Below, one piece after another: positions 1 to 64,000 of a DNA stretch of 64,000 bases. Both the position numbers and the translations under genes were made by a program. The notes beneath the pieces were generated by a model. The model did no database searches. It was given only the letters and a program-made list of their open reading frames with translations, and was not told where the DNA came from. The DNA is from a virus, in the IMG/VR virus record IMGVR_UViG_3300042876_000418, positions 1 to 64,000 of that record, one strand, 5' to 3'. Numbering within the stretch: position 1 is the first letter of the stretch; each line of letters opens with the position of its first letter.

Positions 1-625
1 ATACTGTAGCTCCGATAATCCAGACGTCGTAAGTCTTGTCTTTGATCGTCTTCTTGCCCTTGGTTGCCGTTCCATTAGTAATCGCGTCCTGGAATTGCCT
101 CCAGTATTCAGCCGGCTTGCCGTACTTTCCGGTCGTTTCGGCCTTCTCCACGGCGAAGGTCATTTCACTGATTGAGCCGTCTTTCGTTTTGAGTCCCGAT
201 TTATTGATCCCGGCGGGCAGTTCCGATTCGGGTACCCACCGGTAGCGGTACTTCGATTCCCATGAATTGCAACTACCCTCAGCCGATCCAATCAGGCGGT
301 CGCCCCGGTACAACTTGCACCGCTGCCGATAATAGAACAGAGGTTCGCCGTTATGATCCGCGCCGGTCCAATCCTCCACGATTGTGACGTCCTCAAACAC
401 TGGGGCCAACGCAAAGAAACTGGCGATTTTTTCAGCGCCCGCTTTGAACAGGGCCGGCTTCGCCCCGGTACCAGGGATCACGCCAAAATCAACGTCCCGG
501 ACCAGAATCTTGTGGATAAAATCCAACTTGATCTGGTAGGTCCCCAACATCGTCTCCAGGGACGCAGCGGGAGTCAAAAAGTCCCCACTATTTCTCAATA
601 CAATTGCATTCGGATTATCGCTCAA
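1..625 (-). CDS. conserved phage protein of unknown function, partial
   Basis: Open reading frame on the minus strand with no stop from 625 to the window edge, so at least 208 codons; the C-terminus lies outside. TTG start at 625 chosen because GGAGGG ends 4 bases upstream, the same spacing as in many other genes here, and no ATG follows for about 20 codons. Residues 30-60 read RDVDFGVIPGTG, KPALFKAGAEKI, a pattern I associate with an uncharacterised phage/mobile-element family often near recombination genes. That assignment is from memory and weak. Separated from the next gene upstream by a hairpin. Confidence 0.7.
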   Translation of the reverse strand, partial: MSDNPNAIVLRNSGDFLTPAASLETMLGTYQIKLDFIHKILVRDVDFGVIPGTGAKPALFKAGAEKIASFFALAPVFEDVTIVEDWTGADHNGEPLFYYRQRCKLYRGDRLIGSAEGSCNSWESKYRYRWVPESELPAGINKSGLKTKDGSISEMTFAVEKAETTGKYGKPAEYWRQFQDAITNGTATKGKKTIKDKTYDVWIIGATV

Positions 626-651
626 AGTTCCCTCCATTGGGATTGAAATTT

Positions 652-673
652 GAGCGCCGCCCTCTCGGCGCTC
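652..673 (-). terminator. hairpin, probable terminator
   Basis: GAGCGCCG (652-659) pairs with CGGCGCTC (666-673) across a 6-base loop, between the stop of the 681-989 gene and the ribosome binding site of the 625 gene. The T-run on the minus strand is poor (AAATTTC), so termination may be partial. Confidence 0.5.
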
Positions 674-680
674 AGTTGGG

Positions 681-989
681 TTACATCTCGCAGCGCAGTG
701 CCGCGTAGTCTCTCTCGATTCCGGCGTCATCAGTCTGTTTCAGGTATTCGGCGGGGTCGGCTTGCCATTCAGCCAGCGCGGCGGACAATTCCGCTTTCGC
801 GGCGTCCAGAGTGGCTTGGGCGTCGTTGAAAAGATCATTGCTCAGGCATCCGAACCGGTCAAAGAAGTCTTGGGCCTCATCCACTTTGCCCTGCAACCGT
901 TGGATACTGGCGGGTAATTCCACTTCGGCCTGGATAAGTTCGGCCCGGTCGTTGTAATCCTGCTCGGTAATCATCAAATTCGCTACCAT
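681..989 (-). CDS. hypothetical protein, predicted coiled coil
   Basis: 102 residues, acidic, rich in Ala, Glu and Gln, with heptad-like spacing of hydrophobics from about residue 20 to 75. No recognisable domain. GGAGGG 6 bases before ATG. Preceded by its own promoter (1021-1049) and followed by a hairpin, so it looks like a one-gene transcription unit or the start of a leftward unit. Confidence 0.75.
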   Translation of the reverse strand: MVANLMITEQDYNDRAELIQAEVELPASIQRLQGKVDEAQDFFDRFGCLSNDLFNDAQATLDAAKAELSAALAEWQADPAEYLKQTDDAGIERDYAALRCEM

Positions 990-1020
990 CGTGTGCCCTC
1001 CGGCGTCCTAAGATGGTCTA

Positions 1021-1049
1021 ATGATAGCACGAAACACAGTGTAAAACAA
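1021..1049 (-). promoter_or_regulatory. promoter TTGTTT-17-TATCAT
   Basis: Minus strand: -35 TTGTTT (1044-1049), 17-base spacer, -10 TATCAT (1021-1026) preceded by TGC (extended -10). The spacer begins TACACTGTG, part of the motif repeated at most promoters of this window. Drives the gene starting at 989. Confidence 0.6.
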
Positions 1050-1063
1050 GGTTACATTTGTCA

Positions 1064-1456
1064 CTATTTTGCATCGTGTTTTTTCAGCTTGGCAAATTCG
1101 GCATCAAGAGCGCTGGTATCCACGTCAAACGTGAGTTTGAGTGAGAGAACAGAAGGGGAGTACACCGGATCGCCCCTCACGATCATGCCGGGCGCAACCA
1201 TTCCAATTACGCTTTCCCCTGGTTGGGAGTCTACGATCCTGCCATTGATAAACACCCCGGTACGATCCGATCCTGGTTTGGCGTAGTCAACGCCACCCCA
1301 GACGCCACCCCAGACGCCACCCCATCTGATAAGCCCGTAGCATTTTGAGCAGAGATAATACCGTCTTCGCCGGGGAGTCTTGCGAACAACAAAGAACGGA
1401 AATTTTCTATACCGCCCACACCGGGCGCACAATTTGAGTTTACTTTTCTTTGCCAA
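1064..1456 (-). CDS. zinc-ribbon protein with Gly/Trp repeat
   Basis: 130 residues from a TTG start at 1456, chosen because GGAGAG lies 5 bases upstream and the longer frame runs into the neighbouring gene. CARCGR near residue 10 and CSKCYG near 38 form a probable zinc ribbon, with an RRRRYYLC stretch shared with the next gene upstream (1485-1721), so the two are tandem paralogues. After the ribbon comes a repeat GGVWGGVWGGV encoded by a 12-base tandem repeat. The C-terminal half is not recognised. Confidence 0.65.
   Translation of the reverse strand: MAKKSKLKLCARCGRYRKFPFFVVRKTPRRRRYYLCSKCYGLIRWGGVWGGVWGGVDYAKPGSDRTGVFINGRIVDSQPGESVIGMVAPGMIVRGDPVYSPSVLSLKLTFDVDTSALDAEFAKLKKHDAK
1291..1325. 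repeat. 12-bp tandem repeat, about 3 copies
   Basis: Plus-strand unit CGCCACCCCAGA repeated in phase with codons of the overlapping zinc-ribbon gene, encoding Gly-Val-Trp-Gly units. Likely variable in copy number by slippage. Confidence 0.8.
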
Positions 1457-1484
1457 GGTGGCTCTCCGTATCGCGCGAAAATTG

Positions 1485-1721
1485 TTAAAATAATTTAGCA
1501 GGAACGCCGAACGCCTGAACAATCGCATCGGACACACGGCGAATCGACTCCGAAAACTCAGCGATTACGCTAAACAGTTTGGCGGTATCCAGGCCACAAA
1601 AACACGATCCGCACAGGTAGTATCTCCGCCGTCTTGACGTTTTCATGGTAAGAGTCACCGTGGATCGCCGGCCACAATGGGCGCATAATCTGAGGGGCGC
1701 GGGGTGGGCGTGATGGGTCAT
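1485..1721 (-). CDS. small zinc-ribbon protein
   Basis: 78 residues. CAHCGR near residue 13 and CGSC near 37 make a zinc ribbon; the SRRRRYYLCGSC segment closely matches the downstream gene, so this pair probably arose by duplication. ATG at 1721 directly abuts the stop of the 1722-2072 gene and uses an AAAGGAAAG ribosome binding site inside it, so translation is coupled. Function unknown. Confidence 0.7.
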   Translation of the reverse strand: MTHHAHPAPLRLCAHCGRRSTVTLTMKTSRRRRYYLCGSCFCGLDTAKLFSVIAEFSESIRRVSDAIVQAFGVPAKLF

Positions 1722-2072
1722 TTATATCTTTCCTTTCTCGATATCGTCCTCAATCTCTAAAATCAGTTTCGAGATTTTGAAACGATAGATAGATATCGGA
1801 GCGCCACGAAGCAAAATGTCAAGCTCCTGGATTGTCGCTTCATTGTGCGGCGCTTCGGTCTTGGCATAGGCCAGGTATGCCAGTAATTCGGACTTAGCTT
1901 GAGCGGCCTTCACTTCTTCGCCTTCACAGACATTGCAGATCGCTTTCACCGCCGGGCGAAATTCACCGGGTAGATAGGCGCGCGCACACGCCGGGCAAAC
2001 GGTATCACGTTCTGGTCTGTGCGTTGAGTCGAGATTTATTTTATCCAGGAGCGGGGTAGCGGGCTTTGTCAT
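1722..2072 (-). CDS. hypothetical protein with zinc-binding cysteines
   Basis: 116 residues. CPAC near residue 26 and CNVC near 46 suggest a zinc knuckle; the rest is helical and charged. ATG overlaps the stop of the upstream 2069-2716 gene by 4 bases. Function unknown. Confidence 0.7.
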   Translation of the reverse strand: MTKPATPLLDKINLDSTHRPERDTVCPACARAYLPGEFRPAVKAICNVCEGEEVKAAQAKSELLAYLAYAKTEAPHNEATIQELDILLRGAPISIYRFKISKLILEIEDDIEKGKI

Positions 2073-2716
2073 TGTCCATCCCCATTCTTTGCGTTCTTTT
2101 CCACGAGCAACGCGGCCTCATTCAGCGCATCATTTAGGTCCCAGAATACAGCCAGATCGAAAGCGGTTCTGATTCCCGCTTTTTCAAGAGACGCAAGCAA
2201 CCGGGCAATAGCCTGCTCCAATCGTGTAACCTTACGATGAAGTTTTGAATTTGCATCGGTCACGGCCATCCTTTGAAACAACTGATTGAGAAACGGCTCG
2301 TTCGATTCAAGTAACCCCGTTTCAAGTTCCTTGATTCGCGCGGTCAATGCGTCCTCGCTTACCAGCAATCCGCGCAGCCGCTTGATCTCATCCAGCAGAA
2401 ACGGGATATCCTCACGGGAATGGGCGATAAAATAACCATTGTTTGCAGATCCGATATCATCAACGATAGCACCGCGTTCGCTCTCGATATAATATCCATC
2501 ATCAAAAGATAACTCCCACGGGCCTTGTTCGGCCTCATTCGCCCGCGCTTCAATCTCAGCCAGGCGGGAGTCGATGTCACCTGGCGCGGGAGTCCGGGTG
2601 ACGCAGCGCAAATACGCGCACGCGGCAAGTAAATCTTTATCGAATCCGGGAGCCTGAGATACATAGCCCTCCAGGATTGTCAATGCCGCTTCAGCAGAAT
2701 TAATTTGTATAGTCAT
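2069..2716 (-). CDS. Ead/Ea22-like phage protein
   Basis: 215 residues. RLAEIEARANEAEQGPWE (residues 51-68) followed by an aromatic/acidic stretch and YFIAHSREDIPFLLDEI matches the pattern of Ead/Ea22-like proteins of lambdoid phages, whose biochemical role is not established. The C-terminal 90 residues look coiled coil. It lies between the cytosine methyltransferase and small zinc-ribbon genes in one leftward operon. Confidence 0.7.
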   Translation of the reverse strand: MTIQINSAEAALTILEGYVSQAPGFDKDLLAACAYLRCVTRTPAPGDIDSRLAEIEARANEAEQGPWELSFDDGYYIESERGAIVDDIGSANNGYFIAHSREDIPFLLDEIKRLRGLLVSEDALTARIKELETGLLESNEPFLNQLFQRMAVTDANSKLHRKVTRLEQAIARLLASLEKAGIRTAFDLAVFWDLNDALNEAALLVEKNAKNGDGQ

Positions 2717-2724
2717 TAGTTCTC

Positions 2725-4347
2725 CTATTCCAACATCCCTTTGATTAGCGCCTTCGCCGTTTGCACGGGCACAGCATTACCAATTTGCTTGACCTTATCC
2801 CCGCGATTCCCGGCGAATTTGTAACTTGACGGGAAACTCATAGCCGCGCTCAATTCGTGGGGCTGAAGCATACGGAAACGGATATCCACGAGCACCTTAT
2901 CGCCGTTGATCATGGGTAGTACCAAGCCGAAACGGTCGTGAGTCGAAATGGTATCAAGTGGATCGTCAAGGTTTAGAGGCCCGCCAGTGCTATTGTATTT
3001 AACTAAGTAGGGTTCACATATTGCCCATGCGTCTACCCCGGTCACAGTCGGAAACGGTTGGTCTACGGAATGGGACCGATTCGGGGCGTCACCATGATTA
3101 CAGGCCACGATATAAGGCTCTGCCAGGTAAAGGTGCTGAGATTGGGCCGTAACCGTGGGCAGTGGTTCATCTACGCTACCGGCATTCGATTTACCGTAGT
3201 AACTCACGATGTACGGATCCGCAAGGAACAAATGATTTCCGGTTGCGGTAACAGTTGGGAGGGGTTGATCAATATCACTACCCACATTCGTATTGTACAA
3301 CTTGACAATATACGATTCAACCAGTCCGAATCGATTGGAGGTGTCCACGGTCGGAAGCGGAGCGTCAACCGAATTGACGCGCTCTGCACCTGCCTTGTCG
3401 CTGTGATAGACAACTAGAAACGGCTCAATAACCGAGATAGCGCCAGCGCCGGCCACGGTTGGGAGGGGATCGCTTACCGATCTTGGGGCCGCGCCCGACT
3501 GCTGCCCGATCACGAAAGGCAGACCGCTGTATTTCATCAGGCCCTTCATAATCCGGCGCATGGTGTTGGGCTTCAATGGGTGTTTGCGTCCAAAGATACT
3601 TTCGCCCTTGAGCGTCCAGTCGATGATATCCCGCGCCGGCTTCCAGTGTTTTGAGGGGGTGAACATCCCGACTCCGGGCGTTTTGGCGTGGGTGGGTTCC
3701 GGCCAAACTGGACGCCGGCCTAATGTCGCCATGATGAACAAGCGGGCGCGAGTCGTGGGGTCCCCATAATCAGCGCAGGTAATCACGCGATGGGAAACGT
3801 TATAACCCAACGACTCAAGCGCACCTATGAAAGCTAGGTACGTTTTGCCTTTCATCTCAGGGATGGGCTTCAGGTAGCGACACTTCTTTGTGTGTAGTTT
3901 GATATCAGCGTCAATCCCCGCGCCACAATCACAATCCTGATAAATGGGTCCCCAATCAAGTAACTCCCGGACATTCTCAATCAGGATATTCTTGATATGC
4001 AGCGTCTCTGCCCATCTCACGATCTGCCAGGCTGAGGACCGGCGTTGGTCATTGATTGGCTTGCCGCCACGGGCCTTCGAGTGCCACAAACATTCAGGAC
4101 TCGCTACAAGTAAATCCAACCGCCCACCCGGAACAACTTCTAGCGGCTGTACAGCATCGACATTCTGGCATAAATGCCGCGCCCACGGGTGATTGGCGGT
4201 ATGGGATTGAATCGCAAGCGGCCAATGGTTGATGACAACGAGGTCAATCTCATCCTCTTTATAGCCCAACTCTTTGAGCGCGGCAATCATCGCCGTACTA
4301 AATCCCCCGGCTCCGCAGAAATGGTCAGCACCACGAAACTTGATCAT
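2725..4347 (-). CDS. DNA (cytosine-5) methyltransferase with repeat-rich recognition region
   Basis: 540 residues. C5-cytosine methyltransferase transferring methyl from S-adenosylmethionine to DNA. Motif I FCGAGG at residues 10-15; motif IV is SPEC (residues 83-86) with the catalytic Cys present but PPC changed to PEC, as in several phage relatives; motif VI ENV at 124-126; motif X GNAVPVQTAKAL near the C-terminus. Between about residues 275 and 480 lie six units of about 35-40 residues, each ending D-x-PLPTV and followed by L-x-EPYIV, in the place of a target-recognition domain. ATG overlaps the clamp gene by 4 bases. No partner nuclease is nearby, so it probably protects phage DNA. Confidence 0.93.
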   Translation of the reverse strand: MIKFRGADHFCGAGGFSTAMIAALKELGYKEDEIDLVVINHWPLAIQSHTANHPWARHLCQNVDAVQPLEVVPGGRLDLLVASPECLWHSKARGGKPINDQRRSSAWQIVRWAETLHIKNILIENVRELLDWGPIYQDCDCGAGIDADIKLHTKKCRYLKPIPEMKGKTYLAFIGALESLGYNVSHRVITCADYGDPTTRARLFIMATLGRRPVWPEPTHAKTPGVGMFTPSKHWKPARDIIDWTLKGESIFGRKHPLKPNTMRRIMKGLMKYSGLPFVIGQQSGAAPRSVSDPLPTVAGAGAISVIEPFLVVYHSDKAGAERVNSVDAPLPTVDTSNRFGLVESYIVKLYNTNVGSDIDQPLPTVTATGNHLFLADPYIVSYYGKSNAGSVDEPLPTVTAQSQHLYLAEPYIVACNHGDAPNRSHSVDQPFPTVTGVDAWAICEPYLVKYNSTGGPLNLDDPLDTISTHDRFGLVLPMINGDKVLVDIRFRMLQPHELSAAMSFPSSYKFAGNRGDKVKQIGNAVPVQTAKALIKGMLE

Positions 4348-5468
4348 TTGCCCCGCTCCTGGAAGTAATCCCGCGCGATGTTTTTGGGCATCTTATCGCG
4401 GTTGAGTTCCATCGGCATTACCACGACCTGCCGCCCATTCCCGCTCACCAAAAACGGGCCGTTGATGTCGTTCTTGTTGGTGCCGATCTTGACGAATTCA
4501 CGCCCTGAGCAGTGTTCAACGGCACGGCTGAGATAACGCAGGTAGCACGACACGAGAAAGACGTTCTTTGGATACCCACACTCCAGGGATACCACCGGCT
4601 CCATGTGATCCACCCAAACTTCAAAATAGCCATCATTGGTGACGATCCAACATTGACCGTTATCGACAACCGTGCTGGTGCTGTAACTCGGGATCGTCAC
4701 TTCGTGCGCGAATTGGCTGGAAATAAATTCGCGCCACGCGGGATATTTGTCATAGGTCCTGTCAGCCAGGGTGATTCCGTCCGCCTTGACTTCGATAATC
4801 CGGTCATGATTCTTTGTTGCGTTTTCCTGCATAACCCGGATCGCAGCGCCGCCCACAGGGCCAAATTTGTCCAGGGCGTCGATCACCGAATGGGGCACCA
4901 GGAAGCCACGGTCACAGGCCCCAGCGCCACTATAAGCGATGCTATAGCCGTCAGTGACAACCATGTTGACCACGCCGTCTTTCTCTTCCAGTCGGACGCC
5001 GGACATTGACGGGCGGGCCTCTTCATCCTCACAAAACTGATTGTAGGCAATCAGATCCCGGATGAAGGTAGCGTCCACTTTCATCTCCCAGATTGGAGCG
5101 TCGAATAAGGACCAATTGAACCCGGACGGGATTTCCATTTTAACCGTTTTGGCGTAAGCACCGCAATGGATAGACACCTTATCGAGCGAGTCTAACGTCT
5201 CTACAGTGACGCGGGCATGAGTCCCGCGAATCCCCTTCAATCCATCGCGGAATTTAGGCAGGCTGACGTAAAATTCAGCCGCGTCAATCTCGCAGGTAGA
5301 TTCGAGGTCAACGGACGCGAGAATTCCGCGTGCCGTGGTGATCGAGATAGTCCCAACCCACGAGCTAAACTTGACAATCCGATCTCCCCTGATACCCTGG
5401 GCAAAGAACAGGGCCAGGATATAATCGCAGGCTTTACGCAGTGCGCCGATCTCAGTTTGAAATTTCAT
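4344..5468 (-). CDS. dnaN: DNA polymerase sliding clamp (beta-clamp, DnaN-like)
   Basis: 374 residues, close to the usual 360-380 of bacterial beta clamps. Recognised from RPSMSGVRLE in the second domain, VVTDGYSIAY, YPAWREFI, and the C-terminal GNGRQVVVMPMEL that matches the conserved end of DnaN. It should form a dimeric ring tethering a polymerase to DNA. The rest of the sequence is very diverged. ATG at 5468 preferred over GTG at 5477 because AAGGTG sits 6 bases upstream. Overlaps the 5452-5676 gene by 17 bases and the methyltransferase by 4. Confidence 0.8.
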   Translation of the reverse strand: MKFQTEIGALRKACDYILALFFAQGIRGDRIVKFSSWVGTISITTARGILASVDLESTCEIDAAEFYVSLPKFRDGLKGIRGTHARVTVETLDSLDKVSIHCGAYAKTVKMEIPSGFNWSLFDAPIWEMKVDATFIRDLIAYNQFCEDEEARPSMSGVRLEEKDGVVNMVVTDGYSIAYSGAGACDRGFLVPHSVIDALDKFGPVGGAAIRVMQENATKNHDRIIEVKADGITLADRTYDKYPAWREFISSQFAHEVTIPSYSTSTVVDNGQCWIVTNDGYFEVWVDHMEPVVSLECGYPKNVFLVSCYLRYLSRAVEHCSGREFVKIGTNKNDINGPFLVSGNGRQVVVMPMELNRDKMPKNIARDYFQERGK

Positions 5469-5676
5469 CTTCTTCACCTTCTACCGGCATTGAAGCTACG
5501 AATGAAGTCCAGGCTTCCAGCCAGTCGCCAAACCGCCAGCCATTATCCCGGCTGTATTCGACAAATTTGACGCGCAAAGCGTCGATCTCAGCGTCACAGA
5601 TCGCGCCGTCAACAAAGCGCTTGAATTCGGACACTTTCATCTTCTTGACTTGTTCGTAAATCTGATTGTTGCTCAT
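5452..5676 (-). CDS. hypothetical protein
   Basis: 74 residues, helical, acidic at the C-terminus. First gene after the strong promoter at 5712-5740, with GGAGGG before ATG, and overlapping the clamp gene, so it leads the clamp/methyltransferase operon. No family recognised. Confidence 0.7.
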   Translation of the reverse strand: MSNNQIYEQVKKMKVSEFKRFVDGAICDAEIDALRVKFVEYSRDNGWRFGDWLEAWTSFVASMPVEGEEDEISN

Positions 5677-5711
5677 GCGTCCCTCCGAACGTGAAATGTA
5701 TTACGCTTTGA

Positions 5712-5740
5712 ATTATAGTGTGATACGAGGGAAAAGTCAA
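5712..5740 (-). promoter_or_regulatory. promoter TTGACT-17-TATAAT
   Basis: Minus strand: TTGACT (5735-5740), 17-base spacer, perfect TATAAT (5712-5717). The spacer contains CGTATCACAC, the family core. Drives the leftward clamp and methyltransferase operon. Confidence 0.8.
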
Positions 5741-5744
5741 TAGA

Positions 5745-5813
5745 CAAAAAGCAACCAGCCGGGGAGGGGCCGGCTGGTCGTTAAGCGATTGGGCAATGTC
5801 GGGCCGTCACGCT
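5745..5813 (-). ncRNA. candidate small RNA unit ending in a terminator
   Basis: A promoter at 5820-5848 reads leftward into about 70 bases without a gene, then a terminator: ACCAGCCGG arms (5754-5762 and 5770-5778) followed by GCTTTTTG. The RNA has an AAGCG/CGCTT stem in its 5' half. Alternatively the hairpin simply ends the 5845-6651 gene and the promoter is spurious. Confidence 0.4.
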
Positions 5814-5819
5814 TCACAT

Positions 5820-5848
5820 AGGATAGCATATTACAATGTAGATGTCAA
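5820..5848 (-). promoter_or_regulatory. promoter TTGACA-17-TATCCT
   Basis: Minus strand: TTGACA (5843-5848, overlapping the end of the 5845-6651 gene), spacer with ACATTGTAATATGC, -10 TATCCT (5820-5825) with TGC before it. Fits the window's promoter family. Confidence 0.6.
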
Positions 5849-6651
5849 GCGTTTTCAAACAACGAATCTTGAGTTGGGGCCGGGGCGGGGGAATCGTATT
5901 GGAACAGGGCGGGATGAGATAGGGCAGTCTTGATCCGCGCTTGCATGATATCGAAATTCGCGGGGTCCTTCTCAATCAGAATGCAATTGCGCCCGGTTTT
6001 GATTGCAGCCTCACCCGTGGTACCCGATCCAGCACTAATATCCAAGACAATATCACCGGGGTTAGTATACGTGAGGATCAAATATTCGTACAATTCGACT
6101 GGCTTCTGATTAGGGTGTAATCCGCGTTCATCGTTATTCGCTGTATTGATTTTCAAAATACTTTGCGGATATGTCATATTCAACGGGATACCGCGCGGGG
6201 CACTTTCTTTGTACGCCCCATAATTATCAGATGCAGCGCGGCGGCTTACGGGGCGAATATTTTCTTTGGGCTTGCGTCTAATTTGTGGATTATATTGATT
6301 GCTACCCTCTGCAAAAACAAGGACGTTTTCATGTTTTCGCATTGGCCTATTTTCAGCGTCTAAATGTCCCGTTGCACGATCCTTTTCCCATATCCATTCG
6401 TATTTGAACCACTCCGGGTTACTCATTACCAGGGCACTTGTGAACGGTTGGCTTGCAGTCGTAACAAATACCCCCCCCGGTTTCAATATCCGCTTTACCA
6501 TAGCCCACATGGGCACAAACGGGATAACCGAATCAAATGCACATTGCGTAACTCCATAAGGCAAATCGGTTATGATGGAATCTATAGACTTGTCCAGTAT
6601 CGACTCGGACACTTCCAGGCAATCGCCCAACAGGCAAGTAACATTAGCCAC
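5845..6651 (-). CDS. DNA N6-adenine or N4-cytosine methyltransferase
   Basis: 268 residues. Motif IV TDLPYG near residue 33 comes before motif I DISAGSGTTG near residue 207, so motif order is IV...I as in beta-class amino methyltransferases (DISAG replaces the usual DPFAG). HPNQKPVELYEYLI is the typical motif before it. The target sequence cannot be deduced. GTG start overlaps the 6644-7066 gene by 8 bases. Second of four methyltransferases in the window. Confidence 0.9.
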   Translation of the reverse strand: MANVTCLLGDCLEVSESILDKSIDSIITDLPYGVTQCAFDSVIPFVPMWAMVKRILKPGGVFVTTASQPFTSALVMSNPEWFKYEWIWEKDRATGHLDAENRPMRKHENVLVFAEGSNQYNPQIRRKPKENIRPVSRRAASDNYGAYKESAPRGIPLNMTYPQSILKINTANNDERGLHPNQKPVELYEYLILTYTNPGDIVLDISAGSGTTGEAAIKTGRNCILIEKDPANFDIMQARIKTALSHPALFQYDSPAPAPTQDSLFENA

Positions 6652-7066
6652 GACTCACCCGCCTTTTGTTGAGCATCAGCGCGTCACAAATGATATGCCC
6701 TATATCGCCCACGCCCAACCCAACGAGTGCCCATACCAGAACGTCAGGCGAAACGATAGGCAGGCCAGCCAGTCCGGCGATGATGAAATATAGGCCGTAG
6801 AGGTAGGCGAATCGCGCCAGGGTGCCGATAATCGGGCCATGACTGAGCAGGGAGCGGTGGGGGATGAAAGCACGGTAAGGCCACCACAGCACCCGCCAGG
6901 GGAGGAATGAGGCAACCATATCCAAATCCGGGTTGACTGCCAGACAAGCCAGACAACCGGCGGCGGATTCGATACCGGGGGCCAGACCGAATTGAGACCC
7001 GACCACGATTCCCGTGGGAATCACCAGGGCCAGGGTGACGGCGGCGTGTGTGCTACCCCCCGGCAT
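6644..7066 (-). CDS. membrane metal-binding protein, DUF2227-like
   Basis: 140 residues with about four hydrophobic segments. NPDLDM (residues 44-49), WWPYRAFIPHRSLLSHGPIIGT (from about 61) are the hallmark residues of DUF2227 putative metal-binding membrane proteins; the HRxxLSHG histidines are the likely ligands. Its role in a phage is unknown. Overlaps both neighbours. Confidence 0.75.
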   Translation of the reverse strand: MPGGSTHAAVTLALVIPTGIVVGSQFGLAPGIESAAGCLACLAVNPDLDMVASFLPWRVLWWPYRAFIPHRSLLSHGPIIGTLARFAYLYGLYFIIAGLAGLPIVSPDVLVWALVGLGVGDIGHIICDALMLNKRRVSRG

Positions 7067-7424
7067 TGGTATGCTCCAACAGGTACCACGCCAGGATTAC
7101 CGCTTTACATACCGCGCGGGCGGGGTGGGCGTCGTGAAATGCTAACGTCGGCTCTTCGTTGAATGCCACCTCGGAGTCGTTGATCGTGTCGGTTGTCAGG
7201 TCAACACAGCACCACCCGCCATTATTCACGGGTACCAGGGCCAGTCCGAACGCCTCCATAAACGGGGTGAGTAAATTCAGGTCGGTTTCGTAGGGCGGTA
7301 TGGTAGATAAATCTATTTTGGAATCAGGGGATAGATTTATAAGATTCACGTTAGCCATACCCAACCGAAGCCCAAAATCGTCAAGGCTAGTTAGTTTATG
7401 TACAAATTCGTCAAGTTTGCTCAC
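7053..7424 (-). CDS. hypothetical protein
   Basis: 123 residues. The C-terminal part (PARAVCKAVILAWYLLEH) resembles the end of phage 'ABA sandwich' type small proteins, but the match is too short to name the family. Coupled to both neighbours by short overlaps. Confidence 0.65.
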   Translation of the reverse strand: MSKLDEFVHKLTSLDDFGLRLGMANVNLINLSPDSKIDLSTIPPYETDLNLLTPFMEAFGLALVPVNNGGWCCVDLTTDTINDSEVAFNEEPTLAFHDAHPARAVCKAVILAWYLLEHTNAGG

Positions 7425-8107
7425 TGTTTATTCTCCTTTAACTCTGATTCACTCAGGTACCCAATCGACACAAGCGCCACCTTGTACAGGTATTCGTTTT
7501 TCCACTTTGCCGGCTTCGGACCGCTTGCTTCGTCCGCGTAACCGTTCGCAGTGAAATAGGCCGTCATGATCTGGGCATTGCGCCGGGCGTCGGTACCCTC
7601 GTTCCAACTTCCAACCGGGGTTAGGTAGGGATACTTGCCCAATTCGATGAACTGGGTAACGAACTCCCAGATCACGTCCCCATTTACGTCATCATTGATC
7701 GAGGGGAAATGTACGATATGGGCCGGGCCGTGATTGTCACCCGGAATTACCCCTAATGTCGCACGGTAGCGCCCCATAGCGGCGATATGCTCAGTGTCCA
7801 TCGACTTCAATTCGATCAACACGCGCCGGCGACTCTCGTTCAATTCGTATTCGCCGTTGATCCAGGCATAGGTGAAATCTCGCAAACGGATAACTAACTT
7901 GTACGCCAGCCAGTCGAACAGGTAGAACGCCGCGATTCCAACAAACACATAGAACAAAAAACTAATTCCGCCGGCCAGCCACTTATCGCCCGCCTCAATC
8001 GAACGTTCCCCGAGCACATAACAGATCGCCCCGGCAATCGAACAGATGATAACCGGGGATAGGCCAGGGGCACTGGAATTATGACGGCGGGGAGTCTCTC
8101 GGATCAT
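7421..8107 (-). CDS. membrane protein of unknown function
   Basis: 228 residues with two hydrophobic helices (about residues 17-34 and 45-68) followed by a soluble domain of about 150 residues. No catalytic motif seen. AAGGTAAAGC before ATG; overlaps the next gene by 4 bases. Confidence 0.7.
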   Translation of the reverse strand: MIRETPRRHNSSAPGLSPVIICSIAGAICYVLGERSIEAGDKWLAGGISFLFYVFVGIAAFYLFDWLAYKLVIRLRDFTYAWINGEYELNESRRRVLIELKSMDTEHIAAMGRYRATLGVIPGDNHGPAHIVHFPSINDDVNGDVIWEFVTQFIELGKYPYLTPVGSWNEGTDARRNAQIMTAYFTANGYADEASGPKPAKWKNEYLYKVALVSIGYLSESELKENKQ

Positions 8108-8122
8108 GCTTTACCTTCAATC

Positions 8123-8908
8123 TCAATCATAAAATGCTTCAATGGAATCGGTTATCGTTCGTAGCCGGGTTGCGATTTGCGCCAATTCACCAGCTAACCA
8201 AGTCATCTGTTTGTCGCCCCGAAACTCTGCTACACGGGCATTCAGGCGGGCCAGGGCGTCGGGCACATCGACAACGGTATCCCGCACCTCTTCCAACATC
8301 CGGCGCTTACGGGTGGCCGCGGTGACTTCCGGGTTTAGGTCCGCTTCGGGGTGGGGGGAGTCGTAACTCGGATTGTACCTTTCCTCATCCGATTCCGGTT
8401 GGGTGGGTTGGGGAGGGAGATTGTCAATCACACGTTCATCCCGGTCAGGCAGACGCGGGGTGGGGTTCGTAGCGCCGATCTGCCCGGTTATCTGGAGGTG
8501 CTCTAACTTTTCAACCGACAACAAGCGGCCCGTCTGGGCGAAATGATCTAAGCTCGATTCCAATAACGCCCGCCAGGCTGGATTACCTTTCGCGTCGAAT
8601 TGGTTCTGGTACCCAAGCGCGAAAACCAGATGTGAGTGGGGTAACACCTCATACCGCTCACGCTCAGCGGGCGGATAGAACGCGGCGGCGGCGGCATGGG
8701 CGCGTACCGTGCGCACCGATAAGCCGACTACCTCAGCTACAAACAGGTAGACGGGGCCGATCATCGCGCCTGAGTCGCGGGATAGCTCAGATTGAAATAT
8801 CTCGTTGGTGATATCCCCAACCTGCCAGGCCGTGCGCGTGATCGTATCGCGCAAGTGGAGAAGGCGGTTTTGGGTGGATTCGGGCAATTGGGCGAGAGTC
8901 GTGATCAT
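8123..8908 (-). CDS. DNA-binding protein with helix-turn-helix
   Basis: 261 residues. VVGLSVRTVRAHAAAAAFYP (about residues 60-80) looks like a helix-turn-helix of the type in ParB/KorB-like and phage regulatory proteins; the C-terminal 60 residues are coiled coil. ATG at 8908 preferred: GGGAG lies 5 bases upstream and the start overlaps the stop of an 11-codon leader frame as ATGA. The in-frame starts at 8920 and 8926 lack a ribosome binding site. Could regulate the adjacent operons; no target is known. Confidence 0.6.
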   Translation of the reverse strand: MITTLAQLPESTQNRLLHLRDTITRTAWQVGDITNEIFQSELSRDSGAMIGPVYLFVAEVVGLSVRTVRAHAAAAAFYPPAERERYEVLPHSHLVFALGYQNQFDAKGNPAWRALLESSLDHFAQTGRLLSVEKLEHLQITGQIGATNPTPRLPDRDERVIDNLPPQPTQPESDEERYNPSYDSPHPEADLNPEVTAATRKRRMLEEVRDTVVDVPDALARLNARVAEFRGDKQMTWLAGELAQIATRLRTITDSIEAFYD

Positions 8909-8940
8909 AACGACTCCCATTGGCAAAAGGTTTTACGCAT
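8905..8940 (-). CDS. possible 11-residue leader peptide
   Basis: A GGAGGGAAC ribosome binding site precedes ATG at 8940; the frame encodes only 11 residues and ends in TGA overlapping the ATG of the 8908 gene. The full-strength ribosome binding site on so short a frame suggests translational coupling or a relic of a start-site change. Confidence 0.4.
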   Translation of the reverse strand: MRKTFCQWESL

Positions 8941-8963
8941 CGTTGTTCCCTCCGATATTACAC

Positions 8964-8978
8964 TGTCAATTTGTGACA
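8964..8978. promoter_or_regulatory. dyad operator TGTCA-N5-TGACA
   Basis: TGTCAATTTGTGACA, inverted repeat of TGTCA with a 5-base centre. One of five near-identical copies in the window (others 20481, 30657, 45642, 57631). Confidence 0.6.
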
Positions 8979-9006
8979 TTGTAACACACTAGAGAACAAC
9001 ATTCAA
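8978..9006 (-). promoter_or_regulatory. promoter TTGAAT-17-TACAAT with operator-like dyad
   Basis: Minus strand: TTGAAT (9001-9006), 17-base spacer containing CTAGTGTGT, TACAAT (8978-8983). The 15-bp dyad at 8964-8978 starts right after the -10 and would overlap the transcription start. Drives the 8908 gene. Confidence 0.6.
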
Positions 9007-9062
9007 CCCCATTGACGAATTGTGTTATACTAAGTCTACCCATCGTTCGTGTTCCTAAGAAT

Positions 9063-9088
9063 CCGCCGGCTGATTAATCAGCCGGCGG
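9063..9088. terminator. 26-bp perfect palindrome, probable bidirectional terminator
   Basis: CCGCCGGCTGATT and its exact complement, between the 9100-9456 gene and the divergent promoter region. T-runs are short on both sides. A weak rightward promoter-like TGTTATACT (9023-9031) lies before it. Confidence 0.5.
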
Positions 9089-9099
9089 AATTCGTTGTC

Positions 9100-9456
9100 C
9101 TATCCCTTTATCATTTCCCGGATTCTGACCGCCATCTCAGCGGCATACCCGCCGATGTTATTCATGGATGATCGCTCCGCCCCGCCAGGCAACTTGACGG
9201 ATTCAAGGCACGCGGCAAGCGCAGGAAGGGAATCGGCCACGATGGAGTCATAAACGTGCTGGAGTGTAGCGCCGAATTTCTCCACAAACCAAGCGTCATG
9301 CCCGCCCAAAATAAATAGCGGCATTGCGGTTGACCCGTCCTCGGAGCGCAGGCCATACTTACCTTCTCCCAACAAGATACAGGCCAGCGCGGCGATTCGC
9401 AGATCGTCCGCTTGCATCGTGTAGGGGTCACTTGGATTTACGATTTCAAATTTCAT
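9100..9456 (-). CDS. hypothetical protein
   Basis: 118 residues. ATG at 9456 sits just inside the end of the 9458-10441 gene (GGTGGTG upstream). Residues 20-55 (LRIAALACILLGEGKYGL) and the C-terminal YAAEMAVRIREM resemble small phage proteins found beside DUF5131 genes; function unknown. Confidence 0.65.
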   Translation of the reverse strand: MKFEIVNPSDPYTMQADDLRIAALACILLGEGKYGLRSEDGSTAMPLFILGGHDAWFVEKFGATLQHVYDSIVADSLPALAACLESVKLPGGAERSSMNNIGGYAAEMAVRIREMIKG

Positions 9457-9457
9457 A

Positions 9458-10441
9458 TCACCACCATTTACCCTCATCTGGAAATTGCTGGATTTGAACG
9501 CCGCCCAGCATGTGCCCGGCTAATTTGCGCCCCACTCGGAAATATTCCACGCCTTCCTTAGTTGTCGATTCCCGGCCCGCCAGGACTTCGGGATCGCCAC
9601 CCATCGCAAACCACTCGGGGGCCGTGATCCATTCGCCGTTTTGCTTGTGGAAGAATGGGATCTGCTTGAGATTGAAGCCGCCATCGGTGTACATCTTTTC
9701 GGCCTGCTTGCGAAGGTAATTCTCAGACGCGCAATAAGCGAACACGTGATTCGCCCAATCCGGGTTCATCACGCGGGAATTATCGCCCGATTCGGCCCCC
9801 GTAATCACGTGAATATCGGGGAACTCCCACAGCCCAGCGGCGGCGATTCCGATGTCCCCAATCAACGGCTCAAAGCTCACAAACGCCTTGCCTTTCCACG
9901 CGGCCCGTAGCGCGGGAATCCGCTTGTATGCCCATTCGGCGTTTTCCGCCGTCACCCCCAGCCGGACGTAAGGCGGAGGGTTATCCAGCCAGCGCTGAGG
10001 CAGCATGTGGAAATTCTCGTGCCGCTTTGTGAGCAGCAACCACATTAGCCCGCCGATCTTGCCAGTCTGGTCAATCACGTCACAGTATTCCTCTAGCCAT
10101 TCGTGGGGCACTTCGGAATCGAGCGGATCGCACAGATCGCCACCAAACACCCGGCGCATGACGCTAGTTTTGACGGCTTCTTTCGCCCATTTGAAAGGTT
10201 GTTTCCAGTATCCGTAACTGGTATGTTTACGGGGCTTTCCTTTGCCCCAACCGGAAATGAATTTATCGCCTTCCATGTGCCCAACCCAATGAAAACGGGA
10301 GTCGTTCATCCGCTTTGCAAAGCACTCACGGCATCCATCTGAGACCTGAGTACACCCCAACCAGGGTGAGAACGTATAACCCGGCAGCACTTCGCCGTTG
10401 TCCAATACCGTTGCTGTCCATCCAATCGTAGTTTGTCCCAT
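9458..10441 (-). CDS. phage Gp37/Gp68 family protein (DUF5131)
   Basis: 327 residues. GWTATVLDNGEVLPGYTFSPWLGCTQVSDGCRECFA at the N-terminus (in pieces: SPWLGC, SDGCRECFA) and GVTAENAEWAYKRIPAL, ITGAESG identify the DUF5131 (phage Gp37/Gp68) family. The conserved cysteines suggest a metal or cluster site; the reaction is not established. Full family length. Confidence 0.85.
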   Translation of the reverse strand: MGQTTIGWTATVLDNGEVLPGYTFSPWLGCTQVSDGCRECFAKRMNDSRFHWVGHMEGDKFISGWGKGKPRKHTSYGYWKQPFKWAKEAVKTSVMRRVFGGDLCDPLDSEVPHEWLEEYCDVIDQTGKIGGLMWLLLTKRHENFHMLPQRWLDNPPPYVRLGVTAENAEWAYKRIPALRAAWKGKAFVSFEPLIGDIGIAAAGLWEFPDIHVITGAESGDNSRVMNPDWANHVFAYCASENYLRKQAEKMYTDGGFNLKQIPFFHKQNGEWITAPEWFAMGGDPEVLAGRESTTKEGVEYFRVGRKLAGHMLGGVQIQQFPDEGKWW

Positions 10442-10443
10442 CG

Positions 10444-10632
10444 TTACTCCTTCCTCTTGATCTTGCGAATGATAAAACTGACAATCGCCTCAATTGGCTT
10501 GAGTACAATCCTGCCAATCTGTTCATAGGTGTCCACCGTTCCAGCAATAACAATTATCCAGATCCCTATGATTATTTGAAGCACGAGGTGGATAAGCAGC
10601 ACAATCAAAATAGATTGTATTATCTCACCCAT
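10444..10632 (-). CDS. small membrane protein
   Basis: 62 residues, with a continuous hydrophobic helix or two from residue 4 to 32, an amphipathic segment and a basic C-terminus (RKIKRKE). Overlaps the next gene by 8 bases. Function unknown. Confidence 0.6.
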   Translation of the reverse strand: MGEIIQSILIVLLIHLVLQIIIGIWIIVIAGTVDTYEQIGRIVLKPIEAIVSFIIRKIKRKE

Positions 10633-11344
10633 TCGCGCCCCTTTCGTTTTTCTGAATCGCGTCTTTCAGCACATCAATAAACTTATCCCTATCGCTACTG
10701 CTTAAATGCAAGCCATTGGTGAACCAGTCAAGCGCCAGTTTGCAGGCTTCAAGCAAGCTGGAGTCAGTCGGCTTTGGTTGCGATTCCACTTGCCCGGCGC
10801 GTTTCGCCCGCTTTTGCTCCGCCAGCTTTGGCAAGTCAGGCAATTCAATCCAGGCCACGATATTGTCAACGTACCCGTTTTCATTTATCCAGCGATGGGT
10901 GATACCAAAACAACTCCCTTTGAAAACATCGTTTCCGTTTGTCATCAAAACGGTATGACACGCCGCTGGTAAATCCCCATCCTCTACCAGATGAACATTT
11001 TCAAGTTCTGCGATTCGGGCGGCCTGGCGCTTGCACAATTGCGCGTTCCACTCCGCTCCGCTTTCCGGCGTATCCTTGCGGAGCAGGGCGTCCACGCGTC
11101 TCTCTAATTCCCGCACTTTTGCGCTCAGAACTTCGCATTCATCCAAAATCGGGCTAGGCGGTTTTTCCCATTGCGTTCTTACGTGTGTTGACAATTGCGC
11201 CTTGCCTTCAGTGATCAATGCTTGGATGCTAAACGCACCACATGTCGGACAAACATTACTATTTTCCCGTGGGAAACGAGTGCCACAAACCGTACACATC
11301 CATTCCCAATCTACGCTAGAATCATCAGGATATTTGAAAATCAT
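10625..11344 (-). CDS. zinc-ribbon and coiled-coil protein
   Basis: 239 residues. CTVCG (17-21) and CPTCG (32-36) form an N-terminal zinc ribbon; residues 70-115 are a coiled coil. The C-terminal region has LLEACKLALDWFTN, a short motif recurring in phage accessory proteins. AGGAGG before ATG. Confidence 0.7.
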   Translation of the reverse strand: MIFKYPDDSSVDWEWMCTVCGTRFPRENSNVCPTCGAFSIQALITEGKAQLSTHVRTQWEKPPSPILDECEVLSAKVRELERRVDALLRKDTPESGAEWNAQLCKRQAARIAELENVHLVEDGDLPAACHTVLMTNGNDVFKGSCFGITHRWINENGYVDNIVAWIELPDLPKLAEQKRAKRAGQVESQPKPTDSSLLEACKLALDWFTNGLHLSSSDRDKFIDVLKDAIQKNERGANG

Positions 11345-11353
11345 ACTTACCTC

Positions 11354-12775
11354 CTACGAAAAATACGATCCTGAGCAAAATTCATTCCAAATTTCCGCGC
11401 TACTCCGATCATCCCCAACCGCAAATCTCAGCAGGTTGTAAAAATACGGGTAGTCGCTTTCCATCGCCTCTCTGACTGCCAGGGCCACGGCCCGGTAAGC
11501 CGGGTGCCCATTCTTGCCGCTCCGCAACCGGACGAAATTGTACATCTCCCTGAAGTTCATCGTGATAAAAACACGACGGTGGAAGGCGTTAGGCACGACG
11601 TAACGGGCCAGTTCGGGCGACAAGGTACAAATGGACTGGTATGCGCTAGAAACGCGCCTCATGGCCTCGTGGAAGCGCTCAGACAGGCCCGCGTCGTGGA
11701 ACATGCGCGGCATGGAATAGGCGAAAGGATGAAGCGGCTGGGGTGTCTGAGTCATCATCCGGTGGCGCTTTACGTCGTAATAAGCGCCCTGGTCAAGGGT
11801 GATGACGAATGAGAAATTGATGTGCTCGAATTCGCGGGGAATAGACGAATTGAACCCGGTCGTGCGAATCGTAGCGGGAATCACAATCCCGGTTATCTCT
11901 TCGGTAAGATTAGGCCCACCGGACAATAGAGAATCCTCTGTATTCGAGAGAGTAAACGCCTTGCATAAATTCTTAATCATGCGATTCTGGCTTTCACCCC
12001 GAATCAAATCGACATCGACCGCGCAATTTAGCGGTTTGATCTCGCTTGATAATTTCTCTCGCAAGAATGCCCGCGTGCGGCCTGACAACTCATTTCTTTC
12101 CGCGTACTTTACCAGAGTCGGAACCTCATCCAGTGCCACCCGCTTGATTTCCTCCCCAACCATGCGCGATTCGGGCAGGTCACTGGACAACAGCTTGATT
12201 AGCGTGTGCTCCAACGAGCGGGCGTTGATCGTCATTCCCACATTGGTGAGCATCGCGGTTGGGAGCACATAGCGGGCGGAGTCCATAACCTTCGTGCGAA
12301 TCCGGGCGGCGTAGGCGGCGGGTGATTCGTCCTCACCCTGGGGGTACTTCTGGACTGCCAACTTCTCGAATGGGGCCAGCGCGTCCTGGTAGAGATCCAG
12401 GAGCGCCCCAATCGTGGAATGATACAACGGCTCAACCGTCGTGCCAGCCAGTTCGGGCGGGATGAAGTAGTGATCGCGGTCAAACACCTGGTACCGGCTT
12501 GACTTCTCTGTGTAGCTTGCCAGGCGACACGACTCAAGCTCTTCGGCGGCAAGGCGCGAGATACCCTCAACCGCGATGTGTAAAACGGCGTGCTCCGCAA
12601 CAGATGAATGCCCGAACCCCAACACCCATTTCTCATGGAAACGGGCGGCCTGGGCGGCATTCAGTTCATCCGCATTATCCTGGAAGGAGTCGGGCGTCCG
12701 GCTGGTCTTGGCGAACGCAACCGCGATAACTTCCGGGCTGTATTTCTGAGGGGAAAGGGAGTAAATCTTAGCCAT
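11354..12775 (-). CDS. thyX: FAD-dependent thymidylate synthase (ThyX), two-domain form
   Basis: 473 residues, about twice a typical ThyX (220-250), with two ThyX-like domains. N-terminal half: FGHSSVAEHA, then RLASYTEKSSRYQ. C-terminal half: HINFSFVITLDQGAY, then RHRMMTQTPQ, the RHRxxS-type signature with Ser replaced by Thr. FHRRVFITMNFREMYNFVRLRSG closes the domain. It makes dTMP from dUMP using methylene-tetrahydrofolate and flavin, supplying thymidine for phage replication. Tandem ThyX forms exist in some bacteria and phages; which half is catalytic is not clear here. Confidence 0.92.
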   Translation of the reverse strand: MAKIYSLSPQKYSPEVIAVAFAKTSRTPDSFQDNADELNAAQAARFHEKWVLGFGHSSVAEHAVLHIAVEGISRLAAEELESCRLASYTEKSSRYQVFDRDHYFIPPELAGTTVEPLYHSTIGALLDLYQDALAPFEKLAVQKYPQGEDESPAAYAARIRTKVMDSARYVLPTAMLTNVGMTINARSLEHTLIKLLSSDLPESRMVGEEIKRVALDEVPTLVKYAERNELSGRTRAFLREKLSSEIKPLNCAVDVDLIRGESQNRMIKNLCKAFTLSNTEDSLLSGGPNLTEEITGIVIPATIRTTGFNSSIPREFEHINFSFVITLDQGAYYDVKRHRMMTQTPQPLHPFAYSMPRMFHDAGLSERFHEAMRRVSSAYQSICTLSPELARYVVPNAFHRRVFITMNFREMYNFVRLRSGKNGHPAYRAVALAVREAMESDYPYFYNLLRFAVGDDRSSAEIWNEFCSGSYFS

Positions 12776-13025
12776 GAGACTCCCCGACTTTCATGCCCAA
12801 TATCCAGGCGATAAACTTTAGCGCAGCCGCCATGATCTTGACCTGGGTTTCATCGCCCTCGGTAACGAGCGCCGTCATTGCGATAGCGTCACCCGACTCT
12901 TGCACGATCTGGGAAACGGGGGTCGGGGTCGCGGGGTGTTTTCCTAACTCCAACACCTGAGCGGCAAGCGCCTTATTCTGGGCTTCAAGTTTACAGACAT
13001 ACATTTCCATCGCTGGTTTAGCCAT
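12768..13025 (-). CDS. hypothetical protein
   Basis: 85 residues with a short coiled coil (residues 8-28) and a hydrophobic C-terminal helix (KIMAAALKFIAWILG). Start overlaps the 13018-13314 gene, end overlaps thyX by 8 bases. Unknown. Confidence 0.6.
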   Translation of the reverse strand: MAKPAMEMYVCKLEAQNKALAAQVLELGKHPATPTPVSQIVQESGDAIAMTALVTEGDETQVKIMAAALKFIAWILGMKVGESHG

Positions 13026-13314
13026 TGCTCTTTTCCTTTTCCTTTGCTATTTCAACTAACTTTCCATCACGCTGATTGAGAGCGGCCCGTAGAACAGCCA
13101 CGTCAACGTAGGTATTCCCCGACTCCCACGTGATCGCCCGTTTCGCCTCAGCCACCTCGGGGATTGAGGTATCCCACACGCGGCGGGGTATCTTTTTCAG
13201 CCAGCCATTAGTATGGACGGGCGGAATTACCTTATCGGCCATCTCCTGATGATTCTCACGGGTAACAGGCCCGAGGGCCAGCACCGCCGATTCGATCTGT
13301 TCGCAGGTTAGCAT
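13018..13314 (-). CDS. hypothetical protein
   Basis: 98 residues; MLTCEQIESAVLALGPVT at the N-terminus could be a helix-turn-helix-like start but no family is recognised. Overlaps both neighbours by 7-8 bases. Confidence 0.6.
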   Translation of the reverse strand: MLTCEQIESAVLALGPVTRENHQEMADKVIPPVHTNGWLKKIPRRVWDTSIPEVAEAKRAITWESGNTYVDVAVLRAALNQRDGKLVEIAKEKEKSNG

Positions 13315-13628
13315 GTAATCAACCCTCCGTCATACGCTTGCATGGCCTCGATCATGATTTCTTTCTTCTCTGCCTTGCTGAGCGATAACCGTTTCAAAAG
13401 ATTACACAAGCATTCAATAGTCGATTCCGAGTAAGGCGCGGGGCAATCCGCAAACCGCGCGGCGTCCAACTCTTCGGCCCCAACGAAGTCGTACCCACTC
13501 CCGAATCCAACCTTGCGATTGAGGATGATCGACGTTTTTTCCAGCCCGCGACCGTTCTGGCCGCAATGGTTCACCCACACCCGGAAACGGGCGGTTTGTA
13601 CTACTTTGTTGCGGTTCTGGTTATCCAT
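13308..13628 (-). CDS. hypothetical protein
   Basis: 106 residues from ATG 13628 (AAAGGAACGGAAG upstream). The C-terminal part, LLKRLSLSKAEKKEIMIEAMQAYDGG, is helical. The 5' end overlaps the RNase HI gene by 28 bases. Function unknown. Confidence 0.6.
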   Translation of the reverse strand: MDNQNRNKVVQTARFRVWVNHCGQNGRGLEKTSIILNRKVGFGSGYDFVGAEELDAARFADCPAPYSESTIECLCNLLKRLSLSKAEKKEIMIEAMQAYDGGLITC

Positions 13629-14137
13629 GCTTCCGTTCCTTTGAACTCCGCCGCGCGTTCGTTGCACATCCGGTCGCAAGCCACATTGTGAATGCTCACC
13701 GGGTGGCCGTGGTGTCCGATTCCGGCGGTCAATTGCGCCTTCGTTGGGTGGCCCGCCAGCAGTACCGGGGTGATCATGCTCCAATCCGTAAACCGTGACC
13801 GTTGCTTCTGGTATTCCTGGTGCATCCACGAGGGGATCCCCGTCCACTTCCAGCCCCAAAACAGCCGGCCTAATGTGATCTGTGAGTCTGAGCACAGATC
13901 GCCCGCCCAATCGCGGGGTAAGCACGATAGCCCACGTAGGGCCGCCAGCATTTCAGTGAGGTTGTTGGTTACTTTGGGCATCCCGGCATTCAGCGGGGTT
14001 ACGACTGCGGAGTCCTCGAATACGACCGTATCCACCCCGCCCACCGTGCGCACCCGGCGGTAAGCCCAAGTGCCGCCCGACTCACTCGGATTCCGGTCAA
14101 TACATCCCCCATCGCAGAAAAGTTTCTCTATTTCCAT
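13601..14137 (-). CDS. rnhA: ribonuclease HI
   Basis: 178 residues. Acidic active-site residues in order: D in LFCDGG (near residue 9), E in NNLTEMLAAL (near 62), D in LCSDSQITL (near 84), D in VACDRMCNERA (near 156). Cleaves RNA in RNA-DNA hybrids, probably removing primers made by the phage primase. ATG 14137 chosen because GGAGGGAAGA directly precedes it; the GTG at 14149 overlaps that site. Confidence 0.88.
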   Translation of the reverse strand: MEIEKLFCDGGCIDRNPSESGGTWAYRRVRTVGGVDTVVFEDSAVVTPLNAGMPKVTNNLTEMLAALRGLSCLPRDWAGDLCSDSQITLGRLFWGWKWTGIPSWMHQEYQKQRSRFTDWSMITPVLLAGHPTKAQLTAGIGHHGHPVSIHNVACDRMCNERAAEFKGTEAWITRTATK

Positions 14138-14148
14138 TCTTCCCTCCA

Positions 14149-14649
14149 CTACTCCACAGCTTTCAATGTGTGACTATCATTCGGATTGTGCCACAGTCCG
14201 TTTTCGTCTTTGTGCGGTAATTGAATCCCGCAAAACCGGCAAAACAAGACGGTCGAATCGCACCAGCGGCAGTTGTCGCAAGAGACAACTTTTTCGGAAA
14301 CGGGGTGCACTGGGATAGAAATGTTACTGGCATTCAGATGACCGCCGCAATTCGGGCAAGCATGTCCGACTCCGTGCTCTTTGATGTTCAATTCTTGCCG
14401 AACAAACGTATAAGTGTAATCCCCGGCGTTTTTTAGTGATTCGTCTTTCCAAAAGAACATAATCAGGCATTGCACCGCATACCCCGCCAGATCGCGCCAT
14501 GTGTCCGCCTGCGTTTCGTCCTTCACTTCGGCGTCCCGCTTCAGTAGGTTTTCGATCCGGGCCAGCTTATCCGAGCAGCGTACCAGGATACCGAGCACCC
14601 CAAACCGGGCCAGGTTGTTTTCGCCGTGAGCTACGAACCCGTTCATAGG
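14149..14649 (-). pseudogene. 3' fragment of a gene split by the TnpB element (DUF1599/Nmad1-like plus zinc ribbon)
   Basis: The frame from the element boundary reads NGFVAHGENNLARFG, ILVRCSDKLARIENLL, DETQADTWRDLAGYAV, matching the C-terminal part of nucleotide-modification-associated (DUF1599-like) proteins. It then has CPNCGG, CDNC and CRFCG zinc-ribbon cysteines. The missing N-terminal part is at 16030-16137 on the far side of the element. Whether this part is still translated, for instance from ATG 14646, is unknown. Confidence 0.7.
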
Positions 14650-15821
14650 GTAACGCTTCCGGCTTCCACGAGTACCGCCTGACAAGCAGGTCTTACACAC
14701 TCTCCACCGGCGTTGATTCTTTTGGCCGCTCCGGCCATAGAAAATTCACGAATATTTATTGCTGCATTTCCGTCCCGGTTATGGTGGGTGTTGCATTGGG
14801 GGCAATCCCATTCCCGAACGGATAAGTCTAACTTTTCGAGCACGTACCCACAGGTTGAGCAGGTCTTGGATGACGCCTCAAACCGCCCAATCCTTACAAT
14901 TTCAGATCCATGCCAGAGACCCTTATAGTCCAGTTGTCGCCCAAACGTGCTCCATCCTACATCCGAGATGTGTTTGGCAAGACTGTGGTTTTTGATCATG
15001 CCAGACACATTCAAGTTTTCAATAGCGATGTAACCGTATTGGTTGACAAACATTCGACTAGTCTTGTGTAGAAAATCGGCCCGTTGGTTCGCTACCTTCT
15101 CATGGGCTAAGGCTAACTTATGTTTCGCCTTATACCACCCGGATGAACCTTTCACTCTACGGGACAAGACTCGACTAGCCCGCTTGATTTTCTTTTCAGA
15201 CTTGAGTAAGAATCGTGGGTTAGGAATTACCTCACCATCTGAAGTTACGGCAAAGTCTTTGATACCCAAGTCGATTCCGACCTTGCCTGGTCTGTTTTGG
15301 GGAGGGTCAATCTCAATCTCGCATTGAAAAGATGCGAAATATTTACCCGTTGAGGTCTTGCTGATTGACAAATTATTTATCTTGCCATCTATAGGTCGGT
15401 GGAGCTTGATTTTTACCCAACCGACTTTCGGGGCATAGATTTTATTCTCAACCAGCTTGAAACGCTGAGGGTATCTAATGGACTGCTTTGCGGTTTTCTT
15501 TTTGAATTTTGGGAAACCGCGCCCATTGAAGAAATTCTTGTATGCCTTATCCAGATTTTTTAGGCTTTGTTGTAAAACCTGAGCATCTGCATCTTTCAAC
15601 CAGATATGTTCCGAATTTTTCTTCAATTCAGTCAGCATACTGCATGTATCGTACAGAGTTAGACCTTTTTTCTCTTCGGTCTTGTGCTCTTGGTAGAACT
15701 CAATCCGCTTGCCTAAGAAAAAGTTATAGACAAACCGGGCGTGCCCAAACTGAATTGCAAGAGCTTTCTTTTGCGATTCGTTTGGGTAAATCCGGTAGCG
15801 GAATGATTTATGGATTAGCAC
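14643..15821 (-). CDS. tnpB: RNA-guided nuclease TnpB
   Basis: 392 residues. RuvC-I Asp in GIDLG (184), RuvC-II Glu in IAIENL (268), zinc ribbon C321, C324, C340, C343 and RuvC-III Asp in NRDGNAA (350); all catalytic residues are present. TnpB proteins cut DNA next to a short motif using an RNA made from the element's right end. GTG start overlaps the TAG of the small gene upstream (TAGTG), so the two are translated together. The C-terminus ends EAGSVTL, running into the element's right end as is usual. Confidence 0.93.
   Translation of the reverse strand: MLIHKSFRYRIYPNESQKKALAIQFGHARFVYNFFLGKRIEFYQEHKTEEKKGLTLYDTCSMLTELKKNSEHIWLKDADAQVLQQSLKNLDKAYKNFFNGRGFPKFKKKTAKQSIRYPQRFKLVENKIYAPKVGWVKIKLHRPIDGKINNLSISKTSTGKYFASFQCEIEIDPPQNRPGKVGIDLGIKDFAVTSDGEVIPNPRFLLKSEKKIKRASRVLSRRVKGSSGWYKAKHKLALAHEKVANQRADFLHKTSRMFVNQYGYIAIENLNVSGMIKNHSLAKHISDVGWSTFGRQLDYKGLWHGSEIVRIGRFEASSKTCSTCGYVLEKLDLSVREWDCPQCNTHHNRDGNAAINIREFSMAGAAKRINAGGECVRPACQAVLVEAGSVTL
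14650..14740 (-). ncRNA. putative omega-RNA scaffold of TnpB (right end)
   Basis: The last part of tnpB holds a CCTG-loop-CAGG hairpin (around 14680) followed by GTGGAAGCC, a pattern typical of right ends that specify the guide RNA scaffold. The guide would be the flank read on the minus strand from 14649, CCTATGAACGGGTTCG. Inferred from family behaviour. Confidence 0.35.
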
Positions 15822-15955
15822 TAGACCTTCTTTACGTCAGACTCAATCAGATGAATGAGATATTGAACGAAGTTCATCTCAAGCTGGTGGGCACGCTTCC
15901 GGGCCAGGATATACAAATCCATTGACATTCTGAGAAGGTATGTTTTGATTTCCAT
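15821..15955 (-). CDS. small ribbon-helix-helix protein coupled to tnpB
   Basis: 44 residues. MEIKTYLLRMSMDL (strand), YILARKRAHQLEMNF (helix) and VQYLIHLIESDVKK (helix) fit an Arc/CopG-type ribbon-helix-helix DNA-binding fold. TAG overlaps the GTG of tnpB by one base. A perfect promoter places the transcription start at the ATG itself, so the mRNA should be leaderless. Likely an autorepressor of the tnpB unit; inferred from fold and position. Confidence 0.7.
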   Translation of the reverse strand: MEIKTYLLRMSMDLYILARKRAHQLEMNFVQYLIHLIESDVKKV

Positions 15956-15961
15956 AGATTT

Positions 15962-15990
15962 ATTATATATCATTTATAACATAGTGTCAA
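15962..15990 (-). promoter_or_regulatory. promoter TTGACA-17-TATAAT, leaderless
   Basis: TTGACA (15985-15990), 17-base spacer, TATAAT (15962-15967), then 6 bases to the ATG at 15955. Transcription should begin at or next to the start codon. No ribosome binding site is present. Confidence 0.8.
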
Positions 15991-16029
15991 GCGTTTCTGG
16001 TTAACTTACTCTCCGCCTCTCGCCGCAAT

Positions 16030-16137
16030 CCTAGAAGGTATTAGGTTTTCCAGGCGTTTCGCCGTAGTCGTGGTGCTTCTTGAGAAGCATTGCGCGAATG
16101 GACGCAAGAGTCGCGTCAAGTTTTTGTTCGTATTCCA
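16030..16137 (-). pseudogene. 5' fragment of the split DUF1599/Nmad1-like gene
   Basis: Starts with GGAGG and ATG overlapping the previous stop (TAATG). Encodes 35 residues with MLLKKHHDYGE, the start of DUF1599-like proteins, and meets TAG at the element junction. The remainder continues at 14149-14649. Confidence 0.7.
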
Positions 16138-16668
16138 TTAGTCCTCCAGGTACTTAATCATGTCGTGCATAAATTCGGCGTCTGGCTTGATCAACTCCAA
16201 CTCAAACGCGCCGTGATTGTCAATCGCCTCAAAGAAGGTGAACCAGGGATTGAGTGAAGCCGCAACGCGCAGGTGAGTCCGGGCGTCCCGGTAATTGGTC
16301 TGACGGGTCGATCCCTTGATTTCAACGAACGCGATTCGCCCGTTGTCCAGGATATAATCGTAGTCCGGGGTATATGTCAGTCCGGGCAACTTGAATGACA
16401 TCCACTCGTAAAGCACAATTTTGACGCGGCCCCCAATGGCGTCCTCAATCATGTGAGAATGGGCGCGGTCCCTCAGCCATTTCGATTCGGCCTGGGACCG
16501 GCCCACCGCGCAGAATTTGAGCAGAGACGCGGATTCGGCGGGCAGGGTGTAGCCCTGGATTGAGCGGAGTAAATCATCCTTGATCGTGCCATAATCAAGG
16601 ATATGAGTGAGTGGATCCCGCTTTTCGGCCTGGGCGGGTTTCGGTTTCGTGGTACGAATCCGCCTCAT
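16138..16668 (-). CDS. PD-(D/E)XK-type nuclease, DUF1064-like
   Basis: 176 residues. AESKWLRDRAHSH, YTPDYDYILDNGRIAFVEIKGS: the Asp of TPDYDY and Glu/Lys of VEIK form the PD-(D/E)XK catalytic set seen in phage DUF1064 and related endonucleases acting in recombination or packaging. The N-terminal 45 residues are basic. ATG at 16668 overlaps the 16665-16859 gene by 4 bases. Confidence 0.7.
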   Translation of the reverse strand: MRRIRTTKPKPAQAEKRDPLTHILDYGTIKDDLLRSIQGYTLPAESASLLKFCAVGRSQAESKWLRDRAHSHMIEDAIGGRVKIVLYEWMSFKLPGLTYTPDYDYILDNGRIAFVEIKGSTRQTNYRDARTHLRVAASLNPWFTFFEAIDNHGAFELELIKPDAEFMHDMIKYLED

Positions 16669-16859
16669 TTGCGCACCTGGGCGCGTACCATGATGATCTT
16701 ACCGGGGGCCTTCGCCATTTTCTGAATAAGACCAACGATTTCAACCCACGCGGCATGAGTCGGGGTCGGCTCAACATGGTGAATGGGTTGCAGATAATCC
16801 AAAAACAGGACAGAGTCAATCGGGCGGTACGCTTGTGTTGCTTTATCAGATGGTTCCAT
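16665..16859 (-). CDS. hypothetical protein
   Basis: 64 residues from ATG 16859, preceded by GGAGGGAACA and the promoter at 16885-16913; an earlier in-frame start at 16913 lies inside the promoter and is rejected. The C-terminus is basic. Unknown function; first gene of the nuclease unit. Confidence 0.7.
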   Translation of the reverse strand: MEPSDKATQAYRPIDSVLFLDYLQPIHHVEPTPTHAAWVEIVGLIQKMAKAPGKIIMVRAQVRK

Positions 16860-16884
16860 TGTTCCCTCCGAACTAAGATAATTT

Positions 16885-16913
16885 ATTTTACCACGTTTTA
16901 TAGTGTAATACAA
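16885..16913 (-). promoter_or_regulatory. promoter TTGTAT-17-TAAAAT
   Basis: TTGTAT (16908-16913), spacer TACACTATAAAACGTGG, TAAAAT (16885-16890). The spacer carries the complement of CGTTTTATAGTGTAATA, the core shared with the promoters near 26919 and 47090. Confidence 0.7.
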
Positions 16914-17987
16914 CTACTCATTTATGTGATTCCAGACGTTGCCCGACTTCTTAGCCGTGATACTCGGATCGGTTGCGATGGTACCGGCGTTGTAGTTGAT
17001 CCGGCATGGGAAAGTACGCCCGGCAGGCAGGCCCCCACGCTGTTTGGCGGCTTTAAAAAAGATCATATCCTCTTCAACCGTAAACGAGATATCGCCGTGG
17101 GTGATACGAGCGCCCACCGGTGAGGTTTGCTTGACAAGCCATTGGGTGATAATACGATCTACCCGCTGAGGAATCGCGTTAGTCTCTTCGCCGTCCTTCC
17201 ATCCGGGTAACTGCCATTCGCCCGTACCACATTCCATATTCTGTTTCGCCTGAGCAGCGTACACCACCGGGCAGTTGAAAATCTTGGGCCAATCCTGGAG
17301 ACGATATACATCGTCTCTCACCTGCAAGCGGCGCTGTACTTCGATGTTCGCCTTACGCATTTCAGGATCAAGGGGCAGCGCCTGGAGGTAATCCACGAAG
17401 ATCCCGGCAGGCTTCACTACATCCCCGGTAATGTCACCCCCAACCAGTTTCTTGATTCCCCGTTCGATGTTGGACAGGGTGAGCGGGCCTTTGAACGAGT
17501 CTTCCCTCATACTCGATTCCCCAATCCGAAAGATGGGGATGGACGCCAGCTTGGTTGAGGACATCAGGATATTGTCAAAGTTCTTGACCGTCCCCCGCGC
17601 CATGTTTCCGGTATTCTCCCCTCCAATCTTCGAGAATCCACGAAAGGCCATCGCCTCGATTGTCTCTTCCACGCTAACGTGAATGATACATTCGTCAAAG
17701 CGCTCCTGGGCGATAAGCTGCTGTGCTGCTACCATCTCGAAAAAATCCAACATGGTGCTTTTCGCCTGGGACGGCTGTGCTATGAACACCATCGTTTCAA
17801 ACGGCATGAGGGGAGCCACGTAATCGCGCATACCCTCAATCGGGAAAATGAGGCTGCGGTACTTACCGGCCTGTACAGCGCGAATCATCTCCGTACCGTA
17901 GAACGCGGTTTGCTGGGGAGTGTAAACCATGCGCCCGGCGTCAAACATATTTTTTAGCTCAGGGACCGTGGGTTGGGAGTTAGGCAT
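16914..17987 (-). CDS. dnaB: replicative DNA helicase, DnaB C-terminal type
   Basis: 357 residues. RecA-like ATPase: Walker A AQPSQAKST (residues 70-78), Walker B IFVDYLQ (196-202) and the late KQRGG (315-319) that corresponds to the DnaB/KaiC arginine-finger region. It lacks a full DnaB N-terminal domain. Should unwind the fork 5' to 3' as a hexamer, working with the primase at 24925-26007. ATG 17987 chosen: GGAGGA is 4 bases upstream, and it overlaps the end of the initiator-like gene. Confidence 0.85.
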   Translation of the reverse strand: MPNSQPTVPELKNMFDAGRMVYTPQQTAFYGTEMIRAVQAGKYRSLIFPIEGMRDYVAPLMPFETMVFIAQPSQAKSTMLDFFEMVAAQQLIAQERFDECIIHVSVEETIEAMAFRGFSKIGGENTGNMARGTVKNFDNILMSSTKLASIPIFRIGESSMREDSFKGPLTLSNIERGIKKLVGGDITGDVVKPAGIFVDYLQALPLDPEMRKANIEVQRRLQVRDDVYRLQDWPKIFNCPVVYAAQAKQNMECGTGEWQLPGWKDGEETNAIPQRVDRIITQWLVKQTSPVGARITHGDISFTVEEDMIFFKAAKQRGGLPAGRTFPCRINYNAGTIATDPSITAKKSGNVWNHINE

Positions 17988-18942
17988 AAAATCCTCCATC
18001 AGATTCGCGCTTAATTTCTTTCTGAGGAGTGACACGCATTAGTCCAACCGTTCCTCTTGCAGTTTTTATTAAGGACTGAGGACTTGTCGGAACCCACCGT
18101 GGGATTCCGCCATTTTCCACCATTTGTCTATCCCAATCGGCATGAATCTTATCAATTACAGGTAATCCAATTTCAGCGCAAATTTGACGCAATTCTTCCG
18201 CGCTTTGTTCCCAAAGTATAAAATCTCCGCCTTTCTTTCCTTTCCGGCGCGGCGGGGTAATCTTCCACAATTGACAGAATTTCGCCACGACTGGCCGAAC
18301 CGATTCGGAATAGTCCTCAACGTGCAAAATATTCATACCTGTATAATCCCAATATGGTTGACTGGCAGCCATGGCGGCTAAAATATCCCGTTTCTTTCCA
18401 TCGGACTGAGTGGAAGAAGGCTTTCCAGTGTTCATTTGGCTGGATTCGTCTTGCATGGGTTGTTCCTCCTGGATTGTCTCAACTGGACTGGACAGTGATT
18501 TTTCATCGCACGCGGGATCCGATTTTTTCGCGCCCAAACTTATGTTTAGATTATCGGATCTATTATGATTAGGGGGTGCTACAGGGGAGGGGTGAGGGGT
18601 GCTGTAGAGGGGGGGTGAGGGGTGCTGTAGAGGGGGGGTGCTACAGGGGAGGGGTGAAACTTTGCCTAAATTTTTTGAAACTACGCGATACACATTCGCG
18701 GATCGTCCCCCTCCAACTTTGACAATCTCAAGCTCAGGGTCAGACTCTTTGCATAACTCATGAATCAAATCCTGGGTATGCTTTGGGCTTGCCCTGATTT
18801 TCTTTGCCAAAGTTGCTACGCTCGGCCATGCCGTACACCCATTGGCTTCGTTGGCAGAATCGGCAATAGCCAGCAAGAGAAGCAATTTGGCCCCGCTCTG
18901 GCGCGATTTCTTCCAAACGTCTGTCATGATTTCAATGCTCAT
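17980..18942 (-). CDS. replication initiator or helicase-loader-like protein with winged helix
   Basis: 320 residues. The N-terminal 85 residues (GAKLLLLLAIADSANEANG, AWPSVATLAKKIRAS, QDLIHELCKE) form a winged helix like those of phage replisome-organiser proteins. A low-complexity Pro/Ser/His linker (about 100-130) is encoded by G-rich iterons. The C-terminal domain (about 210-320) is not recognised. Placed directly before the helicase gene, as lambda O-type and DnaD-type proteins are. It probably binds the iterons inside its own gene and recruits the helicase. ATG 18942 overlaps the preceding gene. Confidence 0.65.
   Translation of the reverse strand: MSIEIMTDVWKKSRQSGAKLLLLLAIADSANEANGCTAWPSVATLAKKIRASPKHTQDLIHELCKESDPELEIVKVGGGRSANVYRVVSKNLGKVSPLPCSTPPLQHPSPPLYSTPHPSPVAPPNHNRSDNLNISLGAKKSDPACDEKSLSSPVETIQEEQPMQDESSQMNTGKPSSTQSDGKKRDILAAMAASQPYWDYTGMNILHVEDYSESVRPVVAKFCQLWKITPPRRKGKKGGDFILWEQSAEELRQICAEIGLPVIDKIHADWDRQMVENGGIPRWVPTSPQSLIKTARGTVGLMRVTPQKEIKRESDGGFYA
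18572..18657. other. putative replication origin: four G-rich iterons plus AT-rich flank
   Basis: Plus strand carries four copies of GGGGTGCT: two continue ACAGGGGAGGGGTGA and two continue GTAGAGGGGGGGTG, in the order A, B, B, A. An AT-rich stretch (about 18528-18571) adjoins. Located inside the initiator-like gene, as in lambda. The G-tracts could also form quadruplexes. Confidence 0.55.
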
Positions 18943-19297
18943 TGCCGTATTCCTCTTCAGTCTGAAGGAACACCCGCCCGAATCGGTACGATCCAATCTT
19001 GACGCGCGGTTTCCAGAATGGGCACTTGGTTTGCATCTGGCTTGCAGTATCCCCGGCCCCCATATCAGTCTGGTCATGGCGTTCAGCGCAAACCGGAATC
19101 CATGAGTTATCGCAGACATCTTCACCAAAAATAAGTTTATGGTGATCTTGATCCTGAGCGATAAGGTCGCCACACGTTACGCACGATTGAGTCGCTGGAT
19201 TGTGGTAGCACTGCGATTCGTGCTTTTGCGCATTCTTGTTTACCTTGTACTCCTTAGCGCAATGGACACAGGCGTATTTCGTGATTATGATTGGCAT
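18932..19297 (-). CDS. zinc-binding protein
   Basis: 121 residues. CVHC (10-13) with His25 and Cys30, then CVTCG (39-43), His52/His53 and later Cys residues suggest two zinc sites, possibly HNH-like (DQDHHKLIFGEDVC), but no full HNH signature is visible. Overlaps the initiator-like gene by 11 bases. Confidence 0.65.
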   Translation of the reverse strand: MPIIITKYACVHCAKEYKVNKNAQKHESQCYHNPATQSCVTCGDLIAQDQDHHKLIFGEDVCDNSWIPVCAERHDQTDMGAGDTASQMQTKCPFWKPRVKIGSYRFGRVFLQTEEEYGNEH

Positions 19298-19301
19298 TGG
19301 G

Positions 19302-19520
19302 CTATTCCTTCATCGTTCCTGGGAAAACGGCATTCACGACTTCGGTCATTTGTTCGATAAACTCCTTGAACTCTTCCGGCGTGAATGTGATTTTCTCCCC
19401 TGCATTCCATTGAAACGGTCTCCCATTCATCCACAGCTTGATCTCGTTCGATTCCGACTCGCAAATCACCCGGACATTCCCGCCCGGCTTTGAATATCGC
19501 AAACTATCACACTTCAGCAT
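19302..19520 (-). CDS. hypothetical protein downstream of structured RNA
   Basis: 72 residues, beta-rich then helical (TPEEFKEFIEQMTEVVNA). GAAAGGATAGGTT precedes ATG at 19520, right after the terminator of the structured leader RNA (19536-19699). First gene of the initiator/helicase unit. Function unknown. Confidence 0.65.
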   Translation of the reverse strand: MLKCDSLRYSKPGGNVRVICESESNEIKLWMNGRPFQWNAGEKITFTPEEFKEFIEQMTEVVNAVFPGTMKE

Positions 19521-19535
19521 AACCTATCCTTTCAA

Positions 19536-19699
19536 ATAAAAAACCGCTTTGCTCGCTTATCTCAGACTTCGGCAAAAGGATTAACTCTGGTTGGCTGACC
19601 AGGAAAACCCGAAGCCTGAGGTAAACAAACAAAGCGGCGAATACACCACTCTCGTTAATCCTTTTCTAAACTGTACTGCTGCTGGGTAGCCATCCCAAC
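19536..19699 (-). ncRNA. structured leader/small RNA with long pseudoknot and terminator
   Basis: Read on the minus strand from the promoter at 19706-19734. Perfect 12-bp pairing AAAAGGATTAAC (19654-19665) with GTTAATCCTTTT (19574-19585). Terminator stems CCGCTTTG (19630-19637)/CAAAGCGG (19544-19551) and a 12-bp stem 19609-19620/19561-19572 with one G-U, then TTTTTT. Hairpin CTGGT/ACCAG (19587-19602) inside. The first pairing crosses the terminator stems, giving a pseudoknot. No coding frame. Confidence 0.7.
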
Positions 19700-19705
19700 A
19701 CAATC

Positions 19706-19734
19706 ATTTTACCCCATTCCGCCCCGGATTGCAA
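19706..19734 (-). promoter_or_regulatory. promoter TTGCAA-17-TAAAAT
   Basis: Minus strand: TTGCAA (19729-19734), 17-base spacer, TAAAAT (19706-19711). Directly upstream of the structured RNA. Confidence 0.6.
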
Positions 19735-19748
19735 GCGTTTCACGGTGC

Positions 19749-19982
19749 CTATTTTCCCGGCAGATCGAACACCCGCATCTCTACGCCTTTCGCGTACTCA
19801 GCGGGGTAGTTCGCTTTGAACCACGCTATCGCCTCTTCATCGCCGGTAAAGAATTCCTTGCCGTGGTGGATTTTCTCTTTCCCGTCTTTACTCCAAAACT
19901 CGTAAGGGAATGTAACGTCCCCGATTATGATTCCGTTGACGTTTTCGACTAAACCCAGTTGCATCTCGCGGATCGTTGGCAT
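19749..19982 (-). CDS. hypothetical protein
   Basis: 77 residues from ATG 19982, preceded by GGGAGGG with 4-base spacing, just after the stop of the 19984-20460 gene. Contains FFTGDEEAIAWFKANYPAEYAKG. No family recognised. Confidence 0.65.
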   Translation of the reverse strand: MPTIREMQLGLVENVNGIIIGDVTFPYEFWSKDGKEKIHHGKEFFTGDEEAIAWFKANYPAEYAKGVEMRVFDLPGK

Positions 19983-19983
19983 T

Positions 19984-20460
19984 CTACCCTCCCATCCCGT
20001 CGCCCAACTCAAGTACATTTGTCCCCGGTAATAGCCCGGCCATCTCATCCACGTCAAGCTCACTGGCTACGATCACGCGCCCACGCATCCCTGTCAATTC
20101 CATGTAGCCGAATAGCGCCTGGGGCTGAGTTTCAGCCGCCGTCAATATGGCCTTGACAAAATAAACCGCTGTACGCCCCATCTGGAATCGGGCCTGCTCT
20201 TCAAATGCCCGCTTCTTTCCGCCGAACGAACCGACATTCGCAGGCCGGCGGCAAGCCAGGGGGATGAAGGTAAACCGATAAGATTTGCTTTGCCACTGGA
20301 AACGAATTAGCCAAGCGTAGCAGCCATTGGCGGAGCCTTGGGTGATGATCGTAGCCTCAGCCCCGAACGACTCAAGCAACTCTTGGATCTCCCCAAGCGA
20401 TTTCGCGGGGGTGACGGTCGTATCCCAATAGGGGCGATCTTCGGCGTAAGCAGTTATCAT
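19984..20460 (-). CDS. conserved phage-type hypothetical protein
   Basis: 158 residues. ATG 20460 follows GGAGGAATC. ARFQMGRTAVYFVKAILTAAETQPQALFGYM is a pattern I recall from uncharacterised phage proteins. C-terminus acidic and Gly-rich. The dyad operator at 20481-20495 lies just upstream. Confidence 0.65.
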   Translation of the reverse strand: MITAYAEDRPYWDTTVTPAKSLGEIQELLESFGAEATIITQGSANGCYAWLIRFQWQSKSYRFTFIPLACRRPANVGSFGGKKRAFEEQARFQMGRTAVYFVKAILTAAETQPQALFGYMELTGMRGRVIVASELDVDEMAGLLPGTNVLELGDGMGG

Positions 20461-20480
20461 GATTCCTCCATGTTTTGCAG

Positions 20481-20495
20481 TGTCCATTTATGACA
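20481..20495. promoter_or_regulatory. dyad operator TGTCC-N5-TGACA
   Basis: TGTCCATTTATGACA between the 20488-21156 gene (overlapping its stop) and the ribosome binding site of the 20460 gene. Identical to the copies at 30657 and 57631. Confidence 0.6.
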
Positions 20496-21156
20496 GTGGA
20501 GTACCGTTATTATCGTCAAGCTCAACCTCCCACAAGTCGGGATCACTGTAATCAACTGTGCTCGATCCAATCTTGTCCGCCGTCCTATTGATCGCGTCCT
20601 GTTCGCTTTTGGCGTCGATGTACTGCCATGCCTGAGAGAGAGACGGAATCCGCAACTTCCATTTCCGCGTGCCCGTTTCCTTCCACCCAATGTAAGCCGC
20701 GCACAATGCCAGCTTCAATGTTTCACCCCGCCAGATTCCGCCAGGCTCGGGTGGATTGCCGTCACCCCACCCTTGCCGGTCGATCTTCGCTTCGTGCAGC
20801 CCGCCAGGGTTGAACGGCGTCACCATTTTGACGAAAAAGCCAGCCTGCTCGATTTCCTCTACCAGGAGGAACACATTCTCGTATGGGCCTGCGGCGAAAT
20901 CGGGGACAGGGGACCAAATGGGAACCTTCTCAGAAATGAGAGCGGAATCCGCCATGTAGGCTTCAAGTTTGTAGCACAGGGCGCTATAGTATTCCCGGTT
21001 TCTTTTGTAGCGCTTCCAGTCAAACGATTCCGGGTAATTGGATTGCACCTCATATCCACCGTCACTGAAAAGGTGGTACTTGCATACCCGGACTTCCAAT
21101 TTATCCGCCCCCCATTTCAATTCCGCGATTCTGCGGTTGATTTCATCGTTTGTCAT
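20488..21156 (-). CDS. phage protein, possible ABA-sandwich type
   Basis: 222 residues. N-terminal INRRIAELKWG, and C-terminal LKLALCAAYIGWKET followed by an appended domain with SEQDAINRTADKI. The first and middle parts resemble DUF2591/phage ABA-sandwich proteins (compare 62369-62803); role unknown. Start at 21156 chosen because GGAGG precedes by 4 bases; it overlaps the stop of the previous gene. Confidence 0.55.
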   Translation of the reverse strand: MTNDEINRRIAELKWGADKLEVRVCKYHLFSDGGYEVQSNYPESFDWKRYKRNREYYSALCYKLEAYMADSALISEKVPIWSPVPDFAAGPYENVFLLVEEIEQAGFFVKMVTPFNPGGLHEAKIDRQGWGDGNPPEPGGIWRGETLKLALCAAYIGWKETGTRKWKLRIPSLSQAWQYIDAKSEQDAINRTADKIGSSTVDYSDPDLWEVELDDNNGTPLS

Positions 21157-21464
21157 CATTCCTCCACATATCCATTCACTTGATCGAACAGCGTCGGCTG
21201 CTCTGTCTTGCCGTTGATAATCGCCAGCATGGCGGGGTCCTTGATCACATACCACTTCCCACGATACGGCGCGGCGTTGAATGGGGGATAATTAGCTGGG
21301 AATCCAAGGAACCAGGAATACACATAAAATTTCAACGGCTGATTGGGTAGGCTGGACTGCCAGGCGAACCCAGCGTACCAGTGGGGCACCTGCCCGGACT
21401 CGCCGGCTAGAAACATGATCGGGGTATTGAGCGGCGGGATATCGAAGGTGACGGGCTGAATCAT
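21156..21464 (-). CDS. hypothetical protein
   Basis: 102 residues, rich in Pro and aromatics (YAGFAWQSSLPNQPLKFYVYSWFLGFPANYPPF), apparently soluble beta-rich. AAAGGA before ATG 21464. Translationally coupled to the next gene. Unknown. Confidence 0.6.
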   Translation of the reverse strand: MIQPVTFDIPPLNTPIMFLAGESGQVPHWYAGFAWQSSLPNQPLKFYVYSWFLGFPANYPPFNAAPYRGKWYVIKDPAMLAIINGKTEQPTLFDQVNGYVEE

Positions 21465-21475
21465 TGGGCGTCCTT

Positions 21476-22171
21476 TCAAAACAATAACATTTGCTGCGCG
21501 GCATTTTTGATTCGCCTCTCGCTAATGGCGAAATAATCCGCCTTCTTTTCGCAGCCGATGAAGTGTCTACCAGTCATCATGCAGGCTACACCAGTAGATC
21601 CCCCGCCCATGAAAGGATCGAAAACGGTATCCCCTTCATCGGTAAAATCACAAATCAATCTTTTCATCAGTGTAAGCGGTTTTTGGGTGGGGTGTTCCTT
21701 CTTTCCGAATTCAACCCCGAATCGCCAGATACCCGGTCTACCCCCCCCATTCCATGCTTTCTTTACATTCGGATTGTGCATAATTGCGATTGCGTCACAC
21801 GCCTGAGAAGGACGATCCCCGCTAAATTGCGGAGCGGGATTGACGCGGTCCCATACGCCCGTTCTCACCCATGCCTTTTGTTCCCACGCTACATCGCGCC
21901 ACTTTTTGATGTCCTCAAACGTACAGAATGCAAGAGACCATCGGCGTGATATCCTGAGAAATTCGGCGGCAAGATATCCAGGATCGAGCAGGGCCGTGAA
22001 TTCATCTATGCCAGTATCGTTGTTCCCAATTTGTACCATGCCTGAGTAGTGAACCGCTCCGCTATGTGTTCGTTCATCGTATGGCGGATCTGTAATGATA
22101 TGGTCAACGCTACTCGAATCCATTTTCTTCATGAATTCAAGCGCGTCACCGTGGAATAATTCATAATTCAC
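21476..22171 (-). CDS. DNA N6-adenine or N4-cytosine methyltransferase
   Basis: 231 residues. DPPY (motif IV) near residue 28 and FDPFMGGGSTG (motif I) near 190, with HPTQKPLTLMKRLI between: a compact beta-class amino methyltransferase typical of phages. GTG start at 22171 overlaps the 22168-22476 gene by 4 bases. Third methyltransferase of the window. Confidence 0.92.
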   Translation of the reverse strand: MNYELFHGDALEFMKKMDSSSVDHIITDPPYDERTHSGAVHYSGMVQIGNNDTGIDEFTALLDPGYLAAEFLRISRRWSLAFCTFEDIKKWRDVAWEQKAWVRTGVWDRVNPAPQFSGDRPSQACDAIAIMHNPNVKKAWNGGGRPGIWRFGVEFGKKEHPTQKPLTLMKRLICDFTDEGDTVFDPFMGGGSTGVACMMTGRHFIGCEKKADYFAISERRIKNAAQQMLLF

Positions 22172-22476
22172 GATTTCACCATCCCCTTGACAATCGCCGC
22201 CCGCTTCAGCGCGGCAATGTAGTGAACCAGCGGTACAATCGCGTCGGGCGGCACAATCGGCATGATCGCATTGAGCGCGTCAACGCGAGCGGCAATCTGC
22301 TCTACGGTTGCGGCGGGCGTCTCGATCAACATGATATCCCCGGCCCCGATTCCCTCCAGCATCGCGCGGATGGATCCGGTTTTGCCGTCGGGCTGGGCGT
22401 ACCCGGCTAAGCGGGCCGCCGTGGTGACGGCCCGCTTACGAGTGAGATAGGCTGAATAGTTCACTTTTTGGGGCAT
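22168..22476 (-). CDS. hypothetical protein
   Basis: 102 residues. Starts MPQKVNYSAYLTRKRAVTTAARLAG and has a helical C-terminal half. Unrecognised; coupled to the methyltransferase. Confidence 0.65.
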   Translation of the reverse strand: MPQKVNYSAYLTRKRAVTTAARLAGYAQPDGKTGSIRAMLEGIGAGDIMLIETPAATVEQIAARVDALNAIMPIVPPDAIVPLVHYIAALKRAAIVKGMVKS

Positions 22477-22477
22477 G

Positions 22478-22678
22478 TTACCAACCTTTCGATTCGATCT
22501 GCTTCCAGATATCCGATTCCGACATCCCGCCGTCTTGCCATGCCAGGATCTCGAAAATCCGATCTTCGGTAAAACCCAACTTCCACCATTTCGCCCCGCG
22601 CCAATTTTCCTCGCCGGCGCTCAATTCCCGTTTAGCGCGTTTTTGCGCCAGTTGCTCACGTAATTCTTTTTCGTTCAA
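22478..22678 (-). CDS. hypothetical protein
   Basis: 66 residues from TTG 22678, preferred because GGAGGG ends 4 bases before it; the ATG at 22690 would place that ribosome binding site inside the gene. Basic N-terminal helix then WWKLGFTEDRIFEILAWQDGG. Confidence 0.55.
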   Translation of the reverse strand: MNEKELREQLAQKRAKRELSAGEENWRGAKWWKLGFTEDRIFEILAWQDGGMSESDIWKQIESKGW

Positions 22679-22691
22679 TATTCCCTCCAAC

Positions 22692-23009
22692 CTACTTTTT
22701 GATGATTAACATAGACGGGGTAACGCGGGTGCAATCCGGTTGCGGATCGTCCCGGTCGTCAACCAATTCATTATGGCTGTTGCCATGAGGCAGAACCGCG
22801 CTATCCCAGGTTTCACCGTCCGGCAATTCGACAATCGTGCCGATATCAATCGGGCTATTGCTGTTATTGTGCCCGACTTGCCAGCACGAATAGCACGAAT
22901 TCCCATCCACGATTTTACCGGTACGGTCATCAATGGTTTCGATTTCAACATCAAAACCACGGCACCCATGATTGTTATTCGGGGTTTCATATAACCAAAC
23001 TTTAGCCAT
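22692..23009 (-). CDS. hypothetical protein
   Basis: 105 residues, acidic; CYSC at 39-42 is the only possible metal motif. GGAGGGAACG before ATG 23009. Unknown. Confidence 0.6.
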   Translation of the reverse strand: MAKVWLYETPNNNHGCRGFDVEIETIDDRTGKIVDGNSCYSCWQVGHNNSNSPIDIGTIVELPDGETWDSAVLPHGNSHNELVDDRDDPQPDCTRVTPSMLIIKK

Positions 23010-23054
23010 CGTTCCCTCCAGGGAGTGCTGGTCAACCGGGCCAGCACGGTCTAA

Positions 23055-23342
23055 TTACTTGGGCCAGATATCGGCTACGAATTGCTTGTACGATTCCAGC
23101 GGGTTATCGGTCGTGGCGCAAAAACCGTTGTAGTACAGGTAATGCCCGTTCACCACGATATAATGCCCGGCCTTGTCTGATGTCAGGCGGAGCGCCACGG
23201 CTACGCTGATATTCTTTGATCCAAGATCAACGTACATAATTCCGTCAATCGCCTTGATTCGCATCGAATCGAGAAGATCGAACAAGCGAACCTCTTTTCC
23301 TTTCGATTCGATCTGAGCGGCATTTTCGCCAAAAGTTGCCAT
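23055..23342 (-). CDS. hypothetical protein
   Basis: 95 residues, beta-rich (IMYVDLGSKNISVAVALRL, HYIVVNGHYLYYNG). Spaced only 2 bases from the 23345-23608 gene, with which it forms an operon. Unknown. Confidence 0.65.
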   Translation of the reverse strand: MATFGENAAQIESKGKEVRLFDLLDSMRIKAIDGIMYVDLGSKNISVAVALRLTSDKAGHYIVVNGHYLYYNGFCATTDNPLESYKQFVADIWPK

Positions 23343-23344
23343 GA

Positions 23345-23608
23345 TTACGCCTCCAACTTTGCAGCGTGGATCGCGGTACCCAGTTCGGCTTCAATGAATT
23401 TCGCGGCGGAGTAGAAATTCTTATCGCGGTTTTCATACGCCATATAGGTGAAGTTGTAGCCAATCCGCTTGAAGCATTCGTTGAGTCTGACGTCATCACC
23501 ACAGAACGGGCCTTCAACGTTGAACGCGAATTTGACACAGGCTTCGTACTTATTGGTCTTGAGATACCCTTGCACTTTCACGAGCGCGGCTTCCAGTTTT
23601 TCTAACAT
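23345..23608 (-). CDS. hypothetical protein
   Basis: 87 residues from ATG 23608 (GGAGGGATCACG upstream; the longer frame reaches back into the promoter). Helical N-terminus then a Cys-containing middle. First gene after the promoter at 23654-23681. Confidence 0.65.
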   Translation of the reverse strand: MLEKLEAALVKVQGYLKTNKYEACVKFAFNVEGPFCGDDVRLNECFKRIGYNFTYMAYENRDKNFYSAAKFIEAELGTAIHAAKLEA

Positions 23609-23653
23609 CGTGATCCCTCCGGATAACCTCAGCCGAATTACCGAGGTGCTTAT

Positions 23654-23681
23654 ATGATACCACAAATTTAGCGTATTACAA
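23654..23681 (-). promoter_or_regulatory. promoter TTGTAA-16-TATCAT
   Basis: Minus strand: TTGTAA (23676-23681), 16-base spacer, TATCAT (23654-23659). TACATTGTAATACGC at the -35 side is the family core. An ACCTC/GAGGT hairpin follows in the leader. The stretch 23682-23715 shares TGTAAAACG and AATCTATTTCTAAT with 30670-30703. Confidence 0.5.
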
Positions 23682-23727
23682 TGTAAAACGTATTTTATAA
23701 TCTATTTCTAATCTTATCCGACAAACG

Positions 23728-23754
23728 AAAAAGCCCCGGATAACCGAGGCTTTT
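23728..23754 (-). terminator. intrinsic terminator
   Basis: AAAAGCCTCGG and CCGGGGCTTTT arms (one G-U) around TTAT, followed on the minus strand by TTCG. Ends transcription of the 23794-23985 gene. The preceding minus-strand bases, GCCTGAGTTCTCCATT, resemble part of the candidate RNA near 48812. Confidence 0.8.
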
Positions 23755-23793
23755 CTACAATGGAGAACTCAGGCCCGCGCAGGGCCGTAGACG

Positions 23794-23985
23794 TCAGATT
23801 ATATGGCCCTGTTGTAAATTTTCGCCGTGGGCCACCGTAGGGACTGGAGTAGGCGTCAGATGGGCGTCGATAAGCCTTTGCCATTTATCTTTTTCGGCCT
23901 GAGTGCGGGCCATGCGCTGGCCTAATTTCAGGCGGGCACATTCTCTACACACAATCAGAGTCGCGTGGTGTTGGATGGGTTTCAT
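23794..23985 (-). CDS. small CxxC protein
   Basis: 63 residues from ATG 23985 (AGGAGG 9 bases upstream). ATLIVCRECARLK with CxxC near residue 14 and charged helical middle. Last gene before the terminator at 23728-23754. Confidence 0.6.
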   Translation of the reverse strand: MKPIQHHATLIVCRECARLKLGQRMARTQAEKDKWQRLIDAHLTPTPVPTVAHGENLQQGHII

Positions 23986-23998
23986 GATTATTATCCTC

Positions 23999-24154
23999 CT
24001 AGTCCGGCATAAACGAAACGCGAAATTCGGATAATCCAGGGGCACACCACGAGATGCACCACCATGCAAACCAGACAACTTTATATGTGCCGGATAGCTC
24101 GATTGAGAAATGGGGCGTCCAATTGTATATAGGCTTACAGTTTATTTTGTCCAT
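23999..24154 (-). CDS. small hypothetical protein
   Basis: 51 residues, Trp-rich (VVWFAWWCISWC). ATG at 24154 overlaps the TGA of the TSCPD gene (TGATG). Kept because of this coupling; otherwise little support. Confidence 0.45.
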   Translation of the reverse strand: MDKINCKPIYNWTPHFSIELSGTYKVVWFAWWCISWCAPGLSEFRVSFMPD

Positions 24155-24750
24155 CAGCATTCGCTCCGCCCGCAAGAATAACATTTGCGGCACCCCTCTT
24201 CGTTGACCACCGACGCCTGCCCACATTCCGGGCACAATTCGCCGATCTTCAATGCGCCTTTGGGCATGGGTGCTTGGGTTGGGACGCCTACCTGAGTCGC
24301 AACGGAATCCAGAACAACCACCGGCGCGTTATCGCCCCGCTGGTCAATGTAATCTTTCAGCGCGTGCGCGATCCCGTCAGGGAGGGATTGCACCCGATTC
24401 GGGCCGAACCCCAACGAGCGCCCGCCGCCAATGCCGGACAACTGGCTGTAAATCTCATTCAGCCGATCACGGGGCGAGACAGGGGAGTCTAAGCGCAGGA
24501 TGTAGGATATCAGGCGTCCCAACGATTCCGACACAGCGGCGGTTTCCGATCCGGCTTTGGCTGTGTTGACGAATACCTCGAACGGCTGATTGCCCCCGTT
24601 CTCGTTGATCGTCACGAACGCCTTGCCGAGCGGGGTGTCAACCGAAATAGTACATCCCGGTAAGCAATGAACGCGCGGCTTTTTCGAGTTATGCCACGGG
24701 GTTGTTGTAATTGGGATTGTATTTAGTTCTGAGTCTGATATTGATTTCAC
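24154..24750 (-). CDS. TSCPD-domain protein with zinc ribbon, related to the C-terminus of class II ribonucleotide reductase (NrdJ)
   Basis: 198 residues. GCTISVDTPLGKAFVTINENGG, FVNTAKAGSETAAVSESLGRLISYILRL and GIGGGRSLGFG match the C-terminal TSCPD region of B12-dependent NrdJ, and CPECGQ...CRKCYSCG matches its terminal zinc ribbon. Only this accessory part is present; the catalytic barrel is absent from the window. Such separate proteins occur in phages and split NrdJ systems. GTG 24750 overlaps the TGA of the small HTH gene upstream (GTGA), which fixes the start. Confidence 0.85.
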   Translation of the reverse strand: MKSISDSELNTIPITTTPWHNSKKPRVHCLPGCTISVDTPLGKAFVTINENGGNQPFEVFVNTAKAGSETAAVSESLGRLISYILRLDSPVSPRDRLNEIYSQLSGIGGGRSLGFGPNRVQSLPDGIAHALKDYIDQRGDNAPVVVLDSVATQVGVPTQAPMPKGALKIGELCPECGQASVVNEEGCRKCYSCGRSEC

Positions 24751-24911
24751 TGTTTGCTCCCTGCCTTCGATTCGATTTTCTTCTGATTTTCCACGATCCT
24801 GAGTACCCACGACTGGCTAATCAGCCAACGATCTGCAATTTTTTCAGTGGGCGTGCCCGCCTTGAAAAGTTGATATATTTTTTGGTTTCTGTCCTCGTAC
24901 CATGTCAACAT
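24747..24911 (-). CDS. small helix-turn-helix protein
   Basis: 54 residues, overlooked because it is short. KIYQLFKAGTPTEKIADRWLISQSWVLRIVENQKK fits a helix-turn-helix of the sigma-region-4 or Mor type. GGAGGG 3 bases before ATG 24911; the TGA overlaps the GTG of the TSCPD gene. A likely regulator of this operon; target unknown. Confidence 0.65.
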   Translation of the reverse strand: MLTWYEDRNQKIYQLFKAGTPTEKIADRWLISQSWVLRIVENQKKIESKAGSKQ

Positions 24912-24924
24912 GTTCCCTCCGAAA

Positions 24925-26007
24925 TTAGAAATAGCTGGGCGTCACAGCCCCGCGCATCATGGCGTGTAAATCTGATTTGTCCATCCACCCGTTGTTGATC
25001 ATGTCGTCTGGCTTCCCTGTGAATCGCATCAGCCGCGCCCGATTAGGATGAATCGCGTCCACTCGTTTCGCCAGTTCAAACGCACGCTTAGACGCCTCTA
25101 CGCCCGGATCAAAGCCGATGAACACCCGCCCGGCGTGCTGCAATAGTGGCATTGCGCATTCAAGGCTCTTGATACCAGGGACGCCGATCACCTGGTACTC
25201 CATGCTGTCCAGCGTCTTGAATCCTACCGCGGCTTTGATCTCCCCTTCAAACACCACGAATTCCCCGTCCCATTCCGGATTCCTGTCCGGATCCGCAATG
25301 AACGAATGCGATTCCAGGGAGGCTTTGTCTGGGCGGTATTTGTCGTTCTCTTCAAACGGTTGGAGTAGGCGGTGACGAATGGTGACGGGCTTCCAGCCCG
25401 GCGCGAAAATTGGGATTGATAATGTGGGCGTCTTCCAGAACGATTCGTACCCATCCCCGTCTGTCTTTTTGCGCCATAAGTGAAACTCAGGATTGTACCC
25501 GAGTTGCCAGTATTCCTGCCATTCCTGCGGTATCCCCCGCGCCGCCCACAATCCCCGCGTATTGTAGCGATCCAAGTTGTCGTGATATTCCTCCCATCTT
25601 CTTGCCGACTGGAGATCCAATTTCGCCTTCTCCATCCTGGCCCGCGCAAATTCAAGTTCTTTCGCTGCCACCGCTGCCCGCTGCTCTGCCAACATCCGAA
25701 TTTGAACCGGGTCGGCATCCTCTCCACCCAAAATCCGGCAGGCTTCCGGGAAATCACAGTTGGGGGTTACTTTCATCACAAAATCAATTGCATCACCACC
25801 CCCGCAATGAGTGAAGCACGTCCACTGCATGATCCCGGTTTTCTTTGAGCGGTACACACAAAACCCGGTAGGATTGTCGCCCCCATGAATCGGACACGGT
25901 CCCCGGAATTCGTGCCCCATCTGGCGTAATCTCACGTTCATCATGGTTTGAACGAGATTCACTAAATCAGTTGAATTTATCAGCGTCTTTACGTCGATAT
26001 TAGGCAT
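24925..26007 (-). CDS. dnaG: DNA primase, CHC2 zinc-finger type
   Basis: 360 residues. CHC2-like zinc finger C38, H41, C64, C68 within GPCPIHGGDN and WTCFTHCGGGDAIDFV; Toprim-like VVFEGEIKA (about 250) and VFIGFDPG (about 293). Shorter than cellular DnaG (about 600) and without a helicase-binding C-terminus. Makes RNA primers with the helicase at 16914-17987. Overlaps the upstream gene by 8 bases. Confidence 0.88.
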   Translation of the reverse strand: MPNIDVKTLINSTDLVNLVQTMMNVRLRQMGHEFRGPCPIHGGDNPTGFCVYRSKKTGIMQWTCFTHCGGGDAIDFVMKVTPNCDFPEACRILGGEDADPVQIRMLAEQRAAVAAKELEFARARMEKAKLDLQSARRWEEYHDNLDRYNTRGLWAARGIPQEWQEYWQLGYNPEFHLWRKKTDGDGYESFWKTPTLSIPIFAPGWKPVTIRHRLLQPFEENDKYRPDKASLESHSFIADPDRNPEWDGEFVVFEGEIKAAVGFKTLDSMEYQVIGVPGIKSLECAMPLLQHAGRVFIGFDPGVEASKRAFELAKRVDAIHPNRARLMRFTGKPDDMINNGWMDKSDLHAMMRGAVTPSYF

Positions 26008-26725
26008 TGGTACCCTCTCTGTTTATGTACTCAACCACGTCGAAAGCCGTGATTCCGTGAGAGAAGAAAAATTCATTCCAGTTATCCGGCTTGATCTCTA
26101 ACCCCCGCTCTTTCCTGATTCCTGCCATACCCATCTCCCACCGTTGCGAATCGGGCAGATCGTACCAATCATCATTATGGTAATCGGCTGATGACTGGTC
26201 GGGGAACGAGTCGCCCCCGCTGAAACTCAGTACCACGGGAGAATCGCCGGTCATCTCCAGGAGAGAGATTACCTCTTCCCAGCCCTGATTCGCGCGGTAA
26301 ATTTTCGATTTCAGTCCAACTTTGATAATCTCAGCCATCCACGCCCGGTTAGGACCCTCCATAAAACAGTGAAGTTCACATTGACCGTGGATCCGCGTGG
26401 CAAGTTTGATAGGATCGCTACCGACTACATAAGCCGTATTGAGCGCGACTTCAAACGTGTCGATATTCTTACCGTTCATAGAGAACCCTTCACGATCAGA
26501 ACCAACCCTAAGCCACAGTCTGAAATTGCGCTCAAATTCGCGTTCATCGCTCAGCGCTACATAACTATTTGCCGGGAAAACCTTCTTGTACCGTTCCATA
26601 TTATGCGAAGAGGGTTGCAATACAGCTAAAGCAATCTCGCTAATCAGGCCCCCAAAATACGCCCGCTCCGATCCTCTTACCCCTATTTCGTCACCTTCGA
26701 TTGAGTGAAAATAAATTCTGCTCAC
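26000..26725 (-). CDS. hypothetical protein leading the primase operon
   Basis: 241 residues, GTG start with AGGAGG 4 bases upstream. No domain recognised; residues 1-60 and the C-terminal 30 (HGITAFDVVEYINREG) look most ordered. It follows the structured leader RNA at 26745-26885 and precedes primase, so its expression is probably controlled by that leader. Confidence 0.7.
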   Translation of the reverse strand: MSRIYFHSIEGDEIGVRGSERAYFGGLISEIALAVLQPSSHNMERYKKVFPANSYVALSDEREFERNFRLWLRVGSDREGFSMNGKNIDTFEVALNTAYVVGSDPIKLATRIHGQCELHCFMEGPNRAWMAEIIKVGLKSKIYRANQGWEEVISLLEMTGDSPVVLSFSGGDSFPDQSSADYHNDDWYDLPDSQRWEMGMAGIRKERGLEIKPDNWNEFFFSHGITAFDVVEYINREGTNA

Positions 26726-26744
26726 TGATCCTCCTGGTAAATAA

Positions 26745-26885
26745 AAATTCCCAAACTCTTAGCTGGGGACGACCGAGGGACAACGCCTGGCGGGCTAACA
26801 CGTCATCCACAGCTAACAGTTTGGGAACTGTTCTGTCATCCCTTGGCACCGGCTCCGCCAGAAGCCTCGTATGTTGGTGCGCTTT
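26745..26885 (-). ncRNA. structured leader/small RNA with kissing loop and terminator
   Basis: Read leftward from the promoter at 26887-26915. A 5' hairpin GGCT/AGCC presents loop TCTGGCGG; CTGGCGG (26855-26861) is complementary to CCGCCAG (26787-26793) in the loop of a long terminator stem (26810-26825 with 26750-26765, 15 of 16 pairs), then AATTTTTATTT. Layout hairpin loop, terminator arm, complement, terminator arm is the same as at 62007-62096. The gene at 26725 follows at once. Confidence 0.7.
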
Positions 26886-26886
26886 C

Positions 26887-26915
26887 AGTTTACGGCATTT
26901 CGGGATCAAAGTCAA
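26887..26915 (-). promoter_or_regulatory. promoter TTGACT-17-TAAACT (leftward)
   Basis: TTGACT (26910-26915), 17 bases, TAAACT (26887-26892). Lies back to back with the rightward promoter, with only 3 bp between the two -35 boxes, so the divergent units probably share regulation. Confidence 0.7.
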
Positions 26916-26918
26916 TAG

Positions 26919-26947
26919 TTGACGGCACCCGTTTTATAGTGTATTAT
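26919..26947 (+). promoter_or_regulatory. promoter TTGACG-17-TATTAT (rightward)
   Basis: TTGACG (26919-26924), spacer ending CGTTTTATAGTG, TATTAT (26942-26947). Drives the ribbon-helix-helix gene at 26991. Confidence 0.75.
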
Positions 26948-26990
26948 GTTTCCATATCAACCTATTCCAAACTAGAGAGGATACCTACTT

Positions 26991-27248
26991 ATGCCCCCTG
27001 TAAAAACGTTCAACGCCCAAGCAACATTCCCGCTCACGACCAGCGCGAATGAAGCGCTCCAAAATATCGCCCTGCGTCACAAGGAAAAGAAGTCAGACAC
27101 GCTTCGGCGCGCATCGAACCTCGTTATTTTCCTGGACAATGCAGATCGCGATTCCACCCGGCGACTGCTGGTCACTGACAGTCTGTCCGAAATTGCCGCC
27201 CTGCTTCACAAGATCGCCGGCGAAATCGAACAGGCCGCCCAGCCCTAA
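26991..27248 (+). CDS. ribbon-helix-helix-like DNA-binding protein
   Basis: 85 residues. FNAQATFPLTTSANEALQNIALRHKEKKSDTLRRASNLVIFLDNA fits strand-helix-helix of a CopG/Arc-type regulator, with a coiled C-terminus (LSEIAALLHKIAGEIEQA). It sits alone between a divergent promoter and a strong terminator, the usual place for a phage switch repressor. It is the leading candidate to bind the GTGTAATAC-type motif, but this is inference. Confidence 0.65.
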   Translation: MPPVKTFNAQATFPLTTSANEALQNIALRHKEKKSDTLRRASNLVIFLDNADRDSTRRLLVTDSLSEIAALLHKIAGEIEQAAQP

Positions 27249-27266
27249 CCCGGCCCATGCAGCCAC

Positions 27267-27295
27267 AAAACACCCCGCCAATCGCGGGGTGTTTT
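27267..27295 (+). terminator. intrinsic terminator
   Basis: AAAACACCCCGC and GCGGGGTGTTTT arms with a short loop, followed by GTTTGG. Ends the single-gene unit 26991-27248. Confidence 0.85.
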
Positions 27296-27305
27296 GTTTG
27301 GGGGC

Positions 27306-27334
27306 TTGTATTACATTGTATATCGTGATATCAT
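27306..27334 (+). promoter_or_regulatory. promoter TTGTAT-17-TATCAT
   Basis: TTGTAT (27306-27311), spacer TACATTGTATATCGTGA, TATCAT (27329-27334). Contains the family core. Drives 27368 onward. Confidence 0.7.
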
Positions 27335-27367
27335 AGGAGAACCTTAGTAAAGCCGGAGGGCGAAGCA

Positions 27368-27973
27368 ATGCGAGAATTACGCAGTGAACCAGATCGTTCC
27401 AAGTGGTACCGCCTGCCTGAGCGGGAATCGGTGAAGCACGTCACCTCCCTGCCCATTGGCACGCGGATCACGACTGCCCGCCAGATCGCGCGGGTGGGGT
27501 ACTACTACGAACCCAACGACGCCCCGATCTTTGATATCGCCAAAATGCGGATTCCGTTCCTGGAAGGGCGTCTCGATCATACCGTCAACGAACGCGAGAT
27601 GAACGATCTAATCAAGGCGCTCGGGATCAAGGATGATCAATTCTACCGTTGGGTGGATTACCAGAATCGTGGCCGCTGGCAAAGATCGAAATCTGCCGGG
27701 CAGGATTATGACGGCATGAGAGTCGCGTGGTATCAGAATTGCGATTACTCCAAAGATTACCCATTGACAATCACAGGGACGAAAGCGGCATGGCAAGGGG
27801 AATACTACGCGCCAGATAGCTGGGTATCCCATACCGAATACGGGGATGAACACGAATATGAACCCGGTGGCCTGTCCAATCGGGCATATCTCAAGTATTA
27901 CATCTGCGAAGAGTCATGGTCGGGGCGAGTCGTTTTCGTCCATCCCCTTGACGCCCGGGAGGTGAAAAAGTGA
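27368..27973 (+). CDS. hypothetical protein
   Basis: 201 residues, rich in Tyr, Asp and Arg. Contains TRITTARQIARVGYYYEPNDAP and GIKDDQFYRWVDYQNRG. GGAGGG 7 bases before ATG. No family recognised; first gene of the ParA operon region. Confidence 0.7.
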   Translation: MRELRSEPDRSKWYRLPERESVKHVTSLPIGTRITTARQIARVGYYYEPNDAPIFDIAKMRIPFLEGRLDHTVNEREMNDLIKALGIKDDQFYRWVDYQNRGRWQRSKSAGQDYDGMRVAWYQNCDYSKDYPLTITGTKAAWQGEYYAPDSWVSHTEYGDEHEYEPGGLSNRAYLKYYICEESWSGRVVFVHPLDAREVKK

Positions 27974-28293
27974 AAGGTATCGTACCGTCCGAATCGCCTG
28001 CCCAATTCGAGCGCGGGCAGAATGAGTTATTCCAGGCCGAGAAGGCCGCCGCGAATCAGTGGATCGCAAACCTGCGCGCGGTGGGAATCGCAATGGCTAC
28101 CCCGGCCATCTGGGCGGATGAAAACGATTGCACAATTCACCCGATTCAGCCGTACTTCAACGATGGGGTAACAGTCGGATCTATGGTCGCCATTGGGACG
28201 CCGGGCAACTTCCGGGTAGTGCAAATCCTGGCTAAGGCGAACGGGTATTATCGCTACGGTCCGGTAGATGACCAGGACGTGCCGTCTATCTAA
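27970..28293 (+). CDS. hypothetical protein
   Basis: 107 residues, GTG start overlapping the previous TGA (GTGA). N-terminal helix then a beta-rich part with GSMVAIGTPGNFRVVQIL. Unknown. Confidence 0.65.
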   Translation: MKGIVPSESPAQFERGQNELFQAEKAAANQWIANLRAVGIAMATPAIWADENDCTIHPIQPYFNDGVTVGSMVAIGTPGNFRVVQILAKANGYYRYGPVDDQDVPSI

Positions 28294-28294
28294 C

Positions 28295-28382
28295 CACTCC
28301 CCTTTCCCGGCCCCCTCTCCAGGAATCACACCCCTCTAGGCTCCCGCAAGCTAGAATCGGGGTTTGGAGAGGGCAGTAGGGG
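28295..28382 (+). ncRNA. long imperfect stem-loop between genes
   Basis: Three nested pairings: CACTCCCCT with AGGGGGGTG, CCCTCTCCA with TGGAGAGGG, and ACCCC/TCTAG with CTAGA/GGGGT around a short loop. The outer 3' arm ends next to the GAAAGGAAACC ribosome binding site of the 28397 gene, so folding could control its translation. No terminator T-run. Confidence 0.55.
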
Positions 28383-28396
28383 GGTGAAAGGAAACC

Positions 28397-28612
28397 ATGA
28401 GACAGAATCGTAAATTCAAGCCACAAATCAGGCCCCGGCGGAAAGCCGTCAAACTGTATTTCACTCCCACAGGGCGAAGGATAACGGACGCGATTGTCCA
28501 GCACGAAGAGCGGGTCATCTGCCCGATCTGCGAGGCGGCGGTTATTCAGGATGAATTCTTGAGTATCAACGGGCGCGAATTGTGCCTGTATTGTTTTGAG
28601 AATGGAGAATAA
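28397..28612 (+). CDS. zinc-ribbon protein
   Basis: 71 residues. Basic N-terminus (RKFKPQIRPRRKAVK), then CPIC (42-45) and CLYC (63-66) forming a zinc ribbon. Follows a long stem-loop in its leader. Confidence 0.65.
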   Translation: MRQNRKFKPQIRPRRKAVKLYFTPTGRRITDAIVQHEERVICPICEAAVIQDEFLSINGRELCLYCFENGE

Positions 28613-28616
28613 AAAC

Positions 28617-28838
28617 ATGAATAAACCTTGGTTGCAAAACGTTGATCCGACACAAGAATGCAATCCCGATGATTCCGCGATTCGGGCGGGATTGCCTGAA
28701 ATCGACAAGCCGGTATTTGTCAAACTAGAAGGCGACAAAAACAAGAAAGAGTACAACGCCCGTTATCTGGGCGGTAATTTATGGACGGTTGCAGGTAAGA
28801 TCGTGTCTACCTGCTCAATCGCAAATTGGCGTTATTAG
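28617..28838 (+). CDS. hypothetical protein
   Basis: 73 residues from ATG 28617 (GGAGAATAAAAAC upstream). Small beta-rich protein (YNARYLGGNLWTVAGKIVS). Unknown; 12 bases before parA. Confidence 0.6.
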   Translation: MNKPWLQNVDPTQECNPDDSAIRAGLPEIDKPVFVKLEGDKNKKEYNARYLGGNLWTVAGKIVSTCSIANWRY

Positions 28839-28850
28839 GAGAATTGAACC

Positions 28851-29603
28851 ATGAAAACTATCTGTATCACCAACCAAAAAGGCGGGGTAGGAAAGACTAC
28901 CACTGCCGTTAGTCTGGCCCACGGGCTGGCCCTACTGAAAAAGAAAGTGCTGTTGATCGACTTTGACCCCCAGGGTCAAGCCGCAACCTGCCTGAATATG
29001 GAGCCGCGCAACGATGTATTCAACTGGCTGATTAGCGAGTCTCCCTACGACTCATGTGCCCAGGAAACCAGCCGGCCCCGCTTGCACCTGCTGGCAGGTA
29101 GCAAGAAAACGGCCACCGCTCAGACGGTCATCACCTCCAATCGTGAGCCGGTTGAATTTATCAAGCAAGCCATCCAAGTGCTACTCAAAGGCCGCGGCTT
29201 CGATTACGTAATCCTGGACACGGCCCCCAGCCTGGGCGGCATTCAAGAGTTGGCTATTTTCGCTTCTGACTACCTGGTTATCCCGGCTTCGTGCAATTTC
29301 CTCCCGGTCGAGTCCATCGGTAAGACGCTTGAGACCGCCGGCGTCTTACGTGAGCGATTCGGGTGGGGTGGGCATCTGATTGGAATCCTCCCTACATTCC
29401 TTGACGAAAGGACCAACGAGTCGACTACCGTGTACAACGAGATCCGCGCGAAATTCAACGGGCAGACATTGACCCCGATTCACGCGGCTACTGTCCTTTC
29501 CGAGTGCCCGGCTGAAGGGTTGACCATCTTCGAGAAAGCACCCAAGAGTCGGGCGTCCAACGAGTATGGCGCTCTTGTGCGCAAAGTCGCTGAGGTGAAA
29601 TAA
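28851..29603 (+). CDS. parA: ParA-type partition ATPase
   Basis: 250 residues, full length for a small ParA. Deviant Walker A KGGVGKTT (10-17), Walker A' IDFDPQGQA (36-44) and Walker B VILDTAPS (about 122). It lacks an N-terminal DNA-binding domain, as in type Ib ParA/ParG systems. Together with the RHH partner and the repeat array downstream it should segregate a low-copy circular replicon, which suggests plasmid-like lysogeny. Confidence 0.92.
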   Translation: MKTICITNQKGGVGKTTTAVSLAHGLALLKKKVLLIDFDPQGQAATCLNMEPRNDVFNWLISESPYDSCAQETSRPRLHLLAGSKKTATAQTVITSNREPVEFIKQAIQVLLKGRGFDYVILDTAPSLGGIQELAIFASDYLVIPASCNFLPVESIGKTLETAGVLRERFGWGGHLIGILPTFLDERTNESTTVYNEIRAKFNGQTLTPIHAATVLSECPAEGLTIFEKAPKSRASNEYGALVRKVAEVK

Positions 29604-29911
29604 TGGCCCGCCGATCTTCCACCGCTGCAATTTCAGATGAACCCGTTTCGGCATTCCTGCCGCCGGCGGAATCGCGCTCAAAGCGTGATCGTAGTTGGGA
29701 AGCCGAACAACGCAAGAAGGGTGTGGTCACCTATCGAGGAATCCCGTCCGATGTCACAGCGAAAATTCGCGCCGTGTCCGAGGAGTTGGATGTCCCCGTG
29801 GGCGACGTGGTGCGCCTGTTTTTGGAGCACGGGTTAGCCCAATACAAGGCAGGTGTGCTGCCCATGAAACCCCGGCTAATCAAGGGCAAGTATGGTCTCT
29901 ACGGAAAATGA
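29603..29911 (+). CDS. ribbon-helix-helix partition partner
   Basis: 102 residues. Basic flexible N-terminus of about 38 residues, then VVTYRGIPSDVTAKIRAVSEELDVPVGDVVRLFLEHGLAQY: strand-helix-helix fold of the ParG/CopG group. ATG overlaps the parA stop (TAATG). Takes the place of ParB; the likely ligand is the 11-bp-phased repeat array just downstream. Confidence 0.75.
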   Translation: MARRSSTAAISDEPVSAFLPPAESRSKRDRSWEAEQRKKGVVTYRGIPSDVTAKIRAVSEELDVPVGDVVRLFLEHGLAQYKAGVLPMKPRLIKGKYGLYGK

Positions 29912-29935
29912 GATATTTTTTTGTCCTCAGCCTTG

Positions 29936-30013
29936 CCGCTTGCGTCAATGTAAGCGGGCTGTAAGCGGCATGTAAGCGGCGTGAATACTTGACGCTTGCG
30001 GAGTGGTAAGCGG
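29936..30013. repeat. phased TGTAAGCGG array, candidate centromere
   Basis: TGTAAGCGG at 29949, 29960 and 29971, exactly 11 bp apart (one helical turn), a fourth GGTAAGCGG at 30005, and inverted CCGCTTGC (29936) and CGCTTGCGG (29993). Positioned directly after the ParA/RHH pair. Confidence 0.7.
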
Positions 30014-30115
30014 TAAGACTACAGGACGGGCTGAGACAAAAATTCACGGTATAGACGCAGGATTTTACACAGTAGTGAAAATAGGCCCGGAATCTGGTAA
30101 AAGGTAGGCGTAAGG
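30014..30115. other. intergenic stretch, no clear feature
   Basis: Between the repeat array and the next start. A TTACACAGTAGTG sequence at 30065 weakly resembles the promoter core, but no -35/-10 pair is convincing. Confidence 0.4.
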
Positions 30116-30643
30116 ATGATGAAGAAAACGAAAGTCGGTAACGGAATATTCACATCGTTTGAAATTGCGAATGGGGCGTGGTTCACCTGTACCCGATCCG
30201 CCTGTGGACATACGGAGTATTCAAGCGGGCGGTATTATCTCAAGCGGGCGAATCGCTGCCCGGTGTGCAAGTATGGGCTGTTCCTGTCTGAATTCTTTCT
30301 GAAAACTTACACCGCCTGGCTGGAAGAAAACGAGCCAACATTGCAACGGATGATTGCAGATCATCACCGCTACCTGGCTACCCTGCGCGAAAAGTCGTTT
30401 TCCATCATGCTCAACGCCGCCGTGGATTGGCAATACCTGACGGTCAAAGCCGGGCGCATGGCCCATAAAAGCGAGTGCGATTCGTGGCTGATGACGCGGT
30501 ACGGAATAGACGAATGCGCCGCGCGGGATATCACCAACACGATCACGTCCGGCCCGCGCCACTTTATCACCGGTAACGATGGGGTATCGTGGATCGCTAC
30601 CCGGCCAGAGCCGAAGGAGGAAGACTACCCAGACTTGAAATAA
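30116..30643 (+). CDS. zinc-ribbon protein
   Basis: 175 residues. CTRSACGH and CPVC near residues 25-51 form a zinc ribbon in the N-terminal third; the middle is helical. Two ATGs (30116, 30119) compete for the start. Unknown role. Confidence 0.65.
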   Translation: MMKKTKVGNGIFTSFEIANGAWFTCTRSACGHTEYSSGRYYLKRANRCPVCKYGLFLSEFFLKTYTAWLEENEPTLQRMIADHHRYLATLREKSFSIMLNAAVDWQYLTVKAGRMAHKSECDSWLMTRYGIDECAARDITNTITSGPRHFITGNDGVSWIATRPEPKEEDYPDLK

Positions 30644-30656
30644 GGACGATTCTCAC

Positions 30657-30671
30657 TGTCCATTTATGACA
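30657..30671. promoter_or_regulatory. dyad operator TGTCC-N5-TGACA
   Basis: TGTCCATTTATGACA followed by GTGTAAAACG. The 113-base gap to the next gene contains no clear sigma-70 promoter (best guess TTATGA-17-TTTAAT), so this unit may need an activator. Confidence 0.55.
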
Positions 30672-30756
30672 GTGTAAAACGATAATTTTAATCTATTTCT
30701 AATATAACGGATGTATTATTGAACTAGAAACAAATTTCAGTTCTGGAGGGAACGAG

Positions 30757-31104
30757 ATGATTACAGTAAATTGTCACAGTGGCGGTACGGACTATCAGGC
30801 AGAAATTGAACCCGGAAAAAACATCACGGTCAAGGCGACGGTAGTAGTCGGCTATACCAGTTCACCTATCACCCCGAAAACGCAAGATTTTGAAACCTCT
30901 TTCAACCTGGGCGACAAAGCCGAATATGATAGTTATAACTTATCGTATTACGGGACGATTACCAAAATTTCCCCTAAGCAGGTTTGGATTGAGGATCACG
31001 GCACGACTCGCCGCCTGAAGATCGAAGATTTCTGCTGGCGCAATTATCGGTTCAATCTCAAGCAAACCATTGAAAGTAATTCCTTGACTCTGCAAAGTAT
31101 TTAG
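30757..31104 (+). CDS. hypothetical protein
   Basis: 115 residues, beta-rich, no signal peptide. GGAGGGAACGAG before ATG. LGDKAEYDSYNLSYYGTITKISPKQVWIEDH could be a small barrel. Unknown. Confidence 0.65.
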   Translation: MITVNCHSGGTDYQAEIEPGKNITVKATVVVGYTSSPITPKTQDFETSFNLGDKAEYDSYNLSYYGTITKISPKQVWIEDHGTTRRLKIEDFCWRNYRFNLKQTIESNSLTLQSI

Positions 31105-31117
31105 GTATAGAGGGAAT

Positions 31118-31495
31118 ATGAAACCAATTTTCTATAAAGCCGAATCGCGCTGGATATGTGCCCCAGGTGGGCTACTTGACCCAACCGAGTGCCGCTTGAT
31201 CGTGGACGAATTGAACGCTACCGGATTCAAGATCGGGGTCTATGTCCGATTACGGACTGGCGGCACAATCGGAATTGTTACCGATATTGACGGTTGCAAG
31301 CCGGTTGTTAGTTTCGAGAACGGCATTGAGGATACCATAGCCGATTCTCTGCCCGCCACTTATTATGAGGTCGTGTCTCAAACGGCCTATGAAGCCGAAC
31401 TGCAAGCCAACGCCGAATACGTGGAAGAGTGCGCCCGGCGTAATCAGGGAGCCTCCGAAAAATGGGGCTTTGTGTTTCAGGAATATGGAGGATGA
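31118..31495 (+). CDS. hypothetical protein
   Basis: 125 residues; GVYVRLRTGGTIGIVTDIDGCKPVVSFENG suggests an SH3-like barrel, then a charged helix. AGAGGGAAT before ATG. Unknown. Confidence 0.65.
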   Translation: MKPIFYKAESRWICAPGGLLDPTECRLIVDELNATGFKIGVYVRLRTGGTIGIVTDIDGCKPVVSFENGIEDTIADSLPATYYEVVSQTAYEAELQANAEYVEECARRNQGASEKWGFVFQEYGG

Positions 31496-31496
31496 A

Positions 31497-31964
31497 ATGA
31501 AAATCGCTGTTATCCTTTTACTCACCGCTGTTATCGCCTTGGGATTGTGGTCTTTGATCCCGCCACAAAGTACTGCCGCGACTCGTCTTGACGTGGTTGA
31601 GGGTTGGGTATCCAGCCTGGACAAGCCGTCTACCAATCGCGGGATCGCTTACCATACCGAAAACTCAGGCATGACCTACGTTAGCCCGGCGGGCGGGATG
31701 GCGATCATGAAATGGGATGTTGACGGCGTGGGTGTTGGATTCGTGCTGCTCCGCAACCGGGGCGCGTGGTACAACGATAACGGCGGGTTTATCTCCAGCC
31801 CGACTACATGGGCCACTATTCGAGATGGAATCGTGGCGCTCGGATGGAGTGAGGCTGAAACCGGAAAACAGAATCCCGGTAAAATGTCGGTAATGAAGGA
31901 CGAAATCGACTCCGATGCAGGCTTGTCAATCTCTGATTTTTTGGCGAAGTTGGAAGGAAAATAA
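31497..31964 (+). CDS. membrane-anchored or secreted hypothetical protein
   Basis: 155 residues from ATG 31497 (GGAGG upstream). MKIAVILLLTAVIALGLW is an N-terminal hydrophobic helix without a clear cleavage site; the rest is soluble. Overlapping upstream frame rejected for lack of a ribosome binding site. Confidence 0.65.
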   Translation: MKIAVILLLTAVIALGLWSLIPPQSTAATRLDVVEGWVSSLDKPSTNRGIAYHTENSGMTYVSPAGGMAIMKWDVDGVGVGFVLLRNRGAWYNDNGGFISSPTTWATIRDGIVALGWSEAETGKQNPGKMSVMKDEIDSDAGLSISDFLAKLEGK

Positions 31965-31966
31965 AC

Positions 31967-32179
31967 ATGTGGCGCGATGGAATTTTTATCGAACAGGGTG
32001 ATTACGAATCCGATCTGATTTACTGCTCGGAGTGCGAGGTTCTTTTTAGCGGATCGCCAGAAATGCGCATTGAGCAGAAAACGGGCGGGAATCCGGGCGA
32101 AGAATTCCCGATTGACGTGGTGATTGCAAAGTACGCCTGTACAAATTGCGGGCATACGTGGGAAGAGGTGCAAGGATGA
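31967..32179 (+). CDS. zinc-ribbon protein
   Basis: 70 residues. CSEC (20-23) and CTNCGH (58-63): two-knuckle zinc ribbon. Overlaps the next start by 4 bases. Confidence 0.7.
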   Translation: MWRDGIFIEQGDYESDLIYCSECEVLFSGSPEMRIEQKTGGNPGEEFPIDVVIAKYACTNCGHTWEEVQG

Positions 32180-32601
32180 AACAATCCGATCTTGATAAGC
32201 TGGAAGAGTTGCGCGCCAAAGCGGATATGCCGCGCGTGATGAAATTTAGCCCGGATAGTTTGAACGGGTGGAACACAATGTATATGCTCGTGCCTGAGTT
32301 CGGTAAGGTGCCCGGAATCGGGATTGAAATTTGTGAGCCAGTCCCAGGATTCGGGGATCTGGAAAAGCAGAAAACCCGCGCTGAGTATGTTGCCCTGGTC
32401 TGCAATATCGCCCCTGCCCTGGCTAAATCTAACGCAGCTATGATCGCCATCATGCGTGACGCTATTGAGCGGGCGATTGAAGCACAAGAGGAATGGGCGG
32501 ACGTTGAATTGCCCTACGCGCCCGAGTGGGTGTACCCACTCCGCCAGATCGTCAATCTACTGACGAATGCCGTCGCTCAGGCTGAGGGGGAATCGTCATG
32601 A
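32176..32601 (+). CDS. hypothetical protein
   Basis: 141 residues, start at 32176 overlapping the previous stop. The C-terminal half is helical (NAAMIAIMRDAIERAIEAQEEW). Unknown; part of a run of coupled small genes. Confidence 0.65.
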   Translation: MKQSDLDKLEELRAKADMPRVMKFSPDSLNGWNTMYMLVPEFGKVPGIGIEICEPVPGFGDLEKQKTRAEYVALVCNIAPALAKSNAAMIAIMRDAIERAIEAQEEWADVELPYAPEWVYPLRQIVNLLTNAVAQAEGESS

Positions 32602-32915
32602 CACAATGGAGATTGGAAATCGACAACGATGATGACGACCCAAAGAAATGCGTAAACGCGCCGATCATGGCATGGGTCTGGGACGGTGAAAATTCCGTAA
32701 TTTGTCGCCCAATCCGAGATGAACGCGACCGCAAAAACATGCGCCTGATTACTGCGTCTCCCAGGCTGCTTGAGGCGTGCAAACTTCAAATTTCATTTCT
32801 GCGCACGCTGCGCGATAATTACCCGGACTTATGGGATCAAATCGTCAACATATCATCCGTCACAGCATGGGACGAATTGAAAACCGCTATTCGTGAGGCT
32901 GAGGCGGAATCATGA
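32598..32915 (+). CDS. small phage accessory protein
   Basis: 105 residues. RLITASPRLLEACKLQI is a motif common to many small phage early proteins of unknown function. Coupled by ATGA overlaps on both sides. Confidence 0.65.
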   Translation: MTQWRLEIDNDDDDPKKCVNAPIMAWVWDGENSVICRPIRDERDRKNMRLITASPRLLEACKLQISFLRTLRDNYPDLWDQIVNISSVTAWDELKTAIREAEAES

Positions 32916-33340
32916 CTATTCGATTTCTTCTCCAGCACATCCGCCGTCCTGTCAAGCCTGATGAAACCGTACCTGACTCAGACTGGCATACCATGACCGC
33001 GCATACGAGCGAGAGCGCCGCGGATAAGGCGCTCGGTCGTGCTTACGGTAAAATGATGGAACGTTGCGGAATCAAATGGGATGACTCGTTCCGGGTTACG
33101 CCGGCGAAGGATACCGTAATCTCGTTTTCGTTCATCTGCAAAGGTTACGCGAATCCAGATCAGCACGAGTTTACCCCATGCCCTGATAACGCGATGGAAG
33201 TTACCACGGTGATATGGAAGTCTAAAACCGCAAAACCGCCCATCGTAACGTCACGGCCCTGGTATTCACAATTGCAATGCGAAAACTGCAATGAACTCGA
33301 AAGGCAGTGCTACGAAAATAAAAACCGGGCAGTGAGTTAG
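32912..33340 (+). CDS. hypothetical protein with terminal CxxC
   Basis: 142 residues; CENC near the C-terminus. Last gene of the rightward unit, followed by a hairpin at 33325-33352 that overlaps its 3' end. Unknown. Confidence 0.65.
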   Translation: MTIRFLLQHIRRPVKPDETVPDSDWHTMTAHTSESAADKALGRAYGKMMERCGIKWDDSFRVTPAKDTVISFSFICKGYANPDQHEFTPCPDNAMEVTTVIWKSKTAKPPIVTSRPWYSQLQCENCNELERQCYENKNRAVS

Positions 33341-33352
33341 GTCACCGCCCGG
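33325..33352. terminator. hairpin between convergent units
   Basis: CCGGGC, GTGA and TCAC, GCCCGG arms form an interrupted stem between the rightward early genes and the leftward tail/lysis genes. No long T-run. Confidence 0.6.
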
Positions 33353-33372
33353 CCCGCCAGTTAGGAATTTAG

Positions 33373-33747
33373 TTACGAGGGATCAACGGGGTGGAGTTTG
33401 ACAATCTCAGCTTCGCCCCGGTCGATTTTGCCCTGGAGTTTAGCTTTCTTCACCACGTCAGGCAGGGGGGTGATCGCGTAAGCTGCCTGATTGCCGAGCA
33501 GGGCGGGGATAAGAATTTGAAGCGCAAACGACAATATTCCATCCTTTGAGCATTGAAGCACGACAATCAGCCCGGTACAACTGGCAACGCCACCGATCAG
33601 GGCCAGGCCGATCAACAACATTGCCATGATCTGCTTCTTTTCGTCCTCGGGTTTCGATGCAAACCAGACGTTGAGCTTGGGGACAAAGGTCACAATCAGG
33701 GACACCAGGATCCCACACGCCGCCGCAAAAGTTTCAGTAGTCCACAT
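33373..33747 (-). CDS. putative holin-like membrane protein
   Basis: 124 residues from ATG 33747 (GAAAGGAAAGG upstream). Three hydrophobic helices (about 5-25, 40-62, 66-90) and a charged C-terminal tail. The last gene of the tail module, where holins usually sit. No lysin gene is visible nearby, so the holin call rests on topology and position only. Confidence 0.5.
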   Translation of the reverse strand: MWTTETFAAACGILVSLIVTFVPKLNVWFASKPEDEKKQIMAMLLIGLALIGGVASCTGLIVVLQCSKDGILSFALQILIPALLGNQAAYAITPLPDVVKKAKLQGKIDRGEAEIVKLHPVDPS

Positions 33748-33749
33748 AT

Positions 33750-34046
33750 TTAACCTTTCCTTTCTGAGTCTAAAATATCGGGGTGGTCTGTCAGGTTGGC
33801 AAACACGACTCCACACCCAAATGCCGGGAATGCCAGGAAGTAAGCGAGGGTCAAGCGCTCTTCGCCCTCGAATTGATTCAATTCCCGAAACGTCAGGTAA
33901 ATCATCGGGAATGCCGCCAGTACGCCAATCGTGTGCCGGATGATATTGGCCCAACGATCCTGGAATACCAGGGTTTTACTATACGTTCCTTTCTGTACTG
34001 CATACCCCATCGCAATAGCCAGGGCAATCAGCCTCAAATACTTCAT
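33750..34046 (-). CDS. membrane protein
   Basis: 98 residues with about three hydrophobic segments and a short charged tail. Two bases before the holin-like gene; probably part of a lysis or superinfection cassette. Unknown. Confidence 0.6.
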   Translation of the reverse strand: MKYLRLIALAIAMGYAVQKGTYSKTLVFQDRWANIIRHTIGVLAAFPMIYLTFRELNQFEGEERLTLAYFLAFPAFGCGVVFANLTDHPDILDSERKG

Positions 34047-34048
34047 CT

Positions 34049-34498
34049 TTACCAGTCCTTTCGCCTATCGTTCTGAATTCCGCTTGCCGGGGCGGGCTGC
34101 CATACCGGGGTAATCCTGCGGTCCTTGAGTTGCCCAACCAGGTGCCCGATTCCGATTCTCCATTCGTCAATGATCCGGTCTTTCGCGTCGATCTCGTGTT
34201 GAAGCCGATCTATCTGCTTTTGCATTTCAGCCATTTCAATGCCGTGCTCTTTACGCATGTCGCCCATTTCTTTGCGCAGGTCTGAAATTTCATCGCTATA
34301 ACTCTTGATCGCCGTGGCCGCGCTGTTCGATGTTGAGATAGCCATGTTGGTATCTTCGATGGGGGCCTTCTGATTGGCGCGTTTCTCAGCCCGTTTATCT
34401 AAATAAAATTGACGGCCCAACGATCCTAAACCGGTAAGGAATCCGCCGATTCCCATAATCGTTGCGAAGTTCGCTACAATGAAATCCCATAGATTCAT
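34049..34498 (-). CDS. membrane protein with coiled coil
   Basis: 149 residues. N-terminal hydrophobic helix (FIVANFATIMGIGGFLTGLG), then a long coiled coil (about 60-115). Topology resembles spanin or holin-accessory proteins, but no lipobox is present. Confidence 0.6.
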   Translation of the reverse strand: MNLWDFIVANFATIMGIGGFLTGLGSLGRQFYLDKRAEKRANQKAPIEDTNMAISTSNSAATAIKSYSDEISDLRKEMGDMRKEHGIEMAEMQKQIDRLQHEIDAKDRIIDEWRIGIGHLVGQLKDRRITPVWQPAPASGIQNDRRKDW

Positions 34499-34500
34499 GA

Positions 34501-34788
34501 CTAAATACCCCTTCTTGACATACGAATATAACGCATAATCTCAACCGACAAGAGAGTGGCTATCCCCTGGAGATGAACTGCGTTTGACCATAGATTGTAA
34601 AGTTTTGCATCAACACCACCGCTAAAATTGTCAATAATAAACGTGAGGATCATAATAAACCCGTGAATACCGAACATTAGCCATGCCACGGGTTCGCCCC
34701 ATCGTTTCGTCTTCACGATCTGCATGATCATAAGTACGATCAATCCGGCGTAGGTAATCAGGCTGAGGTAGATCGAAACGTCAAACAT
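34501..34788 (-). CDS. membrane protein
   Basis: 95 residues, three transmembrane helices, the last ending in a basic tail (RYIRMSRRGI). Together with the three downstream genes it forms a four-gene membrane cassette after the fibre gene. Could be the actual holin. Confidence 0.6.
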   Translation of the reverse strand: MFDVSIYLSLITYAGLIVLMIMQIVKTKRWGEPVAWLMFGIHGFIMILTFIIDNFSGGVDAKLYNLWSNAVHLQGIATLLSVEIMRYIRMSRRGI

Positions 34789-35619
34789 TTACACTCCAAA
34801 GAAATGCCGTGTGACTTTGAATATCCGCGCTAAAATTGCGTCGGGTAGTGCATCCGCGCACACAAAGGCCAGGGTGATATAACCGGAAAGGTAGTTCTTT
34901 ACATCGTAGCCGCCGATCACGAAGTCTTTGTCAGGGCGATTGATCGAGGCTGGAATACTGGTCGTGTTTACGACTTTGACTCCGTTGTCGAAAACCGCTA
35001 TTTCGGTTGACGGTGTAAATCTACCCGCAACAAAATGCCAACTATTGACCGCGACCGTAGTAGTGTGTACAACTTCCGTATTCCCCACGCCGGTTTCGTC
35101 AACCCTGAAAGCGGCATGAGTCAAGTGTGTCGCTGGATCCACGAAGAAATCCATGCCTAACCCGGCTTTGTCCTCACCAATGACCGTGCCCCATTTTGAT
35201 ATCAGGCCCTGGTAAGTCCCATCGGCCTGAGCTGCGGTATTGCTGCACCAGCATCCAATCGTAAGGCCGTAGGTGGGGGCCGGGTACATCTCCGGTTCAT
35301 CGGGCCGGTTGAACGACTGAGAGGACGCGCGGTCAAATATCCCGTACGGCAAGATGTCATTCAGAATCCCGTAGGTGGGCGCATTGCGGGCCGCCATGTG
35401 CCGTGAATGCCCGGACACGTCCGCAAGATAAGACACGCCGCCTGCGTTGAACACCTGAGACGAAAACGGCCAAAACGCACGCAGGGCAGGCAGGAACATA
35501 TACGCGCTCATGACCTCCCCAATCGACTGCCCGCCATGATCGTAGGTCCGTAATCGCCTAATTTCCGATTCCAGATTCGTAATCCTGCGCACAGTGGTGA
35601 TATCAAGCGGCTCTGGCAT
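34789..35619 (-). CDS. tail-associated protein with LamG-like domain
   Basis: 276 residues. N-terminal coiled coil (LESEIRRLRTY), then a jelly-roll LamG/concanavalin-like domain: VSYLADVSGHSRH, LTIGCWCSN, GLISKWG, WHFVAGRF, EIAVFDNGVKV. Such domains bind carbohydrate; this is likely a receptor-binding or fibre-tip protein. Start overlaps the preceding gene's stop region. Confidence 0.7.
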   Translation of the reverse strand: MPEPLDITTVRRITNLESEIRRLRTYDHGGQSIGEVMSAYMFLPALRAFWPFSSQVFNAGGVSYLADVSGHSRHMAARNAPTYGILNDILPYGIFDRASSQSFNRPDEPEMYPAPTYGLTIGCWCSNTAAQADGTYQGLISKWGTVIGEDKAGLGMDFFVDPATHLTHAAFRVDETGVGNTEVVHTTTVAVNSWHFVAGRFTPSTEIAVFDNGVKVVNTTSIPASINRPDKDFVIGGYDVKNYLSGYITLAFVCADALPDAILARIFKVTRHFFGV

Positions 35620-36731
35620 TAGAGTACCTTCTCTCCGTATAGGCGTAATGTGATCTGCTCGCCGTTGTCCTGGTCAAAGCCAATCACCAGGGTATCCAAG
35701 CGACAATTCACCGCGTATCCCTTGTACTGAGCGGTCACGAGGTCCCCATAGCGGTAATTGATCCCATACATATAGGTTTTGGTGTCCAGCATATTACCGG
35801 ACAGGATCAGCCGTGGGCGACCCTTGAAAATGATGGTATCCCCAAGATTCTGAAGCGCCACCGAGTCCGAACTATCCCCACCGTCCACAAACGTTTCGCA
35901 ACGGGCGTAGGGTGACGCTGTAGCGCGGATGGTATCCGTGACCGTCTCAATAATCCGAACGTCACCACTACCCGCGCCACCCACATAAGCGGTATTGATC
36001 TCTTCCGAGTAATCGAACAGTAATTCCGGCTGAGACAGATTCCCGTAATCGTAGCCGACATACACCGGGTTGGGACTGCCCGAGGTGTGATCCGTGCCCC
36101 GGTAGTAGGGGTAGGTTTTGAATATCAAGTGACCGGGCGTCGATCCCCGTTCCATATCGAACACCACACGGATTCCTTCCTGTTCTGAATTAGACGCCAA
36201 TTGTGCCACCGCGTCCCAAATATTGCGCCAGGCCAAATCCCCGAATACCGCTTCCCCATCCCCATTATCCGGATCCACGGTAATCCACAGTGAAGCATCA
36301 CGCTCCGCCTCAATCGCCAGGGTTCCGTAGTTCTCGCGTATCAGCGACTTCATGATATCGCCGGCCACCCCGGCTTTTAGGGCGTAATCCGTGCCCGCCG
36401 CATACGCGATGATCCGCCGCTTCAATATGCTATTGCCGTCCTGGGCTACAATCTCCAACGTTTCCACGCCGCCCTGGTCAATCTGGTAGCGGATATACAC
36501 GACAAACCACAAGGCATTTCCAACCAACTCAGAGCGCCCCCCAACCGCGCGCCATACTTCTATTGTCCCATCCCGCCTAAAGAATCCAGGGGGATAGACT
36601 GCCGGGGGTAGACGCAAAGTCAGAGACCCGATCTGATTTTCTTGCAGGGCCAGATCGAGGGTGGAAAACTCCAAATCTCTCAGGAATATTCCGCCGGGGT
36701 TGTAGTACTTGATCGTGTATACCGCTCCCAC
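35619..36731 (-). CDS. tail hub/baseplate protein, siphovirus Gp37-like
   Basis: 370 residues. IGSLTLRLPPAVYPPGFFRRDGTIEVWR, GDIMKSLIREN and the C-terminal YRYGDLVTAQYKGY, QITLRLYGEKVL match the siphovirus ReqiPepy6 Gp37-like (tail hub) family. Placed between the large distal tail protein and the fibre, as expected. Confidence 0.75.
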   Translation of the reverse strand: MGAVYTIKYYNPGGIFLRDLEFSTLDLALQENQIGSLTLRLPPAVYPPGFFRRDGTIEVWRAVGGRSELVGNALWFVVYIRYQIDQGGVETLEIVAQDGNSILKRRIIAYAAGTDYALKAGVAGDIMKSLIRENYGTLAIEAERDASLWITVDPDNGDGEAVFGDLAWRNIWDAVAQLASNSEQEGIRVVFDMERGSTPGHLIFKTYPYYRGTDHTSGSPNPVYVGYDYGNLSQPELLFDYSEEINTAYVGGAGSGDVRIIETVTDTIRATASPYARCETFVDGGDSSDSVALQNLGDTIIFKGRPRLILSGNMLDTKTYMYGINYRYGDLVTAQYKGYAVNCRLDTLVIGFDQDNGEQITLRLYGEKVL

Positions 36732-39509
36732 TTAGGGCCTCATTTGGTCAATGGAGAGATAGGATTCTTGATAGGCCACGAAGATCAATGGGACGTCAAT
36801 CGTAAACGTTTTGTCTGTGTCGTAAGCGTAGGCAAGTTCGTACAGGCCATAAATTCCACTGGCGTTCACCTGGTCAATTTGAGTTATTGCGCCCGTGGTA
36901 ACTGCCCCGGTTTGGGCAACCTCTAGCGTTCTTGCCGCGTCTTTGTAGATGTGAAGTACCGCCGTTGCTCCGGGCTTTGTGAATGTCGCGTATAGCCGCC
37001 CGTTATCGGTGTTATCCTGAGTAAACCCGCTCAACTCAAGCCGCTGGAATATGGCATCATCACCGGTAATAGTCGGGAACATAGTTTCGCTCATAGAAAG
37101 AAGATTATCTCCAGGAGATAGGTAGAATATTGCGCTACTGTCTGGTGTAACGTAACTGGATAGGTTCCCTCTAACGTTAGAAATGATAGAGAAGTTTGAG
37201 GGTCCCGTCGTTATCTTTACCAATTCGTCTTTATAAATTTCAAGATCGGTTGCATCAAACTTAGCGGAGAAGTATATTTTGGATCCGTTCGTTTGATTGA
37301 TAACCGCGGTCAATCTCGGGATAGGACCCTGGATATAAATCACCGGATAAGTGATTACAGGAGAATCATTCGCTACGGTGGATGTAAGATTGGCGATATA
37401 CCCATAACGAGTCCCGCCGCTGTCAACGTCCTGTCCGAAATAAACATCATTTGTATTCGGGTTCAGCCACTTCGGACCATCGTTATCAAACGAATATGTA
37501 ACCGAATGGGACAATCCAGGGTGAAACTGACCACGATTATAGATCGCATAATTTGTGCCGTATTTCGCCTCTGCTTTGATATTCATCAGAATTTCGCCAG
37601 TAGGCAAAGCAACCATTTTTGATCCAGTATAATATGGCGCGGCAAAGTCGGGCGGGTTTAGATCAACCCATGACGCTCCATTCCACATAGAGAAATTATC
37701 CGCCGCCACTCCGCCGATTGTGGTAAAGTTTCCTCCGGCATAAAGATTACCATCTGCCCCAAATACGATTGATCTCACGGGAGCATCGGTATTACCATCA
37801 CCAACAGAACTCCATACTGTACCGTTCCATTTTGCGATTGACGCAGTATTAGCCACGCCGCCAGCGCTCGTAAATGATCCCGCCACATATAGGTTTCCGA
37901 TGGAATCTAGTTTCATGTCATAAACCACGCCATCTGGTATCCCGGTTCCAAGAGGAACGTATGCCGTCCCGTTCCACCTTGCGATTCTTGTGGTATCCGC
38001 CACGCCTCCAGCTAAAGTAAAAGCGCCGGCAAGATAAATCCCGTTTCTTTCTGGAGTTTCGACAATCGCATTCACATCCCCGTTTGTGCCTGTTCCTACC
38101 GCTATCCAGTTGGACCCATCCGTAAAAGCAATGTGAGCAGTGTTCGCGATTCCGGTAATGGCTGTAAATTTTCCACCAACAGATAGGCCACCAGAATAAC
38201 TTTTAGTTATCGCTAATACGGCTCCGTTTGGAGACGTTGCGCCTACGAGCGTATAACTTGATCCGTCCCATTTATAGAGATATGGAGCCGCCCTTCCTCC
38301 CAAGAATAAATCTCCATTCTCGTTCATAGCGAAAGCTATAGCTTGAATAGCCGCAGAAACTCCAGGACTAACAAGACTAAAAATGCCGTAGCGATTCATC
38401 TGTAGAATTTGCCCGGCTTCCGAGAAATACGCAGGTTTCACATATGACGCGGCATTCGTTTGGTCGTTTGTAATCAACGGTATGAATTGCCGAAACACAA
38501 TTCCGCTCCGGTCTTGGTTGAAATTATCAAGACTGCCCTCCAGCCCCGACTCGTACGCGCATTCAATATTCCCGGCCAGGGCCTCTTGCCCATCGCCGTC
38601 GATGACGTGATATTTCATCAGTAGGGGCTGTTGTTCCCCGAGATTGAACGGGCTGCATAGTTCGATCAATTCCGAGCGCTGTTTTTGAACTTCGCTCAAC
38701 GATGTTCCCGTGATCGCCCCGGCCAGGGTAAATTGCCGGGATTGGTACACCGAACGCTGATACATGCCCCCGCCGTTAGCCAGGGGTAATACCGCGTTTA
38801 TGATTGGGAGCATACCAAATCCTAGTACCGCCATAAGGCGGAAACCCAAATCTAAGAGTCGCATTTCTCTGCCTCCATTGCCGTTAGCAAGACGTTGAGA
38901 CCTGCTGGCGTGAGATAATCCTTCCCACCAGTAGGATTGAACATAAGGTAACATCCCCGGTTCATCACCGTCGATGTAAGTCGTGACGTAGGACTTCGCT
39001 TCACTTTGGGCCGCGTCGATGTAGAACGGGTTGACCGTACCGCCCGACTTCCGGGCCACCACGAGCGCCCCACCGGCATGACAGGTAATCACCAACCGCT
39101 GCCAGCGCCCATTACCCACCACCTCTTTGATCTGGCTGGACACGCTCCGACTACCAAAAGAGCCGGCGTACAGTTGGTACGTATCGCCGGGGTGCCCGAG
39201 CAGGTACACACTCATGGTATTCGGGACGCTTGACGATATCCCCGCCACGGTATAAGACACGCCCGCCGCGTTTCCGTTGGTCGGGGTGATCTTCAGCGAG
39301 TATATCCCGCGGTACTGATAGGTGACGGCCCGCGCTATGGTAGAGTTTTGAGCCGTCCAACCCGTGGTGTTGCGTTCAAAACTAGGGTTGGTGATATCGT
39401 TCTGTCCGTTCTCGGGCTTGATAATCGAGAACCAGCCCTTGTCGTACTCAAGGAAATATCCGCCGATTGGATCCGGTACTGTTTGGTATGACTGTTGAGT
39501 ACGATTCAT
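36732..39509 (-). CDS. large distal-tail protein with CBM-like and beta-propeller domains
   Basis: 925 residues. About 40-190: carbohydrate-binding-like jelly roll (NPSFERNTTGWTAQN). About 200-350: Dit-like distal-tail domain (FTLAGAITGTSLSEVQKQRSEL, EALAGNIECAYESG). About 380-640: six or so repeats ending GG-FT-GG, followed by A-W-G (for example AGSFTSAGGVANTASIAKWNG), a delta-60/beta-propeller pattern. The C-terminal 250 residues are unassigned. Combines structural and probable host-surface binding roles. Confidence 0.75.
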   Translation of the reverse strand: MNRTQQSYQTVPDPIGGYFLEYDKGWFSIIKPENGQNDITNPSFERNTTGWTAQNSTIARAVTYQYRGIYSLKITPTNGNAAGVSYTVAGISSSVPNTMSVYLLGHPGDTYQLYAGSFGSRSVSSQIKEVVGNGRWQRLVITCHAGGALVVARKSGGTVNPFYIDAAQSEAKSYVTTYIDGDEPGMLPYVQSYWWEGLSHASRSQRLANGNGGREMRLLDLGFRLMAVLGFGMLPIINAVLPLANGGGMYQRSVYQSRQFTLAGAITGTSLSEVQKQRSELIELCSPFNLGEQQPLLMKYHVIDGDGQEALAGNIECAYESGLEGSLDNFNQDRSGIVFRQFIPLITNDQTNAASYVKPAYFSEAGQILQMNRYGIFSLVSPGVSAAIQAIAFAMNENGDLFLGGRAAPYLYKWDGSSYTLVGATSPNGAVLAITKSYSGGLSVGGKFTAITGIANTAHIAFTDGSNWIAVGTGTNGDVNAIVETPERNGIYLAGAFTLAGGVADTTRIARWNGTAYVPLGTGIPDGVVYDMKLDSIGNLYVAGSFTSAGGVANTASIAKWNGTVWSSVGDGNTDAPVRSIVFGADGNLYAGGNFTTIGGVAADNFSMWNGASWVDLNPPDFAAPYYTGSKMVALPTGEILMNIKAEAKYGTNYAIYNRGQFHPGLSHSVTYSFDNDGPKWLNPNTNDVYFGQDVDSGGTRYGYIANLTSTVANDSPVITYPVIYIQGPIPRLTAVINQTNGSKIYFSAKFDATDLEIYKDELVKITTGPSNFSIISNVRGNLSSYVTPDSSAIFYLSPGDNLLSMSETMFPTITGDDAIFQRLELSGFTQDNTDNGRLYATFTKPGATAVLHIYKDAARTLEVAQTGAVTTGAITQIDQVNASGIYGLYELAYAYDTDKTFTIDVPLIFVAYQESYLSIDQMRP

Positions 39510-39512
39510 TGG

Positions 39513-42500
39513 TTATGCACCTAAAATTTGCATAGTCTGGAATCCCTGCCGGACGTTTTCGGCCTGCATCCGGGTTTGAAGGGTGAGGTTGTACTGATTC
39601 GTATTGATGTTTGAATACGTCTGCATCATCATACTTTGGGCTGAGGCAGGCGGGGATATACGTTGCTGATTGGCTACGATTCCAGTGCCACTACCGCCGC
39701 CGCCCGCCGATCTTGCCCATTCAAGCGCATCTGGAAGATTGACGATATTCTTGGAGTTGTTCCCCCAAATCCAGCCCCATAGTTTTTCGAGCGCCTTGAT
39801 AACATCGCCCACCCACGATGAAATGTTGTCGAATGCAGTTTTGAATGGGGATGCAATCGCGTTCCCGATTTCAATAGCCTTACCGGAGAACGAATCCCAC
39901 CAACCGCTGATTTTCGTTATGATTCCATCCGGTCCATTCCAAATATTAGTTGCAAACAGTTTTATTGCATTCCAACTGTTTTGAATGGTATCGCGGATAC
40001 TTTGGACCGGATTATTAGGACTGTCTACCCAACTTTGGAATGTATCCCATATCCCGGTAATTGTGCTTGTGATCCCGTTCCAAATTGTTTCCGCGCTACC
40101 TTTTACCGCGTTCCACGCCGTTTCGAGCGCCGTTTTTACCGCGCCCCAAACCGTGCTTGCCGCAGTCTCAACCCCGTCCCACGCCGTAATGACGGCTGTT
40201 TTGATCCCGCCCCACACCGTTTCCGCCGCCGTCTTGATCCCGCCCCAGATCGTCTCAAGGGAAGTCTTGACATTACCCCAGATCGTTTCGGCGGTAGTCT
40301 TGATCCCTGTCCAAATCGAACCAATCGCATCCTTGACTCCACCTAAGATCGTTTCGGCACTATTGCTAATGGAGTTCCATGCCGAAATAAGAGCGCTTTT
40401 TATTTCCGCCCATTTCTTATCGACTTCCGTAGCAATATCTTTCCACGCTTTGGTCACTTTAGCGTAGATACTGTTAGGCCCGGTGAAATAATCCACGGCC
40501 TTCGACTTGATTTTTTCCCAGACAGAAACGAGATTAGCTACAACTTTATTCCAGGCCGAAACCAGCGCGGTTCTGATTTTCTCCCACGCATCGGTGATAA
40601 CCTTTTTGATCGCGTCCCATGCTTTACCTGTAACTTCGTTGATTTTGTACCAGACTACAACCAGCGTTTTCACCAGGTCAATATTTTCAGCGTCGATCCC
40701 GATCTGTTTGAACGCGGCGCGAATCGGACGCCCGAATATTTCATCGAACTTTTCCCCGATTGACTCCCCGAAAATCTTACCTAAATCGTACTTACCGGGA
40801 TTCCTGAATATCTCTCCGATTACGTCACCAATACGAGAAGCAGTGTCCCGAATCCCCTGCCAGTTCTCAGACCACGCCTTGACGGAAAAAATGATCCCGC
40901 TGATGATAACGCCAATCGCGCCTAATCTCGTGAGCAGTGCGCCCGCGCCGGTAGCCCCGCCAATCGTCTGAAATACGGCACTTATTTTCGTCCCTACATT
41001 CAGGATGAACCCGATGGGCTTTGACGCTAACCATAAGATCGCAACCCACTTACCCGCTGCAATCACATTCTCGTTGAGCGCCTTGCCCATTTCGGTCATA
41101 CCATAGGTGGTCTGCCCGCCCTCGGGTAGCCCTTCGTCCTGGAAGCCGCCTTTTTTCTTTGCGCCGGGAGTCGTGGTCTTGGTCAGGATTCCCATCTCTA
41201 CCAGTAAATCCAATACCCGGTAAAGTTGTTTCTCGAATTCCTTGAATACCGGGACCACATGGGTATTGAAACTATCCGCGACTGGCTGGAAGATGGTCAA
41301 TAGCCGCTGCTTGAATTCGTCAATCTTATTCTGTAGACTCGTAACCGCGCCGCCGGCCTTCTCAAATGGGGCTGACGGGTTATTCTTGCCGCCTTCACCT
41401 TCGCCGGCCCCCGCGCCCTTGTACGCTTTGGTCATCTCAATCAGAGCGCTAACCAAATCTTGTTGTAATTTTACTTGCTTTTCAAGTGCATCGGCGTTTT
41501 TCTTTGCAACTTCAAGATTCTTTTCGTCCTCTTTGCGCTTGTCAACTGAGTTTTTATACGCATCTTTAGCTGCCTTGAATTCAGCCCGTTTCGCCGCCAG
41601 TTTCGCCGGGTCCTTCTCCGTTTGAGCCAACTTGTTGTACTCGTTGACCATATCGGTGATATTCTGCCCGGCCTCTTTTTCGGCTTCACGTGATTTTTCG
41701 AGCGCTTCCTCGGCAGCATTCACTTTCTCGGTAGCATCGGCTAATTGCAACTGTAAGCCAGCCAGCTTGCCAACTTCGCCGCCGTACTGCCCCAATTGGG
41801 CCTGGAGTTGCTTGATAAAATCATCCCCGCCGCCCCCGGACAGGGCCTTCGTCATACTGCCTGCCAGGTTCTTCCACATCGCGTCTTGACTCGCCGCGTC
41901 CCCACCCATCGCGGCAAGTGCGCTCTTGATCGTGCCGCCCAACGACGTGAATACCCCAAAATCAGCCTGAGTCATGCCGTCAAGGTAGGCGGTCATAGTT
42001 GACGCGCCCCACTTGTCGATGTCAGGCAGTAAGTTCGGTGGTGAATGGGCCTCCAGGAAATAACTAATCAGATCGCCAATCCCCTGCATGGATAGGGCCA
42101 GGACCGTGCCGGTGCCCTCTGCGATTCCGATGGCGAAGGACGAAATGAGGTTGAAGCCCCATTGGGCGGCCTGCCCAATCAGTGACGCGATTCCACTGAA
42201 CATCGGTCCTGAGAAGAAATTGATTAACGTATTGGCCGCCTCACCCGCGCCACCCTTGACGATATCGAAGAATGCGCCGAACGCCGCGCCGGTACTCTCC
42301 AGCATGGGAGCTAAACGACCGCCTGTGTTGAATGCGTCTGTAATCCGCTTTGTAAAGTCGGTAATCGCCTGACCGGCCATCATTGACGCCTTGAGGAATG
42401 GGGTGCCGAGGGTCAATTGTAGATCGTTGACCACCCGCTCGTAGCTGCCCCACACCTTAGACGCCGTACCTAATGACGCCTCATAGGAGCCGGCGGATTT

Positions 42501-43172
42501 CTTTCCCTCTTCCAATACCGCGTTCAATGTAGCCTGAGACCGCTCGGTATTGGTCAGTTGTTCGGATGATTTATTCAGGCTTTTGGCGTACTTATCGAAC
42601 GCCTGCTGCATGTTGATATTCAGGCCAGCAGTGCGGAATATCTCCGTATTATAGGTCTGAATACCGTACAGGAGTCGTTGTAGAGTCTCACTTGAGTTAC
42701 TACCCGACACCTGAGCTTGATCTTGGGCCACGCGGGCTAACTGGGTGCTCTTGGCTAAATCAAGATTGTAGCGGGAAAAGTTGATAACCAGATTCGCCGC
42801 CACCCCGGCCTCGATCCCGTACTTACGGATTGAGTTGACGTTCTGGTCAACCGACTCCGCCGTGGATCCGTTTTGTGCCGCCAGATTGTAAGCGACCTGC
42901 TGCAACTGCTCAAACTTAGACGCCACGTCAAGCGAACCACCGACCAGGGCGTCAATCTTCCCCACAACTTGATCTATCGCGCGGGTCAACTGCTGCCCGA
43001 GCGCGTTGTTCAGGATCATCTGAGCAGGGGAAAGGCGGTTGTTGATCGTATTGGTAAGACTGAGCATAGACTGATTTAGGCTAAGGGTACTTTGATTAGC
43101 CGCAGTCTGCCCGCTTTGAAAGGCAGATAACCCGTCCATTACCAGTCTTACGCCTACATCAACTAAACCCAT
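39513..43172 (-). CDS. tape measure protein
   Basis: 1219 residues, the longest gene of the module; it sets tail length. N-terminal helical region, hydrophobic segments around 300-350 and 700-740, coiled coil around 470-560. From about 900 to 1090 there are tandem 11-residue repeats of the W-x-x-I-K-x-A form (TVWGGIKTAAE type), typical of tape measure proteins. The DNA of this part is correspondingly repetitive (40080-40400). Three bases before the distal-tail gene. Confidence 0.92.
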   Translation of the reverse strand: MGLVDVGVRLVMDGLSAFQSGQTAANQSTLSLNQSMLSLTNTINNRLSPAQMILNNALGQQLTRAIDQVVGKIDALVGGSLDVASKFEQLQQVAYNLAAQNGSTAESVDQNVNSIRKYGIEAGVAANLVINFSRYNLDLAKSTQLARVAQDQAQVSGSNSSETLQRLLYGIQTYNTEIFRTAGLNINMQQAFDKYAKSLNKSSEQLTNTERSQATLNAVLEEGKKSAGSYEASLGTASKVWGSYERVVNDLQLTLGTPFLKASMMAGQAITDFTKRITDAFNTGGRLAPMLESTGAAFGAFFDIVKGGAGEAANTLINFFSGPMFSGIASLIGQAAQWGFNLISSFAIGIAEGTGTVLALSMQGIGDLISYFLEAHSPPNLLPDIDKWGASTMTAYLDGMTQADFGVFTSLGGTIKSALAAMGGDAASQDAMWKNLAGSMTKALSGGGGDDFIKQLQAQLGQYGGEVGKLAGLQLQLADATEKVNAAEEALEKSREAEKEAGQNITDMVNEYNKLAQTEKDPAKLAAKRAEFKAAKDAYKNSVDKRKEDEKNLEVAKKNADALEKQVKLQQDLVSALIEMTKAYKGAGAGEGEGGKNNPSAPFEKAGGAVTSLQNKIDEFKQRLLTIFQPVADSFNTHVVPVFKEFEKQLYRVLDLLVEMGILTKTTTPGAKKKGGFQDEGLPEGGQTTYGMTEMGKALNENVIAAGKWVAILWLASKPIGFILNVGTKISAVFQTIGGATGAGALLTRLGAIGVIISGIIFSVKAWSENWQGIRDTASRIGDVIGEIFRNPGKYDLGKIFGESIGEKFDEIFGRPIRAAFKQIGIDAENIDLVKTLVVVWYKINEVTGKAWDAIKKVITDAWEKIRTALVSAWNKVVANLVSVWEKIKSKAVDYFTGPNSIYAKVTKAWKDIATEVDKKWAEIKSALISAWNSISNSAETILGGVKDAIGSIWTGIKTTAETIWGNVKTSLETIWGGIKTAAETVWGGIKTAVITAWDGVETAASTVWGAVKTALETAWNAVKGSAETIWNGITSTITGIWDTFQSWVDSPNNPVQSIRDTIQNSWNAIKLFATNIWNGPDGIITKISGWWDSFSGKAIEIGNAIASPFKTAFDNISSWVGDVIKALEKLWGWIWGNNSKNIVNLPDALEWARSAGGGGSGTGIVANQQRISPPASAQSMMMQTYSNINTNQYNLTLQTRMQAENVRQGFQTMQILGA

Positions 43173-43175
43173 AAA

Positions 43176-43412
43176 CTAACCGCCTTTCCTGCCTGCTTTG
43201 ATTTTATCGTTCTGGACTTTCGCCAGTACCGCTTCTACTTGATTGTGCGATCTATAAGCCGCCACGAGCAGAGATTGGCGCTCGCCTTCCAGGGCTTCAA
43301 AGTCTTCAAGTTTGTAATTCGCCCATTGCGCCACGAATATTTTCTCCAGGATTGGGTCGTAACTTATCCCGCTCCTGGAGACCGGGATCCCGAACACGTC
43401 TTCGCCGTGATA
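43176..43412 (-). CDS. tail assembly chaperone, downstream frame (gpT-like), probably by frameshift
   Basis: The frame from 43426 to 43176 is open and encodes VFGIPVSRSGISYDPILEKIFVAQWANYK, LLVAAYRSHN. A GTG at 43397 has no ribosome binding site. It overlaps the end of the chaperone gene in the +1 frame at ACG TTT CAG AGT TGA, where Phe-tRNA could slip from TTT to TTC. Tail chaperones of long-tailed phages normally make a short and a frameshifted long form, which fits. Coordinates give the part after the slip. Confidence 0.6.
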   Translation of the reverse strand, partial: YHGEDVFGIPVSRSGISYDPILEKIFVAQWANYKLEDFEALEGERQSLLVAAYRSHNQVEAVLAKVQNDKIKAGRKGG

Positions 43413-43413
43413 C

Positions 43414-43902
43414 TCAACTCTGAAACGTGTCTAGCGCCTCTTGGGTCGCTCCCTCCGTAACGCCAGAGCGGCGCATGATCGCTTCGATCAATTCCATCAG
43501 GTCGGAATCCGTGCCTACGCACAAATCCTTGATATAGATCGCCTTGTCGGATCCCTTCAGTTCAACCCCGATTTCCAGCATGTCCGCCCGCAGGGCTTCG
43601 ATCTCCGCTTTAATTTCATCGGTGATTTCAACTACCACACCCCGCGCCACGACCAAATCCTGCAATTTTTCATTGACAAGCTCTTCATTCGCGGCAAGCG
43701 ATTTGATGTAATCCGGGTGGGCACGATTCTCTTCTTGCACGACCGTGCCGTCAGGATAGGTCACGCTTTGAACGGGCGGCATTGGGATCGGGAAAGACTT
43801 CCGGATCTCTTGGGCCAGGTAGGGGGAAACTTTGCGGATAAGGACGGTCTTGCCGGTGTCCTTGAATGTGAACGGGACCAAACCAGGATTTCTTGTAGAC
43901 AC
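43414..43902 (-). CDS. tail assembly chaperone, upstream frame (gpG-like)
   Basis: 162 residues. TFKDTGKTVLIRKVSPYLAQEIRKSFP and the helical C-terminus identify a tail assembly chaperone, directly between the tail-tube gene and the tape measure as in siphoviruses. See the frameshift discussion for 43176-43412. Confidence 0.75.
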   Translation of the reverse strand: MSTRNPGLVPFTFKDTGKTVLIRKVSPYLAQEIRKSFPIPMPPVQSVTYPDGTVVQEENRAHPDYIKSLAANEELVNEKLQDLVVARGVVVEITDEIKAEIEALRADMLEIGVELKGSDKAIYIKDLCVGTDSDLMELIEAIMRRSGVTEGATQEALDTFQS

Positions 43903-43928
43903 AATCTCACCTCATCAATATGAATTTT

Positions 43929-43956
43929 CCGGGCGGGAATGGGATTCCCCGCCCGG
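43929..43956 (-). terminator. hairpin after the tail-tube gene
   Basis: CCGGGCGGG/CCCGCCCGG arms with a 10-base loop, then AAAATTC on the minus strand. Probably a partial terminator lowering expression of the chaperone and later tail genes relative to the tube protein. Confidence 0.65.
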
Positions 43957-43963
43957 TTTGGAT

Positions 43964-45511
43964 TTACATCTTGACGGCGCTGCCAATTAGGAGGATACCG
44001 TCAGTGCCATTGCCAGCCAGCCCGGCCACGATAATGTTATTCGCGTCGGCTGAGGGGTCCGAGGTCACAGGGACAACCAGCCGCCCGGCCTTGTCGAAAG
44101 TGGGTAGATTGTTGATCCGGGGTGCCGAGTTGGTCCAATCCGCGCCACCGTTGAAGGTAGCGAAGATTCGCGCAGCCGGCCCGGTTGTGCTGTGGGACAC
44201 ATAGCCCACTTCATCGGTAGCGAAAGTAATGTCCCAGACGGTGCCGGTGCCAGAGCCTGAGAACGCCTTCTCTACCCAGGTCTTGCCACCGTTGAGGGTG
44301 TAGTACAGCTTGCCCCCGGTAGCGGTGCCAACCCAATAACGCAGATCGTCCATCACTGCTACCGCCTGAATGGTATTTGCCGCGTCTGGTGTTGCGACTG
44401 TGGTAGACCAGGTAATGCCGCGATTGATTGACTTGATAATCGTGCCGGTAGCACCCACGGCTACCAGGGTGTTTCTCGACTCATTGCCGTCAATCCGGTA
44501 CAAATCGTTGGTGGTAGCGTCACCCGCGCTCAGTACAGTAGCGCCACTCGGGACGTCGGTAATCTTGTAGATGTACCCGCCCGCCGCGGCGATGTACGCT
44601 TCATTCGAGTTGAAGACCACGATGTCATTGCCGGATTTACCGGAAACGAACCCGGTTGAAACTTTGGTGAATGCGCCGGGAATACCGGTATCGGTGTCAA
44701 TCTCAGCGTAGAAATACGCCTCGCTGCCCAGGATCACCAGGTAATTACCAATCAGGTCGATTGCCGTGATTACCTCAGCGGCCCCGAGTCCAGAGATGTC
44801 TACCGCGGTCCAGGTGGCCCCCTTGTTGACCGTGTAGTGTAGTTGTCCGGGCAGGCCCGGAGAACCAGCCCCGGACGGCGCGGTAATGGCATAAGCGCGA
44901 TTGGTACCATCATCTTGCTCACCGCACGACCCACACGATTCACGATTGGCGTAGACCGCGTCAACAACCTCGCGGTTGACCTGAGTCGCGGCCTTCTCCC
45001 CAAAACTAATCGCGCCGATGGGGTACACCTCACTCAGGATCACCGACACCCGAGTCTCAAGCGCTTCATCCGAGTCGAACGAGGTCCGCTGCCCGGCGTC
45101 TTTGTCGGTGACTTTCGCCCCGCTGTAGATCAAGACGTAATCTGACCAGCCGCGCTGAAAATCCGCCAGATCGCCGCAAACGCCGCTCACTTCGTAGAAG
45201 GTGAACGGGCATCCAATTTTGGTCAGAGGAAGGGGGATTGAGGCGTGTTTTTCGCGGAAAACTAACTCCGCCTTAGCCAGATCAGCCGGGGCAATCGTGG
45301 TCCCTGCCAGATGGAAGGTTTTGGCCCGCTTGCCAGGTACCCAGATCGGGGTGATTGAGCCGGATTCCGGAATGGTCAGGCCGTTGATAGACGCATACTG
45401 ACTGTTCTGCCCTGCGAATAGAACGGGGTTGTTTGGCCGGGCGGACCCAATCTGTATGTATACCCGCTTATTCTGTCGGGTAATCAATTCATCGTTTTTT
45501 AAGTCAGGCAT
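43964..45511 (-). CDS. major tail protein fused to a BNR/Ycf48-like beta-propeller
   Basis: 515 residues. Residues 1-195 look like a tail-tube protein (RVYIQIGSARPNNPVLFAGQ, YSGAKVTDKDAGQRTSFDS, EVYPIGAISFGEKAATQVNR). Residues about 215-515 contain repeated TVNKGATWTAV, SINRGITWSTT, TLNGGKTWVEK and TFNGGADWTNS elements: Asp-box/sialidase-like propeller blades. A CGSCG lies at the linker. The tube gene has its own promoter and an attenuator-like hairpin. If present in every tube ring, the propeller would decorate the whole tail. Confidence 0.75.
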   Translation of the reverse strand: MPDLKNDELITRQNKRVYIQIGSARPNNPVLFAGQNSQYASINGLTIPESGSITPIWVPGKRAKTFHLAGTTIAPADLAKAELVFREKHASIPLPLTKIGCPFTFYEVSGVCGDLADFQRGWSDYVLIYSGAKVTDKDAGQRTSFDSDEALETRVSVILSEVYPIGAISFGEKAATQVNREVVDAVYANRESCGSCGEQDDGTNRAYAITAPSGAGSPGLPGQLHYTVNKGATWTAVDISGLGAAEVITAIDLIGNYLVILGSEAYFYAEIDTDTGIPGAFTKVSTGFVSGKSGNDIVVFNSNEAYIAAAGGYIYKITDVPSGATVLSAGDATTNDLYRIDGNESRNTLVAVGATGTIIKSINRGITWSTTVATPDAANTIQAVAVMDDLRYWVGTATGGKLYYTLNGGKTWVEKAFSGSGTGTVWDITFATDEVGYVSHSTTGPAARIFATFNGGADWTNSAPRINNLPTFDKAGRLVVPVTSDPSADANNIIVAGLAGNGTDGILLIGSAVKM

Positions 45512-45536
45512 CTTGTACTCCTTATCGAAATAAAAA

Positions 45537-45565
45537 CAGCCACTCCTAAGATTTAGGAGCGGCTG
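45537..45565 (-). terminator. terminator between promoter and tail-tube gene
   Basis: CAGCC/GGCTG and CTCCTAA/TTAGGAG arms, followed on the minus strand by TTTTTATTT. It ends only about 20 bases before the ribosome binding site of the 45511 gene and follows the promoter at 45610, so it can act as an attenuator. A GATTGG/CCAATC hairpin (45580-45595) precedes it. Confidence 0.75.
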
Positions 45566-45609
45566 CCAAAGTCCGCCACGATTGGGATTCCAATCCGGCC
45601 TACGATTTC

Positions 45610-45638
45610 ATTATAGCACAACTAGCAAAGCCGTTTCA
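45610..45638 (-). promoter_or_regulatory. extended -10 promoter TGCTATAAT
   Basis: TATAAT (45610-45615) preceded by TGC; poor -35 TGAAAC at 17 bp. The dyad TGTCAATTTATGACA (45642-45656) lies immediately upstream, a position suited to an activator or looping. Confidence 0.5.
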
Positions 45639-45641
45639 TAG

Positions 45642-45656
45642 TGTCAATTTATGACA
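45642..45656. promoter_or_regulatory. dyad operator TGTCA-N5-TGACA
   Basis: Perfect inverted repeat TGTCA/TGACA with ATTTA centre, followed by CTGTAAAACG. Between the connector-like gene and the tail-tube promoter. Confidence 0.6.
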
Positions 45657-45666
45657 CTGTAAAACG

Positions 45667-46986
45667 TTAGGGCATATACGCCGTGAGTACCCGATTCGGC
45701 TTGACAAACTTCCATGCTTCCACCTGCCCGCGCCGCGTTCCGAACGGGTTGCCTAAATCCTCACGGCTGATGTACCCATAAGCTTCATCATTTGCGCCGG
45801 CGGAGCGGGCCAGATCGAACTGCCAGCGTGCAAGCTCACGGTTGGAGGAATCGCACGCGCAAATACGATTGGGCATTTCCGCCGCCGCCAGACGGCTTAC
45901 CGCGGTGGCATAGTTGGAACTCATGCGCCCGGATTTATCCAGGGGGAATCCCGCCAAATAACGCACAATCACACGATCCGGCTGCCTGAATTTGTAGATC
46001 GAAGAGTACCAGGGTACCGCGTCCCAGGCCCCGGTGGTGGCGTTGTAGCACGACTCCCCAATCCCCAATACGCCATTGACGCTATCGGTCAGAGTGGCCC
46101 GCCCAATCGCCCAGGCGTAGCCAGCCGGATCGGTTGACGCGAAAACAATATTGTAGTTGATCATGGGGTAAGGCGGGGTTTGCCAGATGAAGATCAATGA
46201 CGCATCGGCAAGGGTGGTGCCCTCGGTATAGGGATACCTCCAGCACACGTCAAGGGTAGAGGCGTAGTTAGTCGTGTCCGCCGCGTCAAGGGGATTGAGT
46301 GCCATCGATTCGTACAGGATGGGCTTGACCAGAAGCCACGCCGGGCCTGTGATTGTCAACACGCCGCCAGATAGGGACGTCCGAATTGGGGCGATACGCC
46401 ATCTTTCCTCGAAACTATCCCCGGTAAAACGATCCGCCGCGCTGAAGTACACCACGATCTGAGTGAGATCCACCAGTCCCACAGGGGCGTTGGCGGTCAC
46501 CGTGAATTTATCCACCAGCCCATCCCCATTGGCGTCACTGAGCGTCACGACTGAGGCCAGGCCCACCGCCACGATCTTCTCTACCCCCACCGTTTGAACG
46601 TGCTTATGCGGGACGTTGACAGTCAACCATCTATCGTTTGCCCCCGCATACCCCAAGCGGTGTACATCTACTTTCGGATAGGCCGGCCACGCCACGGTGT
46701 CCTCGCAGTAGCGCGGGGCCGGGTAGAATCCCAAGTGTGGCTCGATCCTTTCCTCCGCCGTCTGAATCGCGCTCCGAATCCCATGCCGCCCGACTACGTC
46801 CGCCTGTTGGTAGCCGTACTGAGGCACGATTGAGTTGCAGTTCGATGTTACCGGCACAATCTGCCCGCCCAAGCCCCAGAAGTGGTACGGGTGGTAGTTG
46901 ATCGAATCGCGCCACGATTCCAGCGGCAATAAATTCCAGTCAGGCAGGGGTGTTTGAATTATCGCGCCTACGCCAGTATTGGTCAT
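45667..46986 (-). CDS. head-tail connector-like structural protein
   Basis: 439 residues. The N-terminal 90 residues (ESWRDSINYHPYHFWGL, YGYQQADVVGRHGIRSAIQTAEERIEPHLGFYPAPRY) resemble head-tail connector/adaptor proteins with the QADxVGR-x-D/G-I-R helix. A calcium-loop-like DANGDGLVDKF lies near 155. The remaining beta-rich part is unassigned. First gene of the tail unit, with an attenuator-like hairpin before it. Confidence 0.6.
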   Translation of the reverse strand: MTNTGVGAIIQTPLPDWNLLPLESWRDSINYHPYHFWGLGGQIVPVTSNCNSIVPQYGYQQADVVGRHGIRSAIQTAEERIEPHLGFYPAPRYCEDTVAWPAYPKVDVHRLGYAGANDRWLTVNVPHKHVQTVGVEKIVAVGLASVVTLSDANGDGLVDKFTVTANAPVGLVDLTQIVVYFSAADRFTGDSFEERWRIAPIRTSLSGGVLTITGPAWLLVKPILYESMALNPLDAADTTNYASTLDVCWRYPYTEGTTLADASLIFIWQTPPYPMINYNIVFASTDPAGYAWAIGRATLTDSVNGVLGIGESCYNATTGAWDAVPWYSSIYKFRQPDRVIVRYLAGFPLDKSGRMSSNYATAVSRLAAAEMPNRICACDSSNRELARWQFDLARSAGANDEAYGYISREDLGNPFGTRRGQVEAWKFVKPNRVLTAYMP

Positions 46987-47004
46987 GAAACCTCCAACAA
47001 AAAA

Positions 47005-47020
47005 CCCGCCATGAGGCGGG
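47005..47020 (-). terminator. terminator between promoter and connector-like gene
   Basis: CCCGCC/GGCGGG arms with a 4-base loop, then TTTTTTG on the minus strand and directly the GGAGG of the 46986 gene. With the promoter at 47063 it makes a leader of about 60 bases that also has a CTAAC/GTTAG hairpin. Confidence 0.75.
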
Positions 47021-47062
47021 CGTCAATTCCGTAAGATTCCGGCTAACCGGTCAGACAGTTAG

Positions 47063-47071
47063 ATTATAGCA
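47063..47071 (-). promoter_or_regulatory. extended -10 promoter TGCTATAAT
   Basis: Minus-strand TGC followed by TATAAT (47063-47068); no good -35. Divergent from the strong rightward promoter at 47090. Confidence 0.45.
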
Positions 47072-47089
47072 TATCTCGCAAATGACCCC

Positions 47090-47118
47090 TTGACAAGAAA
47101 CGTTTTACAGTGTAGAAT
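47090..47118 (+). promoter_or_regulatory. promoter TTGACA-17-TAGAAT
   Basis: TTGACA (47090-47095), spacer ending CGTTTTACAGTG, TAGAAT (47113-47118). Strong family member; drives 47153 onward. Confidence 0.8.
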
Positions 47119-47152
47119 AAATTATATCAGATTGACAGTTTCGGAGGGAGCA

Positions 47153-47359
47153 ATGACGGTAATCATTCACGTAATCGAGCGAACGGATAGCAAACCAGAG
47201 GGGCGGCTATTTGACGGTTGGATCGAAAACGGCTCCAACCTGGAAACTCAGCTTGTCGCTCAGTCTAGCCGCAACACAATCGCGTGGTGCTGCCGGGTAG
47301 AGAAGGCCGCTTTCATTCGCGGCTACGATTGCAGCCGGTCTATGGATTTACGGTTTTAG
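47153..47359 (+). CDS. hypothetical protein
   Basis: 68 residues from ATG 47153 (GGAGGGAGCA upstream; the longer frame begins in the promoter). HVIERTDSKPEGRLFDGWIENG. Unknown. Confidence 0.65.
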   Translation: MTVIIHVIERTDSKPEGRLFDGWIENGSNLETQLVAQSSRNTIAWCCRVEKAAFIRGYDCSRSMDLRF

Positions 47360-47368
47360 GAGGAAATA

Positions 47369-47584
47369 ATGAAAATCAGCAAAGCAGTGGGCTCGTCGCC
47401 TTTCAAGGTGGTTGTCGTGAAACTTTCTGACGGAATCTACCAGGGGAAAGCGAGTGGATACGAGGTTGAAATCACGGAAGGGAAGTACACAGGCACCATT
47501 GTAAAAATGGCTAATGGGGTTCGTGGCATGAATATTCCTGCGACCATTACCGTTGAAAACGGGGATATCTCCATCACAATTTGA
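47369..47584 (+). CDS. hypothetical protein
   Basis: 71 residues, beta-rich (SGYEVEITEGKYTGTIVKMANG). AGGAGGAAATA before ATG. Unknown. Confidence 0.65.
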   Translation: MKISKAVGSSPFKVVVVKLSDGIYQGKASGYEVEITEGKYTGTIVKMANGVRGMNIPATITVENGDISITI

Positions 47585-47607
47585 TGCGAATTTCAAAGGG
47601 AGCGATC

Positions 47608-47862
47608 ATGTAAAACATCACCATCAAAATCGTAATGCCGTTCGATAAGTTCAACACCCAAAAATCTACCGTCAACGAGCAGATTGGGATCGCCGCTGGA
47701 TCCGATGTCTACGCCACCGCGCGCGGCACGGCAAAGAAAATGATCCGCGCCCTCAATTCCCTACCGTAGGCGTGGGGGAATCTGTTCATCGAAGGCGGTC
47801 CGAGTTATCATATTTATAAGAATGCTGGAGTTTGGAAAGTGGAGGAATTGAAACATGCCTGA
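47608..47862 (+). pseudogene. small gene with two in-frame stop codons
   Basis: After GGGAGCGATC comes ATG followed at once by TAA (47611), then an open frame (IKIVMPFDKFNTQKS, GIAAGSDVYATARGTAKK) to TAG at 47767, after which the same frame stays open (WGNLFIEGGPSYHIYKN, GVWKVEELKHA) to TGA overlapping the next ATG. The full reading gives about 84 residues of plausible protein, so codon 2 and codon 54 have become stops, or they are recoded. An internal ATG at 47635 could still make 44 residues. Confidence 0.65.
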
Positions 47863-48223
47863 ATTCATGGTTGAATTATTTGACGGCTCCGAAAACGGGA
47901 TGGTTATCACCGACACGCAGCGCAAAGTCGGGTTAGCCAACTGCCTGCAAAATTCCGACTTCATCGCGCGGGCATGGAACCAAGCAAACGGAATCGGATT
48001 CATGATCGCGCCCGGATCGGTTGACGCCCGTGCCGCTGTGACTCGTGAGGTCGCACAGTTCTTTGGGTGGCACGTCACCACGCCGCCGAATTTCATCATG
48101 GTCAAAGCGATGGTAGCGGGCGGAGAGGTGATGACCGGGCAAAGAGAAGTTGAGCGGTTTCGGTTCGACAATGGCCTGTCGGTCATCCCGATTGAGAGTG
48201 TGGTGGCCTGGAGGGTATCATGA
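47855..48223 (+). CDS. hypothetical protein
   Basis: 122 residues. GGAGGAATTGAAAC before ATG. Mixed alpha/beta, no motif recognised. ATGA overlap with the next gene. Confidence 0.65.
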   Translation: MPEFMVELFDGSENGMVITDTQRKVGLANCLQNSDFIARAWNQANGIGFMIAPGSVDARAAVTREVAQFFGWHVTTPPNFIMVKAMVAGGEVMTGQREVERFRFDNGLSVIPIESVVAWRVS

Positions 48224-48426
48224 TCTGGGAACGCCGTGATGGTTGGGTTATCCGCTACATTTATGCCTACGATCCATTTGGCCTGTCATCTCGCATGGAT
48301 GGACGCCGGGGTAGCGCCGGGCGTCACCGGGGCACTCCTGGAGTCCGCGACTCCGGTCGGGGCGGTGGGCGGTATACGAAACGATACGCCGATAAACGTA
48401 ATCGTCAACCGCGAAAGCGGAATTAG
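48220..48426 (+). CDS. hypothetical protein, frame uncertain
   Basis: 68 residues from ATG 48220 (GGAGGGTATC upstream). After about residue 25 the frame turns very rich in Arg and Gly, whereas the +1 frame from about 48290 to 48430 (GVAPGVTGALLESATPVGAVGG) looks more protein-like. Either a frameshift has occurred or the call is only partly right. Confidence 0.45.
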   Translation: MIWERRDGWVIRYIYAYDPFGLSSRMDGRRGSAGRHRGTPGVRDSGRGGGRYTKRYADKRNRQPRKRN

Positions 48427-48440
48427 ATAAGGGAGTAACG

Positions 48441-48761
48441 ATGAAAACACTGCAAGAATGTATTCGTGAGGACCAAGAAAGCCCCGCGTCCCAATTGATT
48501 AGCCGGATGGAACGCGAAACAGGCCAGCGGGTTGACGATCCTGGAAGTAACGCACTCGCCGGCCTGTTCGGTGCAATGGCGCGAATGATGGGTAAAACGA
48601 ATTACCCCCCCCAGGATGATGTGGTGGCGGGCCTGTTGATCCTGCATCAGATGACACCGGAATACCAGAACGATCAACGCAGTAAAGAAATGATCACAGG
48701 TATGCTTACCGCTGGAATGTCGCCCGATGATATCCGTGCCATGTTTGGGAAAGGTAGTTGA
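48441..48761 (+). CDS. hypothetical protein
   Basis: 106 residues, helical (ALAGLFGAMARMMGK, MLTAGMSPDDIRAMFG). AAGGGAGTAACG before ATG. The stop lies within the -35 of the next promoter. Unknown. Confidence 0.65.
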   Translation: MKTLQECIREDQESPASQLISRMERETGQRVDDPGSNALAGLFGAMARMMGKTNYPPQDDVVAGLLILHQMTPEYQNDQRSKEMITGMLTAGMSPDDIRAMFGKGS

Positions 48762-48786
48762 CATCCTGCCCGCGTGGTGCTAATAT
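48758..48786 (+). promoter_or_regulatory. promoter TTGACA-17-TAATAT
   Basis: TTGACA (48758-48763), 17 bases ending GTGGTGC, TAATAT (48781-48786). Extended -10 TGC. No gene follows before the terminator at 48834. Confidence 0.7.
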
Positions 48787-48792
48787 AAAAAC

Positions 48793-48864
48793 ACCTCCTA
48801 ACGGTTTTTGAGCCTGAGTTCCATTCTCCACGGAAAGACCCCGACACGACGCGGGGTCTTTCTC
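48793..48864 (+). ncRNA. candidate small RNA 1
   Basis: About 70 nt with its own promoter and a strong terminator (AAAGACCCCG/CGGGGTCTTT, 48834-48861). The 5' end can form AAAAAC/GTTTTT around a loop with CACCTCCT, which matches the anti-Shine-Dalgarno end of 16S rRNA and could pair with GGAGG ribosome binding sites. No coding frame. Confidence 0.6.
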
Positions 48865-48868
48865 GTTA

Positions 48869-48897
48869 TTGACAATCTGATTGTGTCGTGCTAAACT
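48869..48897 (+). promoter_or_regulatory. promoter TTGACA-17-TAAACT
   Basis: TTGACA (48869-48874), spacer ending GTGTCGTGC, TAAACT (48892-48897). Directly after terminator 1, making a tandem arrangement. Confidence 0.7.
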
Positions 48898-48903
48898 GAA
48901 TGC

Positions 48904-48971
48904 ACTCCCTTAGTGCTGCTCCACCCCATTCTTGCCCCACGAAAGAGCGCCGCCCACCCCGGCGCTCTTTC
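48904..48971 (+). ncRNA. candidate small RNA 2
   Basis: About 68 nt: GCACT/AGTGC hairpin with loop CCCTT, a pyrimidine-rich middle, and terminator arms GAAAGAGCGCCG (48941-48952)/CGGCGCTCTTTC (48960-48971). The hairpin also ends the convergent 48976-49293 gene. Confidence 0.55.
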
Positions 48972-48975
48972 AATT

Positions 48976-49293
48976 TCACGTCCGATACAGCGTCAAGTGA
49001 AGCATGATCGTAACGCACGACAACGCCGCCCCGATCACGCCCCACTCTACGATTCCCGCCAGGGTAAACGAAAACGGGAACATCAGTGCCGCCGCGATCA
49101 AGCCCAGCCAGAACGACTGGCAGATTGGGCAACGTGAAAATTCGGCCTGCCACGATTTATAACCGTAACGCGCGATTAGCCATTCCCGCGCTCGGTCAAA
49201 GATAGCGAACGGCCCGGTCATCACTGCGAATGCATGGGCGAAGGTGTAGACTGCCAGTGCCGTGATGATAAACCTCACTGTGAAGTTGTCCAT
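48976..49293 (-). CDS. membrane protein, DUF1360-like
   Basis: 105 residues with about three transmembrane helices. ALAVYTFAHAFAVMTGPFAIFDRAREWL and CPICQSFWLGLIAA (CxxC before a helix) match the DUF1360 phage/bacterial membrane family. Function unknown. Abuts the glycosyltransferase gene. Confidence 0.65.
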   Translation of the reverse strand: MDNFTVRFIITALAVYTFAHAFAVMTGPFAIFDRAREWLIARYGYKSWQAEFSRCPICQSFWLGLIAAALMFPFSFTLAGIVEWGVIGAALSCVTIMLHLTLYRT

Positions 49294-52214
49294 TATTTCG
49301 CCTTACGGGTGCCGCGTTTGGGGGCTGAGGTAGGCTCTGCCGGGGTGACAGTCGCGGGTTTGACTGGTTCGGGTGGCTTGACAGGCTCCGGCTCCGGGAT
49401 CTTATCCACCACCTTCGCTAACGGACGCTCGAACACCTTTTCTTGATCTTTCCACATTTCATCAAACTCCGCACGCGCCTTCATAATAGCGTCCTGCGCT
49501 TGCTGAGGGGTGATGGGCGCGGGTTCTGGGGCTGGGGTGGGCATAGTTACCGGCGCAGCCTGTTGCACTGCCTGAGCGGGCGGGGGAGGCGTGGGGCGCG
49601 ATACGACCCGGAATAACTCGGTACGCATCAACTCGTTTACGTCCTCGGGCAGGCAGTCCACAAAGCGCTCAAACTGATTGTTGCCCGCGCGGTACTGATG
49701 ACCATTGGCGACAAACGTTCTGGCCCCAACCGTGGTGCCGGTGAACTCAAGGCGCACTTTAGACGCCGGCGGGGTGGATGGTACATACTGGATATCTTCC
49801 TGGTTGCCCCCGGCCCGTTTCGCTTTCAGAATTTCATTGGCGGCTTCACTGCCACCACAAGATGCACATGGACTCATTGTCTTTTCTCCTGTGAAGTAAC
49901 TCCCGTAACGTTCGCTCAGAACAGCCAGGATCCGCGATCCTTGATCGTTCGTAGTTCCGTCCGGGTTGATAGCTTTCATTCTGCGGAAGCCAGAGCCTAA
50001 CCGGTAAATCAATAGTGGCTCTGCAATCCGCTTTCCACAAACGCCGCGCGTCGCCAGATTGAGGAATAACTCCCAATCCTCCCACGACTCCAACTCTTCA
50101 TCGAAAGGATATTGCTTCATCGTTTCTGTTGGAATCAGCACCGAAACCGGGTGGTACATTTTCCACTCGTTGCGGTTCGGCTCTCCCGCCTCTCCCGTTG
50201 TCCACTTCCCTTTATCCAGCGCCAGCCAATCCGAGTACACATACCCGCCGTCAAAAGCCGCAGTCATCTTCTCCAGGCAGGTTGCGTCAAGTAGATCGTC
50301 AACGTCAAGAAAGAACACCAACGGCGCACGGGCCGCGCGTATCCCAATGTTTCGCGCTACGCCGGCCCCGCCACGTCTGCTCTTGTTGTCGATCACCCTT
50401 GCGAATGGGTAGCAAGATGGAATCTCTAGTTTATGCCCGGTGTCGTTGACAATCACGACTTCCCATGGGTAAAACGTCTGCCCGAGCAGGGTATCCACCG
50501 CGCTGGACACGTAACCCTCATGCCCAGGCCCTACCGGAACAATCACACTTACCGCCGGCTGGACATTGGCCCGCACCAACGGACGCGCCACGGGTGCCCC
50601 CATCGGATAATTCTTGCTTACCATCCAAGGATTTCCAACCTCAATCGAACGGTAAACCTTCGTTCTTGACGCCGATCCCTCATGACCGCGGTAAAGGAAC
50701 AGTGGATCTGACGTCACCTTTTTGGCCCGGAATCCAACCGATAACCCGCGCGTCCAAAATTCCGCATCCTCACCTGGCGCGTACTCCTGTTTGTACCCAC
50801 CTGCCCGTCGCCACATTTCGCGCCGAAACATACAGGCTGAGGGGATGCAGTTGGAGGGAGGATTGCTTACCGCCGATTGAATCTTCCAATCGAAGTTAGG
50901 CGGCCAATGTGATACCGATTGTATGTCCCCGTCCGGGTTGGTGATAGCCAGGCCAGAATAAGCGATTCCCAATCCGCGATCACCCGCTAACGCCGGCTGT
51001 AGCACCTGAATGAAGCGCTTATCCAGACGATCATCCGCGTCAAGACTGACGATGAATTCAGCCTTTGCCGCCGCGATCCCATTATTCCGCGCCCCGGCTA
51101 CCCCGGTATTAGTCTGATAGATTCCGGTGAATGCGATTCCCGCGCTTCTAACTTTATCTTCCATCCCTTGAATCGCCACCACACTATCATCCGTTGACCC
51201 GTCATCTACCACGATCAACTCAGCGGGCTTCACTGCCTGGCTGATGACACTATCTATCGCCGCGCCCACCCAACCCGCGTAATTGTGGCATGTGATTACC
51301 ACCGCCACGTCGTGCCGCTGTGGGTAGCGGGCGATCACATCGAACAGGCGGGCATACCGTTCCATCACGCGCGGCCACGTGTAGCGCTCCGCTGTAGCCC
51401 GCGCCCCGGCAGATAGGGCCGCACGATTCGCGCGGATGTACTCCACCCCTTCCACCAGACCCGCCACGTCGCCCGGCTTGACCAGGTACCCGGACTCGCC
51501 GTGCTTGACAATATCCGAAGTGCCGCCCCAATCCCACCCGAGTACCGGAATCCCACACGCCATTGCTTCAAGAGTCCCGATTCCGAAGGTCTCCATCGTG
51601 GTAGCAAGGTAGATGTCTGCCCCCGCAATAATCCCTTTCATCTGCTCAAACGGGATATTGCCGGTCAGGCGCATGGAGTCGGGTACGGGCAGTTTGTCAG
51701 GGGAGAAGGTAGACGTAACCTTGATTCCTCTATTCGCTAACTCCCATGCTGGTTGAGATTGACACACATCCCCCTCACGATTCTTGTTGTAGAGGATGTA
51801 ACCCCCATTTTCGCCCGGTCTGAATTCGTCAAGCTCAATCCCGTGGGGAATCACCACCGGGTTGAAGCGCATATCACGCCGGAAAGGCTCACCTACCCAC
51901 GAGGAAGGCACGGTCACGGCGATAGACTGGCGCACGGATTCGACAATGCTGCCGTTAGCATCGTGGTGCCAGGCTGAAAATTGATTGTGGGGGGTATCTT
52001 GCCAGTATAGCCCGTGTACCATCGTCAAGTCGATTCGGGGCCAATACGAAGGTTTGCCGATATGGGCCGCGTACACGTCCACATTGTCGCCCGGTTCTGA
52101 TATCAGATCAATTCCTAATCCAGGTAGATATTTCCATTGCGCCAATACCACCTGGCCTATGCCGGTATTCCGGGTAACTTGATCAGGGGACAGGCTAAGG
52201 CAAACTTTCATCAT
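49293..52214 (-). CDS. triple glycosyltransferase fusion (GT4-GT2-GT2)
   Basis: 973 residues. About 1-300: GT4-like transferase (HGIELDEFRPG, ATTMETFGIGTLEAMACGIPVLG, GESGYLVKPGD). About 305-530: GT2 domain (AVVITCHNYAGWVGAAIDSVISQ, VDDGSTDDS, SLDADDRLD with the DxD motif). About 555-790: second GT2 (SVIVPVGPGHEGYVSSAVDTLLGQ, FLDVDDLLD). About 800-973: CASCGG, a small conserved part and a Pro/Ala-rich acidic tail. Builds glycans, probably on a virion protein or modified DNA base. No sugar-nucleotide synthesis gene is visible. Confidence 0.88.
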   Translation of the reverse strand: MMKVCLSLSPDQVTRNTGIGQVVLAQWKYLPGLGIDLISEPGDNVDVYAAHIGKPSYWPRIDLTMVHGLYWQDTPHNQFSAWHHDANGSIVESVRQSIAVTVPSSWVGEPFRRDMRFNPVVIPHGIELDEFRPGENGGYILYNKNREGDVCQSQPAWELANRGIKVTSTFSPDKLPVPDSMRLTGNIPFEQMKGIIAGADIYLATTMETFGIGTLEAMACGIPVLGWDWGGTSDIVKHGESGYLVKPGDVAGLVEGVEYIRANRAALSAGARATAERYTWPRVMERYARLFDVIARYPQRHDVAVVITCHNYAGWVGAAIDSVISQAVKPAELIVVDDGSTDDSVVAIQGMEDKVRSAGIAFTGIYQTNTGVAGARNNGIAAAKAEFIVSLDADDRLDKRFIQVLQPALAGDRGLGIAYSGLAITNPDGDIQSVSHWPPNFDWKIQSAVSNPPSNCIPSACMFRREMWRRAGGYKQEYAPGEDAEFWTRGLSVGFRAKKVTSDPLFLYRGHEGSASRTKVYRSIEVGNPWMVSKNYPMGAPVARPLVRANVQPAVSVIVPVGPGHEGYVSSAVDTLLGQTFYPWEVVIVNDTGHKLEIPSCYPFARVIDNKSRRGGAGVARNIGIRAARAPLVFFLDVDDLLDATCLEKMTAAFDGGYVYSDWLALDKGKWTTGEAGEPNRNEWKMYHPVSVLIPTETMKQYPFDEELESWEDWELFLNLATRGVCGKRIAEPLLIYRLGSGFRRMKAINPDGTTNDQGSRILAVLSERYGSYFTGEKTMSPCASCGGSEAANEILKAKRAGGNQEDIQYVPSTPPASKVRLEFTGTTVGARTFVANGHQYRAGNNQFERFVDCLPEDVNELMRTELFRVVSRPTPPPPAQAVQQAAPVTMPTPAPEPAPITPQQAQDAIMKARAEFDEMWKDQEKVFERPLAKVVDKIPEPEPVKPPEPVKPATVTPAEPTSAPKRGTRKAK

Positions 52215-52774
52215 TTCGCCTTTCGCGTCACCATCGTGGTGTCAACCAGATAGACAAATTCCAGTTTTCCCGATCCGATCCATTCGTCAATCACGCGCTT
52301 TACATCCGCCCAATTGATGGAGTCGTAATCATGGAAGGCCATGAAGCCCCCTGGTTTGAGGTGGGGGTACCATGCCTCAATATCCCCACGGCAGCCAGCT
52401 TCACTATGATCCGCGTCAATAAAGATGCAATCCGCTTTCGGCCCGGCATAATCACGCCCGGCTTTATGACTGTCACTGTGGATCTGCTTTGGGTAGGGCA
52501 GCCCGGCTTGATCGAAGGCATTGCGCTCGTTGCCCAGGCCACCGAACGGGTTGCCCTCGTTGGTGATATCCACGGTGGTGAGATTAAGCCCGCGCCCGGC
52601 TTCAGCAAAGCACAGGCCCGAGGTACCGAACCCCGCGCCCACGTTGATCACCACCCCGCCCTCCGGGACCATCGCGGCAAGGGTATACATGCCGAAGCAT
52701 TCAATATCATGCAGCATTCCGAACGCCTTGCTCAGTTCAAAGGCTTGATAGGTCTTCATAGGCTTATACGACAT
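52211..52774 (-). CDS. class I SAM-dependent methyltransferase (Methyltransf_24-like)
   Basis: 187 residues. VINVGAGFGTSG (motif I, about residues 38-49), TTVDITNEG, DCIFIDADHSEAGCRGDIEAW and LKPGGFMAFHDYD are typical of small-molecule or sugar O-methyltransferases. In the glycosylation cassette, probably methylates a sugar. Overlaps both neighbours. Confidence 0.8.
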   Translation of the reverse strand: MSYKPMKTYQAFELSKAFGMLHDIECFGMYTLAAMVPEGGVVINVGAGFGTSGLCFAEAGRGLNLTTVDITNEGNPFGGLGNERNAFDQAGLPYPKQIHSDSHKAGRDYAGPKADCIFIDADHSEAGCRGDIEAWYPHLKPGGFMAFHDYDSINWADVKRVIDEWIGSGKLEFVYLVDTTMVTRKAK

Positions 52775-53477
52775 AATTCAAACTCTCCAGTTCTTGATAA
52801 TCTTGATTGCTCAATTGCCGCGCCGGGTTCATCCAATCGCCGCCGCGCTCAAACTTACCGCCCCGCACCATGATCTGATATTGAAGCGGCCATTGACGGG
52901 TTCCGAATACCCGCAACTGCGGGAATTCATCCTTCAGCCGCGATCCCCCTGCGATCTCGCATTGCCAGGGGTCCCAATTGGAATGGAGCAGGGCCGAAAG
53001 GTGATCTGCATTCCATATGGATGCCTGGAAGCTCACCTGATACGGACTCTCTAACCCCTCTATGATATCCACCCGCCCAATCGCCCCCACCGGCGCGATA
53101 TTGCCGGAATACAGGCGATCCGTGGTGATGTCGAATCGTAGCGCGTTGGGGTTGCTCTGCATGAATTCAGTGCACACCCCAAGCGCCCAGATATCAGCCC
53201 GCCGGGTTAGCCAGTAGTCCTCCAGCAGAATCGCAACGTGCCCGCCTGCGTAGCCCCTGAGCAGTTCCTTTAGCGCGTTACTCCACTTCCCAATCGGATA
53301 ATTCGCCATGTCACCGATTGAGACGAAATCAAATCCTTCCAGTAGATCGAACTGAGGCTGACGGAATCCAGCGATTGTGACCGGAATCTCAGGCGCGTAT
53401 TTGCGCCACTGGTGCATAAAGCCGGGAATCATATGGTCGTGCTTATCAGACGTAAGGCAGATGTAAGGAATGGTCAT
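52764..53477 (-). CDS. glycosyltransferase-like protein
   Basis: 237 residues. ICLTSDKHDHMIPGFMHQWRKYAPEIPVTIAGF, VAILLEDYWLTR (EDYW in the place of a metal-binding DxD) and FQASIWNADHLSALL suggest a GT-A fold transferase of an unnamed phage/bacterial group. First gene of the cassette. The promoter puts transcription start at the ATG, so it is leaderless. Confidence 0.6.
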   Translation of the reverse strand: MTIPYICLTSDKHDHMIPGFMHQWRKYAPEIPVTIAGFRQPQFDLLEGFDFVSIGDMANYPIGKWSNALKELLRGYAGGHVAILLEDYWLTRRADIWALGVCTEFMQSNPNALRFDITTDRLYSGNIAPVGAIGRVDIIEGLESPYQVSFQASIWNADHLSALLHSNWDPWQCEIAGGSRLKDEFPQLRVFGTRQWPLQYQIMVRGGKFERGGDWMNPARQLSNQDYQELESLNYVV

Positions 53478-53483
53478 GATTTG

Positions 53484-53492
53484 ATTATATCA
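53484..53492 (-). promoter_or_regulatory. extended -10 promoter TGATATAAT, leaderless
   Basis: Minus-strand TATAAT (53484-53489) preceded by TGA, 6 bases before the ATG at 53477. No ribosome binding site. No good -35. Confidence 0.55.
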
Positions 53493-53506
53493 CGATGGAC
53501 AACCGC

Positions 53507-53535
53507 TTGACTTTTAGTGTATTACGATGTAGAAT
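53507..53535 (+). promoter_or_regulatory. promoter TTGACT-17-TAGAAT
   Basis: TTGACT (53507-53512), spacer TTTAGTGTATTACGATG, TAGAAT (53530-53535). Contains the clearest copy of the core AGTGTATTAC. Confidence 0.85.
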
Positions 53536-53541
53536 AAGTGT

Positions 53542-53650
53542 CATACAGATTGAGCGCGGCAGAAACGCAATGTTGAAACCTGCGTTTTACAACCATAGCG
53601 GACAACCGCTGTGATAGCGATCCCTGGTTAAAGCATGGCGCTCAATCTGT
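53542..53650 (+). ncRNA. structured leader RNA closed by a 12-bp stem
   Basis: CAGATTGAGCGC (53546-53557) pairs perfectly with GCGCTCAATCTG (53638-53649). Inside: AAACGCA (53563-53569) with TGCGTTT (53581-53587), crossed by GTTG/CAAC (53572-53575/53590-53593), and an AGCGG/CCGCT hairpin with ACAA loop. No terminator; the GGAGGGAACAATG of the 53678 gene follows 17 bases later. Riboswitch-like, no known class recognised. Confidence 0.65.
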
Positions 53651-53677
53651 AACTTTCTGAATGTTCTGGAGGGAACA

Positions 53678-53947
53678 ATGACGCGATTAGAGGCTTTACG
53701 AGCAGCAAAAGACGCCGGATTTACCCATGCGGTTTTGCACCCATACACGTATCACGCCCGGACGATTGAATCGCATATCCAGGAGGCGCAAACCGGGCAG
53801 AATGATATCTCTTATCCAGGATCAAGCGCCGCGTCCGAAGTGTGGACTTTCGACGTAAACGAAAATGCAGTTAACGGAGACAGCGCGTGGTACTCTCTTT
53901 CTATCAAAGATGCCGCCGTGTTTGATAATTCTGGAGGGAACGAATGA
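53678..53947 (+). CDS. hypothetical protein
   Basis: 89 residues. LRAAKDAGFTHAVLHPYTYHARTIESHIQEA. GGAGGGAACA before ATG. Follows the structured leader; ATGA overlap with the next gene. Unknown. Confidence 0.7.
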   Translation: MTRLEALRAAKDAGFTHAVLHPYTYHARTIESHIQEAQTGQNDISYPGSSAASEVWTFDVNENAVNGDSAWYSLSIKDAAVFDNSGGNE

Positions 53948-54489
53948 GTTACGACATCGACACAGGAACAATAACGCACGAATGCTCCGGGTGCGGAGCG
54001 GTTTTTTCTATTGGGCCGAAAGAAAGTTTCACCGTGTTTTGCCCGGTATGCACAGAGAAGCGCGAAACGACTAGCCGCAAACTTTCTTTGCGGAGTTATT
54101 TGAATGCGCTGAAAGTTCAACGTCAAAAGATCGTAGACGGGAAAAAGCTATCCGGCTTCGATGACACGACCGTCGGGGATAAGGACACTCAAGTGACTTG
54201 GGGTATGTGCCACGAAGATCCCGACTTATTCCCAGACCCAGAAGATCATCGCTGGCCTTACGAATTTAAATCAAGAGGAAGATACGCGCCGAAAAGTATG
54301 CCCCATAGATGCCCATTTCGACGTGTTCCCAGATTCAACAAGGGCGAAGTCGATAAAACATCGCCTGATGGGTGCTTTTATGAGTGCGCGTTTTTCAGGG
54401 GGCAAAAGCCTCAAAAAGAGCAGGCGTTAGCATGGTATGACGAAATTATCCTTGAAGTAGAAGCAAGAATATCAAAGGGGGAGTCGTAA
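53944..54489 (+). CDS. zinc-binding protein
   Basis: 181 residues. CSGCG (14-18) and CPVC (33-36) form an N-terminal zinc ribbon; more Cys/His residues occur at 89-150 (MCHEDPD, HRCPF, GCFYECAF). Unknown role. Confidence 0.7.
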   Translation: MSYDIDTGTITHECSGCGAVFSIGPKESFTVFCPVCTEKRETTSRKLSLRSYLNALKVQRQKIVDGKKLSGFDDTTVGDKDTQVTWGMCHEDPDLFPDPEDHRWPYEFKSRGRYAPKSMPHRCPFRRVPRFNKGEVDKTSPDGCFYECAFFRGQKPQKEQALAWYDEIILEVEARISKGES

Positions 54490-55292
54490 TGCTTGACGAT
54501 AAGATTATCAGCCGTCAAACTGTATCCGGCATGGTGGGCGCGTACAAACAAGCCTGTGACGAAATAGACCGCGGTTATGCCCTGCTCTGGCAGGCCCAAC
54601 AGCGCTTGGTAGCGGCATTCTCGGATAAGTACAGCACGTTTACGGTGATCAACGATCATCACCACCGTCTGGAAGGCGAGGAAGCGCGAATCGCAAAGTT
54701 GCGGATTCGCAAGGCCGCGTGGCGTCAAGTCATATCCCTGCTCGAAATTCACAAAGTCATGACTGCGAAGGCATGGGACGATATGATTGAAAAGTTGAAT
54801 AGCGATAGCGTGCCCGAGCTAACCGAGGAAGAGGTATTCAGCACGTTAGAGACGCTACGCCAGAATGCCAGGGAATACGCCAAAGCCGCGATCATTGAGA
54901 CTTACAATTTCCTAATGCGTGGTCAGGATGATTGGAATCGGCACAAAACCAACACAAAAAACGCCCGGCGCTCCCTGGGAGAAAAGATAATTATCCCTGG
55001 GATATTGGAACACGACTACGGTGAGGGTATGCGCGTCAAGTCTTATTATGATAACGACGTGGTCGGAATCGACAAGGTGTTTTCGGCCCTTGACGGTTGC
55101 GGCATTCCAGACGGCTATAAATCGCCCCTGGTCGATGCAATCAATACCAGCAAGGGCGCGATGGGCGGATCGACCACTTATTTTTCGTTTCGTTGCCACC
55201 ACAACGGGAACCTTCATCTTGTTTTCAAGCGCATGGATCTGGTTGACCTGCTCAATCGCAAAGCGGGCTATAGCGGGAAATTACCTGATTGA
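54489..55292 (+). CDS. DUF4942-like protein
   Basis: 267 residues. The C-terminal FSFRCHHNGNLHLVFKRMDLVDLLNRKAG together with the helical middle matches DUF4942 proteins of mobile elements, which often sit near methyltransferases. No enzymatic function is established. Start overlaps the previous stop by one base (TAATG). Confidence 0.65.
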   Translation: MLDDKIISRQTVSGMVGAYKQACDEIDRGYALLWQAQQRLVAAFSDKYSTFTVINDHHHRLEGEEARIAKLRIRKAAWRQVISLLEIHKVMTAKAWDDMIEKLNSDSVPELTEEEVFSTLETLRQNAREYAKAAIIETYNFLMRGQDDWNRHKTNTKNARRSLGEKIIIPGILEHDYGEGMRVKSYYDNDVVGIDKVFSALDGCGIPDGYKSPLVDAINTSKGAMGGSTTYFSFRCHHNGNLHLVFKRMDLVDLLNRKAGYSGKLPD

Positions 55293-55316
55293 CAGAACTG
55301 TAATACAATGTATAAT
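55289..55316 (+). promoter_or_regulatory. promoter TTGACA-16-TATAAT
   Basis: TTGACA (55289-55294, overlapping the previous stop), spacer with CTGTAATACAATG, TATAAT (55311-55316). Followed by GTGTCATAC as at 53538. Confidence 0.8.
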
Positions 55317-55333
55317 AGAAAGTGTCATACAAA

Positions 55334-55356
55334 ACGCCTGGAGGGAAACCGGGCGT
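55334..55356 (+). promoter_or_regulatory. leader hairpin with a GGAGGGAAA decoy
   Basis: ACGCCTGG pairs with CCGGGCGT (8 bp, one G-U) exposing loop AGGGAAA. The hairpin thus displays most of the phage ribosome binding site in a loop, 25 bases before the real one (AAAGGA) of the 55381 gene. Confidence 0.5.
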
Positions 55357-55380
55357 ACCTATCAAATGAAAGGATGAACG

Positions 55381-56084
55381 ATGGAAGATAAACCTACCTG
55401 GGACTACACCCCCGCCCCGGTCCCATACCCCAATCGGGTGATGGAGTTGGCCTGCGAATTGCGCCGGATGCGCGATGTGTTGGCCGAAACTCGCCTGTTG
55501 ATTGGCGATTACGACTTGATCATTGAGCATACCGAACTCAGCCTCACGCCCGCCGAAGGCTGGCCTGGAAAGAACGAAGCCGAGAGCAAAGTCAGTCAGG
55601 CCCGCGTGTACGCTGAGTATCCACCCCTGCGCGAATACCGCAATAACCGCTCCGGGCATATCTCGATTGCCGAACGGTTGGAAGCGTCAATCCAATCCGC
55701 CCGTGATGAACTGCGGGCCTGGGAATTGTCCATTCAGGATAATCTGACTGCGGTCCTGGGCGGCGTGTTCGCCTTCGCTTACGCCGCGCAATTGGCGGGG
55801 AAACAGGCCGCGAAGATCAAGCCGCGGTCAAAGAAGATGAGTTTATCGCGTCTCAACCCGAACCGGACTCAGACTGGCCCGGAAGCGGGATTCCGGTATC
55901 GGACAACACGATTACGCATTGCAACGGCTGTGATCTTTGCGATCCCGATCTGGACTTCGATAATTTGCCCGGTACGGATATCCCGATTGAGGCGGGTGAT
56001 TGTACGATGATCCACGACCCCGCCGCGGGCAAGTCAACGTCCAACCCGAACACCACCGATCCATTTGGCGAACTGCCATTCTAA
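55381..56084 (+). CDS. coiled-coil protein with -1 frameshift and SSB-like acidic tail
   Basis: Frame 0 starts at ATG 55381 and codes sensible protein (coiled coil about 15-125) to about AYAAQLAGK near 55806. Beyond that, frame 0 becomes basic and unlike protein, while the -1 frame reads TGREDQAAVKEDEFIASQPEP, CNGCDLCDPDLDFDN and ends DPFGELPF at TAA 56084. The end resembles the acidic tip of SSB proteins. No start codon or ribosome binding site serves the -1 frame. Expression needs a ribosomal shift near GCG GGG AAA C (55796-55805), or the gene is mutated. Confidence 0.6.
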
Positions 56085-56128
56085 CAGACGCCGGAAGGGG
56101 GCCGGCGTATCATTCAACTGGAGGAAAT

Positions 56129-56305
56129 ATGCTCTGGAAACTTATCCCGCCCGCGGTTATCGCGGCTATTTGCGCCCTGTTTTGGGCGGGGCTGTTGTCC
56201 CTGCTCAAAGCGCCCGCCGCTATCACGTGGGGAGTCGCCGCGCTCACCTTCGTGGTGATGTTCCCTACCCTAATTGCCATGCAGATTGCAAAGAGGACGC
56301 AATGA
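56129..56305 (+). CDS. small membrane protein
   Basis: 58 residues, two transmembrane helices (IPPAVIAAICALFWAGLLSLL and ITWGVAALTFVVMFPTLIAM). GGAGGAAAT before ATG. Overlaps the next gene (ATGA). Confidence 0.65.
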   Translation: MLWKLIPPAVIAAICALFWAGLLSLLKAPAAITWGVAALTFVVMFPTLIAMQIAKRTQ

Positions 56306-56871
56306 GTAAAACTCGCACTGAGCAAATCTCAGCCCGCCTGCCTGACTTTATGGCGGAATGGTTGCGGTTGGGTACCGATGGTTTGACCGGGGAATTGAAA
56401 GACTCCGTTCGCCGCGCCATGATCACCCGCGATTTTGACCGCTACCGGGATATCTACGCCGGGGACCTCGATCTTATCCAGGTGCTCAATATCACCCCGA
56501 CCATGATCGAGTCGGAGAACCCGGACGAAAGTACCGCGATGGTCGCTTACATCCTGGTGCAGGGGGCCGCCGCAAAGCTGGCTGAGGCTGTGTCCAGTAT
56601 GGTCCGCACAGGCGCGGTTGATCCGAAAGTTACCGAGCGGATTCGATTATGGCTGCTGGCAGATCGCGCTACATTCAACAATCAGGGTGAAGATATTGTC
56701 ATCTACCTATCACGCCGCTGGCGGAATCACGTTGCGGTAGAAAACGGGGCGGCATCTCTGAAATCCGCTATCAGCAATTTTATTCACGCGGGGATCAAGA
56801 TTGACGCAGGAGAATACCCCGGCATTGAATCCGTGGTCACCACCGGAAAGGAAAACGACAATGCCGCCTAA
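56302..56871 (+). CDS. hypothetical protein, possible DNA-binding N-terminus
   Basis: 189 residues. The N-terminal TEQISARLPDFMAEWLRLGTDGLTGELKDSVRRAM could be a ribbon-helix-helix; the rest is helical. Unknown. Confidence 0.6.
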   Translation: MSKTRTEQISARLPDFMAEWLRLGTDGLTGELKDSVRRAMITRDFDRYRDIYAGDLDLIQVLNITPTMIESENPDESTAMVAYILVQGAAAKLAEAVSSMVRTGAVDPKVTERIRLWLLADRATFNNQGEDIVIYLSRRWRNHVAVENGAASLKSAISNFIHAGIKIDAGEYPGIESVVTTGKENDNAA

Positions 56872-57124
56872 ACCGCCAATCCACGTTTTCGATTTACAGC
56901 GCTATCAGCGCGGCTGGTCATTCGTGGTGGAATTCCACCGTCACGGGCAGGGGATGAAGGTCTACTACTGTACCGGACCGGATGGAGTCGGGCTGTGGGC
57001 GGGCAAGCGCCCCGGCACCTTACCCGAATCGTGCATCGCGCCCGAGTTGACCGTGCCGTCTCACCACCAGGGGGCACTGAAAGTTATCCGCGATTACTTT
57101 TCAAATAGGAAGGCGGAAGGATGA
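56861..57124 (+). CDS. hypothetical protein
   Basis: 87 residues. WSFVVEFHRHGQGMKVYYCTGPDGVGLW, beta-rich. AAAGGAAAACGACA before ATG 56861. Overlaps both neighbours. Confidence 0.65.
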   Translation: MPPKPPIHVFDLQRYQRGWSFVVEFHRHGQGMKVYYCTGPDGVGLWAGKRPGTLPESCIAPELTVPSHHQGALKVIRDYFSNRKAEG

Positions 57125-57630
57125 ACCTGGGCGACCTGACGATTGGCGCGATTATCATCTTCCTGATTCTATTCGGGCTGAGTAAAGCGCGGTACGAAAC
57201 GATCAAAGAGTCGCGCATTCGTCAGGCCCGCGCCACCTATGCCCGCGAATCCCCGTTCAACAAAAGCGCCGCCCTTTACGCCCCCGGCGAATATTGGGAA
57301 GAGCAGAGAAAATACGGGTTGACACCAGAGGAATCGGAGAACATCAAATTTCTACTTGAGGCCGAAGAGCGCGGGCGGCAAGAGATTGAGCAGGTGCGCA
57401 CGGTGGTCCGAGAGAACAACCGGGCCGAACAGTTAGCGCGACTCGAATCACAAAGCGTATTCAACCGTATGCGCCAGGACTCGGGTGGCAGTGTTATCTC
57501 GAAATACGACCGGGAGCACCTACCGCCAGAGACGATGGAAGAGGTTATGGACGCGAAAGTGAACGAGGATATGGAGTCCAGGCGGCAAGAAGAGGCCGAA
57601 GGACGAAGAAAAGCATATCAAGAATGGTAA
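57121..57630 (+). CDS. membrane-anchored coiled-coil protein
   Basis: 169 residues. One N-terminal transmembrane helix (LTIGAIIIFLILFGL) then a long charged coiled coil with Arg/Glu runs. Unknown. Confidence 0.65.
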   Translation: MNLGDLTIGAIIIFLILFGLSKARYETIKESRIRQARATYARESPFNKSAALYAPGEYWEEQRKYGLTPEESENIKFLLEAEERGRQEIEQVRTVVRENNRAEQLARLESQSVFNRMRQDSGGSVISKYDREHLPPETMEEVMDAKVNEDMESRRQEEAEGRRKAYQEW

Positions 57631-57645
57631 TGTCCATTTATGACA
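57631..57645. promoter_or_regulatory. dyad operator TGTCC-N5-TGACA
   Basis: TGTCCATTTATGACA right after the 57630 stop. The following leader has AACTCGG/CCGAGTT hairpin (57657-57673) and three ATTCCGAG repeats before the ribosome binding site of 57708. Confidence 0.6.
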
Positions 57646-57656
57646 ATGGGAAACAA

Positions 57657-57694
57657 TAAACTCGGATTCCGAGTTATTCCGAGATAATTCCGAG
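57657..57694. repeat. ATTCCGAG repeats in leader
   Basis: ATTCCGAGTT, ATTCCGAGATA and ATTCCGAGATT in tandem at about 11-12 bp spacing, the first also forming a 7-bp hairpin with the preceding AACTCGG. Possible operator or anti-ribosome-binding-site element. Confidence 0.6.
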
Positions 57695-57707
57695 ATTGGA
57701 GGGAACA

Positions 57708-57926
57708 ATGCAAACAGGCATGTTATGGTTCGACAATGACCCCAAGACCGATATCCCCACAAAAGTGCGCCGGGCGGCGGGGTACTACGAACACAAGTAC
57801 GGCAAGGCCCCCACGATCTGTTTTGCCGCTCCGAATTTCACCAACCCGCCTGACAACGTAGACGGGATCACCGTCAAGACGAACCGGGCGATCATGGCGA
57901 GTCACCTTTGGATTGGGGTGGAATAG
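57708..57926 (+). CDS. hypothetical protein
   Basis: 72 residues from ATG 57708 (GGAGGGAACA). VRRAAGYYEHKYGKAPTICFAAPNFTNPP resembles small phage proteins of unknown function. Confidence 0.65.
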   Translation: MQTGMLWFDNDPKTDIPTKVRRAAGYYEHKYGKAPTICFAAPNFTNPPDNVDGITVKTNRAIMASHLWIGVE

Positions 57927-57985
57927 CAAACTCCGCCGAAGGGGCGGCGGAGTCCGATCTACTTGTGCGCATGGCACATAGGGCT
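57926..57985 (-). ncRNA. candidate leftward small RNA
   Basis: An extended -10 TGCTATAAT (57992-58000, minus strand) reads into a TCTACTT/AAGTAGA stem with inner GTGC/GCAC, then terminator arms CTCCGCCG/CGGCGGAG (57931-57952) and TTTGC. Convergent with the 57708-57926 gene, so the hairpin may also serve as that gene's terminator. The -35 is poor. Confidence 0.4.
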
Positions 57986-58012
57986 AAGTAGATTATAGCA
58001 CTTGGAGGATGG

Positions 58013-58222
58013 ATGGGAAAACCAACTTTAGCGCAATATCTAGCGATTCAATCGGCTTATGATTATTGCGTTTCGGCTGAAGGCATGGAAGGCGGAAAGC
58101 ACGCAACGCTAATCACTGTTTTAGGGGACGCCGGAATCAGAACAAATTCAAGGGAGCAGGCATTCAAAGCCGCTCGCAAAATTTTGAAGGGAGATTGGCG
58201 TGACGAAAAAACAGAACGGTAA
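58013..58222 (+). CDS. hypothetical protein
   Basis: 69 residues. LAQYLAIQSAYDYCV, GIRTNSREQAFKAARKILKG. GGAGGATGG before ATG. Overlaps the next gene. Confidence 0.65.
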   Translation: MGKPTLAQYLAIQSAYDYCVSAEGMEGGKHATLITVLGDAGIRTNSREQAFKAARKILKGDWRDEKTER

Positions 58223-58559
58223 GCCAGTTTATGCCCCTAAACGTGGTGATATTTTCAAGACGACCTCCAGCGTGGGCGTGATTGTGGATACCTACATCAG
58301 CCCGGACACCGGGGATGTGGTCCTAAAGGTTTATTCCCCCAATCGTGTCCTTCGCCTGCAAGAGCCTGAGCTTGTCACACTCGAATCGTTGCGAGAGGTT
58401 GACCTTCGCCCGGCGGCTCAAGACGATCTCGAAAAGCAACTGCGCTTTATATTCGATTTTCAGTCCGGGCAGTATCAAACCAGAATCAACGAAGTGCTGA
58501 GCGCCGCCGGATTGCCGCCAGTTGAAGTCAAGTCGATTTTGGGAGGGACTCATGGGTAG
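58200..58559 (+). CDS. hypothetical protein, tandem paralogue A
   Basis: 119 residues, GTG start (GGGAG upstream). APKRGDIFKT, VGVIVDTYISPDTGDVVLKVYSP: an SH3/KOW-like barrel, then a helical part. Clearly homologous to the next gene along its whole length, so the pair arose by duplication. Confidence 0.7.
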   Translation: MTKKQNGKPVYAPKRGDIFKTTSSVGVIVDTYISPDTGDVVLKVYSPNRVLRLQEPELVTLESLREVDLRPAAQDDLEKQLRFIFDFQSGQYQTRINEVLSAAGLPPVEVKSILGGTHG

Positions 58560-58911
58560 AACCACGACAATGAACGAATGGGATTTATGCTCTGACTACA
58601 TCCCAAAACGCGGGGATATCGTCAAGAGCCATGTAGGTGTGGGAGTCGTGGTGGATGTGTACACCAGCCATGACACCGGGCGGATTCTGTTAGAGATCCA
58701 CTATGCCAAGAACGCCGCTCAAGGTCAACGCCCTGAATTCTCACCGTTGGGGCTGATGCAAGGAATTGATCTTGCCCCGGCCACTACCGAGGAATTCCAG
58801 GCGGAAATGAAATTGATCTTCAAGCGCCGGACAAAACAGTACCGCGCTAAAGTCAAAGAACTGCTGGCCTACGCCGGAATGGAGCCGATCCGTGTTAATT
58901 CCTGTCTCTAA
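58552..58911 (+). CDS. hypothetical protein, tandem paralogue B
   Basis: 119 residues from ATG 58552 (GGGAGGGACTC). IPKRGDIVKS, VGVVVDVYTSHDTGRILLEIHY and KQYRAKVKELLAYAGM align with paralogue A. Overlaps the ParB-like fragment. Confidence 0.7.
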   Translation: MGRTTTMNEWDLCSDYIPKRGDIVKSHVGVGVVVDVYTSHDTGRILLEIHYAKNAAQGQRPEFSPLGLMQGIDLAPATTEEFQAEMKLIFKRRTKQYRAKVKELLAYAGMEPIRVNSCL

Positions 58912-59074
58912 AGTCCTCCCCAATCCCGAGCAACCCCGCCGCAAATTCGACAAAACCCAACTGCGCGAATTGGCGGATAGTATTCTGATTCATGGTGTGC
59001 TTACACCGATATTAGTTTACAAGGTAGGGGATAACTACGTGCTGAAGGACGGCGAACGTAGACTCCGGGCGTGA
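58892..59074 (+). pseudogene. ParB/Spo0J-like N-terminal fragment, truncated by a TnpB element
   Basis: 60 residues from GTG. IPVSKVLPNPEQPRRKFDKTQLRELADSILIHGVLTPILVYKVGDNYVLKDGERRLRA is the ParB nuclease-like (CTPase) domain with the ERR box, broken exactly at the element's right end (59071). The HTH and C-terminal domains are absent on the far side. (Peptide given here only to the extent of its key parts: PNPEQPRRKF, GVLTPI, DGERRLRA.). Confidence 0.8.
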
Positions 59075-59160
59075 CGCTCCCTACTCTTGCGAGAGGGGTT
59101 CTTCGGACAGCCTTATCCCAATGGATGTGCTTTTGTCCGAACGGGCACGTCCTGCCCGGT
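59071..59160 (-). ncRNA. putative omega-RNA scaffold of second TnpB
   Basis: The end hairpin and preceding bases form the usual scaffold position; the guide would be the flank read on the minus strand from 59070, GCCCGGAGTCTACGTTCGCC, which lies in the ParB fragment. Family-based inference. Confidence 0.35.
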
Positions 59161-60235
59161 AAAGAATGTTTATTGCAGCGTTTATGTCTCTGTCCATAGA
59201 CAGGCCACAATCGCATTTCACCCAACGAGCAGAAAGATCGAGATGTTCAAAAATCGTGCCACACGAACTGCAAGTACGAGACGTATAGGCCGGGTTTACT
59301 GCGACGACTACTCTGCCAGCTTCTACCGCTTTGCTGAGTAGTCGTTCTTTGAAGTAACCCCAACCGGCGTCAAGTATGCTTTTCGCTAGACAATGATTCC
59401 GAACCATGTTCACGATCTGTAAATCTTCCAGGGCAATAAGATCGTAACCCTGAATGAACTTGTACACCAACTTATTGAGATAATCTTCTCTCTGGTTGGT
59501 GACGTGCTGATAATGTCTTTGAATCGCTATCACAGCTTTACGGCGGTTGGATCCGCCTTTCTTTCGCCTTGATAGGGTTCTATTCAATATTCTGAGTTTC
59601 TTCTGACTGGCCCGGTAATACTTCGGGTTCTCAATCGTTTCACCTTCACTCGTGGCAATCAGGTGGTGAATACCAACGTCGATTCCGATTGCTTTACCGG
59701 CCTCAGGAAGTGCGGGTTTTTCGGGAATTTCGCAAGTAAAACAAGCGTACCATTCTCCGGCCTGCTTGCAGATTCGGATGGTTTTTATTTTTCCCTCCAT
59801 CTGTCTATGCCAACGAACACGGATTCGGCCAATACCTGAAACCTTCAGCCTGCGCCCGTCAACACGAAATCCATTCCCGTATTCTTTCAGGCCAAAACTA
59901 TTGAATCGCCCCTTTCCTTTGAATCGTGGGTATCCGGGAGCGCCCCCAGACTTTACCCGCCTAAAGAAAGCCTGAAAAGCCTTGTCTAAATCAGCCACCA
60001 CCACCTGGAGAATGTGGCTATGAACCCGGAAAGCATAAGGATTCTCTTTTCGGTAGTCCTTGATCTTGGCAGCTTGTTCAAACTTGCTAACGCTTCTTTT
60101 TTCTTTCTCCCAGACATTCTTTCGATCTTCAAGACACACGTTATACCAGCGACGGCACGTTTCAACCGTCTCGTCCATCAGTGACGCTTGTTTCTTGGAA
60201 GGGTATAACCTATACTTGAAATCCTTGAATGACAT
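59081..60235 (-). CDS. tnpB: RNA-guided nuclease TnpB
   Basis: 384 residues. RuvC-I Asp186 (GIDVG), RuvC-II Glu270 (IALEDL), zinc ribbon C322, C325, C341, C343, RuvC-III Asp350 (DRDINAA): catalytically complete. Only distantly similar to the TnpB at 14643-15821, so the two elements arrived separately. Leaderless: TATAAT ends 6 bases before ATG. Confidence 0.93.
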   Translation of the reverse strand: MSFKDFKYRLYPSKKQASLMDETVETCRRWYNVCLEDRKNVWEKEKRSVSKFEQAAKIKDYRKENPYAFRVHSHILQVVVADLDKAFQAFFRRVKSGGAPGYPRFKGKGRFNSFGLKEYGNGFRVDGRRLKVSGIGRIRVRWHRQMEGKIKTIRICKQAGEWYACFTCEIPEKPALPEAGKAIGIDVGIHHLIATSEGETIENPKYYRASQKKLRILNRTLSRRKKGGSNRRKAVIAIQRHYQHVTNQREDYLNKLVYKFIQGYDLIALEDLQIVNMVRNHCLAKSILDAGWGYFKERLLSKAVEAGRVVVAVNPAYTSRTCSSCGTIFEHLDLSARWVKCDCGLSMDRDINAAINILYRAGRARSDKSTSIGIRLSEEPLSQE

Positions 60236-60241
60236 AAATCA

Positions 60242-60269
60242 ATTATAATCCATATCTTGTATTTGTCAA
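60242..60269 (-). promoter_or_regulatory. promoter TTGACA-16-TATAAT, leaderless
   Basis: TTGACA (60264-60269), 16 bases, TATAAT (60242-60247), 6 bases to the tnpB ATG. Overlaps the rightward promoter at 60257-60285. Confidence 0.75.
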
Positions 60270-60285
60270 TGATTTATAGTACAAT
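60257..60285 (+). promoter_or_regulatory. promoter TTGTAT-17-TACAAT
   Basis: TTGTAT (60257-60262), 17 bases, TACAAT (60280-60285). Drives the HTH gene at 60305; opposes and overlaps the tnpB promoter. Confidence 0.6.
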
Positions 60286-60304
60286 GCAAAAAAGGAGCGA
60301 AACG

Positions 60305-60535
60305 ATGTTAGAAGTCATTCAAAAGTACATGAAACTCAAAGGGGTGAGCATGTCTGGCCTATCAATGCTACTCGGTATCTCCCCTCCTACGATGTGGCGC
60401 TGGTACGCGGGGCAACAGTTCCCCGGCGGTCGCTACATATCGCAATGGTACTGCTCGGACACCTGGACTCACCAGTTCGCTATCGACATGATGGAAGCGA
60501 TAAAAGCGGCGAATGGCACTATTACTGAACGCTAA
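60305..60535 (+). CDS. helix-turn-helix protein
   Basis: 76 residues from ATG 60305 (GGAGCGAAACG). IQKYMKLKGVSMSGLSMLLGISPPTMWRWYAGQQFPGG: XRE-type helix-turn-helix. Overlaps the methyltransferase gene by 23 bases, so it may regulate it. Confidence 0.7.
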   Translation: MLEVIQKYMKLKGVSMSGLSMLLGISPPTMWRWYAGQQFPGGRYISQWYCSDTWTHQFAIDMMEAIKAANGTITER

Positions 60536-61763
60536 CGCACTGCATCTCCCAATCGCTGATAACTCAGTCCAGATGTGCGTGACTAGCCCGCCGTATTGGG
60601 GGTTGCGCGATTACAATGTAGACGGGCAACTTGGGTTAGAGCGCGTCCCTGATTGTCTAGGATGGGCTACGGGTGCGCCGTGTGGAAAATGTTATGTCTG
60701 TGATATGGTAGCCGCGTTTCGTGAGGTACGCCGGATACTGAGAAACGACGGGGTTCTATTTCTCAACTTGGGCGATTCTTACGCTGGAAGTTGGGGCAAT
60801 TATCATCCCAATAGTCCTCCTGGAAAGCACGGTCAACGGGTAGCAATAGAGGCAAGATGGAATAGGCCGGCCTATGAAAGCCAGGAATTTTTACCTCCAA
60901 CCTCTCAAAAAATCGCCGGTCTAAAGCCAAAAGACCTCTGCATGATTCCTGCCCGCGTAGCCCTGGCGCTTCAGGCTGACGGCTGGTGGTTGCGATCCGG
61001 GATAACGTGGGTAAAATTAAACCCGCTACCGGAATCGGTTACAGACCGGCCCACGAAGTCAACTGAGATGGTTTACGTTCTCACGAAGTCGGAAAGCTAC
61101 GTTTGGGACCAACAGGCAGTACGAGAGCCGAATAGCCCCACGTCTGGAAAATGGGGCAAGAGTGTGATACCGAAAACCGCACAAGCACAAGGTGACGGTA
61201 GACATGGTAAATCTGGATTCATGGGCGGCGAAATCAGCCAGGAAGAAATAACAGAAAAGTATTACACAAATGGCCGCAACATGCGAGATGTGATCGTCCT
61301 GGCGACTCAGCCCACCAAAGAAGCGCACTTTGCCACGATGCCAGAGGCGCTAGTGGATAAGTGTATACGCGCCGGGACAAGTGAGGGCGGGTGCTGTCCT
61401 GCTTGCGGCAAAGCGTGGGAGAGGGTGACTCAGGACGGCGATAAAGTACAACAGCATTGGGCACCAGAAACGCAAGAGAAAATAGACATTGCGCAGGGTA
61501 ATCACGGCAAAACAAGTGTCATGAATACCGGATTTACCACCACAAAAGAAACCCTCGGCTTCCGCCAATCCTGCACCTGCCCGCCTCAGCCGCCGGTCGG
61601 TTGCCTAGTTTTTGACCCATTCACAGGATCGGGCACGTCTGGCAGAGTCGCAACGAAGCTGAATCGGCGCTTTGTTGGGACTGAGTTGAGTCTCAAGTAT
61701 CTACTCGAAATCGCAAAGAAGCGAACCAGTGAGATACAGCCTAAGATGATAGGGATGGAATAA
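60513..61763 (+). CDS. DNA N6-adenine or N4-cytosine methyltransferase with zinc knuckle
   Basis: 416 residues. TSPPYWGLRDY (motif IV, about 29-39) near the start and FDPFTGSGTSG (motif I, about 370) near the end; VRRILRNDGVLFLNLGDSY between. CxxC pairs CGKCYVC and CCPACGKAWE are typical of this phage methyltransferase group. Fourth methyltransferase of the window. Confidence 0.92.
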   Translation: MALLLNANALHLPIADNSVQMCVTSPPYWGLRDYNVDGQLGLERVPDCLGWATGAPCGKCYVCDMVAAFREVRRILRNDGVLFLNLGDSYAGSWGNYHPNSPPGKHGQRVAIEARWNRPAYESQEFLPPTSQKIAGLKPKDLCMIPARVALALQADGWWLRSGITWVKLNPLPESVTDRPTKSTEMVYVLTKSESYVWDQQAVREPNSPTSGKWGKSVIPKTAQAQGDGRHGKSGFMGGEISQEEITEKYYTNGRNMRDVIVLATQPTKEAHFATMPEALVDKCIRAGTSEGGCCPACGKAWERVTQDGDKVQQHWAPETQEKIDIAQGNHGKTSVMNTGFTTTKETLGFRQSCTCPPQPPVGCLVFDPFTGSGTSGRVATKLNRRFVGTELSLKYLLEIAKKRTSEIQPKMIGME

Positions 61764-61768
61764 ACCGC

Positions 61769-61975
61769 ATGAATAACACCGAAGAAATTATCCAGACGGT
61801 AAAGAAAACAATTCCCGCCGAATCTTGCCCGACCGTATTTTATGGGTACGATCCAAAATCGAATAAATATGGTTGGCACGTTCGGCTTTCACGCTGGCCT
61901 GACGCCCGCTTCATGGGAAACGGCATTGACAAGGCCCTTGAATTCGCCGCCAATCCGGCTAACTTTGCTACTTGA
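61769..61975 (+). CDS. hypothetical protein
   Basis: 68 residues. YGYDPKSNKYGWHVRLSRWPDARFMGNGIDKAL. Five bases after the methyltransferase stop. Unknown. Confidence 0.65.
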   Translation: MNNTEEIIQTVKKTIPAESCPTVFYGYDPKSNKYGWHVRLSRWPDARFMGNGIDKALEFAANPANFAT

Positions 61976-62000
61976 TCTATAGTGTAATACGTGCTATACT
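61972..62000 (+). promoter_or_regulatory. promoter TTGATC-17-TATACT
   Basis: TTGATC (61972-61977), spacer TATAGTGTAATACGTGC, TATACT (61995-62000), extended -10 TGC. Complete family consensus. Confidence 0.8.
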
Positions 62001-62006
62001 GTATGA

Positions 62007-62096
62007 CAGATTAGTAAATCGGCACCGGATTGCGCCCGGTAAATACCCCGCCCGAAATTGATGTGAGATTGCGCAATAGGGCGGGGTGTTTTTTTT
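62007..62096 (+). ncRNA. kissing-loop leader RNA with terminator at the ribosome binding site
   Basis: Hairpin GATT/AATC (62009-62020). Hairpin ACCGG/CCGGT (62024-62040) with loop ATTGCGC, which is exactly complementary to GCGCAAT (62071-62077) in the loop of the terminator ACCCCGCCC/GGGCGGGGT (62045-62053/62079-62087), followed by eight Ts. The T-run abuts GGAGGG of the 62107 gene, so termination or antitermination decides its expression. Confidence 0.75.
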
Positions 62097-62106
62097 GGAG
62101 GGAAGT

Positions 62107-62376
62107 ATGAACCGAAAACAAGCCTTTGATTTTCTGGCCGATATCGCCACGGTTTGCGGGTGCGAGATCGAGAATCGCATTCGGACCAACGGGGATTGGT
62201 TTGTTACCTCGCTATCCTGTTTCCGGGCTGTACACGGTGACGCCGGCGAAACGTTGATCTTCCTGGGACCCCACCGGGTAGCCGCCGTAATTTCACAAGA
62301 ACGGGATCACGTCAAATTAGCCGAGATGATTGTATCCAAAGCCAACCAGCACAAAATGCAGGCCGACCATGTCTGA
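62107..62376 (+). CDS. hypothetical protein
   Basis: 89 residues from ATG 62107. FDFLADIATVCGCEIENRIRTNGDWFV. Directly controlled by the terminator leader. Unknown. Confidence 0.7.
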   Translation: MNRKQAFDFLADIATVCGCEIENRIRTNGDWFVTSLSCFRAVHGDAGETLIFLGPHRVAAVISQERDHVKLAEMIVSKANQHKMQADHV

Positions 62377-62803
62377 CTTCGATAAAATGACCCTGGCTGA
62401 GCTGAGAATGGCAATCGCAGAGGTGCAAGGCTGGCAGAATATCCGCACGGTTGATGGCCCGACTCCCGAAGGATTGATCATCGCTGAAACGCCTGATTTT
62501 GAGGGTTGTGATATCCAGCAATTCGACACGGTGACTCTGCCCGATTGGCCGAATAGCGATTCAGACTGCGCGGCGCTGGTCAATGACATCGTTGGAACCG
62601 ATAGAAATTCAATTCAAACTGGGCTGAAATGGGTGGGAGAAAAATATCGTCCGGGTTACTATGAAGCATGGGCATTGATCTCATGGAAAAATGCACCTAT
62701 TCTGTCTAGTTGCTCAACTGAGCAGGGCGCAACCGCAAACCTGCGCGTGGCAATCTGCAAGGCTTATCTGCAATGGAGGAAAGCGAACGATGGACAAAGA
62801 TAG
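62369..62803 (+). CDS. phage ABA-sandwich-like protein
   Basis: 144 residues. AELRMAIAEVQGW, VTLPDWPNSDSDCAALVNDI, ALISWKN, VAICKAYLQWRK: the order of elements fits phage DUF2591/ABA-sandwich proteins of unknown function. Overlaps the previous gene by 8 bases. Confidence 0.65.
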   Translation: MSDFDKMTLAELRMAIAEVQGWQNIRTVDGPTPEGLIIAETPDFEGCDIQQFDTVTLPDWPNSDSDCAALVNDIVGTDRNSIQTGLKWVGEKYRPGYYEAWALISWKNAPILSSCSTEQGATANLRVAICKAYLQWRKANDGQR

Positions 62804-63203
62804 ACGCGCCGAACTACTGAAGTTTATTGCCGAACAGGTTGATACCCACGGCCAATCGCAAGAGCGGTTTGATACCGAATTGGATATCAAAGTCGATAAA
62901 TTTTACGTTGACGAAATTGTGATTATGCACAGCCCCTACACCGGCGAAGATGTACCCATGAGTTACCGGGGCAGCCCCGAGTACGGCAAAGCCGTCGTAT
63001 TCAATATCGAGAATGGCTACCAAATGACCGTGCCTGTGGAATGGCTACGGAAACGGTTCATTCCAGGAGAGAACGTGATCATCGACAATGACGCTATTGC
63101 TATATACGTAAGTTGCGACGGCGGCTCCTGTACGGTTTATACCCCTGAAAAAGGTGAATTTAAAGTATCCGCGAATCGTATCCGCAAAGTTGAGGCGAAA
63201 TGA
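62790..63203 (+). CDS. hypothetical protein
   Basis: 137 residues from ATG 62790. Helical N-terminus then beta-rich C-terminal half (YQMTVPVEWLRKRFIPGENVIIDND). Unknown. Confidence 0.65.
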   Translation: MDKDRRAELLKFIAEQVDTHGQSQERFDTELDIKVDKFYVDEIVIMHSPYTGEDVPMSYRGSPEYGKAVVFNIENGYQMTVPVEWLRKRFIPGENVIIDNDAIAIYVSCDGGSCTVYTPEKGEFKVSANRIRKVEAK

Positions 63204-63478
63204 CCATCACGCTTGACGACAAAAACAAAGTTCGCAAAATAGCCCGCGACTCCTTCGGGGAATTGCTTGACCTGTCTGAAAACGACAAGGCACGGCTGAA
63301 AGAGGCGCTAAAGGATAACAAGACCCTGCGTCTGGTTGAAATGGTGATCGTGGCGCACGAACTTGAGATTGACGACAACGCGCGCGGCCTGCTGAAATTG
63401 CGGGCCGAAATCCTCCAGGAACGCATGGGTGAAATGATGAAATCAGCAAGAGAGGTGAAGTATGCCAACCAGCAATAA
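63200..63478 (+). CDS. hypothetical helical protein
   Basis: 92 residues, almost entirely helical and charged. ATGA overlap with the previous gene; overlaps the next by 17 bases. Unknown. Confidence 0.65.
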   Translation: MTITLDDKNKVRKIARDSFGELLDLSENDKARLKEALKDNKTLRLVEMVIVAHELEIDDNARGLLKLRAEILQERMGEMMKSAREVKYANQQ

Positions 63479-64000
63479 GACCCGCGCCTATTGGATCGAC
63501 AAAGCGAAGGGATGGGCCGAAGGATTCCTAACCCACCCGGACTACGGCGGATCGCCGCAATTGGATGAATTCAACGCCGTCATGGATGAACTCATGGCGC
63601 TGTCCAATCAGCCCGTGACCACAATGCGCGTCAAGCTCAATTCGGATGATGTCAAGAATATTGACGCCGCGATTGAGAAGGAATTCGACAAAATTGTGAC
63701 CCCCGAGTTGAGAGAGGCGATCCGCGCGATTCCCGCTCCAATCCTCAATGTAGTCCAGGAAATCCTGGCTACCATCCCGGACGCGTTCAATGATCAAGAG
63801 TCGCTGGATACCATTGTAGCCGCCATGAGAGACGGGCGCGGGGCGTACCAGTGGTATCAAGTCGCCAATAAGCGAAAAATTCAGCCGGCCATTTTGAAAC
63901 TTGCCGCCCGGTTGTTGGAGGACGCCGCCGAATCGTATGGATCCCACGGCTGCAACGATTTTCACATGGAAGATACCCCGGAAAACCTCAGCCTTGTCAG
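63462..64000 (+). CDS. hypothetical protein, partial
   Basis: At least 179 codons from ATG 63462 (AGAGGTGAAGT upstream), open to the window edge. KTRAYWIDKAKGWAEGFLTHPDYGGSP, then helical. Not recognised. Confidence 0.65.
   Translation, partial: MPTSNKTRAYWIDKAKGWAEGFLTHPDYGGSPQLDEFNAVMDELMALSNQPVTTMRVKLNSDDVKNIDAAIEKEFDKIVTPELREAIRAIPAPILNVVQEILATIPDAFNDQESLDTIVAAMRDGRGAYQWYQVANKRKIQPAILKLAARLLEDAAESYGSHGCNDFHMEDTPENLSLV

Follow-up and report, generated by a model that had tools for sequence, protein, structure and literature searches.

In plasmids of the pIP501/pT181 type, the synthesis of the replication initiator is limited by premature termination at attenuators that are under antisense control (PMC4981023). 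The ~70-nt putRNA of phage HK022 has two stem-loops; it binds to RNA polymerase, and the terminators on which it acts are distant (PMC9378689). The crcB and pfl motifs are riboswitch or protein-binding attenuators with pseudoknots that overlap the terminator (PMC2864571). Here, we describe a leader element, E1, from an uncultivated phage; RNAs of its type appear to form a family of RNA switches, so far undescribed, that act on phage replication genes, and no description of such an element was found in the open-access literature. Intrinsic terminators are usually pictured as short hairpins with small loops; members of the E1 family have stems of 24–33 bp, loops of 20–52 nt and two pseudoknots to upstream RNA, and stand directly before replication initiators.

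The window, i.e. the whole 64,000-nt stretch analysed, belongs to an uncultivated phage record of 89,961 bases. On its minus strand, E1 consists of a promoter-like site, a folded RNA, a U-run and an RBS, in that order, followed by a replication operon (Table 1), and its predicted RNA measures ~160 nt up to the U-run. The first-pass annotation of this DNA had reported a 12-bp pairing, an 8-bp terminator stem and a second 12-bp stem, the first crossing the other two. All three were recovered on the minus strand at their reported positions: AAAAGGATTAAC (19665–19654) is a perfect 12-bp complement of GTTAATCCTTTT (19585–19574), CCGCTTTG (19637–19630) pairs with CAAAGCGG (19551–19544), and CTCAGGCTTCGG (19620–19609) pairs with CCGAAGTCTGAG (19572–19561), one G–U pair being among them. 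The perfect helix, here termed PK2, does cross both other pairings and joins RNA upstream of the terminator hairpin to the hairpin loop. However, the 8-bp stem and the second 12-bp stem, which had been taken as separate, are the base and the top of a single 29-pair hairpin (19638–19609/19572–19544). The view that so long a perfect pairing exceeds chance was borne out, in that the window contains six perfect inverted repeats of at least 12 bp within 170 nt where 0.4 were expected (simulated sequence of the same dinucleotide composition), and the E1 region folds with z = −6.1, none of 200 shuffles being equally stable. The strongest argument against chance is that the same topology recurs, with different sequences and at the same position, in other phages.

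Table 1. Positions in the window of the E1 element, its operon, the second family member and a possible reduced relative
Feature	Position	Strand	Remarks
Sigma70-type promoter-like site, E1	19706..19734	-	TTGCAA-17-TAAAAT; inferred transcription start near 19700
P1 hairpin, E1	19680..19700	-	UGUUGGG-AUGGCUA-CCCAGCA; loop has UGGC, one half of contact PK1
Segment A, E1	19654..19665	-	AAAAGGAUUAAC; 5' half of the 12-bp pseudoknot helix PK2
5' arm of 29-pair terminator hairpin, E1	19609..19638	-	
Hairpin D inside terminator loop, E1	19587..19602	-	Loop AGCCA (19596-19592) complements P1 loop UGGCU (PK1)
Segment A', E1	19574..19585	-	GUUAAUCCUUUU; 3' half of PK2; ends 1 nt before 3' arm
3' arm of terminator hairpin, E1	19544..19572	-	
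Terminator U-run, E1	19538..19543	-	TTTTTT
72-aa gene, first after E1 terminator	19302..19520	-	No family match; RBS GAAAGGAUAGG at 19533-19523
121-aa Cys/His-rich protein	18932..19297	-	No family match; in relatives, HNH or zinc proteins occupy this operon position
O-like replication initiation protein (HTH_36)	17980..18942	-	E1 operon
DnaB-like replicative helicase	16914..17987	-	E 3e-7; Pfam DnaB_C just under cut-off
Second family member, same phage	26743..26915	-	Precedes primase operon
Promoter, second member	26915-26887	-	TTGACT-17-TAAACT
P1, second member	26866-26851	-	P1 partner 26793-26787
Segment A, second member	26843-26835	-	A' 26784-26776
Stem, second member	26828-26802/26773-26748	-	U-run 26747-26743
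Operon behind second member	24925..26725	-	241-aa protein, then primase-like CHC2 zinc-finger protein
Possible reduced relative	61972..62109	+	Promoter, hairpin, terminator, U-run, RBS, ATG

A search of IMG/VR with the window helicase and the 72-aa protein gave no relatives. A capsid relative of the window phage is located in a Chloroflexi MAG, and in a set of 400 Chloroflexota genomes one was found to contain a strong homologue of the relatives' initiator, the ORF behind which resembles the window helicase by eye; judged from these sequence relationships, a Chloroflexota host is likely. The replication region of the window also contains a TnpB-like transposon protein (14643–15990, minus strand) with a perfect-consensus promoter, TTGACA-17-TATAAT, upstream at 15990.

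Neither blastn of the E1 element against phages and plasmids, nor an exact search of IMG/VR for the A/A' pattern, nor a search for E1 sequence homologues in capsid relatives gave anything convincing. Relatives were gathered by their major capsid protein, and a topology scan with inspection was then applied. The E1 layout was first seen before the initiator operons of G008 and G006, both related to the window phage through the major capsid protein; their pairing sequences (CGACACGAAG/CUUCGUGUCG and CCGGAAAUGGUC/GACCAUUCCGG, respectively) are unrelated. The initiators of these two phages served as queries for further IMG/VR contigs, and the analysis covered 23 loci at which the upstream sequence was long enough; the loci were chosen by initiator homology and all relatives are uncultivated contigs. 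Early RNAfold topology scans missed members with a bulge in PK2, and a bulge-tolerant duplex search was used instead. By this search the element is present at 14 of the 23 loci (L081, from G008, L082, from G006, L083, L084, L086, L087, L089, L090, L091, L092, L094, L096, L108 and L114), with the initiator as the first to third gene behind it, so that at least 14 other IMG/VR phages have the same layout before an initiator operon. The homologue search proposed in the first-pass annotation thus found no sequence homologues of E1 but, when made structure-aware, did find its layout. In L101 the stem and PK1 are retained but the U-run is missing, L092 is without PK2, and the element is absent at eight of the 23 loci, as it is before the initiator of G011, whose replication genes are the most similar among the capsid relatives. 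A strict scan of 2.1 Mb (both strands counted) returned 21 matches, mostly leaders of the family, the remainder having weak stem scores (45–50) or, for L114, being its own opposite strand; the same scan of 0.8 Mb of simulated sequence returned none. Rfam 15 gave no match above the gathering threshold, the sub-threshold matches being microRNA-like, for L091 and L114. Since E1 is without sequence homologues and homology between its initiator and those of the other members is not detectable, its membership rests on architecture and position.

The common order is promoter-like site, P1 hairpin, segment A, stem, U-run and start codon. The promoter-like site is found in 15 of 16 members, the sixteenth being cut by the contig end, and in the 15 with sequence there the inferred start lies 40–69 nt before the stem. 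The P1 loop often carries UGGN, and the start codon follows the U-run within about 30 nt. Two upstream segments contact the terminator loop, A pairing with A' (PK2) and the P1 loop with a partner (PK1) that is usually flush with the 3' arm and in E1 sits in hairpin D. In some phages the initiator is preceded by an HNH-like, Cys-rich or DNA methyltransferase-like protein (names by sequence inspection). The only RBS-like sequence of six members lies in the terminator 3' arm, and translation may therefore also be controlled. The hairpin region of L114 (749–855) also reads as stem, U-run and ATG on the opposite strand, so that this element may be bidirectional. In another relative, G005, a leader terminator before a different gene (L026, near 14398, minus strand) has a 9-bp loop-to-upstream pairing, UGCUGAGGG/CCCUCAGCA, with its segment A at the extreme 5' end of the transcript. 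Apparent intein-like insertions, ending ...VVHNC, were seen in a portal-like ORF and another late ORF (L003, 1662–4349, and L002, 16756–18966, both minus strand).

Conservation of pairing was assessed by scoring the A region of each of 16 members against its own loop and 15 foreign loops. The pairing sequences differ throughout the members, yet complementarity is kept: for PK2 the mean fit to the own loop was 18.5 versus 11.7 for foreign loops (p=7e-9), and the own loop was the best in 12 of 16 members. The corresponding value for PK1 (p=2e-4) is weaker because a UGGC/GCCA motif is shared among members. Covariation in homologues, which the first-pass annotation had made a touchstone of its proposal, is therefore present at both contacts. 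The stems contain 57 G–U pairs versus 10 A–C pairs, and 47 versus 14 when detected in a strand-neutral manner (p=1e-5), an excess which indicates that selection acts on the RNA of this strand and not on DNA. In a stem search for which a U-run was not a condition, strong stems (score of at least 50) nevertheless ended in or at one at 14 of 15 loci, whereas weaker stems (45 or less) did not. It is well supported, then, that E1 is a conserved RNA, and the large pseudoknotted RNA that had been proposed upstream of the initiator/helicase operon stands, with layout and complementarity conserved and G–U in excess of A–C.

In the pIP501/pT181 attenuators, as in the E1 family, a replication initiator gene has a terminator in its leader, and to this extent the plasmid analogy drawn in the first-pass annotation holds. 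However, the upstream RNA of the E1 family pairs with the terminator loop and not with the arms (own versus foreign, p=0.36 for the 5' arm and 0.79 for the other), nor has it specific complementarity to the sequence after the U-run (p=0.37), and no antisense sigma70-like site scoring at least 9/12 (the only promoter type sought) was found in the leader region of any of the 16 members. As there is neither an antisense promoter of this kind nor upstream pairing with the 5' arm, the known antisense mechanism does not fit, and control of the pIP501 kind is not supported. Placement before initiator genes, kept in 14 other phages, does support a role in replication-gene expression, and hence that part of the earlier suggestion by which the RNA could set replication or copy number. 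The put element of HK022, which binds the beta' zinc-binding domain of RNA polymerase, resembles the E1 family as a structured phage leader RNA near a promoter that acts on termination by RNA alone, but its two stem-loops are distinct from the terminator, whereas E1-family RNA includes and clamps its own terminator through a single long hairpin with P1 and loop pseudoknots. With crcB and pfl the family has in common a 5' leader RNA of conserved structure with a terminator before the start codon (PMC2864571); it differs in that hardly any sequence apart from the UGGN loop is conserved, complementarity being kept instead, and in having no visible ligand site and no Rfam match. No Rfam match to the T-box leader (specifier stem I, antiterminator with a UGGN bulge) was found either; UGGN lies in the antiterminator bulge of the T-box but in the P1 loop of the E1 family, where it pairs within the same RNA.

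Our current working hypothesis, to which we assign a probability of about 0.55, is that E1 belongs to an undescribed family of cis-acting leader RNAs and controls the amount of initiator and helicase by transcription attenuation, with the clamp favouring termination. Transcription from a strong promoter would yield a nascent RNA with the P1 hairpin and a free segment A, after which the polymerase would make the 5' arm of the terminator (24–33 bp) and then a loop of unusual size. Two sites in this loop would be captured, by the P1 loop (PK1) and by segment A (PK2), and the loop would so be organized before the 3' arm emerges; the 3' arm would then close the hairpin at the U-run, and most transcripts would stop at ~160 nt, a few bases before the RBS or start codon. 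Read-through, and hence expression of the replication genes, would occur when the clamp or the hairpin is kept from forming, be it by a trans-acting factor or by a change in folding or transcription speed. A terminator with a strong promoter on one side and the start codon on the other suggests attenuation. Hairpins with large loops form more slowly, and both contacts could form before the 3' arm is made, which favours a clamp that helps termination over one that hinders it. We infer that termination takes place, that the clamp helps it and that a factor may regulate it. Several observations count against attenuation: no mutually exclusive antiterminator pairing of the classical type was found for the upstream RNA; read-through alone might not give translation in the six members whose only RBS-like sequence is in the 3' arm; and L092 is without PK2, L101 without a U-run and eight loci without the element. 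Rather more tentatively, the family could represent a new class of attenuator with a tertiary clamp as the switch, in which two promoter-proximal segments recognize the loop of a very long terminator and conserved complementarity gives each phage a private code that would prevent cross-regulation of replication genes between related phages sharing a cell. If attenuation works as proposed, phage replication genes would be gated by RNA only. Each member uses a different pairing code, which would then make the family a possible source of orthogonal RNA regulators. The architecture also gives the annotation of uncultivated phages, perhaps of Chloroflexota, a structural feature to work from.

The pseudoknot might instead be an antiterminator, in which tying the loop to the hairpin foot strains or delays basal closure so that the clamped RNA reads through and the unclamped RNA terminates. 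In several members, whose A' is in the loop, no more than 1–7 nt separate A from the foot of a ~27-bp stem, and we estimate from helix and linker lengths (about 2.8 Å per bp and 6 Å per nt) that the clamp and a fully closed stem are near the limit of coexistence; an RBS hidden in the 3' arm, as in six members, would likewise mean that the ON state needs an open stem. However, clamp and stem share no base, and E1 and L090 have linkers (15 and about 20 nt) of sufficient length for both to form together; we regard this arrangement as unlikely. It is slightly less likely that the element serves to make the ~160-nt terminated RNA, which as a stable small RNA would act in trans, its targets being mRNAs of phage or host, or replication; the downstream genes would then be fed by incidental read-through. 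Nearly all members do have their own promoter and terminator, the fold is compact with two long-range contacts, and other short promoter–terminator units occur in the same phage near 48781–48975. Yet the position is tied to one operon type, with the terminator a few bases from the start codon, and freely varying pairing sequences would be odd for an RNA with a conserved target. Long stems at the 5' end of operons are known from the lambda N or T7 leaders as RNase III processing sites or mRNA stabilizers, and stems of 24–33 bp are longer than a terminator needs and suited to RNase III; a clamp that merely shapes such a substrate is nevertheless very improbable, given complementarity specific to the loop and a U-run at 14 of 15 strong stems although the search did not require one. 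A DNA element active in replication, such as a single-strand initiation site or an origin hairpin, would suit the adjoining replication genes but is the least credible of these readings in view of the strand-specific G–U excess over A–C and the fixed order of promoter, U-run and start codon.

A leader peptide was also considered and rejected. In the window a short frame from the P1 loop (19693–19653, minus strand) encodes MATQQQYSLEKD with its stop inside segment A, and in G006 a short frame, MATRQQ..., starts in the P1 loop (L021, 5610, minus strand), a start like that of E1 and one not shared by other members. No leader frame in a consistent register, as expected of a translated attenuator of the trp type, was found across members, and L092 and L114 have no open register through the hairpin.

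The window phage carries a second family member, before its primase operon, and a possible reduced relative (Table 1). The 7-nt hairpin loop of the latter, AUUGCGC, complements GCGCAAU in the terminator loop, although at p of about 0.01–0.03 this is weak alone. Other operons of the window (47073–46987 and 45615–45512, both minus strand) open with a promoter, a short leader, a simple terminator, a U-run and an RBS, as do those of G001 (L013, near 4352, and L014, near 457, both minus strand). The loops of these simple leader terminators are 3–4 nt, in contrast to the large loops of the E1 family. One, before a 515-aa gene, has an apparently orthologous place in G001, and leader terminators thus seem to be a general feature in this group of phages. 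A conserved GGAATTGAC box before the simple leader terminators was discarded as a candidate, with two matches in the window against 0.8 expected, which is not significant. Two tandem promoter–terminator units of ~80 nt each (48760–48975, plus strand) contain CACCUCCU and CACUCCCUU, which complement the GGAGG(GA) ribosome-binding sites common in the window phage; they are possible anti-SD small RNAs. Finally, a structured leader without a U-run (53507–53682, plus strand; promoter TTGACT-17-TAGAAT) lies just before an RBS and ATG, and within it a perfect 14-bp stem closes a multi-hairpin RNA (53544–53651, z = −5.45).
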